DNA from: an uncultured bacterium
Lineage (GTDB): Bacteria; Patescibacteriota; Minisyncoccia; Phycocordibacterales; CAINVO01
Reading direction: 5' to 3'
Assembly (NCBI GenBank): GCA_903854195.1
Contig: CAINVO010000028.1
Span: 1 to 48,767, forward strand
DNA length: 48,767 bases
How positions within the stretch are numbered: position 1 is the stretch's first letter; every line of letters starts with the position of its first letter. Positions 1-48,767 of the stretch are shown here, piece by piece. Below the pieces are notes generated by a model. That model was not told where the DNA came from, ran no database searches, and worked only from the letters and a program-made list of their open reading frames with translations. The translations under genes and the position numbers were made by a program.

Positions 1-3000
1 GGTGTTGCTGAGGTTGAATATGAAAGTTATGAAAAATTAGTGGACACATTTGAAAGTCTCATTCTTGAAATTAAGCCCAGAGGATTAAGATCTCATAAAA
101 TAATTGACGATATTATTTTACAGAAAAAATTTGATGAAAACACGATAAGATCCGTCTGTTTTTCTGGGGGAAATTTGGATACTCGACGTTATTTTTTTGC
201 AAAAGTAGATGAGACTTGGCTTAAGTGGCTTTGGAATAAAGGATTTCTAGATCAACTGAAAAAGCCAGCCTTAGATGTAACTAAATATTCTTACAGACTT
301 AATGAATTGGAATATTTAACTAGAATGGTCGAAAAAGATCCAGAACAGGTAGCCGATATAATTCTTTCTATTCCAGTTTCCAAAGAAAATTTTAACCCAG
401 AAGTTATAGATCGTTTTTTTTGGATTACAGAATTACTTCCAATTGAACAAATAAAACGTATTTTACCAAAAATTTTTACGGATAATTGGTTACAGTTAAT
501 GCTGGCATTCAGTAGATCTGGTTATGAGTATCAGAAGATGGTTGAAAAAATAAACGAAGTAAAGGACTATGATACTTTTCTTATTCTTACTCAGATTATT
601 CTTAGCACTCGTAATAAAGAGGATTTTGCAGAATCTGAACGATTTTCAATATCCGATAGGCTTTTTTGTTTGGGAGATATAAGTGAAACAGGTATATTTG
701 AAATAATTACCGATGTTACCAATCCCAAAAAAGAAGAATCACTAAAGATATTTTTGGCCACTCTTTCTAAAATTGTGGACATTGGAAAAGAACAGGAGGA
801 AACATTTTTTGAAAAAACGGAACCGTTTTACTTACTTGATGTAGATATATTTACATTAGAGATTGATACAAAGAAACGTTCACATTTTAGAGAAGATATT
901 CAAAATTTTGTAGCTTCATGCAAAAAACTTATAGAAAATATTCTTGAAAATTGCTGTGGTAATGAAATTGAGGCTAGAAGAATTTACGACACCTATATAA
1001 AAACTCTTCCTGATAGTCGGACTTGTTATAGGTTGAAACTTTATGCAATTACCCGTTGTCCAAACATTTTTAAGAAAGAAATAGAAGAAGCACTGTTTAG
1101 AGTGTTTAAAGTTGGAGAAAGATATTTTGAAATTAGTGGAGGAGCTGAATATGATCAAGGTTTAATAGCCGGCTTTGATGCTCTTGGAGATATTGTTCAA
1201 CGTAAGTATATTGCAAATATAATTGAATACTACGGAGCTATCCTTGATGATAAAGATAAGGAAATTTGGAGAAGAAAAGCTGGTTTAAAAACATTAACTT
1301 ATATTAAAAAATATTTAATTTCTACTGAAATCAGTAAAGCTGAACTTGTATTTGGAAAGATTCCAGATGATACAACTTTCAAACCTCATCCATCAATAGG
1401 AGAAATTTCAAGTGGATTTGTAACCCATAAATCACCATTTAATCCTGCAGATATAACTATTGACGAACTCATTGTACATCTAAAAACTGATTCAACTCCA
1501 AATGCTCTTAGTGAGCAATATAAGGGAGATGATTTTTTTAGTCCTCGTGGAGCTGAAGGTCTTGGCGATGCAATAAAGGAGGATTTTAAATTACGTAAAA
1601 TTGAGTACATTTTGAATATTGATAAATTTTTTGATCGACAAACTATTGATCCTGTATATGTTTACGCCATCCTTAGACAATTTGAAGATATGCTTAGGGC
1701 AAAAGAAGTCTTTACAGATGAACAACATGTTCAAATAATTAATTTCTTTGATTTAATAAAAAAATCTGGAGAAGATGACGAATTTAAACCTCCACAAGAA
1801 CGAACGTATTTGGCTGACTGGATTACGGTACACAAATCAATGGCAGATATTCTTCTTGAGATTCTTGCTGTAATAAAGGATTCGCAAGTATTCAAAGATA
1901 ACCGAGGAAAAATTTTGCTTATAATCAAATATCTACTTTCAATAAAAAGTAGTCCTGATGTTGAAGATGATAAGAGAGAAACTAATGAACCCGCACATGT
2001 TGCTATTAATTCTGTACGAGGTCAGTCGTATCGAGCATTTGTTCAATTTACATATAACGAAGGAGATAAGACACTCTCAGAAGATGTTAAAGTTCTCTAT
2101 GAGCATGTTCTGGATACAGATACTTCAAATGCCGTTAGGTTTACAATTGGTCAATTTCTAGCATCATTTTATTTTCGAGATATAACATTTATTAAGAGTC
2201 TTTTACCAAAAATTTTTCCTATAAATGAAGTTGGTAAAGAGAAACTATATTTTGCTACTTGGGAAGGATATCTATCAAGTTCTTTGTACAAAGAACTTTT
2301 TGATGAATTGAAAAGCTATTATGAATACGCAGTTAAAGTAAGTCCTGATACATATCCCGACAGAAAGTACCTAAAAGGTTTAGATGAAACTCTTGCAGTA
2401 CATATGGCACTTGCTTACGTGCATTTTGATTTCAAAATTGGTGATACTTTGTTTGATTTATTTTGGAAAACTCCTAATGAGACCCGTCACTATGAATTTG
2501 TCTCATTTATTGGACGTACATGTATTACTCGTAGCCAAGTTGGCGATGATTGGTTTAAAGAGAATAAAGTAAAAAAGGAAAAAATTATTGAATTCTGGGA
2601 TTGGATTATTTCTACTGATATTAAAATTGAATCAAAAGCTTTTTCTGGTTTTGGCTTTTGGATTAATCCAGACAAAGAAATTATTGATAATAAAATTGTT
2701 ATCAATAATCTTTCTCAGACACTTGAAAAGTCTAAAGGAGAAACCGATTGGGATTACGGTCTGATAAAACGAATTAAGAGCTTTGCTGAAATTGACCCTA
2801 TGAATACTTTAGAGGTTATTAAAAATTTTTTACTGTTCAACGATGAACTCAATTCCCATAGAGGTGTATCAGTGTATCGTGTAGATAATGAAATCAAGGA
2901 AGCTTTAGAGATTATTTACAATGATACTTCTTTAAAGAAAAAAGTGGAGGAATTAATAAATACTTTAATAGAAAAAGGGAGCAGTACTTTTTGGGGTTTA

Positions 3001-3018
3001 AAAGATGTTATTGATTAA
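1..3018 (+). CDS. C-terminal part of a large helical repeat protein (5' end outside window)
   Basis: The reading frame is open from base 1, so the protein begins upstream. A GTG at 40 is possible, but the codons before it are coding in style, so I treat the gene as partial (about 1005 residues visible). The sequence is rich in charged and hydrophobic helical stretches resembling HEAT/TPR-like repeats, with no transmembrane segment and no Walker motif in the visible part. Large proteins of this kind often form the sensor half of STAND-type or other defence ATPases whose catalytic domain is N-terminal. That assignment is inference, because the N-terminus is missing. A short hairpin follows the stop codon. 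I do not recognise a named family. Confidence 0.6.
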   Translation, partial: GVAEVEYESYEKLVDTFESLILEIKPRGLRSHKIIDDIILQKKFDENTIRSVCFSGGNLDTRRYFFAKVDETWLKWLWNKGFLDQLKKPALDVTKYSYRLNELEYLTRMVEKDPEQVADIILSIPVSKENFNPEVIDRFFWITELLPIEQIKRILPKIFTDNWLQLMLAFSRSGYEYQKMVEKINEVKDYDTFLILTQIILSTRNKEDFAESERFSISDRLFCLGDISETGIFEIITDVTNPKKEESLKIFLATLSKIVDIGKEQEETFFEKTEPFYLLDVDIFTLEIDTKKRSHFREDIQNFVASCKKLIENILENCCGNEIEARRIYDTYIKTLPDSRTCYRLKLYAITRCPNIFKKEIEEALFRVFKVGERYFEISGGAEYDQGLIAGFDALGDIVQRKYIANIIEYYGAILDDKDKEIWRRKAGLKTLTYIKKYLISTEISKAELVFGKIPDDTTFKPHPSIGEISSGFVTHKSPFNPADITIDELIVHLKTDSTPNALSEQYKGDDFFSPRGAEGLGDAIKEDFKLRKIEYILNIDKFFDRQTIDPVYVYAILRQFEDMLRAKEVFTDEQHVQIINFFDLIKKSGEDDEFKPPQERTYLADWITVHKSMADILLEILAVIKDSQVFKDNRGKILLIIKYLLSIKSSPDVEDDKRETNEPAHVAINSVRGQSYRAFVQFTYNEGDKTLSEDVKVLYEHVLDTDTSNAVRFTIGQFLASFYFRDITFIKSLLPKIFPINEVGKEKLYFATWEGYLSSSLYKELFDELKSYYEYAVKVSPDTYPDRKYLKGLDETLAVHMALAYVHFDFKIGDTLFDLFWKTPNETRHYEFVSFIGRTCITRSQVGDDWFKENKVKKEKIIEFWDWIISTDIKIESKAFSGFGFWINPDKEIIDNKIVINNLSQTLEKSKGETDWDYGLIKRIKSFAEIDPMNTLEVIKNFLLFNDELNSHRGVSVYRVDNEIKEALEIIYNDTSLKKKVEELINTLIEKGSSTFWGLKDVID

Positions 3019-3070
3019 TAATCTTTAATGACTTAATTTAACTTAAATAAGTTTGATTTTAAACAATGAA

Positions 3071-3091
3071 GAAGCCTCAAAATGAGGCTTC
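3071..3091. terminator. Hairpin between the large protein and the FkbM gene
   Basis: GAAGCCTCA, an AAA loop, then TGAGGCTTC: a perfect 9-bp stem. There is no T-run after it on the plus strand, so termination may be weak. The hairpin sits only 12 bases before the TTG start of the next gene and could also affect its translation. Confidence 0.5.
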
Positions 3092-3103
3092 TCGTGCTAG
3101 CAC

Positions 3104-3886
3104 TTGAAGGTGAAACTGCCAATAATAGACATTGTTAGTTTTGCGCAGAACGCTGAAGATGTAGTTCTATACAGAACATTCAAAAAACGGCCACCAGGAA
3201 CATATATTGATTTAGGTGCAGGACATCCAGTTTTTGGTTCAGTAACAAAAAATCTAGCAGATATGCTTTTGTGGAGAGGTGTAGAGGTTGAAGCAAATTC
3301 AGAGATGTCTATGCTTTTAAGTAAAAACCGACCAAACAGCCTTATTTTTAATGTTGCCGTGTCTGACAAAGATGACATTGAATTATTTACAGAAACACCC
3401 GATAACTGGGCAATGTCAGCACTATCATCTACTGCAAACAGGAATCAATTTATTGAAGAAAAAAACACGATAACAAAAAATATCAAAACTCAGACATTAA
3501 ATAGCATCTTGACAGAGGCGAAAATTGATCAGAATTTTGAATTACTAAAAGTTGACATAGAGGGAGCTGAAGATAAAGTTTTTAAAAGTTTTGATTTTAA
3601 ATATTGGAAACCTAAAGTAATAGTTACAGAAATAGTCACTCCACATGATTTTATAAGAATAGAAAAATTAGAAGACCTAATAACATCTCAAGGTTACACG
3701 CATTGCTTATTTGACGGAATTAATAGTTTTTTCGCTCGCTGTGAGGAGTTGGATTTAATTAAGTCTCTATCCATACCAGCGAATGTGCACGACAAATATA
3801 TTCCATTTATTTGGTGGAACCTATTATCTGATGAATTCAAGAAAAATTACACAAACATCCTTGATAAATTAAATTCGACTATGTAA
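3104..3886 (+). CDS. FkbM family SAM-dependent methyltransferase
   Basis: A 260-residue protein with the FkbM layout: an N-terminal SFAQNAEDVVLYR motif, a SAM-binding YIDLGAGHP loop near residue 37, and the diagnostic LKVDIEGAED motif around residue 150. FkbM proteins O-methylate sugars or small molecules, often in surface polysaccharide or natural-product pathways. The substrate cannot be told here because no glycosyltransferase genes are adjacent. The longest frame starts at TTG 3104 right after an in-frame TAG. GTG at 3110 is an alternative and no strong ribosome site decides between them. A terminator hairpin follows at 3892. Confidence 0.85.
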   Translation: MKVKLPIIDIVSFAQNAEDVVLYRTFKKRPPGTYIDLGAGHPVFGSVTKNLADMLLWRGVEVEANSEMSMLLSKNRPNSLIFNVAVSDKDDIELFTETPDNWAMSALSSTANRNQFIEEKNTITKNIKTQTLNSILTEAKIDQNFELLKVDIEGAEDKVFKSFDFKYWKPKVIVTEIVTPHDFIRIEKLEDLITSQGYTHCLFDGINSFFARCEELDLIKSLSIPANVHDKYIPFIWWNLLSDEFKKNYTNILDKLNSTM

Positions 3887-3891
3887 TTAAA

Positions 3892-3917
3892 AGAACCGCC
3901 TTGCTATCAGCGGTTCT
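3892..3917 (+). terminator. Intrinsic terminator after the FkbM gene
   Basis: AGAACCGC and GCGGTTCT form an 8-bp stem around a 10-base loop, followed by AATTGTTTT. It lies between convergent genes. Confidence 0.75.
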
Positions 3918-3954
3918 AATTGTTTTATTGGCTTAACGTTTCCACTCTACCTGC

Positions 3955-4572
3955 TTAATGATTGTATTGCTCAATCCTCACAACATGGGAAACCTTAGGA
4001 TCTGAATCTTCAGAAAGAAGAAGTAACTCGCAGTTACCGAAATGAAACTGGGTCAGTGTTTCTCGCCAGTCAATATTATAATAAGCTGCGTAAAGCATTT
4101 TTCCAAAATCACCGTGAGTAGAAAGTAGAACTGATCCACTTGAATGTTCCTCCTGGATTTGCCTCAAAGCCCGATGAGCTCTCTCAAGCAATACAGGAAA
4201 TGTTTCCGCGCCTGCTGGTGAAAGGAAATACGTAATTTTATCCGTTTTTATAATGTCAGGGGCACACAAACGTTCAATGTCACGAAGCGGCTTCCCTGTC
4301 ATTATTCCAAAATCACGTTCGATAATAGAATCCAAAACCTTTGGTGATGCAACACCTAAAGCATCACAGACAATCTCGGCTGTTTTGTATGCTCTAGAAA
4401 GCGGAGAAGAATAAACGGCGTCAAAGACGAGCCCAGCATTATTAATTCCGCCGGCTAACTCATTTGCTTGTTTAACCCCGAGATCCGTTAATGGCCTATC
4501 CCTGTGACCATTAAGGATGCCCTCGGCGTTGTCCTCATTCTGACCATGTCGTGCAATGTAAATTTTTAGCAT
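3955..4572 (-). CDS. Histidine phosphatase family protein (phosphoglycerate-mutase-like)
   Basis: A 205-residue protein opening with IYIARHGQNEDN, the RHG motif whose histidine becomes phosphorylated in this superfamily. It also has RPLTDLG, the SPLSRAYKTAE arginine motif, the FGIMTG acidic region and a C-terminal STHGDF second catalytic histidine. These proteins remove phosphate from sugars, nucleotides or phosphoproteins, and sequence alone does not give the substrate. It is a single-gene unit, convergent with the FkbM gene. ATG at 4572 is the natural start. Confidence 0.85.
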   Translation of the reverse strand: MLKIYIARHGQNEDNAEGILNGHRDRPLTDLGVKQANELAGGINNAGLVFDAVYSSPLSRAYKTAEIVCDALGVASPKVLDSIIERDFGIMTGKPLRDIERLCAPDIIKTDKITYFLSPAGAETFPVLLERAHRALRQIQEEHSSGSVLLSTHGDFGKMLYAAYYNIDWRETLTQFHFGNCELLLLSEDSDPKVSHVVRIEQYNH

Positions 4573-4685
4573 AATTTATTACTTTTCTTTCAACAAAGTA
4601 CCCCAGAATACTTACGGAGTCAAAATTTTCAGTAAGTAAGTTTCCTTAACCTCACTAGCCACACTTTATGAAAGCCTTTTATTTA

Positions 4686-5165
4686 TTATTCTAATTCTTG
4701 TAGTAAATTTTTAACATCAAGAGGTTCAGTTACCATTTCAACCTCGCCATCATTTTTTACCTTCCATTTTTCTTTAGGTCTGTCGACATAAAGCTCTACC
4801 CCATTACCGTCTGGGTCATTTAAATAAATTGCCTCAGAAACACCATGATCTGCATACCCAGTAAGTGGGTAAGAGTTATCTAAAAGTTTTTTTAATATTT
4901 TTGCTAGTTCTTTTCTAGTTGGATAAAGGATTGCAAAATGATACAAACCTGTGTAGCCTTTTGGTGCCTGTGTAGCTCCTTCACTAGCCCAGGTATTTAG
5001 ACCAATATGATGATGATATCCTCCTGCAGAAAGAAACACAGCAGAATCCCCATACCTGGTTGTTATTTCAAAACCTAAAATATCCTTATAAAAAGCTAGA
5101 GATCGATTTAAATTAGATACTGTGAGATGAATATGCCCGATAGTTACCTCTGGATGAATAGTCAT
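4686..5165 (-). CDS. VOC family protein (catechol-2,3-dioxygenase / glyoxalase-like)
   Basis: About 159 residues with the VOC fold: IGHIHLTVSNLNRSLAFYKDILGFE at the start, HHHIGLNTW, YHFAIL and the C-terminal DPDGNGVELY metal-ligand motif, much like the first half of CatE-type proteins. It probably binds a divalent metal through His and Glu. The substrate is unknown. A TTG at 5189 extends the frame, but ATG 5165 is preferred because an extended -10 box (TGC-TATAAT) ends six bases before it, which would give a leaderless mRNA. It is divergent from a second VOC gene at 5318. Confidence 0.82.
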   Translation of the reverse strand: MTIHPEVTIGHIHLTVSNLNRSLAFYKDILGFEITTRYGDSAVFLSAGGYHHHIGLNTWASEGATQAPKGYTGLYHFAILYPTRKELAKILKKLLDNSYPLTGYADHGVSEAIYLNDPDGNGVELYVDRPKEKWKVKNDGEVEMVTEPLDVKNLLQELE

Positions 5166-5180
5166 GCTTATATTATAGCA
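5166..5180 (-). promoter_or_regulatory. Extended -10 promoter giving a leaderless VOC transcript
   Basis: On the minus strand TGCTATAAT is followed by six bases and then the ATG at 5165. This matches the TGn-TATAAT extended -10 consensus and puts the expected start of transcription at about the ATG. Confidence 0.7.
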
Positions 5181-5317
5181 GGTACTCAAGAAATAAATGT
5201 TATGCTAGTTTTGTTAAATTTAATTACAAAAAATTTTTGTAATTTTTTAACGCGGATTACGGCATATGTTAAAAGTTGACCAATTATTATTAATTACTAG
5301 TTTAATTTAAAAAAAAT

Positions 5318-5713
5318 ATGAATAAAGTCACACATTTTGAAATTGTTGCTACTGACCCATTAAGGGCAATTGATTTCTACACAAAAGTTTTTGGTTGGGA
5401 GTTTAAAAAATGGGAAGAGAGTGAAACAGACTATTGGATGGTCATAACTACACCTCAAAATACCCCAGGGGCAATCAATGGAGGGCTTAGGAAGGAAATG
5501 GGTACGGACATAAAGGAAAAAACGAAAAGTGTTAATGGATTTGTAAATATCGTTGCGGTTGAATCTGTTACTGATATTTTAGAAAAAATAAAAGCAAACG
5601 GTGGTGAAATAATGCAACCAGCAATGGATATACCTAAAGTAGGTCAACTTGCCTATTGTCTAGATACAGAAGGAAACATGTTTGGAATAATAAAGCCAGA
5701 AATGGAAATGTAG
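5318..5713 (+). CDS. VOC family protein (glyoxalase/bleomycin-resistance-like)
   Basis: 131 residues of a single VOC unit: VTHFEIVATDPLRAIDFYTKVFGWEF at the N-terminus, a central INGGLRK loop, the hinge segment ILEKIKANGGEIMQPAMDIP, and a C-terminal DTEGNMFGIIKP strand. This subgroup is widely annotated as glyoxalase-like, but the catalytic metal ligands are poorly conserved and the function is unknown. It is divergent from another VOC gene. A TTGACC at 5276 may be its -35 box. A very strong GC-rich terminator follows. Confidence 0.8.
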   Translation: MNKVTHFEIVATDPLRAIDFYTKVFGWEFKKWEESETDYWMVITTPQNTPGAINGGLRKEMGTDIKEKTKSVNGFVNIVAVESVTDILEKIKANGGEIMQPAMDIPKVGQLAYCLDTEGNMFGIIKPEMEM

Positions 5714-5746
5714 GCTAGTTTTTTATATTCAAAAAGAAACCATAAC

Positions 5747-5780
5747 ACGGCCCCGTATCGCGCGAGCGATACGGGGCCGT
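5747..5780 (+). terminator. Very strong intrinsic terminator
   Basis: A perfect 15-bp GC-rich stem (ACGGCCCCGTATCGC and its complement) closed by a GCGA tetraloop, with a run of seven Ts a few bases later. It is far more GC-rich than the surrounding DNA. Confidence 0.85.
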
Positions 5781-5866
5781 ATAAATACTTTTTTTCACAT
5801 TTTTGATATGATAACAAAATCAAGAACATTTAAATCTACCAGGAGAGTCTTTTAACAAAAATACCT

Positions 5867-6388
5867 ATGCTTAAAAAAATAAGATTAGACTTTCAAGCGA
5901 TACTTAAAAATGACCCCGCCGTTCAAAACAAAATTGAAGCTATATTGTGCTACCCAGGATTTCATGCACTTACAATACACAGAATAAGCCACAGACTTTG
6001 GCAAAATAAAACACTTCGTCTTCCCGCTCGACTTCTCTCACAAATAAGTAGATTTTTTACAGGTGTTGAAATACATCCTGGAGCAACTATTGGTAATGGG
6101 GTGTTCATTGATCATGGTATGGGTATTGTTATAGGAGAAACGGCCCAAATCGAAGATAACGTTCAACTTTTTCACGGAGTCACATTAGGTGGTACAGGTA
6201 AAAATATTGGAAAAAGGCATCCAACCGTTCAATCAAACACAATAATAGGAGCAGGAGCAACATTACTTGGCCCAATCACCATTGGTTCAAATTCAAAAAT
6301 TGGCGCAGGTGCCGTTGTATTAAGTGACATTCCAAAAAATTCAACGGTAGTTGGAATACCTCCTACTCAAAGAATTATAACAACATAA
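5867..6388 (+). CDS. cysE: Serine O-acetyltransferase (short EpsC/CysE type)
   Basis: Transfers acetyl from acetyl-CoA to serine, giving O-acetylserine for cysteine synthesis. The 173 residues contain an N-terminal helical part ([20 protein letters not shown]) and a left-handed beta-helix of hexapeptide repeats with the family motifs [35 protein letters not shown] and KRHPTV. It is shorter at the N-terminus than E. coli CysE, as in the B. subtilis-type enzymes. No cysK is in this window. Four bases separate it from the following nucleotidyltransferase gene, so the two are probably co-transcribed. AGGAGAG lies about 20 bases before the ATG, too far to be a typical ribosome site. Confidence 0.9.
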
Positions 6389-6392
6389 AATT

Positions 6393-7100
6393 ATGAATGA
6401 CTCTACACTAAAAAACCAAGCTGATTTGTCACTAGAAAAAGCAAAAGAGGTTATTTTACAACACATTCCAAAAGAAGAAATTTTGTCTATTTATGTAAAA
6501 GGAAGTTATGTTCAAAATGAACTTCAACCTGAAAGTGATGTTGATGTGGTGGTTATTCTGAAAGACGAAAAGTACCTTCCTGAAATTTATGAGTTAACAA
6601 ACAAATTTGGAAAGGATATTGTCCCAAATTTTCAGATAGTTGCTTATACCTTGAAAGAATTGCAGACGGGTGAAAAAGCCAGTAACCGAATAAAAAACAC
6701 AACCCCGGTAAGTCTATTTGTAAAACACATGAGTCAATTGCCTTTACTTTATGGATCTAAACCAGATGGACAACTTTTTACACGTACTGATAAAAAAGAC
6801 TTAACATCTCACATTTCAGTTTTCAACAATCGATTTTTTCCTGATTTTTATAATGGCAAATTTAAATTTAATGAGCTAGTCAAACAAGTACTCTGGCTTA
6901 CCGAAAGAGAGCAAAGGACATTAGGCAACACACCAGAATACTCATGGCAAAAACTAACTGAATCCATAGAAGACAAAAACCATATAGTCCATGACGCACT
7001 CAAACTAAGAAGACAGAAAGATATTTCAAAAACCGAGCAAGATGTTTTTTTAAATAAACTAAAGGATTATATTAGCTTACTTGAAGAAAAATATAAATAA
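6393..7100 (+). CDS. Nucleotidyltransferase-domain protein (Pol-beta/MNT type)
   Basis: 235 residues. The N-terminal half has the minimal nucleotidyltransferase signature GSYVQNELQPESDVDVVVIL, that is G-S followed by the paired aspartates of DVD that hold Mg2+. The C-terminal half (from about residue 150) is helical, with IVHDALKLRRQKD, and may play the part of a HEPN/kanamycin-nucleotidyltransferase-like partner domain. The substrate could be a nucleotide, an antibiotic or a protein and cannot be read from the sequence. It follows cysE by four bases in the same operon and ends before a shared bidirectional terminator. Confidence 0.7.
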   Translation: MNDSTLKNQADLSLEKAKEVILQHIPKEEILSIYVKGSYVQNELQPESDVDVVVILKDEKYLPEIYELTNKFGKDIVPNFQIVAYTLKELQTGEKASNRIKNTTPVSLFVKHMSQLPLLYGSKPDGQLFTRTDKKDLTSHISVFNNRFFPDFYNGKFKFNELVKQVLWLTEREQRTLGNTPEYSWQKLTESIEDKNHIVHDALKLRRQKDISKTEQDVFLNKLKDYISLLEEKYK

Positions 7101-7136
7101 AATTTAGCGTTTCAATCTTTTTTTAAAAACCAATAA

Positions 7137-7171
7137 AAAATCGCGCACGGATAAGCCCTGTGCGCGATTTT
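7137..7171. terminator. Bidirectional terminator between convergent genes
   Basis: AAAATCGCGCAC and GTGCGCGATTTT make a 12-bp stem with an 11-base loop. The A/T ends let it work for both the nucleotidyltransferase gene (+) and the EPSPS-like gene (-). Confidence 0.8.
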
Positions 7172-7211
7172 GTGTAGTTACCAAAATAAAAATTAGGCAC
7201 CTACATTTTTG

Positions 7212-8075
7212 TTAAACCACCTTTTTCATAAACTCCCAGAAAAGTGGCCAGCTTTTGGCAACGCAATCTGGATTTTCATAGGACAAGGTTTCTCGCTTAA
7301 TTGCTGCCTTCATTGCAATTGCCTGAACAACGCGGTGATCTTTTGATTTGATTGGGCGACCACATCTCATATCATTGATGGTATTTTCCATTTCAATGAT
7401 CCGACTACTTTCGTGTTCAACAAGACTTGGCCAACGACTCAGACCTTCCTCTCCAGTGATGAGATTGAAAGCACGAGCGAAGCAATAATCTTCAGCTTGT
7501 TGTGGAACAAAAGTCATGCTTTTACCATCAAGATGATCCATGAAAGCTCTTGCTTGTTCTTGGATCGTATCGTCAGGTCTTGGTTTCCACACCTTGCTTG
7601 CGGCATAGCATTCACGCCAGTACCAAACAGCTTCATACGTCAGGGCCAATTTGAATGGAGGATTTTTGATCCTCGCCTCAAGGTTGCCACAAAGCACTGC
7701 CGCCGAGGCCCACTGTGAAGTTTTACCATCAAGGGTAAGGAGTTTCTCGATGGAATAATTGATGATCTCTGGATCACGGGTAATCTTTCTGTCCATCAAC
7801 GTCCCTTGAAGCACAAATTCCTTTCCAAGATTCCTTACCCAAGAAAGAAACTGTAAAAACCTGAAGAGAGTTGCTGACTCCCCGACGTCAATTTTCTCAA
7901 ACGTGTTCCATGTCTTTAAGGCACGCTGAAGGGCAACGAGATCTTTTGATAAATTTGGTTCTTTTTCCAAAAAATTTATCGTTGTATCCTGACCATGTCT
8001 CAGATCGAGAACACCCATTCGTATTACCCAAGATTTATCCAAGGGTAAAAGTGGAACAATTAACTTTATATCCAT
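7212..8075 (-). CDS. Compact EPSP-synthase-like protein (enolpyruvyl transferase family)
   Basis: 287 residues from ATG 8075; a GTG at 8096 would add seven. I see the landmarks of 5-enolpyruvylshikimate-3-phosphate synthase in order: VPLLPLDKSWVIRM (compare the lysine-serine-arginine substrate loop), GESATLFRF near 65-73 (compare GNSGTTMRF), TSQWASAAVL near 119 (compare SSQF-SALL), AEDYCFARAF, KDHRVVQAIAM near 246 (compare DHRMAM) and the tail PDCVAKSWPLFWEF (compare DP-CV-KTFP-F). Normal enzymes are about 420 residues, so this one is strongly shortened and several loop residues differ. No other shikimate gene is in the window. It may be a relative with another substrate. Family membership is fairly sure; the reaction is not. 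Confidence 0.7.
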   Translation of the reverse strand: MDIKLIVPLLPLDKSWVIRMGVLDLRHGQDTTINFLEKEPNLSKDLVALQRALKTWNTFEKIDVGESATLFRFLQFLSWVRNLGKEFVLQGTLMDRKITRDPEIINYSIEKLLTLDGKTSQWASAAVLCGNLEARIKNPPFKLALTYEAVWYWRECYAASKVWKPRPDDTIQEQARAFMDHLDGKSMTFVPQQAEDYCFARAFNLITGEEGLSRWPSLVEHESSRIIEMENTINDMRCGRPIKSKDHRVVQAIAMKAAIKRETLSYENPDCVAKSWPLFWEFMKKVV

Positions 8076-8142
8076 ATCAAATATATCTTTTGTCACTATA
8101 GGTTTTCATGACCTTTTTGTAAAGAGCTCAAATTTAATGAAT

Positions 8143-8171
8143 TTGACACAACCGTATAAATATTCTAAAAT
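8143..8171 (+). promoter_or_regulatory. Sigma-70-type promoter for the membrane-anchored orphan gene
   Basis: TTGACA, a 17-base spacer, then TAAAAT. Transcription would start near 8178, leaving a leader of about 58 bases before the ATG at 8236. Confidence 0.7.
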
Positions 8172-8235
8172 CCAGAAAGTAATAAAGTCAGAAGTGCTTA
8201 TAGCTCTTCCCCTTCAATCAAAAACTAGCTAGAAA

Positions 8236-8706
8236 ATGAAACCCACTGCATTAGAAATAATCGTCGTGATTGCCATTATTGCAATATACGCAACCTATGC
8301 GATACACAATGAAAAAAGGCAAAACTCTTCAAAAACCAAAAAGTACGTAGGAGGTCCATTCGACCTTCACCGTTTCAATGCTCTATTCACAGGAGCAAAC
8401 AAAACACTGATGGGAGGAAACGTCGAGGCATTAAGATTCGGTATCAATCAACTCATCGATACCCTATCTTGCGCGGGGGACTTCGCGGATGACATTATCC
8501 CAGCTATCCACTACCTACGTGGTGGCTTGGACAAATACGAGCGCGCTGATACCCGTGGACCATGGAACCGTGACCTTAGCGGTTACGGATTAAGTTCTTG
8601 GCAAAACGACCTCTATGGCCGCGATGAGGCCTTACGTTTGGCATGGCCCCACATCGAAAAAATCAACAATCAACTAAAAACTCAAGGCTTGGGATTTAAA
8701 TACTAA
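8236..8706 (+). CDS. Membrane-anchored hypothetical protein
   Basis: 156 residues. One N-terminal transmembrane helix (about residues 7-23, LEIIVVIAIIAIYATYAI) is followed by a soluble domain of mixed helices with conserved-looking Gly/Trp turns (GGPFDLHRF, RGPWNRDLSGYG, SSWQNDLYGRDEA). I recognise no family. It is a single-gene unit with its own consensus promoter and a structured terminator. Its codon use (many C- and G-ending codons) is less AT-rich than that of the neighbours, as in several other orphan genes here. No clear Shine-Dalgarno sequence precedes the ATG. Confidence 0.65.
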   Translation: MKPTALEIIVVIAIIAIYATYAIHNEKRQNSSKTKKYVGGPFDLHRFNALFTGANKTLMGGNVEALRFGINQLIDTLSCAGDFADDIIPAIHYLRGGLDKYERADTRGPWNRDLSGYGLSSWQNDLYGRDEALRLAWPHIEKINNQLKTQGLGFKY

Positions 8707-8750
8707 AACCCGCACGAACAGTCTATTGAAAGACTCGTCGCAGCGGGTTT
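8706..8750 (+). terminator. Branched intrinsic terminator
   Basis: AAACCCGC and GCGGGTTT form the outer stem. An inner hairpin AGTCT/AGACT and a CGA/TCG pair extend it. TTCTTTT follows. Confidence 0.75.
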
Positions 8751-8781
8751 TTCTTTTATATGAAATAAAATTGATAAATTA

Positions 8782-9138
8782 TTAATCTTCCTGATCGTTC
8801 AACTTAACTGCAGCCTCTGGAGTTGAGACTGTTTTTCCCATCAAAAACAATTTAATGACAGCAAAAGCAATTAACCAATAAACCATCATTGCAAGTAGAG
8901 TTGTCCATTCAAAAACACTTCCCTCAAGCTGAGTAATACTAAATACATTAAGAAATGGAGATGCAAAAATATGAGTAACACCGTAAATAAAACTAGTAAA
9001 ACCTGCGGTGGAATTTGCACCCAACAACTTCAAAGCAAACCTGAAAGCGAGCATTGCCTCGACAAGTCCCAAAATGTACCAAACAACTTGAGTACCTCGA
9101 TAAAGTGGTTTTGTACTTGGAGAATTATATGAATCCAT
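8782..9138 (-). CDS. YggT-like integral membrane protein
   Basis: 118 residues with three or so hydrophobic segments (VVWYILGLVEAMLAFRFALKLLG, FTSFIYGVTHIFASPFLNVF, TTLLAMMVYWLIAFAVIKLFL). The pattern WYILGLVEAMLAFRFALKLLG with a central proline-containing loop matches YggT-family proteins, which are small membrane proteins of poorly known role. It ends with a short charged tail. It lies 26 bases downstream of the ice-binding-like gene on the same strand and may share its transcript. Confidence 0.7.
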   Translation of the reverse strand: MDSYNSPSTKPLYRGTQVVWYILGLVEAMLAFRFALKLLGANSTAGFTSFIYGVTHIFASPFLNVFSITQLEGSVFEWTTLLAMMVYWLIAFAVIKLFLMGKTVSTPEAAVKLNDQED

Positions 9139-9164
9139 ATTTTTTATTTTAAATAATTATTCTA

Positions 9165-10418
9165 CTAAATTGACGCCACACTATAGTTGGTTGAATAATG
9201 ACCCTCAACAGAATTAAGAGGTATAGCCGTCTCAACTACGACATCCGCTTGGTATCCGGCAGTTCCTGCGTCAGTATCATAGATCATATTTAAGAATGGA
9301 GTTGAATATGTATTCGCTGCTGTAAGCAAAACAGTGACACCAGCATTATCAGCCTGTGCTGAGGAAATTCGAAGATTGTTTGCAACTGGAAGAGTGCTTG
9401 TACCGTTTGTATTTGTCCAATCAGAAAAATTCATTGATAACCTTTTTTCATTAGATGGAACAGTAATATGAAAAACGTATCTCCACCCATTAGCAAATGT
9501 TCCATCTGCTAAAGCTGTATTTTTTGTCACATCAATTGAGGATACTTCAAGAGAACCATTCTGATCATTATTTGTTGTAGTAACTGGATTTGAATCAAGT
9601 GTGACTTGTGTTTGTGCAAGGGCCTTACCATTCAACACAGCCCCTGTCTCCAAAATAACCTGTTTTGCGGTTAGGATTGTTCCATTAAATGTTGAGTAAG
9701 TGCCGAGAGTTGCCCCTGTTGTACCTCCAACCTGCCAAAAAACATTTGAAGCTTTAGCACCACCTGAGAGAATAACTTTAATTCCAGAAGGTAGACTTCC
9801 AGCAGACGCAATATCAAGATTGCCAGCGATTTGAAATATCCAAACATCATTTACGCCTCCTGAAAGAGTAACGCTAGTCGGAATTGTCACATCAGTTCCC
9901 CATTTGTATAATCCTGGAGCAAGAGTCATTCCACCGATGTTGCCAGCACCAAGTTCTGTCACTGTTGGATTTGTTCGGCCCGCAAGATTATTATAATCAG
10001 TCACCATATCTCCAACTGCATTATCTACTAATGTTTTATTTGAAAGTGGTGGATTTCCGTTGAAACATGTTGGATCTCCGCTACCAACATATGCCGCATC
10101 AACACCGTATATTTTTCCAGTTATTTCTGAACAAAAAACACCTATTGCCGCAGAAGTAATTGCACTAGAGCCGATATTCCCTAATATTTTTGAACTGTGA
10201 CTTCCGGTATCTGTAATCCCCGTTTGTGAAAGTATTGTAAAATTTGCTGCTGACAAAAGATTGACCGGTGAAGGGCTATTCATAGAGACACTATTTACAT
10301 TACTAACAGCGGCAAAAGCAGGAGAAATAACACTCCCCATTCCCCCTACAAAAAGAGCGCTCATTGCAAGGCCAGACAGAAGCTTGTTTAACGCCTCTTT
10401 TTTAATTTCTATTTTCAT
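9165..10418 (-). CDS. Secreted DUF3494 ice-binding-like protein
   Basis: 417 residues. A signal peptide (KLLSGLAMSALFVGGMGSVISPAFA) is followed by a DUF3494 beta-solenoid domain (about residues 50-275) with typical segments AANFTILSQTGITDTGSH, LGNIGSS, GAGNIGGMTLAPGLYKW, VWIFQIAGNLDIASAG and FNGTILTAKQVILETGAVLNGKALAQTQVTLD. DUF3494 proteins bind ice or act as cell-surface adhesins. A second beta-rich domain (about 290-417, from SLEVSSIDVTKN) resembles C-terminal domains often attached to surface proteins in these bacteria. It is exported and probably surface-associated. Whether it binds ice cannot be read from sequence. Confidence 0.88.
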   Translation of the reverse strand: MKIEIKKEALNKLLSGLAMSALFVGGMGSVISPAFAAVSNVNSVSMNSPSPVNLLSAANFTILSQTGITDTGSHSSKILGNIGSSAITSAAIGVFCSEITGKIYGVDAAYVGSGDPTCFNGNPPLSNKTLVDNAVGDMVTDYNNLAGRTNPTVTELGAGNIGGMTLAPGLYKWGTDVTIPTSVTLSGGVNDVWIFQIAGNLDIASAGSLPSGIKVILSGGAKASNVFWQVGGTTGATLGTYSTFNGTILTAKQVILETGAVLNGKALAQTQVTLDSNPVTTTNNDQNGSLEVSSIDVTKNTALADGTFANGWRYVFHITVPSNEKRLSMNFSDWTNTNGTSTLPVANNLRISSAQADNAGVTVLLTAANTYSTPFLNMIYDTDAGTAGYQADVVVETAIPLNSVEGHYSTNYSVASI

Positions 10419-10599
10419 TTTATTTATGTTTAATAATTAATAAATTTATATACCTACAAAGGCTGCCGTCGGAGTACCCCTTACATTACAATGACATGGT
10501 TGTATTAAGAGTTGGCATGGTGTACAGTTACTGCACTTAGAAAAAACTATCCCAAAGCTTATTTTGTGATAATTTTAACTCTCTAACGAAACAAACTGT
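10419..10599. other. Divergent intergenic region (no gene seen)
   Basis: 180 bases between the DUF3494 gene (-) and the PAS gene (+). It probably holds both promoters. GATAAT at 10567 is a likely -10 for the plus gene. No hairpin or ORF of note. Confidence 0.4.
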
Positions 10600-11166
10600 A
10601 TGAAAATAAAGGATGAAAAAGACGTTGCTAAACGAATCGGTACTGATTTTTTTGAGAAATCATGGGAACAAAGTTGGACATATATTAAAACCGTAGTGGA
10701 TGTGGTTAGAGAGCCAATGCTAATTCTTGATAAGGATTTTTGTGTTTTGGCGGCAAACGAACCTTTCTACAAAACATTTCAAGTTACACCAGAAGACACA
10801 ATAAATCATTTACTATATGGACTTGGAAATGGCCAGTGGAATATTCCAGAATTGAAAAAATTTCTAAAAGATATTTTACCTAAAAAAACCTTCTTTAAAG
10901 GCTTTGAGGTTGCACATGATTTTCCACTAATAGGCAGAAAAGTCATGATCATAAACGCGCGACAACTTCATTATAAGGAAGATACATCTTTTCCACCTAT
11001 CATTCTTCTTGCAATGGAAGACGTAACTGAAATGATTGCTGTTGCTGAAAGAATGGCTGGACATGTAAACAAGTTTGAAGAAAAAATCATAGAACAGACA
11101 ACAAAAATGGCAAACGATATCGGAAAATTACAGAAAGAAATGGTGGTAGTTTTACAAAACAAATAG
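10600..11166 (+). CDS. Stand-alone PAS-domain protein
   Basis: 188 residues. A PAS domain spans about 30-145: VVREPMLILDKDFCVLAANEPFYKTFQVTPEDTINHLLYGLGNGQWNIPELKKFL and the closing strand ILLAMEDVTEMIAV. It matches PAS sequences found in hybrid sensor kinases and CheB/CheR proteins. A coiled coil (about 145-188, AERMAGHVNKFEEKIIEQTTKMANDIGKL) follows where a kinase would normally begin, but no kinase, GGDEF or other output domain is present. It is therefore a sensor module that must act through a partner or by dimerising. It is a single-gene unit. Confidence 0.8.
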   Translation: MKIKDEKDVAKRIGTDFFEKSWEQSWTYIKTVVDVVREPMLILDKDFCVLAANEPFYKTFQVTPEDTINHLLYGLGNGQWNIPELKKFLKDILPKKTFFKGFEVAHDFPLIGRKVMIINARQLHYKEDTSFPPIILLAMEDVTEMIAVAERMAGHVNKFEEKIIEQTTKMANDIGKLQKEMVVVLQNK

Positions 11167-11210
11167 AGACAATAAATGTGCCACATATGCACGCCCATTA
11201 CCAAACAAAA

Positions 11211-11250
11211 TTGACTTTTCTAGTTAAGTGTCTATTCTGATAGACAGAAT
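11211..11250 (+). promoter_or_regulatory. Promoter with an overlapping inverted repeat
   Basis: TTGACT (11211), a 16-base spacer, then TATTCT (11233). The -10 box overlaps the inverted repeat ATTCTG-N5-CAGAAT (11234-11250), placed where a repressor would bind. Confidence 0.5.
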
Positions 11251-11261
11251 CTAGAATTCAT

Positions 11262-11651
11262 ATGACAAGAAGAGTTGAGGGTAAAATCGAAATAACTGCC
11301 GTACCTGACGGAGAGGCTCCGTTAGAAATACGTGAACAATGGGTTGGGCTTATCTTACCCGTTGTGGCAATAACAGAAAGTATTGGTATGGGTGTTGTGA
11401 CCAAATCTGACACAGACAGCAACCCGGCATACATGGTGCTTCAGGAGTATGCAATCTCCGCTTTATCAAAAAAATCAGATAAAGCTGCAAGATGGTGGAA
11501 GAAACACGGATTTCCACAACAAGGAGAATATTTTGGTTTCAAGGTCTCCCAAACTAAGGTGATTGGAATCCTCAAAGAAGAGGCCTCTAGACATTTTATT
11601 GGACAACTTGAAGTTGGGTCAGGAGCAGAGGATCACCCATCAAATGGATGA
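11262..11651 (+). CDS. Hypothetical protein (orphan)
   Basis: 129 residues of a soluble alpha/beta protein with a start rich in charged residues (TRRVEGKIEITAVPDGEAPLEIREQWVGLILPVV) and a helical middle (SALSKKSDKAARWWKKHGF). No family is recognised and no catalytic motif stands out. It is a single-gene unit between an operator-like promoter and a hairpin terminator, with richer codon use than its neighbours. There is no membrane segment or signal peptide. Confidence 0.6.
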   Translation: MTRRVEGKIEITAVPDGEAPLEIREQWVGLILPVVAITESIGMGVVTKSDTDSNPAYMVLQEYAISALSKKSDKAARWWKKHGFPQQGEYFGFKVSQTKVIGILKEEASRHFIGQLEVGSGAEDHPSNG

Positions 11652-11673
11652 CTCCTAAATACACAAAAAAATT

Positions 11674-11704
11674 AACAGCCCTAAGATAATATCAACGGGC
11701 TGTT
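11674..11704 (+). terminator. Intrinsic terminator
   Basis: AACAGCCC and GGGCTGTT with a 15-base loop, followed by TTATTT. Confidence 0.75.
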
Positions 11705-11822
11705 TTATTTATAAAAAATATACAATTCAATTTTTTAACAAAAATGGACATTTTGGTATTTATATTGTAATGTAATTTTAGATATTTAGGAATTAAAGTC
11801 CTGAAACAAAAGGAAAGCAAAA

Positions 11823-12629
11823 ATGAACATAGACACGGGAGTCCCCGGACCAGCCCATAAAATGGCTGAAGAAAATGTTGCCGTCCCAACAATAGTCAGT
11901 CGAGAGATAGATTTCCAAGGAAGAAAAATATCCTCAGTCTGGATCCAATGGTTTGGAGCCTCAGACTCCAAACCAAACCACATACCCGAAGGAGCCCAGT
12001 TTTTCTTCGACACGGAGCATGACGAGAATCATTGCATGTGGATGAAGGACATCGGTTCTTTTCAAGTCGTCTTCATTGGTCAGATTAAGGATTGGCCCAA
12101 AACCGAGGCTATCGATCGGCTGATCGAAATTACCAAAGGATCATTCTCCACTACCATTGTTTGGATGATGTCTCCAGTGATTACACCTACAGGAAGACCT
12201 GCATCGCCCATGATAAAAATCTCCGTTCTTGGTGATCCAATTTGTGACATCATTGAGCCAAAATTTTATTGTGACTTGACGATCATCGAGAAGGTCATGA
12301 AGGCTATTAGCCAGAAGAGAGATTTGCTCGAAAGACTGATCCAAAACCCTGAAGAAGCTCTTCCTCCAGAGGAAATCCCATGGACCGACAAATGGGAAAA
12401 ATGCAACACCTGCGAACCCCTTAGCAAAAGTTACAGTGAAAAACCAGGGGTACCTAAGGGTGGCCATATTAATGATTTTTCTCACACCTGTAAGGATTGC
12501 GGGAGAAGGTGGTGGCAATCTAACGACCATTACCACCTTTGGCAACATGTTAAAAATCCAATCGAATGGGAATCCATTCGCCGCCAGCAGATACTAAAGG
12601 ATGCTGGACTTAGTTACCCAGAAAACTAG
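11823..12629 (+). CDS. Hypothetical protein with a C-terminal zinc-ribbon-like module
   Basis: 268 residues. The N-terminal two thirds is a soluble domain of unknown type. The C-terminal part contains CNTC (near residue 197) and CKDCGRRWW (near 227), which together would make a four-cysteine zinc ribbon, followed by a His-rich helix (NDHYHLWQHV). AAAGGA lies about 8 bases before the ATG, a clear ribosome-binding site. It is a single-gene unit with a terminator. A 9-bp inverted repeat (GGTTTGGAG...CTCCAAACC) is embedded in codons near 11949-11973. No function is assigned. Confidence 0.6.
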   Translation: MNIDTGVPGPAHKMAEENVAVPTIVSREIDFQGRKISSVWIQWFGASDSKPNHIPEGAQFFFDTEHDENHCMWMKDIGSFQVVFIGQIKDWPKTEAIDRLIEITKGSFSTTIVWMMSPVITPTGRPASPMIKISVLGDPICDIIEPKFYCDLTIIEKVMKAISQKRDLLERLIQNPEEALPPEEIPWTDKWEKCNTCEPLSKSYSEKPGVPKGGHINDFSHTCKDCGRRWWQSNDHYHLWQHVKNPIEWESIRRQQILKDAGLSYPEN

Positions 12630-12652
12630 TACCCAATAATGACAAAAAAAAT

Positions 12653-12693
12653 AAGCCCTTCATCTTAACCTAAACAGGTGCGATGTTGGGCTT
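12653..12693 (+). terminator. Intrinsic terminator with nested stem
   Basis: AAGCCC/GGGCTT outer stem, CATC/GATG and ACCT/AGGT inner pairs, then TTATTTTT. Confidence 0.75.
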
Positions 12694-12730
12694 TTATTTT
12701 TGTGTAAACAAGTTTTTCTATTTAAAAATC

Positions 12731-12850
12731 ATGAAGATAGAAAAAGAAAATCCTACTATTATGAAAACTATCATTACTGCATTTGCCGCTGCTTCATTTT
12801 TAACAATTCCCTTCTTAATAAGCCAATTTGCGAATACTGAATCACTTTGA
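12731..12850 (+). CDS. Possible 39-residue membrane peptide
   Basis: ATG at 12731 opens a 39-codon frame: a charged start (MKIEKENPTIMK) then a hydrophobic stretch (TIITAFAAASFLTIPFLISQF) able to span a membrane. An internal ATG at 12761 would give a shorter form. No ribosome site or conserved motif supports it, so it may be chance. The remaining sequence up to 12990 shows nothing else. Confidence 0.3.
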   Translation: MKIEKENPTIMKTIITAFAAASFLTIPFLISQFANTESL

Positions 12851-12990
12851 TTTTGGTTGTTGTTGAAATCCATTTTAGATATTAATAAATAATAATTTAT
12901 AAAGTAAAACTGAAAACTATATTATAACTATGTTAATAATTATAGCACTATTTACTAATTGAACATATCCACAACCATGAGCAACGTCAA

Positions 12991-14271
12991 CTACAAGAAC
13001 AATAAGTCCCTATCAAAGTCATCGTAATCTGTACCAACCTTCCTATTTTTCATGGCTTGCTGCGTAGAGGCTAAATATAACACTTTTTTACCGAATTTAT
13101 GTTCCAAAGAATCAATTTGATTGTGAATCGATTCAAATTTATTGACGCTTTCAACACCCCCAAACAAGTCCCCTTGTGAGACATAGTTGGGCATAAGATC
13201 CTGCAGGGTTATTCCGGTTGTGCGATACAAAACGCCTCTGGAGTATATTTCATCAAACTTTTCTATAACCAAAGATACTATAGTTTCTGGGGCATTCGTG
13301 GGAGATGAAAGTGTAATACTCGCTGTTGTAAATTTGAAATCCTTAGTTTTAAGAAAAATTGAAACCTTCTTTGGAATAAGCTTGTAATGTCGTGCCTTAG
13401 AACATGCATCCTCAATATTTTTTGAAAACTCTGAAAGAAGAAATTCCCTACTATTTGTATTTGGGTGAAATGATCTAGTTTTTTGTATTGAAGAATAAAC
13501 AGTTTTTGTTTTAGGATCTATCTCCAAAACCCTAACCCCGTTTAATTCTTGCCAAATAGACTCATAAGGTTTTGAAAGATTATTTTTTATCCATTCGAGA
13601 CTTTTATTTGCAAAGTCTCCAGCTGTTTGGATATTTTTTGTTTTTAAAAAAATTGAAGCTTTGGGTCCGATACCCCAGATTTTCGCAATTGGAGTTTTTG
13701 CGAGAAAATCTGGGGCGTTCCCAACCTCAATCACAGTCAGACCATTTGGTTTGACCCATTTAGACGCAACCTTTGCAAGAACTTTTGTTGGGGCAATACC
13801 GACAGATACAGATAAACCAAGTTCTTCATTCACCTCCCGCTTAATTCTCTCTACAATTTGTTTATATGTCATTTTTAATGGCAAATCAAAACCAGTGAGA
13901 TCAGCAAAACATTCATCAATACTATATTCCTCAACATCATCTACATACCTACGTACAATATCAAACATCATAGTCGAATAACGCGCATAAGATTTATAAT
14001 CTCCAGGAAGAACCAAAACATTTGGGAAATCTCTATTTACTTTATATATAGGCATTCCTCTTATAATACCGAGGGCCTTGGCTTCATAAGACAAAGCTGA
14101 AACAATACCTCTTTCTTCTCCAGTAACAACAGGTAAACCTTTCATACTCGGGTTTTTAGCAATCTCCACCCCAACAAAAAAAGCATCTCCGTCCATGTGA
14201 AAAATAACCTTGGTTTTGAGATTATTATTTTTCTTATCATTTAAAATACTATTTTGAAAAACCTTATCCAT
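12991..14271 (-). CDS. dinB: Y-family DNA polymerase (DNA polymerase IV / UmuC-like)
   Basis: Translesion DNA polymerase. From ATG 14271 it has 426 residues. Visible motifs are IFHMDGDAFFVGVE (first metal aspartate), LSYEAKALGIIRGMP, YSIDECFADLTG (catalytic Asp-Glu), SVSVGIAPTKVLAKVASKWVKP, the helix-hairpin-helix GIGPKASIFLKTKNI, and a little-finger domain ending in a DLFGG segment. The absence of the typical short DinB ending and the long tail also allow a UmuC-like assignment. A GTG at 14316 extends the frame but is not preferred, because TATAAT lies 7 bases before ATG 14271 and a LexA-like box overlaps the promoter. DNA-damage control is therefore likely. Confidence 0.9.
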   Translation of the reverse strand: MDKVFQNSILNDKKNNNLKTKVIFHMDGDAFFVGVEIAKNPSMKGLPVVTGEERGIVSALSYEAKALGIIRGMPIYKVNRDFPNVLVLPGDYKSYARYSTMMFDIVRRYVDDVEEYSIDECFADLTGFDLPLKMTYKQIVERIKREVNEELGLSVSVGIAPTKVLAKVASKWVKPNGLTVIEVGNAPDFLAKTPIAKIWGIGPKASIFLKTKNIQTAGDFANKSLEWIKNNLSKPYESIWQELNGVRVLEIDPKTKTVYSSIQKTRSFHPNTNSREFLLSEFSKNIEDACSKARHYKLIPKKVSIFLKTKDFKFTTASITLSSPTNAPETIVSLVIEKFDEIYSRGVLYRTTGITLQDLMPNYVSQGDLFGGVESVNKFESIHNQIDSLEHKFGKKVLYLASTQQAMKNRKVGTDYDDFDRDLLFL

Positions 14272-14278
14272 TAACTGT

Positions 14279-14300
14279 ATTATATATGAACAATCGTTCA
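14279..14300 (-). promoter_or_regulatory. Promoter of the Y-family polymerase with LexA-like SOS box
   Basis: On the minus strand TATAAT (14284-14279) stands 7 bases before ATG 14271. Immediately upstream is TGAACGATTGTTCA (14300-14287), which fits GAAC-N4-GTTC, the core of the Gram-positive-type LexA operator. Its place next to the -10 box of a translesion polymerase fits SOS repression. Confidence 0.65.
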
Positions 14301-14337
14301 CTGAGTAGCAGAACACTCTAGCAACTTACCCCTTAAC

Positions 14338-14868
14338 CTAATAATTCCTAAGTGCGTCTATTATGCTTACCTTTTCGCCCATATAAAAAATAATTAAATT
14401 TCCTTTTTGATATAAATTGACAGCCTTTTTCCAGGCTCCACTACGAGTTTTTGAACTGTTATGAAACGCCAAAATATCTGCCACCAATGCAGAATTATCT
14501 GAATACTCAAAAACCTCAAAGCTATCGTTATTCATAGTTATAATAGTACCCTGTGCTGAAAATTGATCTCTCGTTACGATCTTGCCAACTATTGGATTGA
14601 ATTTTTCATCAGTAAGTTTTTTAACCAAAATTTCTGTTGCTGAGCCTGAGTTCAGAGAACCAAGGGTTGCTGTAAAAGTGTGCACCTTATTAGCGCTGCC
14701 TATATTATCCGCAGAAGCCCTTACAACTGAAAAAAAAGAGAAATTATGAAAAGGATCAGAACGTAAAGCAAAGAATAAAGAAACACAAAACCAAACTACT
14801 GCTAGCCAGAGTATTGGATAAAATTTAAAGCTTTCCTTTTGATGATATTGAGTATTTGCATATTTCAC
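14338..14868 (-). CDS. Membrane-anchored hypothetical protein
   Basis: 176 residues. A short cytoplasmic start and one transmembrane helix (FYPILWLAVVWFCVSLFFAL, about residues 16-35) precede an extracytoplasmic domain of mixed strands, containing GKIVTRDQFSAQGTIITM and ending LIIFYMGEKVSIIDALRNY. I recognise no family. The frame starts at GTG 14868. It lies 66 bases upstream of the polymerase gene on the same strand, with the SOS-type promoter between them, so the two may be read together at low level. Confidence 0.6.
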   Translation of the reverse strand: MKYANTQYHQKESFKFYPILWLAVVWFCVSLFFALRSDPFHNFSFFSVVRASADNIGSANKVHTFTATLGSLNSGSATEILVKKLTDEKFNPIVGKIVTRDQFSAQGTIITMNNDSFEVFEYSDNSALVADILAFHNSSKTRSGAWKKAVNLYQKGNLIIFYMGEKVSIIDALRNY

Positions 14869-15005
14869 ATTCTATAGACCGTTTGATAAAGTAAAATGTT
14901 ACAAAATGTTTCAAAAAACTATCCACACTAGACAAAATGATATTTTTGTGATAGTCTTCTGTCCAGATAGAACTGTCAAAATTTGGACAGAAAGGAATTC
15001 AATAA
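14869..15005. other. Divergent intergenic region with repeat
   Basis: It contains CTGTCCA (14959) and TGGACAG (14984), an inverted repeat with an 18-base centre that itself holds ACTGTC. It may be an operator for the gene at 15006. Confidence 0.35.
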
Positions 15006-15425
15006 ATGGAAAGAAACCCTAAAGAAGTACTTGTACTTCAAGTTGGAGAAGGAGTTACCTCCTTCTGCGCCGTTGCTCGAACGACCACCAAGCTAAGACA
15101 AAACGTAGACTTCACGACCTTTGGCACAGCAAGCTATATCGAAGATGAAGTCTTTGAAAATAAGCCTCAAATGCTTATTACGGGAGTCATCTCCCTCGAC
15201 CGTGTTGATAACGGTGAGGTTGAAAGACTCGTAACAATGCTACGAGAAAAAAATCCTCAATTGGTAGTGGTGACCTATTCGTCACTATCAATCCCTGGAT
15301 CGTGTTTCGACTTACAAATTACAAAAAACTTCGAAATTGGCGGTTTTCTCAGAGTGTCTCATGCGATCGAAAGATTTCGCAACGGATCACTTCGGAGACC
15401 CCAGCCACAGAGCATCACACCCTGA
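15006..15425 (+). CDS. Hypothetical protein, possibly a degenerate receiver-like fold
   Basis: 139 residues. The strand/helix order (EVLVLQVGEG, MLITGVISLD, VERLVTMLREKNPQLVVVTYSS, FEIGGFLRVSHAIERFRNG) suggests a Rossmann-like or response-regulator-like alpha/beta fold. The acidic pocket and phosphoacceptor of a true receiver are not clear. A good ribosome site (AAAGGA) precedes the ATG by about 10 bases. It is a single-gene unit, terminated by a long imperfect hairpin. The function is unknown. Confidence 0.55.
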   Translation: MERNPKEVLVLQVGEGVTSFCAVARTTTKLRQNVDFTTFGTASYIEDEVFENKPQMLITGVISLDRVDNGEVERLVTMLREKNPQLVVVTYSSLSIPGSCFDLQITKNFEIGGFLRVSHAIERFRNGSLRRPQPQSITP

Positions 15426-15444
15426 GACTACTCAGAGTCAAAAC

Positions 15445-15498
15445 AAGCCGCCGCCTTATTTGCGGGAATCAAATGATTCCTTGCAGATGAGGCGGCTT
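15445..15498 (+). terminator. Long nested terminator hairpin
   Basis: AAGCCGCC/GGCGGCTT outer stem plus the inner hairpin GGAATCA-AA-TGATTCC, followed by TTATATT. Confidence 0.75.
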
Positions 15499-15518
15499 TT
15501 ATATTAAATCGACTAATT

Positions 15519-15845
15519 TTATATTAGATCACCCAGTAATGGCACAACTTCAGACTTTGAGCTTGTATCATAATTCATTCTGCGCGCCCTCTCTATTTCA
15601 TCTTTTAATTTTTTATTTTCCTTAGTTAGCTCTGCAACTTCCATAATATTTTTTACCGCTCCAGGAATTGACAGGAAACACGTAATTAAAATGCCGGTTA
15701 AAACTGCTAATGAAATAAGCACTGAGAGTGATGTTGTCATATGCCAAAACATAAAAGTTACAGTTACCGAAAATACATTTTGTAATGCAAAAATGACTGA
15801 CAATGCCCCAATAACAAGACCGAGTATGAGTGATAAAAATATCAT
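15519..15845 (-). CDS. LapA/DUF1049-domain membrane protein
   Basis: 108 residues. Two transmembrane helices (FLSLILGLVIGALSVIFALQN and SLSVLISLAVLTGILITCFL) separated by a short loop, VFSVTVTFMFWHM, match the LapA domain (lipopolysaccharide assembly protein A, DUF1049). A coiled coil (VAELTKENKKLKDEIERARR) follows in the cytoplasm. Homologues occur widely, including in bacteria without LPS, so the role here is unknown. It is a single-gene unit. Confidence 0.75.
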   Translation of the reverse strand: MIFLSLILGLVIGALSVIFALQNVFSVTVTFMFWHMTTSLSVLISLAVLTGILITCFLSIPGAVKNIMEVAELTKENKKLKDEIERARRMNYDTSSKSEVVPLLGDLI

Positions 15846-15927
15846 AATAAATAAGGTTAAGATTTGCTTACATACTGAGCCGTGTAGGGGCCATTATAAT
15901 TACAGAAGTCTACATCCTCTAAATAAT

Positions 15928-15955
15928 TTGACTTATGCTTATTAGATTGTATTGT
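15928..15955 (+). promoter_or_regulatory. Promoter of the stand-alone receiver gene
   Basis: TTGACT, a 16-base spacer, then TATTGT. The leader of about 30 bases carries GAGGA before the ATG at 15990. Confidence 0.5.
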
Positions 15956-15989
15956 GTCAATAGAAATTTAAAGCGAGGAAAAATTTATA

Positions 15990-16349
15990 ATGATAAATGT
16001 TCTCTTGATTGAAGACGATCTTGGACAACTTCGAGAATGGGTCGAGAGTCTGGACGGTTTTGAAATAAATATCGAAACTGCAACAAGTATAAGCCAAGCC
16101 GAAACTGAATTTCCTAAAAAGAAATGGGCCTTGGTTGTTGTCGATGGCTGCATTGGCGGAGATGATTTCAACAGTCCTCCCTTAATCTCGAAGATGCGAG
16201 AAACATATTCTGGGCCAATGATTGCCACATCAAAAAGTTCTGATTTATGTGAAGCAATGGTAAATGCAGGGTGTGACTACAGAGTTGAAAAGAAATGCTT
16301 TGTACCGGCAAACATTGTCCACATCCTTAAACTGAGACTTCCCAATTAA
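15990..16349 (+). CDS. Single-domain response regulator (receiver only)
   Basis: 119 residues forming one receiver domain: acidic pair D9-D10 (LLIEDD), phosphoacceptor D52 (LVVVDG), T80/S81 (MIATSKSS) and a lysine at 101-102 (VEKK). No output domain. Such proteins pass phosphate to other proteins or act by direct binding. No histidine kinase is in the window; the stand-alone PAS protein at 10.6 kb lacks one too. GAGGA precedes the ATG by 10 bases. It is a single-gene unit with a GC-rich terminator. Confidence 0.85.
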   Translation: MINVLLIEDDLGQLREWVESLDGFEINIETATSISQAETEFPKKKWALVVVDGCIGGDDFNSPPLISKMRETYSGPMIATSKSSDLCEAMVNAGCDYRVEKKCFVPANIVHILKLRLPN

Positions 16350-16391
16350 CCCAAATGAGTTGTGTGATTCACCATCATATAATCTATGCAC

Positions 16392-16418
16392 AAGGCGCCC
16401 AAAATAAACGGGCGCCTT
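16392..16418 (+). terminator. Intrinsic terminator
   Basis: AAGGCGCCC and GGGCGCCTT, 9-bp stem with 9-base loop, followed by TTTGTTT. Confidence 0.85.
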
Positions 16419-16479
16419 TTTGTTTAATTAAATTTTTTATACAAAAATTATCTTTTATACGCTATAATTTACCAATCAT

Positions 16480-17091
16480 ATGCCTAACCTACTAAATGAA
16501 ATTATTCACTTATTAGCTGTAAACAAATATTTTCTACTTTTTGTTGGTGTTTTTGTCGAAGGGCCAACGTCCACAACTACTGGTGCCTTTGCGGCATCTC
16601 TAGGGTACATGAATATTTATATAGTTTTTGTTATAACTTTTTTTGGAAACTTTTTGGCAGACATTATGTATTATTTTATTGGATATTTTAGCCGAGAAAT
16701 TATCATAGAAAAATATAAGAAGAAATGGAAACTAGATCAAAACAAACTAAATCTTATAGAAAAAATATCAAGTGAAAGTGGTTGGAAAGCTGTAATGACA
16801 TCGAAGTTTATTCCCTTTTTTGCCATACCAACACTTACAATTACGGGTGCAATTAGAACAAGTTTTAAAAAATTTGTTCAATGGATAATCATTGCAACTG
16901 TACTAAATTCCCTATTATTTACGCTAGTTGGATATTTCTTTGGAAAAAGTTATTTATATTTTCATGATATTCTGGCACCATTTATTGATGAAATATCTTT
17001 AATTTTTTTACTTATTTTTATTGTCATTCTTTTCATTTTTAAAAAGGTGTTAAGTTTCTTCTTGAGCAAAATACAAGAAGACAAACTGTAG
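16480..17091 (+). CDS. DedA family membrane protein (SNARE-associated type)
   Basis: 203 residues with about five hydrophobic segments and the DedA pattern: FVEGPTSTTTGAFAASLGYMNIYIVFVITFFGNFLADIMYYFIGY, then SKFIPFFAIPTLTITGAIRTSFKKFVQW. DedA proteins are half-transporters linked to lipid carrier flipping and membrane homeostasis. Here the usual ER/GRFIP-x-R motif is changed to SKFIPFFAIPT, so the basic residue pair is partly lost compared with the second DedA protein at 23 kb. TATAAT lies 11 bases before the ATG. Confidence 0.85.
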   Translation: MPNLLNEIIHLLAVNKYFLLFVGVFVEGPTSTTTGAFAASLGYMNIYIVFVITFFGNFLADIMYYFIGYFSREIIIEKYKKKWKLDQNKLNLIEKISSESGWKAVMTSKFIPFFAIPTLTITGAIRTSFKKFVQWIIIATVLNSLLFTLVGYFFGKSYLYFHDILAPFIDEISLIFLLIFIVILFIFKKVLSFFLSKIQEDKL

Positions 17092-17207
17092 AAATATCCT
17101 TATTGATTGAGCATACTGGGTAATTTATTGGACTTTGAGATAAATTGTATTAGATATACAATCATGCTATAAAACATGTACTTAAAAATTAACTAACTCA
17201 CAAAAAA

Positions 17208-17531
17208 ATGGACCACAACAACACGACAACCGCCTTTGATTTATCAGGTAAAAAAATAGTAAAAAATCTAGGAATTGTTAAAGGTATAATTGTCCGATCA
17301 AGATCAATCGTTGGAACACTTGGAGGTTCTTTACAAACAATATTTGGAGGCAACATCACTCTTTTCACAGAACTATGTGAAAAAACACGTGAAGAGGCCT
17401 TTGACCTTATGATCAAACACGCCGAGGAAAAAGGAGCAAATGCAATTATAGGTGTCAGATACGACACAACTGAACTTATGCAAGGTGTAACTGAAGTACT
17501 ATGCTATGGCACTGCTGTTATAGTGGAATAA
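17208..17531 (+). CDS. YbjQ/UPF0145 family protein
   Basis: 107 residues. The family core is visible: [70 protein letters not shown] followed by [13 protein letters not shown]. YbjQ-like proteins form ring-shaped oligomers and are often called heavy-metal-binding, but the role is unsettled. TATAAA at about 17170 may be the -10 box. The following gene begins 16 bases later and may be co-transcribed, although it also has its own -10 box. Confidence 0.85.
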
Positions 17532-17547
17532 AGAGTACAATATAAAC

Positions 17548-18135
17548 ATGAACAAAAAAGCCACCGGCACAAGTATATTGATTTTAGTATTAGTAGTATT
17601 GTGTATTTATTTATTTTTAATTCAAAAAAACAAAGAAAATAACACTTCGCTAATATCCACAAACAACACATCAACTACTACACTTCAAACAGCTTTCGAT
17701 GGAAAAAATTCTTCTTTCAAAATAGATGATGTTTCTGTTACTTTAAAAAATGGTGAATCATCTGTTGAAATTGCCCCTGGATCTGCATCAAAAGTTACAA
17801 CTAAATATTTTGGAAACGAAGCAACAGGAGACTTAAATGGTGACGGACTACCCGATACAGCTTTTCTTGTCACACAAGAAGGTGGTGGAAGCGGAGTATC
17901 CTATTACGTGGTGGTTGCCCTTAAGACCTCAGATGGATACAAAACAACAAATGCCTTTTTAATTGGAGATCGCATCGCACCCCAATCAACAGAAATCAAT
18001 TCTAGTGCCATGGAACTACACGTAAATTATGCTGACAGAAAAGCCAATGAACCAATGACAACCCAACCATCAGTTGGATCTGTTAAAATCCTAAAGGTCA
18101 CACCAGACGGAAAACTTGCAGGCATTATGTTGTAA
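17548..18135 (+). CDS. Membrane-anchored exported protein with FG-GAP-like segment
   Basis: 195 residues. An N-terminal transmembrane anchor (ILILVLVVLCIYLFLIQ) and a Ser/Thr/Asn-rich linker precede an extracytoplasmic domain with GDLNGDGLPDTAFLV (a calcium-loop-like FG-GAP motif), YYVVVALKTSDGY, FLIGDRIAPQSTEI and a C-terminal EPMTTQPSVGSVKILKV. The 253-residue protein at 36.7 kb has the same C-terminal arrangement (FIGSRLSFQS, NDGEPVTAAPSVP), so the two are paralogues. TACAAT lies 6 bases before the ATG. Confidence 0.7.
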   Translation: MNKKATGTSILILVLVVLCIYLFLIQKNKENNTSLISTNNTSTTTLQTAFDGKNSSFKIDDVSVTLKNGESSVEIAPGSASKVTTKYFGNEATGDLNGDGLPDTAFLVTQEGGGSGVSYYVVVALKTSDGYKTTNAFLIGDRIAPQSTEINSSAMELHVNYADRKANEPMTTQPSVGSVKILKVTPDGKLAGIML

Positions 18136-18222
18136 GCCATGGCTGCGAGATAAACTTAAAATCTTCACAAACTAGAACAAAATTATCGGCACATCAAACA
18201 AGCTCCGCACACTCCCGCGATC

Positions 18223-18242
18223 TAGCTATCTATAGATAGCTA
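18223..18242. terminator. Palindromic hairpin at the 3' end of msrA
   Basis: TAGCTATC-TATA-GATAGCTA is a perfect palindrome covering the msrA stop codon, between convergent genes. It probably stabilises or terminates the msrBA transcript. No T-run follows. Confidence 0.5.
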
Positions 18243-18715
18243 TCAAAATAGATAGCATGACAGGTATATCCTCCTTTATTTTTCTGTAGATAATCTTGAT
18301 GATATTCCTCAGCCTTATAAAATTTTACTAATGGTTCCAATGTGGTAACAACTGGTCCTGACCAGCGCTTAGAACTATTTACTATTTCAATAAATTTTTC
18401 TGCCTCTTTCTTTTCCTCGTCATTTCCATAGAAAATTGCAGAACGATATGACGTACCTATATCGTTTCCTTGTTGATTCAATGTGGTTGGGTTATGTATC
18501 TGAAAAAAGAAATCTAAAAGATTTTTATAGGAGGTTTTTTCTGTGTCATATTCAATTTGAACGGCTTCTGCATGACCATCATGATTTTCATATGTTGGAT
18601 TTTGAGTATGGCCTCCAGTATAGCCAACCTCAGTGTTAACAACTCCAGGCTGTGATCTAATTAAATCCTCCAATCCCCAAAAACAACCCCCAGCTAATAC
18701 TATTTTTTTAGTCAT
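18230..18715 (-). CDS. msrA: Peptide methionine (S)-S-oxide reductase
   Basis: Reduces the S-epimer of methionine sulfoxide in proteins. 161 residues from ATG 18715, starting [17 protein letters not shown] with the catalytic cysteine in GCFWG. Also visible are [57 protein letters not shown] and the end [17 protein letters not shown]. An upstream in-frame ATG at 18766 would overlap msrB and is unlikely. It follows msrB by 25 bases in an msrB-msrA operon. TATAAT between the genes could add a second promoter. Confidence 0.95.
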
Positions 18716-18740
18716 TTTTTTGATTAAGTTTATTATATTT

Positions 18741-19145
18741 TTAATTTGAATCCTCAAAATCTTCAAAACAAACTGAATTCATACAATATCGCTTTCCTGT
18801 TTTTGTTGGTCCGTCTTCAAAAAGATGTCCGAGATGAGAGTTACATTTGGCACAAACAGTTTCTACCCTACTCATATCATGAGAATTATCCTCTATATTC
18901 TTTACGGCCCCAGGCAAGGCATCGTCAAAACTTGGCCAACCCGTACCAGATTCAAACTTTGCACTAGCGGAAAAAAGTGCATTTCCACAGGCAGCACATC
19001 TATAGAAACCATCCTTATCTGGGTGAATCAATTTTCCAGAAAATGGAGCTTCAGTACCCTTTTGTCTCAACACTTGGTACTGCTCAGACGTAAGGTTTTT
19101 TTTGAAATCATCCTCATTTTGCAATATATTGTTGTTTGTATTCAT
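18741..19145 (-). CDS. msrB: Peptide methionine (R)-S-oxide reductase
   Basis: Reduces the R-epimer of methionine sulfoxide. 134 residues with two CxxC zinc pairs (RCAACG and VCAKCN), the substrate motif [24 protein letters not shown] and the catalytic cysteine in [12 protein letters not shown]-like KRYCMNSV. First gene of the msrB-msrA operon. A perfect TATAAT ends 6 bases before the ATG at 19145, indicating a leaderless transcript. It is divergent from the HIT gene, whose promoter has the same layout. Confidence 0.95.
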
Positions 19146-19198
19146 ATATAAATTATACTATTTAGATTTATAATACACTTATCTGATATAATACAACA
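19146..19198. promoter_or_regulatory. Divergent leaderless promoters (msrB / HIT)
   Basis: Minus strand: TATAAT (19157-19152), six bases, ATG 19145. Plus strand: TGA-TATAAT (19184-19192), six bases, ATG 19199. Both -10 boxes are consensus and equally spaced from their ATG. Confidence 0.75.
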
Positions 19199-19630
19199 AT
19201 GCTTTATAAAGATTTCCTAAAAATTGAACGAGAATGCCCTTTTTGTGAAAAAACCAATAGAATTATTAAAGAGGAAGATAATGCGTTTCTAACTTACTCC
19301 TTGGCTCCGTACCACAAACACCACCTACTTGTAGTCCCTACTCGCCATACTGAGTTCTTTGAAGACCTAAACGATGATGAAACAAAATCAATTGAAAAAC
19401 TCTTACATTTTGGAGTAAAAATACTTAAATCACTTGGTTACAAAGATTACACTATTCTGGTTAGAAATGGCGAAAACTTGGGTAAAAGTGTCCGACATTT
19501 ACACTACCACATTGTTCCAGTTGCCCTTATTGGTGATGTTGATCACAAAGGTTACGAACGGGAAATCATGACTGAAAAAGAAATAGAAATTCTAATGAAT
19601 GAGTTTAAAGTTGCAGAAGAAAAAATTTAG
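19199..19630 (+). CDS. HIT family nucleotide-binding protein
   Basis: 143 residues. The histidine-triad motif is HLHYHIVP near residue 100, the nucleotidyl hydrolase/transferase active site. N-terminal CPFC is typical of this subgroup, which also has YHKHHLLVVPTRHTEFFEDL. HIT proteins cleave nucleoside phosphoramidates or dinucleoside polyphosphates; the substrate is not assignable. TGA-TATAAT six bases before the ATG implies a leaderless mRNA. It is a single-gene unit. Confidence 0.9.
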   Translation: MLYKDFLKIERECPFCEKTNRIIKEEDNAFLTYSLAPYHKHHLLVVPTRHTEFFEDLNDDETKSIEKLLHFGVKILKSLGYKDYTILVRNGENLGKSVRHLHYHIVPVALIGDVDHKGYEREIMTEKEIEILMNEFKVAEEKI

Positions 19631-19687
19631 AAGGTGTTTTGTAATTTTATCAATTTTTACCCTTTAATAATGACCTCTATCGACCAA

Positions 19688-19714
19688 TTGACTTTAGTAA
19701 ATTAATGTTATAAG
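19688..19714 (+). promoter_or_regulatory. Candidate promoter of a noncoding RNA
   Basis: An extended -10 (TGT-TATAAG, 19706-19714) follows TTGACT (19688) at a short 15-base spacing. Transcription would start near 19721. Confidence 0.45.
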
Positions 19715-19720
19715 TTGATA

Positions 19721-19995
19721 AAAGTCCCCGCTTGTTCCAAGGTACAGCTTTCGTTCTTTTGAAAAATTTCGATGAACGCGTTCATACGTTCAGTCGTTAC
19801 TGATAAGATTTTACTGCTTTGTGAAGCTTGTCAGAGTGGCCTTTTGCCGGGCCAAATATGATGCCAATATCTCAGTGTCGGTTTGTTTGGCTAGATGTTG
19901 GTTAAACTCACCTTGAAGTGACTTTGCGGCTCACCTAAAGGAATGCAATCATAATATGAACAGCCCTCGTAGAAATACGAGGGCTCTTTTTTTAT
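19721..19995 (+). ncRNA. Candidate structured noncoding RNA (about 270 nt), class unknown
   Basis: The 430-base gap between the HIT gene and murB has no convincing ORF (the best is 29 codons) but is more GC-balanced than other intergenic DNA here. It is framed by a promoter-like element and a textbook terminator. Internal pairings include ATGAACG/CGTTCAT (near 19770-19785), TGGCC/GGGCCA (near 19836-19856) and TCAC/GTGA. It lacks the signatures I know for tmRNA, RNase P RNA, SRP RNA or 6S RNA. The 5' end is an inference from the promoter. Confidence 0.5.
19962..19985 (+). terminator. Textbook terminator of the candidate ncRNA
   Basis: AGCCCTCGTA and TACGAGGGCT (10 bp) closed by a GAAA tetraloop, then C and seven Ts. 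Confidence 0.85.
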
Positions 19996-20061
19996 ATACT
20001 TTTTATCTACCCACCATACACATAATTAATGCTCAGCATATCCCTCACACTCCTAACGTCC

Positions 20062-20973
20062 TTAAAACTCTCCTATCATTTTTATTTCTGTTTCTAAAAT
20101 ATAACCAGTTTTATTTTTAACTTCCTCTTGTATCATTTTTATTAATTTTAAAACATCCTCTGCCAGGCCACCTCCCAAATTTACTATGAAGTTTGCATGC
20201 TTATCAGAAACTTGAACATTTCCAATGCGAAAACCTTTTAAACCAACATTTTCTATAAGCCTCCCAGCACCAACTCCCTCAATCTTTTTAAAAACTGACC
20301 CGCACGACGGATACGATTCAAGTGAAGGATGTCTTTCAGATCTCCATTTTAAGTTTTCTTTTCTTTGAAAAATTATTTCTTCTTTATCCTTTGGCACAAG
20401 TAAAAAAATAACCTCAGTAGCAATAATTTCTCTATTATGAAAAATACTCTGATCATATCCAAAATTAAAAAAATCTTTTTCAACAGATATCAAACTATTT
20501 TGTTCATCTAGAACTTTTGCTGATACAACTATTTCTGAAATATATTTTGTACTTTTTCTATCTGGAGACAAAAAATGAAGATTTTGCCACATAGCCCCAC
20601 CAACAGTACTTGGAATACCAGCAAAATGTTCTAGGCCAGAAAGGCCTCTTTCCTCAGCTTGTATTATTAAATCCGAAATCAAGGCTCCGCTTTCAACAAT
20701 CAGCTGGTGATTACCGCCATTGTTTTTAAAATAAAATTTTTTTGATTCATTTTTAATCACTAACCCCCTGTATCCTTTATCACCTATCAGAACATTTGCA
20801 CCTGTACCTAACACAAAATAACTAATACCCTCTTTTCGAGCATTAATTACTGCATTTACAAGCTCTTCCTGATTTTGAACTGCAACAAAATAATCTGCCG
20901 GGCCTCCAATTTTATATGTAGTATACGGTGCAAGAATTTCAGACTTTTTCAAATTCTTAATATCATTAAGCAT
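20062..20973 (-). CDS. murB: UDP-N-acetylmuramate dehydrogenase
   Basis: Reduces UDP-GlcNAc-enolpyruvate to UDP-MurNAc in peptidoglycan synthesis, using FAD and NADPH. 303 residues with the FAD-domain motifs TTYKIGGPADYFV, GTGANVLIGDKGYRGLVI, GLSGLEHFAGIPSTVGGAMWQN, the NFGYDQSIFHN segment, and the catalytic serine region YPSCGSVFKK followed by GAGRLIENVGLKGFRIGNVQVSDKHANFIVN. It starts at ATG 20973 (TTG 20979 is also in frame). TAAAAT lies six bases before this ATG. No other mur gene is in the window. Confidence 0.95.
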   Translation of the reverse strand: MLNDIKNLKKSEILAPYTTYKIGGPADYFVAVQNQEELVNAVINARKEGISYFVLGTGANVLIGDKGYRGLVIKNESKKFYFKNNGGNHQLIVESGALISDLIIQAEERGLSGLEHFAGIPSTVGGAMWQNLHFLSPDRKSTKYISEIVVSAKVLDEQNSLISVEKDFFNFGYDQSIFHNREIIATEVIFLLVPKDKEEIIFQRKENLKWRSERHPSLESYPSCGSVFKKIEGVGAGRLIENVGLKGFRIGNVQVSDKHANFIVNLGGGLAEDVLKLIKMIQEEVKNKTGYILETEIKMIGEF

Positions 20974-21010
20974 AATCAAATTTTATCATTTTTTCATACT
21001 GAAAAATATT

Positions 21011-21039
21011 TTGACAGCTAACTATAAAAGTGTTAAACA
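21011..21039 (+). promoter_or_regulatory. Promoter of the zinc-ribbon gene
   Basis: TTGACA, a 17-base spacer, TAAACA. The leader of about 45 bases ends in AAGGAAAGGA before ATG 21091. Confidence 0.6.
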
Positions 21040-21090
21040 TAATTCAGACAATCCCATAAAGCGACACAAATAAACAAGGAAAGGATCTAA

Positions 21091-21321
21091 ATGAATAAAA
21101 GAAAACAAAAGACCAAGCCTGCTATTTTGGGTCTTTTTCACAAAGATCCACCCTGCGGGCAAAAACTCACTAGTGATGGTTTCTGCACTGTTTGTCGACA
21201 CTTTCCAGATAAGGAAAATGTAACTTCCAAACTTTTTTGTTGGAAATGTGAATCTGAAATAAAAGGAGGAAATGTTTGTACGAAATGCAACACTATCCAA
21301 GAATTGGTTTCCACTAAATAA
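21091..21321 (+). CDS. Small zinc-ribbon protein
   Basis: 76 residues, basic at the N-terminus (MNKRKQKTK), with four cysteine knuckles: PPCG, FCTVC, FCWKC and VCTKC. Together they could fold into two zinc ribbons. No DNA-binding or enzymatic domain is fused. The strong ribosome site AAGGAAAGGA lies directly upstream, and a perfect 11-bp terminator follows. It may be an RNA/DNA-binding or partner-binding module. The function is unknown. Confidence 0.65.
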   Translation: MNKRKQKTKPAILGLFHKDPPCGQKLTSDGFCTVCRHFPDKENVTSKLFCWKCESEIKGGNVCTKCNTIQELVSTK

Positions 21322-21398
21322 ACAAGCACACGCTCGAGTGACCATCACTCAGAAAATTCAGTACCTAGTAAATTAAACAAGAAAAGCAAAACACTCTT

Positions 21399-21441
21399 AA
21401 ATCCGAAGTAGGTGGCCCAAAAGGCTTACCACTTCGGATTT
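21399..21441 (+). terminator. Intrinsic terminator
   Basis: AAATCCGAAGT and ACTTCGGATTT, 11-bp perfect stem with inner GGT/ACC and GCC/GGC pairing, then TTAATTA. Confidence 0.8.
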
Positions 21442-21515
21442 TTAATTACGGCCTAATTTCAGTTTAATTGCAGTGCCAGGATGATTCAAAATACACAAAA
21501 AAATACAAAACAAAA

Positions 21516-21531
21516 CACCCCAAAAAGGGTG
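21516..21531 (-). terminator. Terminator of the DUF378 gene
   Basis: On the minus strand CACCC-TTTTTG-GGGTG is followed by TTTTGTTTTG. Confidence 0.65.
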
Positions 21532-21546
21532 CTCTGTTTTGTGTTC

Positions 21547-21777
21547 TTAACTATTTACAGAAGGTGCAGAAACTGAGCAAGCTTTACAATTTGACTTGTG
21601 AGCAAATATTTCATAGACAGCTGCAACCCCCACTAGAATATAAATGATTCTGGATACAATATTATCCTGTGAACCGAAAAAGATAGCGCCGATATCAGTT
21701 CCCCAAATACCAACGATAAGCCAATTTAAACCACCAACAATAAGAAGGATGGCTGAAATTATATGTAATGATTTCAT
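21547..21777 (-). CDS. DUF378 family small membrane protein
   Basis: 76 residues. Two transmembrane helices carry the family pattern SAILLIVGGLNWLIVGIWG and IIYILVGVAAVYEIF, followed by a Cys/Ser-rich tail (NCKACSVSAPSV). DUF378 proteins are small inner-membrane proteins of unknown function. It is a single-gene unit with a terminator. Confidence 0.85.
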   Translation of the reverse strand: MKSLHIISAILLIVGGLNWLIVGIWGTDIGAIFFGSQDNIVSRIIYILVGVAAVYEIFAHKSNCKACSVSAPSVNS

Positions 21778-21884
21778 TTTTAAGTTTTACTTAAAACAAT
21801 ATTAAATCGACCTACATATAATTATGCTCTTACAACCTCGATGTTACTAGGATGTTATCCCCCGTATTATTTTATGACTAAAAC

Positions 21885-22373
21885 TTATCGTGTTGCGGAT
21901 ATACTACTAGTCCCAATTTCTGACTTTGCACTAACAGTTAACCTTCCATTTGCATCCTGAACTATACTATATTTGGTGTCATACTCGTTTGAATTTGTAT
22001 AATGTGCACCAGTAGTATTTGGGTCAAATGGTAATGATGAAATATAAGTTGGAACCAAACAGGATCCAATATCTAGACCACCTGTCCCGTTGTCACTCTT
22101 AATTATTGTTTCTGTACTTGGAAAAACTATATTTTTTTCACCACACAAGAATATGCCCTTATTTTCAGAAATATTTTGTCCGATTGCATTTAATATAGTT
22201 GCTACATTCGCAGTACGTTCCGAGTCTCTAGCAAGTTTGAATTGTCTAGAAGGATTTATTGCAACAAGAACAACCGTTGCTAATATTGCCATAATCCCGA
22301 TTACAACCAACAACTCAATCAAGGTAAAACCTTGCCTACTACTACAATCTCCAACTTCTTTTTCTTTGAACAT
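21885..22373 (-). CDS. Type IV pilin-like protein (prepilin)
   Basis: 162 residues. A prepilin peptidase site G/FTLIELLVVIGIMAILATVVLVAINP lies near residue 15, with the glutamate at mature position 5. The globular part has two cysteines (FLCGEKN and IGSCLVP) that could form the disulfide of the D-region, and a YSIVQDANGRLTVSAK strand pair. It is probably a structural pilin or pseudopilin in a type IV pilus used for adhesion or DNA uptake. The partner gene at 22476-22889 is 102 bases upstream on the same strand. Confidence 0.88.
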   Translation of the reverse strand: MFKEKEVGDCSSRQGFTLIELLVVIGIMAILATVVLVAINPSRQFKLARDSERTANVATILNAIGQNISENKGIFLCGEKNIVFPSTETIIKSDNGTGGLDIGSCLVPTYISSLPFDPNTTGAHYTNSNEYDTKYSIVQDANGRLTVSAKSEIGTSSISATR

Positions 22374-22475
22374 TAAATTTTGTTATTTAATTTTTAATGT
22401 ACACATAATTACATACACTAAACATATTTCTTTCAAAAAAATATAAATAAACAATGACGGACTAAAATCAAAAAA

Positions 22476-22889
22476 CTACATATGTACAGTATCCAAAGTA
22501 GTTTTTAATACTTTTATCGAGGAGGTTCCAAGATAAATATTTGCAGTCATTTTTGTATAAAAATATTTTGAATGACTCCCCAATGTAATATCAACATTAC
22601 CTTTATACAAACCACTTGATCCATAGTATGGAGAACTATGAGAAATTACGCACTGTGGCCAACTTATTAAAAATGGATCCTCAGCCAATGCAAGCAACGT
22701 AAGGGTAAGACAGCTGTATGTAAATGCTTGGCTTTGCAATCTATCAATCTCCTTTATCTGAAGCATTCTAGCTTGGTACAAACCTTCTGAAGCCATACAA
22801 ACATAAGCAAGCATCACAAAACCCACAACAACAACTGAAATAAGTGATGCAAAGCCCTTACAGGATTTATTAAAAATCTTCTTGTTCAC
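22476..22889 (-). CDS. Minor pilin-like / PilX-type protein
   Basis: 137 residues from GTG 22889, chosen because AAGGA lies 7 bases upstream; the frame runs open to TTG 22910. KGFASLISVVVVGFVMLAYVCM resembles the start of prepilins with a G/F site but lacks the glutamate. After the helix come a coiled segment (MLQIKEIDRLQSQAFTYSCLTLTLLALAED) and a beta domain with VDITLGSH and TANIYLGTSSIKVLKTTLD. This matches PilX-like minor pilins seen in Parcubacteria. Its place next to a pilin gene supports the call. Confidence 0.65.
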   Translation of the reverse strand: MNKKIFNKSCKGFASLISVVVVGFVMLAYVCMASEGLYQARMLQIKEIDRLQSQAFTYSCLTLTLLALAEDPFLISWPQCVISHSSPYYGSSGLYKGNVDITLGSHSKYFYTKMTANIYLGTSSIKVLKTTLDTVHM

Positions 22890-22986
22890 CAAACAATCCT
22901 TACACAACAAAGATAAATTAACTCCAAATCAAAAGTGGAGAGGAGATGAAAGATAAATAACAAAAAAACAATTTACTCCTTATCTA

Positions 22987-23616
22987 TTATTTATCTACCT
23001 GAGCTTTATGTCTTAATACCCTAGAGATTACAAAGAAAATTATAATAACAAAAAATACAAAACCTATACGGGTTGAGATCTTTTCAATATAGGCCAAATT
23101 ATAGCCAAACAAATAGCCTAGAGTTAAATAAAGGGAGGACCAAACAATTGCACCCAAAATATTCCATATGCAAAATTGCACAAATGGCATTTTAACTATT
23201 CCTGCAATTAGTGGAACTATGGACCTAATAGGAGAAAGAAACCTCCCAAGAAAAACGCTTTTTCCACCATGCTTTGAAAAAAACTTTTTTCCCCTCTCAA
23301 GGTGACTGACTTTTAGAATTTTATTTTCTTCATGAAATAAATGTGTACCTTTTGTTCCCAAATAAAAACCAACAAAATCACCACTAACAGCACCTATTGT
23401 TGCTGCCAATATTAGATATGGAATATCCACATAACCCTGAGACGATACAAAACCAAAAAATAGCAGAATCGTAACTCCAGGAGTAAAGAGCCCCACGAGA
23501 GGAAGTGCCTCAATAAAAGATATAACTCCAATCACAAGATAGCCCCATGGACCTATATTATCAATGAAGGGTAAGAAAGAATGTAGGAAATGTAGAGATA
23601 TCTTGTGAAAATGCAT
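22987..23616 (-). CDS. DedA family membrane protein
   Basis: 209 residues with the canonical DedA motifs: VISFIEALPLVGLFTPGVTILLFFGFV, GAVSGDFVGFYLGTKG, and FLGRFLSPIRSIVPLIAGIVKMPFVQFCIWN, whose arginines and prolines are conserved in functional family members. It probably supports lipid carrier or membrane homeostasis. It is closer to typical DedA than the protein at 16.5 kb. TAAAAT lies 10 bases before the ATG. It ends 76 bases upstream of the pilin genes. Confidence 0.9.
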   Translation of the reverse strand: MHFHKISLHFLHSFLPFIDNIGPWGYLVIGVISFIEALPLVGLFTPGVTILLFFGFVSSQGYVDIPYLILAATIGAVSGDFVGFYLGTKGTHLFHEENKILKVSHLERGKKFFSKHGGKSVFLGRFLSPIRSIVPLIAGIVKMPFVQFCIWNILGAIVWSSLYLTLGYLFGYNLAYIEKISTRIGFVFFVIIIFFVISRVLRHKAQVDK

Positions 23617-23644
23617 TTGTGCCGTTATTTTAGCACAAATTTAC

Positions 23645-24088
23645 TTATTTTTGACTTGGTGCGCCGGCCGGGGTATTTCTTATTTGGACCATAGTTGCAG
23701 TAACACTACCATCAGTATTTGTAGTTCCATTTACTATTACGTTTTCACCTGCAACAAGATCAGTTGTGGTGCCAGTTGTTGATTTAAGAATACTTGCTGA
23801 TCCAGGTAAAATAACCACTTTTGAACCACCAGCTCTCATGTCAACAGTCATAGTGTTTCCATTTATACTTAGGACACTTCCAGATACCATTCCTCCACCA
23901 GCACCGCCCCTAGCCCCACCTGTACGGCCTCCGGCGCCACCAAAACCTCCCTGTCCTGCCTGACCAAATTGACCACCAGCTGGAATTTTAGATGTTTGAT
24001 AAGCTACTCCACCATAAAATGAAAGTGCAATTATTACAATCAGACCTACTGCTAAAATTATTTTATGTTTTTTTGTTTGTATATGCAT
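23645..24088 (-). CDS. Membrane-anchored DUF5666-like protein
   Basis: 147 residues. An N-terminal transmembrane anchor (IILAVGLIVIIALSFYGGVAY), a Gly-rich linker (about residues 38-66, GQGGFGGAGGRTGG repeats) and a small beta-barrel of the DUF5666 kind (SGSVLSINGNTMTVDM, ENVIVNGTTNTDGSVTATMVQI). It is the last gene of the adaptor/ATPase/permease cluster, 36 bases after the permease, which suggests an accessory role at the cell surface. The function is not known. Confidence 0.75.
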   Translation of the reverse strand: MHIQTKKHKIILAVGLIVIIALSFYGGVAYQTSKIPAGGQFGQAGQGGFGGAGGRTGGARGGAGGGMVSGSVLSINGNTMTVDMRAGGSKVVILPGSASILKSTTGTTTDLVAGENVIVNGTTNTDGSVTATMVQIRNTPAGAPSQK

Positions 24089-24124
24089 TTTATTATTTTT
24101 ATTTTATTAATTAATTATATAAAC

Positions 24125-25345
24125 TTACTCATATCTAAGAGCCTCGATCGGATTAAGATTTGAAGCTCTTCGTGCAGGATAATATCCAAACACAATTCCG
24201 ATAAATGCGGAGACACCGAACGCCAACAATATCGAAGATATCGATACCGTTGTAGCAATCCCCGCAAAGTACCTCACACTAAATGAGACTCCATACCCTA
24301 TCAGTACACCAATAAACCCTCCTATAAAAGTCAACATCACAGCCTCTAGTAAAAACTGTGTATTTATATCTTTCTTTTTTGCACCAATCGCTTTTCTAAG
24401 ACCAATTTCACGTGTACGTTCTGTCACTGTTGTTAGCATCATATTCATAATACCGATACCACCCACAAGCAAAGATATTCCCGCCACCGCCCCAAGTAAA
24501 ATAGTAAATGTACTTGTTACACTTGAAGCTGTAGCAACAATATCACTTTGATTCAGAACACTAAAATCTGCTGAGGCTGCATTACTAATGTGATGCTTGT
24601 CTAGTAGAAAACTTGTAACCTCATCCTGCAATGCACTCATAGAACTCTGATCTTTTGCTTCTATACTTATCGTTGAAAGATAGGAATTACCCGCCAAAAA
24701 ACGCTCCATAGTAGAGATGGGTACAAAAATTCTATCATCCTGATTTCCAAAACCCGTACCACCCTTACTTGTAGTTACTCCAACAATCTTAAAATCAATA
24801 GAATTTATTCGAATAGTTTGACCAATAGGATCTGTGCCAGTAGCAAATAAATCAGCTACAGTTGTAGGACCAAGTACTGCAACTTTAGACATACTTGCAT
24901 TGTCCTGATCTGTGATAAATGAACCATTATCAACGGCAACATTTCTAACATCGGTATACGAAGAAACCGTACCAATTACAGATGTATTTGTATTTGTTCC
25001 TTTTGCCGATACCTGATAACGCTTTGTTATATCAGGGGCCACTGCTAATGCCAAAGTAGATGCTTTTTTATATGCATCAGCATCTTCTTGAGTCAAAGTC
25101 TGTGCACTTCCTCTACCAGCACTTGGCTGTCCAAAGCTTCTCTGAGCCCCTGGGGTGACCATCACGAGGTTTGAACCAATAGATTGGATACTTGCTTGTA
25201 TAGTACTTTGAGTACCCTGTCCAATAGCTACAAGCGAAACAACCGAAGCTACACCTATAACAATACCAAGCATGGTGAGTCCAGATCTTACTTTGTTTCC
25301 AGATATTGCAGAATATGTTTCATGTAATAAATCTTTTGTTGTCAT
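24125..25345 (-). CDS. MacB-like ABC transporter permease (FtsX family)
   Basis: 406 residues. A first transmembrane helix (SGLTMLGIVIGVASVVSLVAIGQG), a large extracytoplasmic MacB_PCD domain (about 60-270) and a C-terminal FtsX domain of three helices with IMNMMLTTVTERTREIGLRKAIGAKKKDI and FGYYPARRASNLNPIEALRYE. These proteins transmit ATPase movement to the outside (mechanotransmission) to export peptides, lipids or drugs. It is directly downstream of the ATPase gene (15 bases) and the adaptor gene. The ATPase is a separate gene, unlike in E. coli MacB. Confidence 0.92.
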   Translation of the reverse strand: MTTKDLLHETYSAISGNKVRSGLTMLGIVIGVASVVSLVAIGQGTQSTIQASIQSIGSNLVMVTPGAQRSFGQPSAGRGSAQTLTQEDADAYKKASTLALAVAPDITKRYQVSAKGTNTNTSVIGTVSSYTDVRNVAVDNGSFITDQDNASMSKVAVLGPTTVADLFATGTDPIGQTIRINSIDFKIVGVTTSKGGTGFGNQDDRIFVPISTMERFLAGNSYLSTISIEAKDQSSMSALQDEVTSFLLDKHHISNAASADFSVLNQSDIVATASSVTSTFTILLGAVAGISLLVGGIGIMNMMLTTVTERTREIGLRKAIGAKKKDINTQFLLEAVMLTFIGGFIGVLIGYGVSFSVRYFAGIATTVSISSILLAFGVSAFIGIVFGYYPARRASNLNPIEALRYE

Positions 25346-25360
25346 TTTAGTAATTTAGAT

Positions 25361-26080
25361 TTAATTATTGTGACTTAAATTTTTAATAATTCTACGATTA
25401 GAAACTTTTTTGTCTGAAACTATTTCTCCATCTTTAATGTGAATAATTCTAGCAGCATGCTCTGCAACATCCGGTTCATGGGTAATTAAAATAATTGTGC
25501 CCCCTTGCTCTTCATTTATCTTTTGAAAGGTTCCGAGAACAATTTCTCCGGTCTTAGTATCCAAATTTCCTGTTGGTTCGTCTGCGAGAATAAGTGATGG
25601 ATTATTTACTAGAGCTCTAGCAATTGCAACACGCTGTATTTGTCCTCCTGATAACTCATTTGAAAGATGGTCGAAATGCGATTCATCTAAACCAGCTTTT
25701 GCTAATGCAATTTTAGCTCTCTTTTCTCTCTCCTCTTCATCAACCTCTGCATAAATCAGTGGAAGGGTGGTATTTCTAAGTACAGTAGTGCGGGGTAAAA
25801 GATTGAAGGATTGAAACACAAAACCAATTTTATTTTTTCTTATGTCTGCAAGTTCATCATCAGAAAGTTTAGAAACGTCGTGACCATCTAAAAAATACTT
25901 TCCACCTGTAGGCGTGTCCAAGGCACCAAGAATATGCATCAATGTTGATTTTCCAGAACCAGAAGGTCCCATAATCGCAACAAATTCTCCATCTTCTATA
26001 GTAAAGGAAACTCCTTTCAAGGCTTTGGTTTCAGTGTCTCCACTGCTATAGGTTTTTTTTACATCTTTAATTTCAATCAT
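25361..26080 (-). CDS. MacB/LolD-type ABC transporter ATPase
   Basis: 239 residues with Walker [11 protein letters not shown]-loop [16 protein letters not shown], signature [15 protein letters not shown], Walker [13 protein letters not shown] and switch histidine [13 protein letters not shown]. The N-terminal [16 protein letters not shown] is typical of the LolD/MacB subfamily. It powers the adjacent FtsX-type permease. It lies between the adaptor and permease genes with gaps of 29 and 15 bases, in one operon. Confidence 0.95.
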
Positions 26081-26109
26081 ATTTATTTTGTGTATTTTAA
26101 AGATTTTAT

Positions 26110-27864
26110 CTATCTTCCTGTTGCAGCTCTTCCTGCTCCACCTGCACCTCCGCCACCTCCAAGCAAACTCAAACCACTTTTTGCAGAACTTGCTGTAGTT
26201 ACGGCAGAACCATTTGTTGTTTTTGTGATAATTAATTGACCTTCATCCAAACCACTAGTTATTTCTGTTTCTGTATCGTTGGATAAACCAATTTGTACAA
26301 CCTGTGAGACAGGTGCGTTTTTCAAAGTGATACCTGTGAGATTTGAAGAACTAGATGATGCTGAAATGCTTTCATTTGCACTTGGAATCAAAACATAACT
26401 ATTGTTTCCCTGAGTTTTAATTGATGAATTTGGAACAACAAGCACATCTGTTTTTGTGTTTGTAATAATTGAGGCATTTACACTCATGTTTGGTTTTACC
26501 TGATCATTTGGCAAATCGAAACCAATCTTTACGGTGTAGTTAACTACACCTTGTGTAACTGTACCAAGTAAATCAATATCAATTACTTTTCCTGTCAAAG
26601 TGATATCTGGAAGAGCGTCGAAAGTTAATGTCGCTGGATCCCCAAGTTTTACTTTTGCAACATCAACCTCATTAAGTGGAAGTGTGGCAATTTTATTTTG
26701 AGTGGTCATTGTAACAACAACTGTTCCACTGCTTACCTGATCACCTTTTTGCACAGCGATAGATGCAACCTGACCATCAAATGGTGCACGTATGATTGTA
26801 TTGTCATAATTATTTTGAGCTGATGACAGTGAGGCTTTAGAACTTTCAAGTGACGCTTCAGATGAAGCAATATCTTCAGGACGCGCAGGAGCTTGTTTTA
26901 ATACAAGTTGGGACTGTGATGAAGTATAACTTTGTTCTGCAGAAGAAATGCCTGATGAAAGATTTTGTATTGAGCTTCTAGCTGAGGCAACACTACTCTT
27001 GAATGAATCAACGTTTGATTTGTATTTTGAGGCATCAAACGAAACAGCGTTAATAGCAGCCGACAAATCATTTGTAAATGTTTGTATCTTATCTAAATAT
27101 TTTTGAGACATATCAGCCAAAGCAATTGCGTCTGTACTACTACTAATACCTGAAATGGAAGTCTTCCAATCATTTAAGACTTTTGTGATATCAGAACGCT
27201 CAGACTGAACCTGTTGCTTTTGGTTTATATCAAAAGGAGTCAAAACAATTGCGGCATTTGTCTGTGAATCATAAAAGGTAAGTTCAAACTGAGGTGTGTT
27301 CGATTGTGGATTTCCAAAAAGCTGATCTGTACTTGTACGAATAGTATTTTCTGCCTGAACTTCAGCTGACTCGATTTGCTGCAAAAGATTTTGTCTTGCA
27401 TTATTTACTGAAAGCTGAGTTACCGCCAAATCCTGAGATGTGTCTCCATTTATCAATTTGTCATAATTGGCTTGAGCACTTGTAACATTAGCTTGCGCTT
27501 GAGTAAGAGAAACTAAAGCTGCTCGATTATCTACTGTAAGTAAAAGATCTCCTTGTTTTACCATGTCACCGTTCTGAACTTTTATAGATGTGACTTGTCC
27601 AGAAGACTGTGCCGTAAGGCCGAGTTGGTTTTGCGCAGACACCTGACCTGTTCCAGATATTGATGTAACTATTGTATCTCTTGAAACAGCAGAGAGGTTG
27701 TATGTTGTTGGAACAACATTGGCATATGATTTATAAATATAAAAACCGCCTAGTATGACAACAAGAGCGATAATGGTACTTACTATTTTGTGTTCCGTTA
27801 TGTATTTGGAGCTTTTTTGATAAATTGATTTTGATGCTGTTTTTATCGAATTTGAATCTGTCAT
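26110..27864 (-). CDS. MacA-like periplasmic adaptor (HlyD/RND adaptor family)
   Basis: 584 residues. An N-terminal transmembrane helix (KIVSTIIALVVILGGFYIY) is followed by a lipoyl half-motif (SAQNQLGLTAQSSGQVTSIKVQNGDMVKQGDLLL), a long helical hairpin (about 120-345), the second lipoyl half (IIRAPFDGQVASIAVQKGDQVSSG), and beta-barrel and membrane-proximal domains. The tail is Gly/Ala-rich. First gene of the export operon. In a bacterium without an outer membrane the long coiled coil must contact something other than TolC, perhaps the cell wall or surface layer. Confidence 0.9.
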   Translation of the reverse strand: MTDSNSIKTASKSIYQKSSKYITEHKIVSTIIALVVILGGFYIYKSYANVVPTTYNLSAVSRDTIVTSISGTGQVSAQNQLGLTAQSSGQVTSIKVQNGDMVKQGDLLLTVDNRAALVSLTQAQANVTSAQANYDKLINGDTSQDLAVTQLSVNNARQNLLQQIESAEVQAENTIRTSTDQLFGNPQSNTPQFELTFYDSQTNAAIVLTPFDINQKQQVQSERSDITKVLNDWKTSISGISSSTDAIALADMSQKYLDKIQTFTNDLSAAINAVSFDASKYKSNVDSFKSSVASARSSIQNLSSGISSAEQSYTSSQSQLVLKQAPARPEDIASSEASLESSKASLSSAQNNYDNTIIRAPFDGQVASIAVQKGDQVSSGTVVVTMTTQNKIATLPLNEVDVAKVKLGDPATLTFDALPDITLTGKVIDIDLLGTVTQGVVNYTVKIGFDLPNDQVKPNMSVNASIITNTKTDVLVVPNSSIKTQGNNSYVLIPSANESISASSSSSNLTGITLKNAPVSQVVQIGLSNDTETEITSGLDEGQLIITKTTNGSAVTTASSAKSGLSLLGGGGGAGGAGRAATGR

Positions 27865-27996
27865 TTTAATTAAAAATTAGTAAAAAGGCTGCTTAATATT
27901 CTATACATACATATTACCATTTAAACCCTATAAATATTTCACTTTACACAGGTTCGTACACCTTGGCACTCTAATGGCTACCCAAAACTTACAAAG

Positions 27997-29958
27997 CTAA
28001 TCGAACAACTCCAACATATTTTCTAAGGCTATCTCAGCCACACCTACAACACTGTCAGCCCCTCCATAATAAACATAAACTATTTTCTTACTTTTGTTTG
28101 TGCGTAAGACCATACCGCAAGGAAAGACCACATTATTTATTTGTCCTTTTTTTTCATAAGACATGACAGGTTCAAGTATGGGCATTGCGGTACGAGCCAA
28201 AACTTTTTCTGGATTTTGATTGTCCAAAAGTATTGCACCTACTCTGTACACACCGTCTACATCAATACCATGATAAAGAGTGAGCAGACCTTTTTCTGTA
28301 ACAATAGGCACAGTGTTTATACCAACCTTTTGAGTGTCCCACATACCCGGACGAGCTTCAAGAATTTGTCGATTCTCAAATTTATTTCTATTCTCAAATT
28401 TTAATGTTTCAGAATAATCAATACAAACTTTTCTATTAACACGGTGAATGAGGGCATACTTACCTTTTACTTTTTCTGACATGAGAGCACCGTCCTTATC
28501 ATCAACCCCATCAGCACTTATAAGATATGGCTCAGTCCACTTCCAAAATCTATTTTTAAAATCATTTATATCAATAGAAGTAAGAGCAATATGCGGAGTA
28601 TCAGTGCCGTTGAATGCCGTATAAGCCATAAAAATCTTTTTACCAATTATAGTTAGGCGTGGATCTTCACATCCAGAATTTGCATTTGGTATATTTTTGT
28701 TTTCAAAAGCCATGTGAGGACCATATATTGGCTCTGGGGAACGATAGTCAATGGTCACAGCGTCATGACTTGAGGCATAGCCAATATAAGAAGTGTTGTC
28801 ACCTGACATTGCTCTATAAACAACATGAACTTGATCATCTATAGCAACTGCCGAAGGATTGAAAACAGCTCGTGACTCCCAAACACTACCCTTCACAGGC
28901 TCAAGTAGTGGTTTTTTACCTACTCTTTGCAAAACATGTTTTTTTTTATATACAGAAAATGAAAGTGGGCGTTCAGATAAATCGAAATATTCCATACTCG
29001 ACAACAAAGCCTCAAGTGACATCTCTGCACTTGCACAAACAGTATCTGCTCCGCCGTAATAAACATGGAGTTTACGGTCAACAATCAAAGTTCCTGATGG
29101 AAATGTAATATTTTTTACAACACCGTTCTTTTCATAATCAGTCTCTGGCACCATGAATGGACCTTTTGTTTTAGCAATAACTTTTTTAGGATTTTTCAAA
29201 TCAAGCAACACTGCTTCAACTCCAAAAATGGGGTCTGTGGAATGATAATTTTGAATGTGCGAGTAAACCAAAAGCCAACCGTATCTTGTTTTTATAGGAG
29301 CTGCACCAATTTCCAAATGGTCACCATCTTTTTTGGGAATATCTAAAATCTGATCATTTATTTTTTCGTGCCAAGCAAACCAAGCTTTTTCATTCCACAA
29401 ATCTTCGATGCGATCAAATTGGGCAATTGATATTTTAGTTGGTGGTTGATCGGTGTGAGCCGCAAAAATAACAGTATATTTACCATTTATTTTTTCTGGA
29501 AAAAGTGACATAGCCTTTGCATTAAAAGGTGTAACAAGATGTCTTTCGGTAATAGTTTTCATATCCTTAGACATTGCCACAGCTACTTTAATACCGTCAG
29601 CGTGAAATGGATAAGCACTAAGTGCGGTGTAGAAAATATAATATGTATCGCCTATTTTTGTTACGCGAGGATCTTCACAACCAAATCTCTCCCATGACTC
29701 TTCAGGAGAAATAAGTTGAATGTTATCAATAAATTGTCCTTTCTTTCCCAAAACTGCTCTACCGACAGTTGATAAAATAAAATTACCCTCAGCAAATTTT
29801 TTTGGTTTTGAACTTGCACGATAAATCAAATTGAGCTCTTGTCCATCTTTTCCATCCACAAAAACTGGTGAACCGTTAAAGGCCTCATAATCTCTCCAAG
29901 GAGAAGACGCATCTGGAGTAATTATTGGATTTTTTGGATTACGGTGAACAGAAAACAT
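27997..29958 (-). CDS. Tandem-domain GH130-type mannoside phosphorylase/hydrolase
   Basis: 653 residues made of two five-bladed-propeller GH130 domains (about 1-325 and 340-653), a fusion not usual in the family. Each has the GCEDPR motif (D96 and D432), where the aspartate is the family's proton donor. Each also has an LFPEKINGKY-type loop and a closing VYYGGAD motif. The phosphate-binding His-Arg after that loop is present only in domain 2 (LIHRV, 505-506); domain 1 reads VIFAAH. Domain 2 may therefore be a phosphorylase releasing mannose-1-phosphate, and domain 1 a hydrolase or binding domain. Last gene of the mannose operon. Confidence 0.85.
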   Translation of the reverse strand: MFSVHRNPKNPIITPDASSPWRDYEAFNGSPVFVDGKDGQELNLIYRASSKPKKFAEGNFILSTVGRAVLGKKGQFIDNIQLISPEESWERFGCEDPRVTKIGDTYYIFYTALSAYPFHADGIKVAVAMSKDMKTITERHLVTPFNAKAMSLFPEKINGKYTVIFAAHTDQPPTKISIAQFDRIEDLWNEKAWFAWHEKINDQILDIPKKDGDHLEIGAAPIKTRYGWLLVYSHIQNYHSTDPIFGVEAVLLDLKNPKKVIAKTKGPFMVPETDYEKNGVVKNITFPSGTLIVDRKLHVYYGGADTVCASAEMSLEALLSSMEYFDLSERPLSFSVYKKKHVLQRVGKKPLLEPVKGSVWESRAVFNPSAVAIDDQVHVVYRAMSGDNTSYIGYASSHDAVTIDYRSPEPIYGPHMAFENKNIPNANSGCEDPRLTIIGKKIFMAYTAFNGTDTPHIALTSIDINDFKNRFWKWTEPYLISADGVDDKDGALMSEKVKGKYALIHRVNRKVCIDYSETLKFENRNKFENRQILEARPGMWDTQKVGINTVPIVTEKGLLTLYHGIDVDGVYRVGAILLDNQNPEKVLARTAMPILEPVMSYEKKGQINNVVFPCGMVLRTNKSKKIVYVYYGGADSVVGVAEIALENMLELFD

Positions 29959-29978
29959 TGTATTATTTTATTAGTTTT

Positions 29979-31883
29979 TTAGTTAGATAATACCTTATTA
30001 AATTCCTTTACTACCGGAGAGGTAAACTCTATTTGTTTATCCTTTATAATATCATCAAGAAAATCTTTTAGTACTACTGTGGCTACACAAACCACTCTGT
30101 CACCACCTCCATAGTATACAAAAAGCTGTCCATCTTTTACTAATGCTCCTGATGCATAAACAACACCAGCCTTACCTTCATTTTCATAATGCATGTCAGG
30201 CTCAAGTATAGGATGTGAAGCCCTATATAAAATTTTGGTTGGGTCATTCAAATCCAAAACCATCGCACCAAGTTTATAGCGATTATCATCATACATATCG
30301 ATGGCATGATACAGAAGTAACCAACCGATGTCAGTTTTAATAGGTGGTGGACCAGCTCCTCGTAACTTATTATCCCAAAAATCTTCCCGTCCAGGCTGTG
30401 GACCCTCTGGTCTCTGACTTCTAATAACAAAGGGTTTGTCTATATCCTCTACATACGAAACTAAAATTTTAGGGGCTATACCATTCAAGATGGCGTACTT
30501 ACCATTTATTTTTTCTGGAAACAAAACCCAATTTTTATTTCTCTGATTTTTTGGTGAAATTAAATATGGTTTTTTCCAATTCCAATATCCTGACTTAATT
30601 CCTTTTTGAAAATCCTTTTCTGAAATAGATGTAAGTGCAATACGAATAGAATCCCAACCACCAAAAGCCACGTACATGACATATATACATTTTCCTATTT
30701 TTACCGCTCGAGGATCTTCACATCCAACCCAACTACCACCTGATCTATAAACCTCTGGTAAGTACATTTTCGGACCACTTATAAGTAATGGGTCCGGGAG
30801 ACCAAAACCTTTTGAAGGTTCAAATACTGGAGATGACGATCTCTTATCAAAATTTAATCCATCAGAGCTTTCTGAGTGACCAAGTACTGACATACCTTCG
30901 TTTCCTACCGCCCTATATAGTAGATGTACATTATCTCCAACTTGAACAGCTGCTGGATTGAATACAGCCTCGTTTTCCCATTTATTTCCTGTATCTGGTG
31001 AAAGTACAGGATTGGCAACGTGACGTGTAAGAGTTACTCTATCCGGTCGAAGTTGATGTTTAACTTTTCCAATTGGCTTAACTCTGCCTATTAAAAGCTC
31101 ACCCTGAGCAGTAACCCAATAAAGCAAAATATCATCATCTTGTGGAACTGCACCGATAATGGAATGGTTTGTACTTTCTGGAAATCTACCTTCACTTTTC
31201 CATAAAGCAGTCTCGCTTCTCCATAAAATTTTTCTTGGATTGTCAAAGGAAAAAATCGCGCCTCCAACAGAAATATTGTACATTTCGTCATGATCATTTA
31301 TTGATTCATAAATAAGGGCAATACCTCTATCAGTAGAAAAAGCTCCCATTACTTTTAAAAGTCCATCGTCAAACATCCCCGCACGAGATGTGAAAACATA
31401 TTCATTATTGTCATCCCATTTTTTAAAATCGGTAGAAGTTAATGCGGAAACAAACACTTCACTTTCATACATCAAATATTGCCCTTTAACCAATGTTTCT
31501 GATGCAATTACAGACTCACGGCCTTGAAATTCAACCTCCGATACAACATTCCAATCATAAAGATTTTTTGAATAAGCTGTAATTCTATATTTTTTGGACT
31601 TATACGTACGAACGTAGGTTACTAAATATTTTTTTTCAACAAGCGCAAATCTAAAATCACGGCACTCACTTGGTAAATGAATCCTGAGCCCATTTTTAAA
31701 AGTTACTCTTTTTTCTTTAGAAATCTCTGCTGGTTCAAAGTATTCTCCAGTTTTACTCCAGGCAAAATAAAAGCCAGCGTCCGAAACGCTCGCTTCAAGC
31801 AGGGCTATGGAGTTATTGTATGTCAGTACGCCGACCGGGATGAGGATATTATGTTTTATGTTTAAATTATTCTTTGCACTCAT
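29979..31883 (-). CDS. GH130-type protein with an extra N-terminal propeller-like domain
   Basis: 634 residues. The C-terminal half (about 285-634) is a GH130 domain: ENEAVFNPAAV, GCEDPR at 388-392, LFPEKINGKY near 455, VYYGGGD near the end. The His-Arg phosphate motif is replaced (YAILNGI). The N-terminal half has propeller-like repeats (ALTSTDFKKWDDNN, FDNPRKILWRSE) but no EDPR motif and looks like a decayed GH130 domain. It lies 20 bases upstream of the tandem GH130 gene and appears related to it by domain loss. The substrate is probably a beta-mannoside. Confidence 0.8.
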   Translation of the reverse strand: MSAKNNLNIKHNILIPVGVLTYNNSIALLEASVSDAGFYFAWSKTGEYFEPAEISKEKRVTFKNGLRIHLPSECRDFRFALVEKKYLVTYVRTYKSKKYRITAYSKNLYDWNVVSEVEFQGRESVIASETLVKGQYLMYESEVFVSALTSTDFKKWDDNNEYVFTSRAGMFDDGLLKVMGAFSTDRGIALIYESINDHDEMYNISVGGAIFSFDNPRKILWRSETALWKSEGRFPESTNHSIIGAVPQDDDILLYWVTAQGELLIGRVKPIGKVKHQLRPDRVTLTRHVANPVLSPDTGNKWENEAVFNPAAVQVGDNVHLLYRAVGNEGMSVLGHSESSDGLNFDKRSSSPVFEPSKGFGLPDPLLISGPKMYLPEVYRSGGSWVGCEDPRAVKIGKCIYVMYVAFGGWDSIRIALTSISEKDFQKGIKSGYWNWKKPYLISPKNQRNKNWVLFPEKINGKYAILNGIAPKILVSYVEDIDKPFVIRSQRPEGPQPGREDFWDNKLRGAGPPPIKTDIGWLLLYHAIDMYDDNRYKLGAMVLDLNDPTKILYRASHPILEPDMHYENEGKAGVVYASGALVKDGQLFVYYGGGDRVVCVATVVLKDFLDDIIKDKQIEFTSPVVKEFNKVLSN

Positions 31884-31897
31884 CTTTTAATTTTATT

Positions 31898-32239
31898 TTA
31901 TTTCCGACCGTACACATCATCTATTCTTACAATGTCTTCTTCAGAAAAATTTCCTATTGATATTTCTAAAATCTCAACCTTTTCATCTCTAGATGATATT
32001 CTATGTCTCATCTCCTTTTCAATAAAAAATTCTTCACCTTCTTTTGCCTCAATTTCTTTTTCTCCAATAATCAAAACAGGATTTCCTTTCAAAACCTTCC
32101 AAAATTCTTGTCTGTCGTGATGATACTGTAAACTTAGCGATTGATTTGGTAAAACTGTGATGATTTTTACCGTAGATGGCTCATTGTTAGTATAACGAAT
32201 GAAATCACCCCACGGTCTATTTTCGTAGACCTTATTCAT
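31898..32239 (-). CDS. Stand-alone type II mannose-6-phosphate isomerase-like cupin
   Basis: 113 residues equal to the C-terminal cupin of bifunctional ManC/AlgA enzymes: RPWGDFIRY, VKIITVLPNQSLSLQYHHDRQEFWKVLKGNPVLI, the metal ligands in QYHHDRQEFW and MRHRIS, and the end EEDIVRIDDVYGR. It would interconvert mannose-6-phosphate and fructose-6-phosphate. Its ATG at 32239 overlaps the end of the PMM-like gene by 8 bases. TATAAT inside that gene, 8 bases before the ATG, may be an internal promoter. Confidence 0.88.
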   Translation of the reverse strand: MNKVYENRPWGDFIRYTNNEPSTVKIITVLPNQSLSLQYHHDRQEFWKVLKGNPVLIIGEKEIEAKEGEEFFIEKEMRHRISSRDEKVEILEISIGNFSEEDIVRIDDVYGRK

Positions 32240-33086
32240 ATACTGCTATTATATCACGAAGATGAGCCAAAGTGTCGGATGGGTTATGCACACGTATAGA
32301 TTCTACTCCAAAATCTTTTACTGACTGATCATTTCCACCAACAAATATTGCATCACCAAAAAATAACAAGTCCTCAATTTTTAATTTAAGTAAATTTAGT
32401 AATTTTTTTATTGCATATGCTTTGTTGACACCCTTCTTTGTAATATCGATTGTATTAGAGCCGCCGATAGCAATCTCAAAATCAGGTAATAGCGGGTCCA
32501 TAAAGGCTTTCATCTCTTTACGCTTAGATTGATCAGGGTCATATGGCTCTTTTACCGAAAGTGGAGCCTGTTGACCAAGCATTGATACACTGACCTGAGC
32601 ACCCCTATCTTCTACTGTATTTCCATATTCGGTTTTATCTGGAATTCCAAAATGTGCACGCATAACTGTAACTACTCCGAGTAATTTTTTTCTTTCCTCT
32701 TTTGAAAGATTCTCTTCATACACTGCTGACCACTTTTTTTGAAAGAAAAAATTAGAAAACAAGGACCATTGTCTCTTGTAGACAAACAGGTCACTACCAT
32801 TTTGAGGAAAAAGTATAAGTTTTGATAATTTTTCTTCTGAACACCCAGCTTCTTTCAATCTATCCAAAATCTGTACTCTAAACCTATCGTAGAAACCCCC
32901 GGAAATCACAACCACATAAAAATTATCTAGAAGTTTCAATAAAGTTTTAGACATCTCGTCACTTACTGGAGCCTTACTTGGAGCCAAAGTGCCGTCTAGA
33001 TCAAAAATCAAAGCTTTTGGACGAGTATGTGGATGCGTTTGCGGATAAGCCTGCACAGGATTATTAGCATTTTCTATTTCAGTCAT
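32232..33086 (-). CDS. HAD-IIB hydrolase, phosphomannomutase (eukaryotic-type) like
   Basis: 284 residues. HAD motif I IFDLDGTLAPSKAPVS, motif II VVISGG, cap-domain segments FPQNGSDLFVYK and VEDRGAQVSVSMLGQQA (compare NGMLNVSPIGR of PMM), and motif IV FFGDAIFVGGNDQSV (compare FFGD-GGND). This pattern fits the alpha-phosphomannomutase branch, which converts mannose-1-phosphate to mannose-6-phosphate. First gene of a four-gene operon with a PMI cupin and two GH130 genes, so the pathway reads as mannoside to Man-1-P to Man-6-P to Fru-6-P, or the reverse. TATAAT lies 9 bases before the ATG. Confidence 0.8.
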   Translation of the reverse strand: MTEIENANNPVQAYPQTHPHTRPKALIFDLDGTLAPSKAPVSDEMSKTLLKLLDNFYVVVISGGFYDRFRVQILDRLKEAGCSEEKLSKLILFPQNGSDLFVYKRQWSLFSNFFFQKKWSAVYEENLSKEERKKLLGVVTVMRAHFGIPDKTEYGNTVEDRGAQVSVSMLGQQAPLSVKEPYDPDQSKRKEMKAFMDPLLPDFEIAIGGSNTIDITKKGVNKAYAIKKLLNLLKLKIEDLLFFGDAIFVGGNDQSVKDFGVESIRVHNPSDTLAHLRDIIAVYE

Positions 33087-33130
33087 AATAGAGGGATTAT
33101 AACATTATTTTTTTAGGATATAATACTTCC
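33087..33130. promoter_or_regulatory. Divergent promoters of the mannose operon and the FAD oxidase
   Basis: Minus strand TATAAT (33101-33096), 9 bases before ATG 33086. Plus strand TATAAT (33119-33124), six bases before ATG 33131. The two -10 boxes are only 17 bases apart, so the two directions probably compete. Confidence 0.7.
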
Positions 33131-34822
33131 ATGACAATTAAACAAATAAATATTGAAGGCTTTCAGGGAGACATCGAATACAATGAAAATACTTTAATCG
33201 AACATTCTCGTGATGCTAGCCTTTTTGAAATTAAACCCCAGGCAGTAGTTTTTCCAAAAAACAGTTCCGACGTATGCAAGCTTGTAAAATGGGTAAATGA
33301 AAATAGACAAAATGACCCCACCCTATCTATCACAGCAAGATCGGCGGGGACAGATATGTCTGGTGGTCCATTAAATTCTTCTATCATCTTGGATTTTACT
33401 CGTTATATGAATGCTATTGGAGAAATCACAGACGAATATGGAGTCGTTCAACCTGGATGTTTCTATAGGAATTTTGAAAAAGAAACAATGAAGCGCATGA
33501 GAATCATGCCGACATTTCCTGCGTCTCGTGAAATATGTGCCGTTGGTGGAATGGTTGCCAACAACAGTGGTGGAGAAAAAAGTTTGAAATATGGAAAAAC
33601 AGAAGATCATATCAGACAACTACGTGTAGTATTCAATGATGGAAATGAGTATGTAATAAAACCTTTAACTGAAAAAGAAATTAAAGAAAAGATTGCAATT
33701 GATGAAGGTGTCGTGACCGGAGATGGGAGTGGTCAAGCTACCGACAAAAATGAAGCTGAAATTTACAAAAAAATATGGGCCCTCATTTCTGAAAATTATG
33801 ACCTAATAAAATCTGCCAGACCAGATGTTTCCAAAAATTCAGCTGGTTATTATCTCTGGAATGTTTACGATAAAAAAACTGGAGTATTTGATCTTTGTCA
33901 TTTGATAGCAGGATCTCAAGGGACACTTGGCATTGTAACTGAAATTACTTTCAACCTAGTTCCAGTAGAGCCTTACTCAAATATGCTAGTGGTTTTCTTA
34001 CCAGAGCTCACACACTTAAGCGAGCTAATAAACGAAGTTCTACCTTTTGGACCAGACAGTGTAGAGTCCTATGATGATTACAGTATGAAACTTGCTGTAA
34101 AATTTTTCTTTGATTTTTTCAAACAACTTGGATTTTGGGGAGCAATTAAACTTGGAGTGCAATTCATTCCGGATGCCTGGGCTGTGGTAGCGACAAGAAA
34201 AATTCCTAAACTAATCTTAATGGTAGAATTTACTGGTAACTCTGAAAAAGAAATTCATGAAAAACTGGTTGAATTGAAAAATCACATAATTCATTTTGGA
34301 TACAAAGTTCACATTGCAAGAAACAATGCTGAGGCTGATAAATATTGGCGTATCAGACACGAAAGCTTCAACCTTCTGCGCAAGCATGTAAAAGGCCGCA
34401 GAACAGCTCCTTTCATAGACGACATTATTGTTAAACCTGAATACCTACCTGTATTCATTCCTCGTATTCAAAAACTAATAGATGAATACAAACTTATTTA
34501 CACTGTTGCTGGGCACCCAGGCAATGGAAACTTCCATATCATCCCTCTTATGGATTTGAAATCCCCCTACTCTGCTGACGTCATATTAGATTTATCAAAA
34601 AAAGTTTATGACCTTGTACATGAATACCACGGATCTATTACAGCTGAACACAACGACGGAATTATTCGTACACCTTACCTACTCCAGCAATACGGCCCAG
34701 AAATCATTTCCCTCTTCGAACAAACCAAAAATATATTTGACCCACAAAATATATTCAATCCAGGGAAAAAAGTTGGAGGCACTTTTGAAGATATCAGAAA
34801 GTATATGATTAAGAAAAACTAA
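33131..34822 (+). CDS. FAD-binding oxidase (D-lactate dehydrogenase / GlcD-like)
   Basis: 563 residues. A PCMH-type FAD domain (VVFPKNSSDVCKLVKWVNE, ARSAGTDMSGGPLNSSIILDF, GGMVANNSGGEKSLKYGKT, LIAGSQGTLGIVTEITFNLVP) is followed by a FAD-oxidase C domain with RIRHESFNLLRKH, the metal histidines in AGHPGNGNFHIIP and EHNDGIIRTPYL, and the end FDPQNIFNPGKK. It probably oxidises a D-2-hydroxy acid such as D-lactate. No C-terminal Fe-S domain is present. TATAAT six bases before the ATG gives a leaderless mRNA. Confidence 0.9.
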   Translation: MTIKQINIEGFQGDIEYNENTLIEHSRDASLFEIKPQAVVFPKNSSDVCKLVKWVNENRQNDPTLSITARSAGTDMSGGPLNSSIILDFTRYMNAIGEITDEYGVVQPGCFYRNFEKETMKRMRIMPTFPASREICAVGGMVANNSGGEKSLKYGKTEDHIRQLRVVFNDGNEYVIKPLTEKEIKEKIAIDEGVVTGDGSGQATDKNEAEIYKKIWALISENYDLIKSARPDVSKNSAGYYLWNVYDKKTGVFDLCHLIAGSQGTLGIVTEITFNLVPVEPYSNMLVVFLPELTHLSELINEVLPFGPDSVESYDDYSMKLAVKFFFDFFKQLGFWGAIKLGVQFIPDAWAVVATRKIPKLILMVEFTGNSEKEIHEKLVELKNHIIHFGYKVHIARNNAEADKYWRIRHESFNLLRKHVKGRRTAPFIDDIIVKPEYLPVFIPRIQKLIDEYKLIYTVAGHPGNGNFHIIPLMDLKSPYSADVILDLSKKVYDLVHEYHGSITAEHNDGIIRTPYLLQQYGPEIISLFEQTKNIFDPQNIFNPGKKVGGTFEDIRKYMIKKN

Positions 34823-34847
34823 TTATAAGGTGTAACAAATCTTAGCG

Positions 34848-35054
34848 TTATTTATGTTTTGCAATATCAGAAACAGATAAAGATTCTAATTTAACAGTAG
34901 AAGACGCTGAAACATTCACAGCTGAAACTGACTGATCTCCAACAGGTATCGAATTACTCAAATCAGAATAGTGATTTCTGAAGATTAAAAATCCTGTTAA
35001 TAAAATAATAACTACTACTAGTATAGAAAATGTATAATGTCTTAATTTCATCAT
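34848..35054 (-). pseudogene. Membrane-anchored remnant of a cytochrome-b5-like protein
   Basis: 68 residues: a signal-anchor (FSILVVVIILLTGFLIF), a Ser/Val-rich linker and the end LESLSVSDIAKHK. SDIAKH is how cytochrome-b5-like domains begin (followed by N-x-x-DCW and later the haem histidines). After the stop, the +1 frame continues N-N-A-K-I-C-Y-T-L before another stop, which looks like the next segment of that domain. The haem-binding part is gone. It may be a truncated gene, or a short protein whose likeness is chance. It starts 4 bases after rlmB. Confidence 0.45.
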
Positions 35055-35058
35055 TATT

Positions 35059-35829
35059 TTATTTATTATTTTTTAAAGCTTTTGGATGTTGAGCACTCCA
35101 AGCATACATTGTAACCGCAGCTGAGACAGATGCATTTAATGATTCACATTTTGCATTCATTGGTATGGAAAGCACCTCATCACAAAGTTCTAGTGTTTTC
35201 ACACGAATACCCTCTGCTTCATTTCCCAAAATAAAAACAGATGCACGATCAAAAGATTCTTTAGTTACGTTGTGTTTTGCACTACCATCAAGACCATATA
35301 TCCAAAAACCTTTTTCTTTTAAATCACGAATGACACTGTTTACATTTCCAATAGAAACCAAAGGAACTCGGAAGGCCATACCGGCAGAAACTTTTACGAC
35401 TACACCTGTAATTGGAGCTTGATTATGCTCCGGAATCAAAACACCAGATATTCCAAAGGCAGCTGCTGATCTTATAACAGCTCCAACATTTTGAGGGTCC
35501 TGTATTTCGCCAAGTATCACAAGAGAGGTGTCCTCATTTATTTCTAAATTTTCAATAAATCCTTTATAAGGTTTTATAAGTTTATCTAAAGAAATAGAAG
35601 CAACAACTCCTTGAGGTACGGATGTTTTATCATCTCTAAGCTCAAAACCTGGTGGCAACTTTCCATATGGAAGTTTTATAGGAGAAATACTATTCTTTTT
35701 AAAAAGACTTTTTAGTTCTTCATCCTCAAATGAAGATGTGGTAAAAATTTGATCAATGGTCTCTGGAGCATTCCCCAAAGCCTCGACCAAAGCATGTTTA
35801 CCGTATATATAGTTTTTGTTTGATGACAT
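35059..35829 (-). CDS. rlmB: 23S rRNA 2'-O-methyltransferase, TrmH/SpoU family (RlmB-like)
   Basis: 256 residues. An N-terminal substrate-binding domain (YIYGKHALVEALGNAPETIDQIF) and a SPOUT knot domain with the three family motifs: ILGEIQDPQNVGAVIRSAAAFG, FILGNEAEGI and LSIPMNAKCESLNASVSAAVTMY. RlmB methylates G2251 of 23S rRNA. TrmH relatives act on tRNA, so the exact target is inferred from the YIYGKHAL start typical of RlmB. It is divergent from a methyltransferase gene and followed after 4 bases by a small membrane protein. Confidence 0.88.
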   Translation of the reverse strand: MSSNKNYIYGKHALVEALGNAPETIDQIFTTSSFEDEELKSLFKKNSISPIKLPYGKLPPGFELRDDKTSVPQGVVASISLDKLIKPYKGFIENLEINEDTSLVILGEIQDPQNVGAVIRSAAAFGISGVLIPEHNQAPITGVVVKVSAGMAFRVPLVSIGNVNSVIRDLKEKGFWIYGLDGSAKHNVTKESFDRASVFILGNEAEGIRVKTLELCDEVLSIPMNAKCESLNASVSAAVTMYAWSAQHPKALKNNK

Positions 35830-35858
35830 AATTGATTAAAAAGTATAATATAACACAA

Positions 35859-36638
35859 ATGAAAAAATGGCACGTAAATCAAGCAAATAAGGACGGAAAA
35901 GTAAAAAAAGGTGGACGTACACGTAAATCTGGCACAAGTTCAAAGAACCAGCAATTTTGGAATAAAGAATACAAAGACGCACCACATCTCACTCTTTCTA
36001 TAAACCCAAGTGAAGATCTTCAAAAATTTACTCGGTACCTCGAACGAGAATATGGCAGACACTACCTAAACCCTATTGTCTCCGTTATTGATCTTGGTTG
36101 TGGTAATGGACGTAACCTTATTTTTCTTTCAAACACATTTGGAATGAGAGGGGTTGGATATGATATTTCACGAGAAGCCATTTCCCAAGCTAAAAAAAAT
36201 AGTGAAGGCTTACCACTTTCCTATGAAGTTAGATCTATAACCGAACCTCTACAGGTGCCTAACTCATCACAAACTTTGGTTCTAGATATGATGACATCTC
36301 ATTTTTTAATAAACTCCGAAGAAGTAAAACAAAGAGATTTATTACAAGATGAAATACTTAGAGTACTTAAACCTGATGGTTGGTTATTTTTTAAGACCTT
36401 CCTTCTTGATGAAGATTTAAATGCAAAAAGACTTCTAAAAGATAACCCCGCCGAAGAAGCAGGTTCATATATTCACCCAGAAATAGGTGTAGCTGAACAT
36501 GTATTTACTGAAAAAGAAATCGTAGAATTTTTATCTCCACATTTTATAATTCATAAAATACTAAAATCTCACCGACACTTACAAAACGGTAAAGCTCACA
36601 AACGCAGAAGCATCTCCGTGTACGCACAAAAAAGATAA
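35859..36638 (+). CDS. Class I SAM-dependent methyltransferase
   Basis: 259 residues from ATG 35859; a TTG at 35832 is in frame, but TATAAT at 35844 lies inside that extension. A Lys-rich N-terminus (KVKKGGRTRKSG, which may bind nucleic acid) and QFWNKEYKDAPHL lead into motif I VIDLGCGNGRNLIFLS, GVGYDISREAISQAKKNSEG, the acidic motif VLDMMTSHFL and VLKPDGWLFFKTF. It is of the methyltransferase 11/25 type; the substrate is unknown. It is divergent from rlmB and ends at a strong A/T-flanked terminator. Confidence 0.82.
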   Translation: MKKWHVNQANKDGKVKKGGRTRKSGTSSKNQQFWNKEYKDAPHLTLSINPSEDLQKFTRYLEREYGRHYLNPIVSVIDLGCGNGRNLIFLSNTFGMRGVGYDISREAISQAKKNSEGLPLSYEVRSITEPLQVPNSSQTLVLDMMTSHFLINSEEVKQRDLLQDEILRVLKPDGWLFFKTFLLDEDLNAKRLLKDNPAEEAGSYIHPEIGVAEHVFTEKEIVEFLSPHFIIHKILKSHRHLQNGKAHKRRSISVYAQKR

Positions 36639-36649
36639 TAAATAAATAA

Positions 36650-36675
36650 AAAAAACGCCAGTACAGGCGTTTTTT
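36650..36675. terminator. Intrinsic terminator (works in both directions)
   Basis: AAAAAACGCC-AGTACA-GGCGTTTTTT, 10-bp stem with A-run and T-run ends, between convergent genes. Confidence 0.85.
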
Positions 36676-36702
36676 TTTATTTACTTAACTTTATCTTTTT
36701 AT

Positions 36703-37464
36703 TTAATTAGTGATTATATGATTCTTAACGTGCACAGTTATAGATCTTGGAACTGATGGAGCTGCAGTAACTGGTTCACCGTCATTCAAACTTAAATAGT
36801 TGACTGTCAAGATATAACCGATTGTGCTATTCATAATATTTTGCTTCCCTTTTATAATTGTCGCTTGATTTACCAAGGCTGAAACTGACTGAAATGACAA
36901 ACGACTACCTATAAACAAAGATGATGAATATTTTACTAGTGTCCCGTTTACATTGAAGACCGCTAAATAGTGATTTACTTCTGTTGTTTTATCAGTAGAC
37001 AATGTCATATCAAGAAAAATATCATCTCCGTCATTTGTAACAACCTTTCCAATAACTGGTCCAAGAGTTACATGTCCAGAAACATTACCGTAAACAAATT
37101 CTGCGTAACCATTTTTTAGCCAAACGTCTGCTCCAGTGCTTGGTACACGAATGTGTGAATTAGAAATACTACTAAAAACCTGAGTATCTGTGTAAGTGTT
37201 GATTTTATTATTTGAATTTACGGCTTCAGAAATACTTACAGACTGATTTTGTGTTGATTGACTTGAATTTTGTTTTGGTGACAACTGTCCAGGCTGGCTT
37301 AGATCTGTGGTAGTAGTTGCTTCGGTTGTTGAAGCGTTATTTTGCAATTGATTGATTGAACTATTCTGTGAGGAGAAATTTATCTTACTAATTAGCATTC
37401 CGGCGATTATTAAAATCACAACTCCTCCAGTCACTATTGCTACATTTTTTGTTGGTTGATTCAT
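36703..37464 (-). CDS. Membrane-anchored exported protein, paralogue of the 17.5-kb gene
   Basis: 253 residues. A transmembrane anchor (VAIVTGGVVILIIAGMLI), a Ser/Thr/Gln/Asn-rich linker (about 30-90), and a beta-rich outer domain. Its end (HYLAVFNVNGTLVKYSSSLFIGSRLSFQS, TVNYLSLNDGEPVTAAPSVPRSITVHV) aligns with the C-terminal domain of the 195-residue protein at 17548-18135. The calcium-loop-like DLNGDG of that paralogue is only TNDGDD here. Function unknown. It lies after leuA and is separated from it by a terminator. Confidence 0.65.
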   Translation of the reverse strand: MNQPTKNVAIVTGGVVILIIAGMLISKINFSSQNSSINQLQNNASTTEATTTTDLSQPGQLSPKQNSSQSTQNQSVSISEAVNSNNKINTYTDTQVFSSISNSHIRVPSTGADVWLKNGYAEFVYGNVSGHVTLGPVIGKVVTNDGDDIFLDMTLSTDKTTEVNHYLAVFNVNGTLVKYSSSLFIGSRLSFQSVSALVNQATIIKGKQNIMNSTIGYILTVNYLSLNDGEPVTAAPSVPRSITVHVKNHIITN

Positions 37465-37517
37465 AAAATTTATTAATTAGTAATTCGACCACTTGTCCTA
37501 GGTTTTTATAAATAAAA

Positions 37518-37548
37518 TGGTCGACCTGTAAAGCTTACAGGTCGACCA
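37518..37548 (-). terminator. Terminator of leuA
   Basis: TGGTCGACCTGTAA and TTACAGGTCGACCA, a perfect 14-bp stem with a 3-base loop. On the minus strand it is followed by TTTTATTTAT. Confidence 0.85.
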
Positions 37549-37572
37549 CATATTTTACAACCTTGGCAAAAA

Positions 37573-39342
37573 TTAACGCCTATTTATAGCCCCAATTATA
37601 GCTTTGATAGACGCCATATCTATACTTGGATCAATACCAGCACCCCAATATTTAATATGGGATTTTTTGCTTTTGTTTTTATCTATTGCGTCGGCAAACT
37701 GGATACAAACATACGCAATAGCTTTTGCTTCCGAACCCTCAGTCAATGAATGCTCATGAAAATCAAAAATATTTACACAAACACCCACACTCCGAAGGCC
37801 TTTAACAAAAGCATCTACTGGACCATTCCCCCATCCAACTATTTTTAATTCTTTTTTTTCAAAAACAATTGTTGAGGAACATTCATACATGTTTTCACAA
37901 TTTTCTAAACTACCAGAAGATGATTCTTCTGTTTTTTCAATGTGAAAATTCAAAAGTGAACATGGCCCACTTCTGTTTATATATTCACGTTGAAACATTT
38001 CATATATTTCTTCTGATGAGACTTCTCTACCAATTGAATCAATAATATTACCCGCAATCGATCCAAATTCCTTTTGCATTTCTTTCGGCATTTTTATATA
38101 GCTATTGTTTTCAAGCGTATACGCAATACCACCTTTACCCGATTGTCCATTTATCCTTATAACTTCATCGTATTTTCTACCAATATCTTTTGGGTCAATC
38201 GCCAAATACGGAACATCCCATGTGCGATTTGCGGCAGAGTTTTCAATGCGAATATTCCAATCAGACAAACCTTTTCGAATTGCATCTTGATGTGAGCCAG
38301 AGAAGGCTGTGAATACCAATTCACCACTGTACGGATGACGGGGTGGTACAGTCATACCTGTACATTTTTCATATACCATCCTTATATCATCAATATTAGA
38401 AAAATCTAACATTGGATCAATACCCTGTGAATACATGTTCAAAGCTAATATTACTATGTCGAGATTTCCTGTACGCTCGCCGTTTCCAAAAAGCGTACCC
38501 TCAACTCTTTCAGCACCTGCAAGTAAACCAAGCTCAGTTGCAGCAACTCCAGTACCACGATCATTATGTGTATGGACACTCACAATAACCGATTCACGAT
38601 TTTTCAAGTGTTTACAAAAATACTCAACTTGGTCCGCATAGATGTTGGGCATTGCAACTTCAACAGTTTCGGGTAAATTAATTATCATCTTTTTACCAAC
38701 TGTTGGTTTCCATTCTTTAACAACCGCCCCACAAATTTCAATTGCAAAATCAACTTCTGTAGCTGAAAAACTTTCAGGAGAATACTGGAATATAACTTCT
38801 GTTTTTAATGCGACAGGAGATTTACCTATACTCTCTTTAATTTCAGACCCATCAATTTTTTTCACATATTTCTTAACCCATTTTGTACCCTGCACAGCCA
38901 TTTCAATAATTTCTGTTTTTTCTAAACCAAAAACTACGCGGCGTTGTGCAGGAGAAGTTGAATTGTAAAGATGAACAATCACACGTTTAGCTCCAATCAA
39001 AGACTCAACAGTTTTTTTGATTAATTCCTCGCGTGCTTGAGTTAAAACCTGAATAGTGACATCATCTGGAATTTTATTTTCCAAAATCAATCTTCTTACA
39101 AACTCAAACTCGGTGTTTGAGGAAGCTGGAAAACCAACTTCTATTTCCTTAAAACCACATTTTACCAACAATTCAAACATCTCGATTTTTTGCGAAATAT
39201 TCATTGGATCTTTTAAGGCTTGATTTCCATCACGCAAATCAACGCTACACCAGATAGGTGCTTTACTCAAAACCTGATCTGGCCATCTTCTATCTTTTAT
39301 TCCTATGACAGGAAAAGGCTTGTATTTACTTGTTATTTTCAT
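37573..39342 (-). CDS. leuA: 2-isopropylmalate synthase (long LeuA2 type)
   Basis: First committed step of leucine synthesis: acetyl-CoA + 2-oxoisovalerate to 2-isopropylmalate. 589 residues as in the long actinobacterial/fungal type: catalytic-domain motifs IWCSVDLRDGNQALKDPM, FKEIEVGFPASSNTEFEFVR, metal site VSVHTHNDRGTGVAATELGLLAGAERVEGTLFGNGERTGN, and a C-terminal regulatory (LeuA dimer) domain from about 450 that senses leucine. No leuBCD or ilv gene is in the window, which is striking for a presumed host-dependent organism. An attenuator-like leader precedes it. Confidence 0.95.
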   Translation of the reverse strand: MKITSKYKPFPVIGIKDRRWPDQVLSKAPIWCSVDLRDGNQALKDPMNISQKIEMFELLVKCGFKEIEVGFPASSNTEFEFVRRLILENKIPDDVTIQVLTQAREELIKKTVESLIGAKRVIVHLYNSTSPAQRRVVFGLEKTEIIEMAVQGTKWVKKYVKKIDGSEIKESIGKSPVALKTEVIFQYSPESFSATEVDFAIEICGAVVKEWKPTVGKKMIINLPETVEVAMPNIYADQVEYFCKHLKNRESVIVSVHTHNDRGTGVAATELGLLAGAERVEGTLFGNGERTGNLDIVILALNMYSQGIDPMLDFSNIDDIRMVYEKCTGMTVPPRHPYSGELVFTAFSGSHQDAIRKGLSDWNIRIENSAANRTWDVPYLAIDPKDIGRKYDEVIRINGQSGKGGIAYTLENNSYIKMPKEMQKEFGSIAGNIIDSIGREVSSEEIYEMFQREYINRSGPCSLLNFHIEKTEESSSGSLENCENMYECSSTIVFEKKELKIVGWGNGPVDAFVKGLRSVGVCVNIFDFHEHSLTEGSEAKAIAYVCIQFADAIDKNKSKKSHIKYWGAGIDPSIDMASIKAIIGAINRR

Positions 39343-39356
39343 ATTTTTACTTTCTG

Positions 39357-39449
39357 TTACTTTTGATTACTTACGACTCTTGTTCGGATTATATTTAGCT
39401 TAGCTTTAAACAACAAAAACAAAGAACTAATGATGAATACTAAATTCAT
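39357..39449 (-). CDS. Small Leu/Ile/Val-rich ORF directly before leuA
   Basis: ATG 39449 opens 30 codons with 5 Leu, 4 Ile and 3 Val (40% branched-chain), starting MNLVFIISSLFLLFKAK and ending 14 bases before the leuA ATG. AAGGAA lies just before its start. It could be a second leader peptide coupled to leuA translation, or a small hydrophobic peptide. A chance ORF is not excluded. Confidence 0.4.
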   Translation of the reverse strand: MNLVFIISSLFLLFKAKLNIIRTRVVSNQK

Positions 39450-39493
39450 CTTTCCTTACCAATTATTTTATTTTGTCTTGTGCGCACAAAACA

Positions 39494-39522
39494 AAACCAG
39501 CCCCTTGGTGAAGAGCTGGTTT
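39494..39522 (-). terminator. Attenuator terminator in the leuA leader
   Basis: On the minus strand AAACCAGCTC pairs with GGGCTGGTTT (10 bp with one U-G), followed by TGTTTTGTG. It lies 24 bases after the leader peptide stop and well before leuA. Confidence 0.65.
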
Positions 39523-39545
39523 GTGGCTATCTATTTTTAATTAGT

Positions 39546-39623
39546 TTAGCTAGACACAGACAAAATCTCCACCAGTTTTCTGAGGTTTGTAAGGGCTAGC
39601 AGATTTTGTTTATGTCTTAACAT
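39546..39623 (-). CDS. Leucine-rich leader peptide (leuL-like)
   Basis: 25 codons beginning MLRHKQNLLALTNLRK and ending LVEILSVSS. Seven residues are leucine (positions 2, 8, 9, 11, 14, 17, 21), encoded by TTA, CTG, CTA, CTT, CTC, CTG and TTG, so all six leucine codons occur in this AT-rich genome. The ATG stands 7 bases after a TATCAT box, matching the leaderless starts seen elsewhere here. It lies between a consensus promoter and a terminator upstream of leuA, as leader peptides of amino-acid operons do. Confidence 0.65.
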   Translation of the reverse strand: MLRHKQNLLALTNLRKLVEILSVSS

Positions 39624-39630
39624 GATGTGA

Positions 39631-39659
39631 ATGATAGGTGATGAAAATAAAATTGTCAA
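39631..39659 (-). promoter_or_regulatory. Consensus promoter of the leuA leader
   Basis: On the minus strand TTGACA (39659-39654), a 17-base spacer, TATCAT (39636-39631). It is the best -35/-10 pair seen near a conserved gene in the window. Confidence 0.75.
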
Positions 39660-39666
39660 ATAAAAA

Positions 39667-39696
39667 CCCCGACCTGCACAGTATGCAAGATCGGGG
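39667..39696. terminator. Terminator between the endonuclease-III-like gene and the leuA leader
   Basis: CCCCGA/TCGGGG outer stem with an inner TGCA/TGCA pair. TTTTTATTT follows on the minus strand and CTGTTTTTATTTTT on the plus strand. Confidence 0.75.
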
Positions 39697-39762
39697 CTGT
39701 TTTTATTTTTATTCTAGATCTATGACCTGTCCCTCAACAGAACATCTACAAAATGAAGCATT

Positions 39763-41166
39763 TCATAAACCTTCTGGCTTCAAATGAATTTCAGCAAACC
39801 GCACCGTTTGATCAACTTTAACTTTTTGTGAGCTGGCGAAACTGATGTGTCCAAAAAAATCCATTTGATGAGCTGGCGGTTTTTGACGCAGACGCTCTGG
39901 GAGTAATTTTCCACTGGTGTAATACGCTCCGGATGAAATATTGTAGTGACAATGATCATTAACCGGACATTGTCCACAACTCCGGTTAAAACGTTTAACG
40001 CGACCTGGGCTATCCCAAATATCGCCATTCCAACGGAGCCCCCTGTACCGTTTGCGTCCACTAATGTCATCTGGTGGATAAAATCCAAAATTCAGATACC
40101 CATCGGATGATTCATCTTTACTAATTACAGGATTCTTTTTGTCTTTGGACAATTCATCGAAAAGGAAACTTGAACCAGGAATATCATTTCTTTTATCCCT
40201 GATAGTTTTTTTCCTCAAATCATCCATAACATACCCGGAGTTACCTGGATTATCACGACAAAACTCACGAGACAAAAGCCAGAGAGAATCACAAAGAGCA
40301 ATTGGAGAAATATGAAATTTTCTACAATACCATTCTGTTATTTCTCTAGCCAAGCGTTGAGTGTGGGCTGTATAAAAATCTACACCCACCGCTTCCTCAA
40401 TACTCATACCCTCCACGCGAAATATACCAGTCAAAGTCAGGAGTCTGAGGACATGAAAATCAACAGGTACCGGAGTGTAAAACATAGGTACGAGTTTTGA
40501 ATCCATCAGGAAATATGCAATCATGGCAACCATTTTTTCACGAAAGTACATGAATCCATTTGGATTGTCTTCATTAATAAATAACCCCTCTTTACTGCGT
40601 GTCTTTCCTTTAATACGTTTTGTGAGCATATCAAAGTCTGGTCTATCGTTCATCAATTCACGCGGATCACCTTGCCAAAAGCGATCGAGCTTTCGCATGT
40701 TGTAAACCCAACCTGAACCATTCTCCTCTACACGCTGACCAAGATTAAACTCAGTGAGTGTTTTGGAAATTTTCCTGATTTGTTTTTTGTTCAGTTCAGA
40801 ATTTTTTACCGTGGATTCACCCTCGATCAAACGATAATTTTCTGGCAGGAAAACCTTTGGTTTCTTTTCATACATTTCCTTGAGCAATGAAGCTGCAGTG
40901 TCGCTCTCGACACCGCCGCGCATCCACAAACAAAGCATAAAAAGAAAAATTGCATGTTCCCTACTACCTTTCTCAAGGTTCTTAGGAAGAAACTGATTTG
41001 CTTGAGGCACATGAGCTGAATGATATGGAGGACCCTTTTCAGTGAGTCTTCTTATCAACAAATCAAAGACGTGTTTTGTCTGATTTCTGTCAACGTAAAA
41101 TTTCAACCCTTTTTGATTAGGCCGAAACACTACGTGAAATTTTTGAACTGATCTTTCACTTTGCAT
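39763..41166 (-). CDS. Endonuclease-III-like (HhH-GPD) protein with putative iron-sulfur motif
   Basis: 467 residues. Two features recall Endonuclease III/MutY-type glycosylases: VPVDFHVLRLLTLTGIF (compare the catalytic-aspartate segment VDTHV-R---RLG) near residue 238, and SCGQCPVNDHCHYN (C-x2-C-x5-C) near residue 408, like the end of their [4Fe-4S] loop. The first cysteine of the usual four could be one further upstream. The lysine hairpin LPGVGRKTA is not recognisable. It is about twice the usual length. AAAGG precedes the ATG. It may be a base-excision enzyme or a relative with another role. Confidence 0.55.
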   Translation of the reverse strand: MQSERSVQKFHVVFRPNQKGLKFYVDRNQTKHVFDLLIRRLTEKGPPYHSAHVPQANQFLPKNLEKGSREHAIFLFMLCLWMRGGVESDTAASLLKEMYEKKPKVFLPENYRLIEGESTVKNSELNKKQIRKISKTLTEFNLGQRVEENGSGWVYNMRKLDRFWQGDPRELMNDRPDFDMLTKRIKGKTRSKEGLFINEDNPNGFMYFREKMVAMIAYFLMDSKLVPMFYTPVPVDFHVLRLLTLTGIFRVEGMSIEEAVGVDFYTAHTQRLAREITEWYCRKFHISPIALCDSLWLLSREFCRDNPGNSGYVMDDLRKKTIRDKRNDIPGSSFLFDELSKDKKNPVISKDESSDGYLNFGFYPPDDISGRKRYRGLRWNGDIWDSPGRVKRFNRSCGQCPVNDHCHYNISSGAYYTSGKLLPERLRQKPPAHQMDFFGHISFASSQKVKVDQTVRFAEIHLKPEGL

Positions 41167-41331
41167 AGTAATTAGCCTTTCTTTTTGAGTTGAAGTTAGA
41201 TCAAATTTTGACCTTTTTAACTTATATCTGGACGTAGCTTACCACCGATGAAATACTTGTCTAGGTATAGATTTTTAGGAAAAACGTGTTGATATTTTGG
41301 TGGGCTTTTGTTTTATTCTGTAAATTAATAG

Positions 41332-41357
41332 AGGCGCTTCCTTTCGGAAGCGCCTCT
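41332..41357. terminator. Perfect hairpin terminator
   Basis: GAGGCGCTTCC-TTTC-GGAAGCGCCTC, 11 bp, with TTGTATTTTTTT after it on the plus strand and TATTAATTT on the minus strand. It lies just after the orphan gene that ends at 41390. Confidence 0.8.
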
Positions 41358-41389
41358 TGTATTTTTTTAAATCCCGACAAACTTTCCGG

Positions 41390-41857
41390 TTAGACTGGCA
41401 CCGTAACAGGTTCTTCGTTTTGGATGGCACATGCCACCCACTCCACATTGCTCATCAAAAACCTGCTGTTAATTCCTGAGCCAGGGAAAGTTTCAATTTC
41501 CCCATCAAGCTCAATAATGCACATGACCTGACACTTCTGTCCATAACCGAGACTATTTGAGACAGTATCTTTCACAATCTTATGGAAGACTTGAAGCGCT
41601 TTGTGAAATTGCTTCGGTGTCTTTCCGTTCCGACGGACGTGAGCAAGTTGCACCTGAACTCCCATGAGCCCCCTTCGTGCAGCTGATGGTCCTCGATACG
41701 CAGGCAGAAAACAAAATTCCGCTGGTCGACTAAGAACGTCAGTGAAACCAAGCCCTTTTTCGACAACATCCACCAGCACCTTTTGTCCAAAGAACTGACG
41801 GCTTAGAGCATCAGGCACCTCACTTGGAGTACCTAGACACATTGAAGTTACAATCAT
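41390..41857 (-). CDS. Hypothetical protein (orphan)
   Basis: 155 residues, soluble, with no membrane segment. It contains an Arg-rich loop (RGPSAARRGLMG), strand MGVQVQLAHVRR, a helix with KTPKQFHKALQVFHKIVKD and a strand QVMCIIELDGEIE. The helix-then-strand pattern vaguely recalls tautomerase-like folds, but the catalytic N-terminal proline is absent. No function is assigned. It has its own promoter (TTGACA-16-CATAAT), AGGAAA before the ATG and a strong terminator. Codon use is GC-richer than in the neighbours. Confidence 0.55.
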   Translation of the reverse strand: MIVTSMCLGTPSEVPDALSRQFFGQKVLVDVVEKGLGFTDVLSRPAEFCFLPAYRGPSAARRGLMGVQVQLAHVRRNGKTPKQFHKALQVFHKIVKDTVSNSLGYGQKCQVMCIIELDGEIETFPGSGINSRFLMSNVEWVACAIQNEEPVTVPV

Positions 41858-41897
41858 ATTTGTTTCCTATCTTGTTTGACTATCTTTTCTAGGAGAG

Positions 41898-41925
41898 ATT
41901 ATGTATGAAAAATGAAATATGTCAA
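41898..41925 (-). promoter_or_regulatory. Promoter of the orphan gene at 41.4-41.9 kb
   Basis: On the minus strand TTGACA (41925-41920), a 16-base spacer, CATAAT (41903-41898), giving a leader of about 35 bases. Confidence 0.6.
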
Positions 41926-41959
41926 TAGTTTATAGAAACATACGTTAGCCTGCCTAAAT

Positions 41960-42208
41960 TTATCCCTGCTTAAAAAGTTCTAGCTTCTCAACCCTTGAAA
42001 ATTTTTTCAGGAAATGTTCCCTCTTCAAAGCCTCACTTTTTGTCTCAAAAACTTCAGAATATTTTAAACTTACAGGTCGACGAATTTTGGTGTAATGTGC
42101 TCCAGATTTTGAGTTATTGTGACTATGAAGTCTTTTTTCTAAATCGTTAGTTGATCCAATATAAAGTGTCTTATCTGAACATTCTAGAATATAAACAAAA
42201 TATGACAT
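41960..42208 (-). CDS. GIY-YIG domain nuclease-like protein (YhbQ/UPF0213 type)
   Basis: 82 residues forming just one GIY-YIG domain: YFVYILECSDKTLYIGSTNDLEKRLHSHNNSKSGAHYTKIRRPVSLKYSE, then the helix KSEALKREHFLKKFSRVEKLEL. The paired tyrosines (VYI...LYIGST), the arginine in EKRLHSHN and the glutamate of the family can be seen. Homologues are short and poorly understood; some cut DNA or RNA. TATAAT lies 7 bases before the ATG. Confidence 0.88.
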   Translation of the reverse strand: MSYFVYILECSDKTLYIGSTNDLEKRLHSHNNSKSGAHYTKIRRPVSLKYSEVFETKSEALKREHFLKKFSRVEKLELFKQG

Positions 42209-42293
42209 AACAAATATTATACTATTTCAAACTATTATAAGAACAGAAGGGTAATTTTGTAGCAAAAAAAGCTGAGTTTGTTTATTCAAACCT

Positions 42294-43751
42294 CTATTTT
42301 TCCAAATTCAAAATATCGTCTATTCGAATCTGCTTCACAAATTCAGGCACGTGAGAAACCAAAATCATTGCTCCATCATATTTATCTAGAGCTGCTGCAA
42401 TAATTGGCAAATGTCGAAAGTTTATATGGTTTGTTGGTTCATCCAAAATAAGAAGTCCGGGTTTTTGCAATACAAGTCGGGCAAAAGCAACAAGACCTTT
42501 TTGACCCTCAGACAATGCTCCAATTTTTGTTTTCATTAGTTCACCTGTAATTAAAAATCCTGAAGCTGTTGCGCGAAGATTCTCTTCAATTGGTTTTTCC
42601 ATTACGCCTAAAAGCGACTCATAGACAGTGTCTTCAAAATTTAAGGTAGAGAAATCTTGACGGTAATACCCTACGCGAATACCCTCTGCAATTAATGCAT
42701 TAGGGTTGTTTCCAGAAGCGAGAGACTCGAGAAGAGTACTCTTACCAATACCGTTTGGACCAACGAGCTGTAAGTGTTGTTTTCTTTTAAGAGAAATATC
42801 TACCTTTCTTTCAACAGGCATATGAGTTTTAGGATTCATCACTCCAAATGCAGATATTTTTAAAATCTCTCCAATAAAATCTGGCTGTGAAGGGATAACA
42901 AAAGAACGGATAGTTTTATCTTCTCGTCGCACATCAACTTTTTCCTCCTCAAGTTCTTCAGCTTTTTCACGCATTCTTTTTGCAACAAGTCTCATTTGAC
43001 CACCCTTATTTGCAAAAAAGTTTGCCTTGTCTTTATTTTCCTGAATCTCTTTAGCTAATTGGGCATTTTTTCTATTTTCCTTTTCAATACGTGCTTGAAT
43101 TTCATTCAAAAGATCAAAATAATTACCTACATACTGCTCCACTTTTCGAGTAAAAACATCTAGATACAAAACGCCTTGTGTAAAAGAGTTTAAGAACTCT
43201 GCATCATGGGAAATTACAATGCAAGTTTTTTTATATTTAACCAAAAAATCTGTAAGATGTGCAATGCCAGCTTTATCAAGATTGTTTGTTGGCTCATCTA
43301 AAAGAAGAATATCTGGATCCTGAATAAGAGCTGAAGCTAGAAGGAGTCTTGCTTGTTGCCCGCCAGAAAAAGATTTAATAATTTTTTCATGTGGAGCATG
43401 TAGATTGACCACCTCCAAAACATCGTCAATTCTTGGATCAATATCATAGATTTTCTTATCAAAACATTTTTCAAAAAACTCACGAACTGTAAGCTCTAAA
43501 TCTGCTCGAGGAATAACTTGTCTAGAAATGGCAATAGTTGTTCCATGCCCAATGTGAATGTCGCCGTCTTCTGGCAAAAGCTCACCTGTAATTAACTTAA
43601 AAATAGTACTCTTTCCTGCCCCGTTTTGGCCCATGAAAGTAATCTTAGAACCACGACGCACAGAGAAAAAAACCTCACTTAAAATGGGTTTGTTGTATCC
43701 GAAATCAAAGGACACTTTATCAAATCTAAGGATTACTTCGTCTCGTGCCAT
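42294..43751 (-). CDS. ABC-F family ATPase (ribosome-associated)
   Basis: 485 residues from ATG 43751 (MARDEVILRFDKVSFDFG); longer in-frame starts up to 43877 run into the upstream hairpin. Two ATPase domains: Walker A GQNGAGKST and GPNGIGKST, signatures SGGQQARLLLASAL and LSEGQKGLVAFARL, Walker B DILLLDEPTNNLD and GLLILDEPTNHI. The linker between them is charged (IQENKDKANFFANKGGQMRLVAKRMREKAEELEEE), as in ABC-F proteins that reach into the ribosome E site. There is no membrane domain. It may aid translation or protect from antibiotics; the subgroup was not determined. Confidence 0.9.
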   Translation of the reverse strand: MARDEVILRFDKVSFDFGYNKPILSEVFFSVRRGSKITFMGQNGAGKSTIFKLITGELLPEDGDIHIGHGTTIAISRQVIPRADLELTVREFFEKCFDKKIYDIDPRIDDVLEVVNLHAPHEKIIKSFSGGQQARLLLASALIQDPDILLLDEPTNNLDKAGIAHLTDFLVKYKKTCIVISHDAEFLNSFTQGVLYLDVFTRKVEQYVGNYFDLLNEIQARIEKENRKNAQLAKEIQENKDKANFFANKGGQMRLVAKRMREKAEELEEEKVDVRREDKTIRSFVIPSQPDFIGEILKISAFGVMNPKTHMPVERKVDISLKRKQHLQLVGPNGIGKSTLLESLASGNNPNALIAEGIRVGYYRQDFSTLNFEDTVYESLLGVMEKPIEENLRATASGFLITGELMKTKIGALSEGQKGLVAFARLVLQKPGLLILDEPTNHINFRHLPIIAAALDKYDGAMILVSHVPEFVKQIRIDDILNLEK

Positions 43752-43825
43752 ATATAAGTTACAAGCGTACCTTATATTACGATAAATAGAAAGGGTTAAA
43801 GGGATATATTTGATATTTTCTGTAT

Positions 43826-43868
43826 AAAAAACAAGCGGCAATCCCTTCGGGATTGCCGCTTGTTTTTT
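43826..43868. terminator. 20-bp bidirectional hairpin in a divergent intergenic region
   Basis: A perfect 20-bp stem (AAAAAACAAGCGGCAATCCC and its complement) around a 3-base TTC loop, closing on a C(TTCG)G tetraloop, with A/T-run ends. It lies upstream of both flanking genes, an unusual place for a terminator. Confidence 0.8.
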
Positions 43869-43883
43869 AATTTTCAATCATTG

Positions 43884-43889
43884 TATAAT
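43884..43889 (+). promoter_or_regulatory. -10 box of the flavin-binding gene
   Basis: TATAAT, then six bases, then ATG 43896. It implies a leaderless mRNA. Confidence 0.7.
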
Positions 43890-43895
43890 ATTTCT

Positions 43896-44396
43896 ATGCA
43901 CAAACTACTCTCGTCAGATGTTCATAATTTTCTAAAAAACAACAGCGTGGCTGTTTTGGCCACTTCATATCTAAGGCTCCCATACGCATCAGCTGTTTAT
44001 TTCGTTGTTGATGAAAAAATGAATTTTTATTTTGTGACCAAAATGAACACCGATAAATACCTAAACCTAAAAATGAACAAGAATGTTGCAATGGTTATAG
44101 GAATGGGTCCTAAACACATGTCAGTTAATGTACGTGGACATGCCTCTATTATTAAAGACAAAAAACAGAAAAATAAAATACTAAGTAAAATCGAATTGTC
44201 TTTAAAATCAAAAAAAATCCATGAATTAGCCTTTAGAAAAATGACAAATTTACAGACTAAGAAAAAAGATCTTGATCAGGAGATTGTTTACAAAGTAACC
44301 CCTCAGCATCTAATTTTTATAAACATAGATGACCCAGAATATCCAAATTCAATATCAAATAAGCACCACGTCATCATTCCTATTCCCAAAAAGTAG
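43896..44396 (+). CDS. Pyridoxamine-phosphate-oxidase-like FMN-binding protein
   Basis: 166 residues from ATG 43896; an in-frame ATG at 43860 lies in the terminator hairpin and is rejected. The split-barrel pattern is visible: HNFLKNNSVAVLATSYLRLPYASAVYFVVDEKMNFYFVTKMNTDKYLNLKMNKNVAMVIG, then MSVNVRGHASIIKD. These proteins bind FMN, haem or F420 and often reduce small molecules. No catalytic role is assigned. TATAAT six bases before the ATG gives a leaderless mRNA. Confidence 0.82.
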   Translation: MHKLLSSDVHNFLKNNSVAVLATSYLRLPYASAVYFVVDEKMNFYFVTKMNTDKYLNLKMNKNVAMVIGMGPKHMSVNVRGHASIIKDKKQKNKILSKIELSLKSKKIHELAFRKMTNLQTKKKDLDQEIVYKVTPQHLIFINIDDPEYPNSISNKHHVIIPIPKK

Positions 44397-44414
44397 TTTT
44401 TGTGTTCTATTATT

Positions 44415-44480
44415 TTATCCCCAGAAAAAATAATACTATAAACATGTTATCCACAGTTTATCCACTAAATAATCCCCACT
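44415..44480 (+). other. DnaA-box cluster
   Basis: TTATCCCCA (44415), perfect TTATCCACA (44447), TTATCCACT (44458) and the weaker TAATCCCCA (44470), all in the same direction. The last three are spaced 11 and 12 bases apart, about one helical turn. An AT-rich stretch lies between the first and second. Confidence 0.55.
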
Positions 44481-44630
44481 TAAATCTTGATTTTTCAGTT
44501 TTGAGGGTACATGATTGATAGTAGTTAAAGACGTTCTAGGGATATACTCAAGCAAATTTAAAAGGGCCCAATTATGGGTACCACCTAATACTTCCAGTAT
44601 TTTCCCTTCCACAACTTTAACTATATGGCA

Positions 44631-44654
44631 CACAACCCGCTTCGGCGGGTTGTG
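44631..44654. terminator. Hairpin with TTCG tetraloop
   Basis: CACAACCCGC-TTCG-GCGGGTTGTG, 10-bp stem. No T-run follows directly, so it may be part of a larger structured RNA. Confidence 0.55.
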
Positions 44655-44671
44655 ATGTGAATGGACCTCAA

Positions 44672-44688
44672 GCCCACAAAAAATGGGC
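44672..44688. terminator. Terminator near the 3' end of the methyltransferase gene
   Basis: GCCCA-CAAAAAA-TGGGC followed by ATTTTTTATT on the plus strand. On the minus strand the loop itself is T-rich, so termination of the gene ending at 44702 is less sure. Confidence 0.55.
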
Positions 44689-44701
44689 ATTTTTTATTAA
44701 A

Positions 44702-45487
44702 TTATTTTGACACAAACCACATATTCATTCGACTCTTAAATACATATTTACCACCAACCAATTGGCCACTTACGCTTTCCTCATTTTTCTTCATGTATTC
44801 CTTCTTCTGATTTTCATCCAACAAATTAAAAGTCGAATGTGACTCCAAATACCCCAATATCTCTTCTTTTGAATAAACCTCATCAAAATCAAAAATTTTA
44901 TTTACAACATTAGAAAAACCAACTCTCGAAAAAGTGTTCTCTCCGATTGGTTCTTTATTTGCTTTTGGAATCTCAGGTATAAATTTTAATAGATTATGAT
45001 ATGCAAAAAGAGGCAGATAGGCCTTAGATCCATCCTCTCTGGCGTTCTTTGAAAATACACACAACTTACCTGTAGATTTTAATACCCTATATATCTCCTT
45101 TCCGGCAATAGTATAATCAAACCAATGGTAGGCTGTCCCGACTGTTATCAAATCAAATGTCCCCTCACAAAACGGAAGATTTTCTACTAATGATCTTATA
45201 AACACTAAGCCTTTTGAACTATCATTTTGAGCTATTTTAAGCATTCCAAATTCCTTATCGACACCTATTACATTTGAATAATATTTTGCTAGGTGCCGAG
45301 TTACAATTCCCGTTCCACAACCAATATCCAAAACCTTGGAATCATTTTGAGGACAAAATTCATTTATCAACTCATAGGCATGTTCAGGATAGTCTAAGCG
45401 ATATTTTTTATAAGCATACGCGACACGTGAAAAATCATTTCTTATCCGCAAATTACTTAATTCAACAATATCTTCATTTTTTTTCAT
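44702..45487 (-). CDS. Class I SAM-dependent methyltransferase
   Basis: 261 residues. FSRVAYAYKKYRLDYP is the N-terminal helix seen in UbiE/BioC-like methyltransferases. Motif I is VLDIGCGTGIVTRHLAKYY, then GVDKEFGMLKIAQ, VENLPFCEGTFDLITVGTAYHWFD and VLKSTGKLCVFS. Its WF-D motif with a neighbouring tyrosine resembles the trans-aconitate methyltransferase-like group, but the substrate is unknown. It is a single-gene unit. Confidence 0.85.
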   Translation of the reverse strand: MKKNEDIVELSNLRIRNDFSRVAYAYKKYRLDYPEHAYELINEFCPQNDSKVLDIGCGTGIVTRHLAKYYSNVIGVDKEFGMLKIAQNDSSKGLVFIRSLVENLPFCEGTFDLITVGTAYHWFDYTIAGKEIYRVLKSTGKLCVFSKNAREDGSKAYLPLFAYHNLLKFIPEIPKANKEPIGENTFSRVGFSNVVNKIFDFDEVYSKEEILGYLESHSTFNLLDENQKKEYMKKNEESVSGQLVGGKYVFKSRMNMWFVSK

Positions 45488-45541
45488 AAAGAATAGTTAT
45501 ATATCAAATTTTAGACTAACCCCTACCCAGGACTTAATCTA

Positions 45542-46120
45542 CTAATAAGATTGATAATAGTAGGGATAGTTGTAATTGTAAACATACCCATTAACATAAA
45601 ATGAGCCACAACTTACAGTTGATACCTGACCATCACCAGATGTCACAGTAACATTCATATACTTTAGTCCTGGGATCTGGTAATAAACCGTAATACTGCT
45701 TACATCAAGGCCTGTAGGCTCATCAGTACCATTCCACTGATAATGGTAGTATCCTGAGCCTCCAGATGGATAAGCACTCCATATAACAGAGTTATTGTTC
45801 GACACGTAGCTCATCTTTGCACTTGATGAACAGGATAGACTCAGTTGGCTATATCTTGGATAAAAATTCCAAGGGTAATATGAGGACGAGTAATTATAAT
45901 TATTATATGTAGGAAAATATCGATTTTGCCATGGCTGGTAGAAATTAGGTGAACCATTCATATTTCCATGGTAAGGAAACATACCGTGATAGCCACCATA
46001 ATTCCCAGAATACATTTGGGCCCTAACATCTACCGAAGTAAAAATGAAAAGGATGCAAACAACAAATATTATTCCTACAAAAATTACAACCTTACTTACA
46101 TTTATAGATGTAGTTTTCAT
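45542..46120 (-). CDS. Secreted Tyr/Asn-rich protein with PKD-like domain
   Basis: 192 residues. A signal peptide (VVIFVGIIFVVCILFIFTSVDVRAQ), a low-complexity Tyr/Asn/Gly/Pro-rich stretch (about 36-90, e.g. YFPTYNNYNYSSSYYPW), then a PKD/Ig-like domain (LSLSCSSSAKMSYVSNNNSVIWSAYPSGGSGYYHYQWNGTDEP and MNVTVTSGDGQVSTVSCGSFYV) whose two cysteines may form a disulfide. It ends with a Tyr-rich tail. It is probably exposed on the cell surface. Confidence 0.75.
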   Translation of the reverse strand: MKTTSINVSKVVIFVGIIFVVCILFIFTSVDVRAQMYSGNYGGYHGMFPYHGNMNGSPNFYQPWQNRYFPTYNNYNYSSSYYPWNFYPRYSQLSLSCSSSAKMSYVSNNNSVIWSAYPSGGSGYYHYQWNGTDEPTGLDVSSITVYYQIPGLKYMNVTVTSGDGQVSTVSCGSFYVNGYVYNYNYPYYYQSY

Positions 46121-46180
46121 AGTTTGTTTACATTAATTTATAATAAAGAGTACAAACAAGAGAAACAAAGCAGATACAAA

Positions 46181-46594
46181 TTATTTTTTAACCTTTATTC
46201 TCATAGCTTTTTCCCTAGTACCAGAAACACTTGGCATTGTCACAGTAAGAACACCATCTTTGGATTCTGCAATTGTCTTTGCAGGATCAACACTTACAGG
46301 TAAATGAACTTCTCGAAAAAATGAATCCTGTCTAATTTCTCTGCGAAAATATTCCCTACCCTTATCTTCTTTTTTTTCTAAATAGGAACTTGAAACAGTT
46401 AGAATATCGTCATCAATACTCACATCTAGATCATCTGGATCAACGCCTGGTAAATTTATTTTTGCAATTAAGTTTTCATCTTTTTTATACATGTCTAATG
46501 CAAAACCAGAACCGAAACGAGAAAAAGATGTGACTGGAAAATCTTTAAAGAAACTTTCCATTCCCTCAAATGGCTCCCATTTTATTATTTCCAT
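46181..46594 (-). CDS. Small heat-shock protein (Hsp20 / alpha-crystallin family)
   Basis: 137 residues. An alpha-crystallin domain (about 35-125): KKDENLIAKINLPGVDPDDLDVSIDDDILTVSSSYLEKKED, REYFRREIRQDSFFREVHLPVSVD, and the signature KDGVLTVTMP. An N-terminal arm with an EPFEGMESFFKD amphipathic helix and a short basic tail are present. It is an ATP-independent holdase. No CIRCE or HrcA-like site is obvious upstream. Confidence 0.92.
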   Translation of the reverse strand: MEIIKWEPFEGMESFFKDFPVTSFSRFGSGFALDMYKKDENLIAKINLPGVDPDDLDVSIDDDILTVSSSYLEKKEDKGREYFRREIRQDSFFREVHLPVSVDPAKTIAESKDGVLTVTMPSVSGTREKAMRIKVKK

Positions 46595-46690
46595 GTTTTT
46601 ATTTAATTACTTTTAAAAACTAGTGTCCCAAAATAAGCCCTGTCGACAACAAGGCTTTTTTGGAACATATACATATTTCATAGAGATATC

Positions 46691-46876
46691 TTAAGCGTGC
46701 ATATGTTGTGAACCAGATCCTGATGCTGTTGCTTCAGCACCACCCCAAAAGCCCAAAACGAGAACAAAAAGACCAATTATTCCTGTTGCCCAGTTTAATG
46801 ACACAATATCAAGACCCATGAATGAGACGACCAACAAACAAAGCCCGAAGAAAGCATTTGTATAATTTTGCCACAT
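46691..46876 (-). CDS. Small two-helix membrane protein (SPW-repeat-like)
   Basis: 61 residues with two transmembrane helices (AFFGLCLLVVSFMGLDIVSLNWA and GIIGLFVLVLGFWGG) and a short Ser/Gly/His tail ending HMHA. The W-containing hairpin recalls SPW-repeat proteins; function unknown. TAAAAT stands six bases before the ATG, supporting a real leaderless gene. Confidence 0.65.
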   Translation of the reverse strand: MWQNYTNAFFGLCLLVVSFMGLDIVSLNWATGIIGLFVLVLGFWGGAEATASGSGSQHMHA

Positions 46877-47176
46877 AGTATTATTTTATTAGATTAGTGT
46901 TTTGATAAACGACCTTTTAACAAAACTATCCGCCGGTATCTTTTTTTTGTACACCAACATACCAGCCGACCTTTCACCTACCATTGTCGAACAGAAAATA
47001 AATATTGTTAAGCTTTTTACATTATTTTAAAATATGTTTTTTTTATTAAAAATGAAATCGTGTAATGGAAAAAAGATCCTTATTTTAATAGCTGCAAACA
47101 AATGATCATCAAAAGTCGTACAAATTGGAGATAGTTTGACGACGACTTTTTTGTCGTCGTCAACAACTTAAAATCA
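46877..47176. other. 300-base intergenic region
   Basis: AT-rich, no ORF supported. It ends in a strong hairpin (47136-47163). GTCGTAC near 47115 repeats part of the hairpin arm. Confidence 0.4.
47136..47163. terminator. Hairpin after the TrmB-family gene, possibly also an operator
   Basis: TTGACGACGAC-T6-GTCGTCGTCAA, 11-bp perfect stem. On the minus strand no T-run follows. GACGAC is a repeated half-site that also occurs in the -35 region of the TrmB-family gene (near 47945). Confidence 0.6.
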
Positions 47177-47908
47177 CTAAACACTCTGATTCCAAATCTC
47201 ATCAAAAAATACTTTCATTGTACGACTAGTGCTTGGATCATCAATCAAAATTCCTGTAGGATTTTTTTTATTGAGAGAAATTAGAGCAACCTTATCTGAA
47301 TATATAAAAAGTACATCCTCAATCTCAATCCGTCTCGGCAAAAAACGAGTATGACGAAGCTCGGCAACATCTCTTTCTCTTAATTTTACTGACGAAGGAG
47401 TCCTTGGAACAAGAAGTTTAATCTTCAAAAAATGATTTACTCGTGTTTCTACAAAATCATCAAGATAATCAAGTCCAAGCAACTCAACCCAGGAATTCCA
47501 AGGAACGACGGCTAGTATGTTGTGTTTTGTACCCAACATATCTTGGTGGATTAATTTTATATCATCTATATTATTAAAAATTTTGACTACTGGCTTACTG
47601 CCACCATCTTTTCTCATGGCACTCATCCTAGGAAGTACTGTTCTCAAAGCTGCTTCCCTTTCCTTGAGTTGTGTCAGAAAATATTCTGGATTCTCTGCAT
47701 GCCAGTATTTATATCTCTTCTTTATATAAAAATTCATAAGCCCGTCAGAATGAAGTTTATCAACAATAGATTGAACGCTCGTCCTAGGCATTTTTATTTT
47801 CTGTGAGATATCAGAAACAGTACACTCACCCAAACCCAAAGCTGCGAGGTAAACTTTTGCCTCATGTGACTTATACCCTAGCTGTTCTATTGCTTTTGAT
47901 ATATGCAT
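47177..47908 (-). CDS. TrmB family transcriptional regulator
   Basis: 243 residues from ATG 47908 (MHISKAIEQLGYKSHEAKVYLAALGLGECTVSDISQKIKMPRTSVQSIVDKLHSDGLM), a winged helix typical of TrmB. The longer frame to 47959 is not preferred. A coiled region (QLKEREAALRTVLPRM) and a C-terminal effector/phospholipase-D-like domain (IKLIHQDMLGTKHNILAVVPW, VALISLNKKNPTGILIDDPSTS) follow. TrmB regulators often sense sugars. A promoter with TACAAT (near 47925) and a GACGA -35 overlapping GACGAC suggests self-regulation. Confidence 0.82.
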   Translation of the reverse strand: MHISKAIEQLGYKSHEAKVYLAALGLGECTVSDISQKIKMPRTSVQSIVDKLHSDGLMNFYIKKRYKYWHAENPEYFLTQLKEREAALRTVLPRMSAMRKDGGSKPVVKIFNNIDDIKLIHQDMLGTKHNILAVVPWNSWVELLGLDYLDDFVETRVNHFLKIKLLVPRTPSSVKLRERDVAELRHTRFLPRRIEIEDVLFIYSDKVALISLNKKNPTGILIDDPSTSRTMKVFFDEIWNQSV

Positions 47909-48019
47909 AGAGTTTAAATAAATTGTACAACATAAAAATAATGTCGTCACTACCAACAATTTTATATAGAAAACCTAGTGATCTTCAATCAACAATCCAT
48001 GGAATTACATTTCGTCACA

Positions 48020-48048
48020 AAAATCACCAGCAAATAACTGGTGATTTT
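48020..48048 (-). terminator. Terminator of the SdrD-like gene
   Basis: AAAATCACCAG and CTGGTGATTTT, 11-bp stem with a 7-base loop. On the minus strand TTGTGACG follows. Confidence 0.7.
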
Positions 48049-48088
48049 AATTATTTATAATCATATCGACCTTTTGTTTATTGATATT

Positions 48089-48767
48089 TTATCGTCGACC
48101 ATTAGATTGACTATTATCACTTCTATTAAAATTTCCTCGACCATTACCATTACTATCATGGTGATCTCCATTATTTTGGAATCCTCCAGAAGAATGTCTA
48201 TCACCCCTATCATTTCCTCCACCTCCGCCATTACCGTTTCCTTTTCCTCCATTACCATTACCATTACCATTGCCGTTTCCATTATTTCCGTCTCCTTTAC
48301 CTCCTCCACCATTCTTGTTTCCTGGATTTGATAAGACATTGCCGAAGTTCATATCAGCAATTGCCACACCTCCACTTATAGAAACGGATGAATAGTCAGC
48401 GGTGAATTGTCTTAAGCCGGCCTGGGTATTTTTTACCTCTTCAATACTATATGTCCCATCAGCAAGACCGGTAAATGAATAGACTCCGTTTGAATCACTC
48501 AACATAGTCATGAGAGGTCCAATGCCATTACTTCTTCCTGGAAAATTCGCACCAGAGTAAAGGTTGATTGTCCAACCAGCAAGACCTCCCTCCCCTGAGT
48601 CAAGAATTCCATTTCGGTTTATATCATAATAAACCGTTCCAGTAATTGAACCCGCTCCACCAGGTGTCGTCGTCCCCGTTGAGGTACCAGCAATTGCGGT
48701 AAGTGGTTCACAACCTGAAGTTGTCGGGGCATATAGCCCGTCTCCATTGTAGTGAACAAAATACGAC
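48089..48767 (-). CDS. SdrD B-like surface protein, C-terminal part (5' end outside window)
   Basis: The frame is open to the right edge, so only the last 226 or so residues are seen. They hold a SdrD/Cna-B-like domain (ITGTVYYDINRNGILDSGEGG, GVYSFTGLADGTYSIEEV) whose DINRNGILD loop would bind calcium. It ends in a low-complexity Gly/Asn tail of about 75 residues (NGNGNGNGNGGKGNGNG-type repeats) closing SDNSQSNGRR. No LPxTG sorting motif or C-terminal membrane helix is present. It is probably an exported, extended surface or matrix protein. Confidence 0.8.
   Translation of the reverse strand, partial: SYFVHYNGDGLYAPTTSGCEPLTAIAGTSTGTTTPGGAGSITGTVYYDINRNGILDSGEGGLAGWTINLYSGANFPGRSNGIGPLMTMLSDSNGVYSFTGLADGTYSIEEVKNTQAGLRQFTADYSSVSISGGVAIADMNFGNVLSNPGNKNGGGGKGDGNNGNGNGNGNGNGGKGNGNGGGGGNDRGDRHSSGGFQNNGDHHDSNGNGRGNFNRSDNSQSNGRR

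Follow-up and report, generated by a model that had tools for sequence, protein, structure and literature searches.

The leader preceding leuA on the minus strand of the window (the whole analysed stretch of 48,767 nucleotides) very probably acts as a ribosome-mediated, leucine-responsive transcription attenuator of this gene. A small bacterium with a reduced genome thus appears to turn on its first gene of leucine synthesis only in leucine shortage, by the timing of a ribosome that translates a tiny Leu-rich peptide encoded at the very start of the mRNA. The anatomy of the sequence, its conservation, its covariation and the match between sensor codons and gene function are directly observed. 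In enterobacteria, the amino-acid attenuators of the leu, ilv, thr and phe systems combine a leader peptide in which the regulated amino acid is abundant with competing 1:2, 2:3 and 3:4 helices and an intrinsic terminator in front of the biosynthetic gene. The window leader resembles them in its Leu-rich peptide, its three competing helices and its terminator before leuA, whereas its open reading frame (ORF) is predicted to be leaderless and the same RNA core serves several amino acids. Its parts are located as follows:

39631 to 39659, minus strand: leader promoter of sigma-70 type, TTGACA-17-TATCAT (from the window sequence; equivalent in 8 of 8 leuA leaders)
39546 to 39623, minus strand: ORF of the leader peptide MLRHKQNLLALTNLRKLVEILSVSS with its TAA stop, predicted leaderless (ATG 7 nt past the -10 element; Leu-rich ORF likewise placed in seven relatives)
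39600 to 39622, minus strand: segment 1, protector strand near the ORF start and partner of segment 2 (duplex of -20.3 kcal/mol; family-wide test of own against swapped pairs)
39546 to 39575, minus strand: segment 2, the 5' strand of the antiterminator, with the core GGTGGAG at 39573-39567 (conserved core, covarying helix)
39505 to 39534, minus strand: segment 3, the 3' strand of the antiterminator, holding the 5' arm and loop of the terminator with CTTCACC at 39513-39507 (conserved core, covarying helix)
39489 to 39522, minus strand: intrinsic terminator 3:4 with U-rich tail (terminator search; folds in 8 of 8 leuA leaders)
37573 to 39342, minus strand: leuA, the controlled gene, a long-form 2-isopropylmalate synthase of 589 amino acids (Pfam; NCBIfam TIGR00970)

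At this locus, TTGACA (39659-39654) is separated by a 17 nt spacer from TATCAT (39636-39631), which is followed after 7 bases by an ATG at 39623. This codon opens a frame of 25 codons containing seven leucines (TTA, CTG, CTA, CTT, CTC, CTG, TTG), which employ six of the six kinds of leucine codon. The product of leuA contains the Pfam domains HMGL-like, IPMS_D2 and LeuA_dimer and scores 724 bits against TIGR00970 at a cut-off of 697.4. The order of elements described in the original prediction, from the promoter over the Leu-rich frame to terminator and leuA, is confirmed in the window sequence. Its hairpin is found with the U-rich tail (TGTTTTG): the stem-loop (39522-39494) is separated from the stop by 23 nt and comprises 12 pairs including G-U. 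A single intrinsic terminator is observed at the locus, compared to 0.3 expected from shuffles. The expectation that leucine codons would be overrepresented holds in the window, but judged by composition alone the excess is mild (P about 0.003). The leucine count by itself was consequently rejected as proof for being too weak, and the case for an attenuator rests on the comparison with relatives.

Between terminator and leuA, the window contains a second small ORF MNLVFIISSLFLLFKAKLNIIRTRVVSNQK (39357-39449, minus strand) with many branched-chain residues, which is preceded by the Shine-Dalgarno-like sequence AAGGAAAG; in relatives, the 12-97 nt between terminator and leuA leave scant space for such an ORF. 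The stretches between terminator and start codon in loci of the family described below also carry boxA-like motifs (GTTCTTT or TCTTTGA) in 18 of 45 cases, compared to about 8% of random stretches, with the motif of the window located at about 39427-39421. These motifs are possibly sites for Nus-type antitermination.

A leuA like that of the window is rare in the order, where it was found in 11 of 397 genomes, and in a search of 384 genomes across the class the window's own gene was the sole match at E<=1e-60. Eight of the 11 leuA genomes, including that of the window, carry the leader directly upstream of the gene, and G707 is a ninth case, with a Leu leader before a gene of 440 amino acids that adjoins leuA. 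In G657, no leader was evident directly upstream of leuA. All eight leuA leaders share a promoter of the form TTGAC(A/T)-16/17-TAnnnT followed after 6-9 nt by an ATG, which predicts a 5' untranslated stretch of about 0-3 nt. As leaderless mRNAs begin no more than about 3 nt from their start codon, this spacing makes a leaderless transcript the straightforward reading. The eight leaders also retain GGTGGAG close to the 3' end of the ORF, and their terminators contain CAGCTCT(T/C)CAC(C/T). GGTGGAG is read as GGT GGA G in seven of the leaders, whose peptides end in GGGLARV, whereas the window uses a different frame (CTG GTG GAG) and its peptide ends in KLVEILSVSS. Since the core is kept though the frame differs, the alignment identifies the RNA and not the peptide as the conserved entity. 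The sensor of the window is less compact than those of its relatives and places one leucine codon inside segment 2, two features that weigh against the attenuator reading.

The leader region of the window folds better than its shuffles (z -3.5) and can form three mutually exclusive helices, a protector 1:2, an antiterminator 2:3 and a terminator 3:4, which together are the complete helix set of a classical attenuator. The nucleus of the antiterminator pairs GGTGGAG (39573-39567) with CTTCACC (39513-39507), which covers the end of the 5' arm and the loop of the terminator, and it extends into a helix of GATTTTGTCTGTGTCTAGC with GATAGCCACAAACCAGCTC of about -20 kcal/mol. A pairing between leader and terminator arm had been correctly anticipated in the original prediction, but the proposed CTGGTG contact had to be replaced by this longer GGTGGAG helix in a different register. 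The 2:3 pairing of GGUGGAG and the bases following it with segment 3 is found in all eight leuA leaders, with hairpins of -20 to -33 kcal/mol, and the terminator folds in all eight. When the eight sequences are aligned by sequence only, 85% of the cells of the antiterminator pair, compared to 31-46% in slid versions. Counted on the same sequences from which the structure was derived, 11 of its 26 pairs change on both sides, a number matched by none of 500 shuffles. For the protector helix, 57 non-redundant leaders of the wider family show a mean energy of -11.8 kcal/mol for their own segment pairs, -10.0 kcal/mol for swapped and -8.3 kcal/mol for shuffled pairs (0 of 2000 permutations), and no comparable effect was found in the same test for control segments in the promoter and in the middle of the ORF. 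Seven other genomes of the order thus preserve the ORF with its leucine cluster as well as the competing hairpins, and the antiterminator shows covariation, in support of the leucine attenuator that had been proposed upstream of leuA.

From this anatomy and the classical mechanism, we infer the start site, the stalling of the ribosome and the regulatory response. RNA polymerase would start at or beside the ATG of the leader and a ribosome would load on that 5' end. With ample charged tRNA-Leu, the ribosome would pass segment 2 to reach the stop codon and mask the antiterminator strand, so that the terminator 3:4 could form and transcription would end near 39490. If leucine is scarce, the ribosome is expected to stall at the early leucine codons 8, 9 and 11, which are located about 17-29 nt before GGUGGAG, and thereby to cover segment 1. 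GGUGGAG and the bases following it would then be free to pair with segment 3, the terminator would not form and leuA would be transcribed. In case of no translation, the 1:2 helix would form and termination would ensue by default.

Beyond leuA, the switch appears in a wider family. A covariance model built from the eight leuA leaders and run on the 397 genomes of the order matches 48 of them, often several times per genome. The promoter, the start codon and the majority of the sensor codons are independent of this model, which starts six bases before GGTGGAG. A combined score of at least 8 for promoter and start codon is reached by 77% of the 57 non-redundant leaders and by 0.75% of 6000 control windows treated alike. 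The Shine-Dalgarno content of the leader ATGs gives no information, as the -10 hexamer TAGGAT itself resembles a Shine-Dalgarno sequence. In frame, the sensor zone contains 21% Leu, 14.5% Ile and no stops, latter partly by construction because an ORF reaching the core was required, compared to 3-4% Ile and 6-8% stops in the other frames. Leu-rich leaders are located upstream of leuA, both in its long form (eight cases) and in its short form (G739, G048). Leaders rich in Ile are found in front of ilvA (G468, G033), ridA-ilvA (the window genome), ridA (G614) and cimA (G008, G467, G707), and a Phe leader MTRQTAALFFFLTTKPLSVEV with a weak promoter match is located before the prephenate dehydratase gene pheA of G655. 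The sensor amino acid fits the pathway without exception among the enzymes identified, with many other matches preceding unassigned genes and a few preceding unrelated families (a PfkB kinase, an ABC transporter and a peptidase). In other classes of the phylum, Leu leaders are found before short-form leuA in G1044 and G970, and a weak match of 25.8 bits in G970 corresponds to a Phe leader MLKRVITNHIFFFSQSVVSG before a prephenate dehydratase.

The correspondence between sensor and pathway bears on the foremost alternative, by which the leader would sense translation in general, such as ribosome supply, growth rate or antibiotics, instead of leucine. Segment 2 would become accessible whenever a ribosome stalls early in the ORF, and the core is identical whichever the sensor. 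A general sensor would not account for sensor codons matched to the pathway in which the enzyme encoded downstream acts (Leu for leuA; Ile for ilvA, cimA and ridA; Phe for pheA), nor for the paralogues of G082 and G473, whose Leu and Ile leaders have 94% of the switch in common, compared to 61-69% of the sensor zone, and we thus regard it as improbable. The two pairs look like products of a duplication followed by recoding of the sensor, and such sensor-swapped copies are natural experiments on the evolution of attenuator specificity. The leaders also reveal which amino acids these cells monitor. Attenuation requires tight coupling of transcription and translation, and the conserved family is therefore indirect evidence for such coupling in these hardly culturable cells and also for their routine translation of leaderless mRNAs.

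Several observations accompany the family matches. Stand-alone LeuA_dimer domains, which are allosteric and here are found without the catalytic part, are encoded behind Leu or Ile leaders (L101 2441-2785, minus strand; L070 859-1416; L072 1663-2259). An Ile leader also precedes a citramalate synthase fused to a class-V aminotransferase or cysteine-desulfurase-like domain (L071 81-2930, minus strand). In L086, L090, L091 and L121, the core is read in the frame of the window (as in ...VEVSLVSR) before genes without clear amino-acid role. Weak matches in other families of the phylum (L127, L128) show aromatic-rich leaders beginning with MKIIRNFFTYWFTSHKL and MSSQIRKGFYFFFFTSP close behind good promoters.

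The genome of the window harbors a second copy of the switch (G000:C43:20023-20112, plus strand; locus L079 1024-1113), where an Ile-rich leader MQANSFKQTSRSNRANIIAMIIIQPSVGGLICV precedes ridA and ilvA. LeuC of the aconitase family and IlvD were looked for in this genome and neither was found. LeuC is absent in 18 of 19 genomes tested, and the family is present in 14 of 14 control genomes. In the exception, G614, LeuC and leuA share a contig, with LeuC encoded closely upstream and an apparent end of leuD, read by eye, directly before leuA. In the absence of LeuC, leuA of the window looks like an orphan first step. It is puzzling that genomes which apparently regulate leuA by leucine should be without the enzymes to finish the pathway, and their absence counts against the attenuator reading as it blurs the physiological gain. 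Taken together, we consider it likely on balance that an order of reduced-genome bacteria, probably belonging to the CPR/Patescibacteria, and in part its phylum have placed their few remaining amino-acid genes under one modular leaderless attenuator, whose sensor codons (Leu, Ile, Phe and perhaps Val and Thr) were exchanged when it was copied to another gene, with much of its use on orphan first-step enzymes (LeuA, CimA, IlvA) in genomes without the rest of the pathway.

Comparison with described systems helps to define what is new. The Leu_leader family of Rfam (RF00512) does not match the locus up to E=10, an Rfam search of the locus returned chance matches only, and neither a T-box nor a riboswitch was found there. 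In the LEU element of actinobacteria, a run of leucine codons in a leader before leuA, as in the window, pairs with a Shine-Dalgarno box in a pseudoknot that uses no terminator (PMC1262725), whereas the window leader contains terminator and antiterminator; the minimum-energy fold of the full window leader does not contain a pairing between leucine codons and the leuA Shine-Dalgarno sequence. As proposed for this element, the leader could be a protein- or ligand-binding RNA with an incidental ORF, and leader mutations in Streptomyces coelicolor, as cited in PMC1262725, are inconsistent with classical attenuation. Such a role is still less probable here, since the leader has all classical parts, among them a terminator and the covarying helices 1:2 and 2:3, since sensor codons are strongly overrepresented in frame, where no stops occur, and since no Rfam family matches. 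In Sinorhizobium meliloti, the trpL transcript likewise begins at the ATG of its leader peptide, but it senses tryptophan, differs in sequence and has known functions in trans (PMC7298713). By analogy with its peptide peTrpL, the leader transcript or peptide of the window might act in trans with attenuation being secondary, for which the precedent in S. meliloti (PMC7298713) and a leaderless mRNA of about 130 nt that would build up under plenty could be invoked; with peptide ends that vary with the frame and sensors that change with the downstream gene, we find this very hard to credit. A chance coincidence, in which the hairpin terminates an upstream transcript and the Leu-rich ORF is spurious, might be suggested by the modest leucine excess of the window alone, but it is refuted by the conservation, the covariation and the agreement of sensor and pathway seen across dozens of genomes and has a negligible probability.

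Leader peptides of this kind are documented in Streptomyces lividans, where RNA-seq shows the leaderless, Leu-rich leaders leuL1 and leuL2 before leuA and leuS (PMC8079986). Of these, leuL2 has a hairpin resembling an intrinsic terminator and leuL1 is without typical terminator; their peptides are shorter (12-15 amino acids) and no GGUGGAG core is described (PMC8079986). Together with trpL of S. meliloti (PMC7298713), this precedent led us to reject leaderless initiation as a novelty, and the suggestion that a leaderless leader peptide would constitute a new mechanical variant does not hold. The accompanying view that attenuation has hardly been considered in bacteria of the Candidate Phyla Radiation (CPR) is borne out by a literature search, mostly of journals accessible without subscription, which found no paper joining these bacteria with attenuators and no description of a ribosome-mediated attenuator in them. 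The novelty lies in the likely CPR setting, in the modular family with one switch and many sensors, and in its use on orphan first enzymes. The CPR assignment is based on the size of the genome, on the very large phylum of small genomes encountered in the searches and on the original prediction. Among more distant leuA genes, clostridial relatives (L018-L022) carry, as judged by eye, a T-box-like sequence, and those of Treponema and Spirochaetaceae (L015, L016, L017) are preceded by independent short Leu leaders (MVYLTLLLDNRLFFCQR, MIYITLLLGNRLFFCQR, MKQIQLLLQSISSSDCRK), which start shortly after promoter-like hexamers, have terminator-like hairpins downstream and are probably also leaderless.
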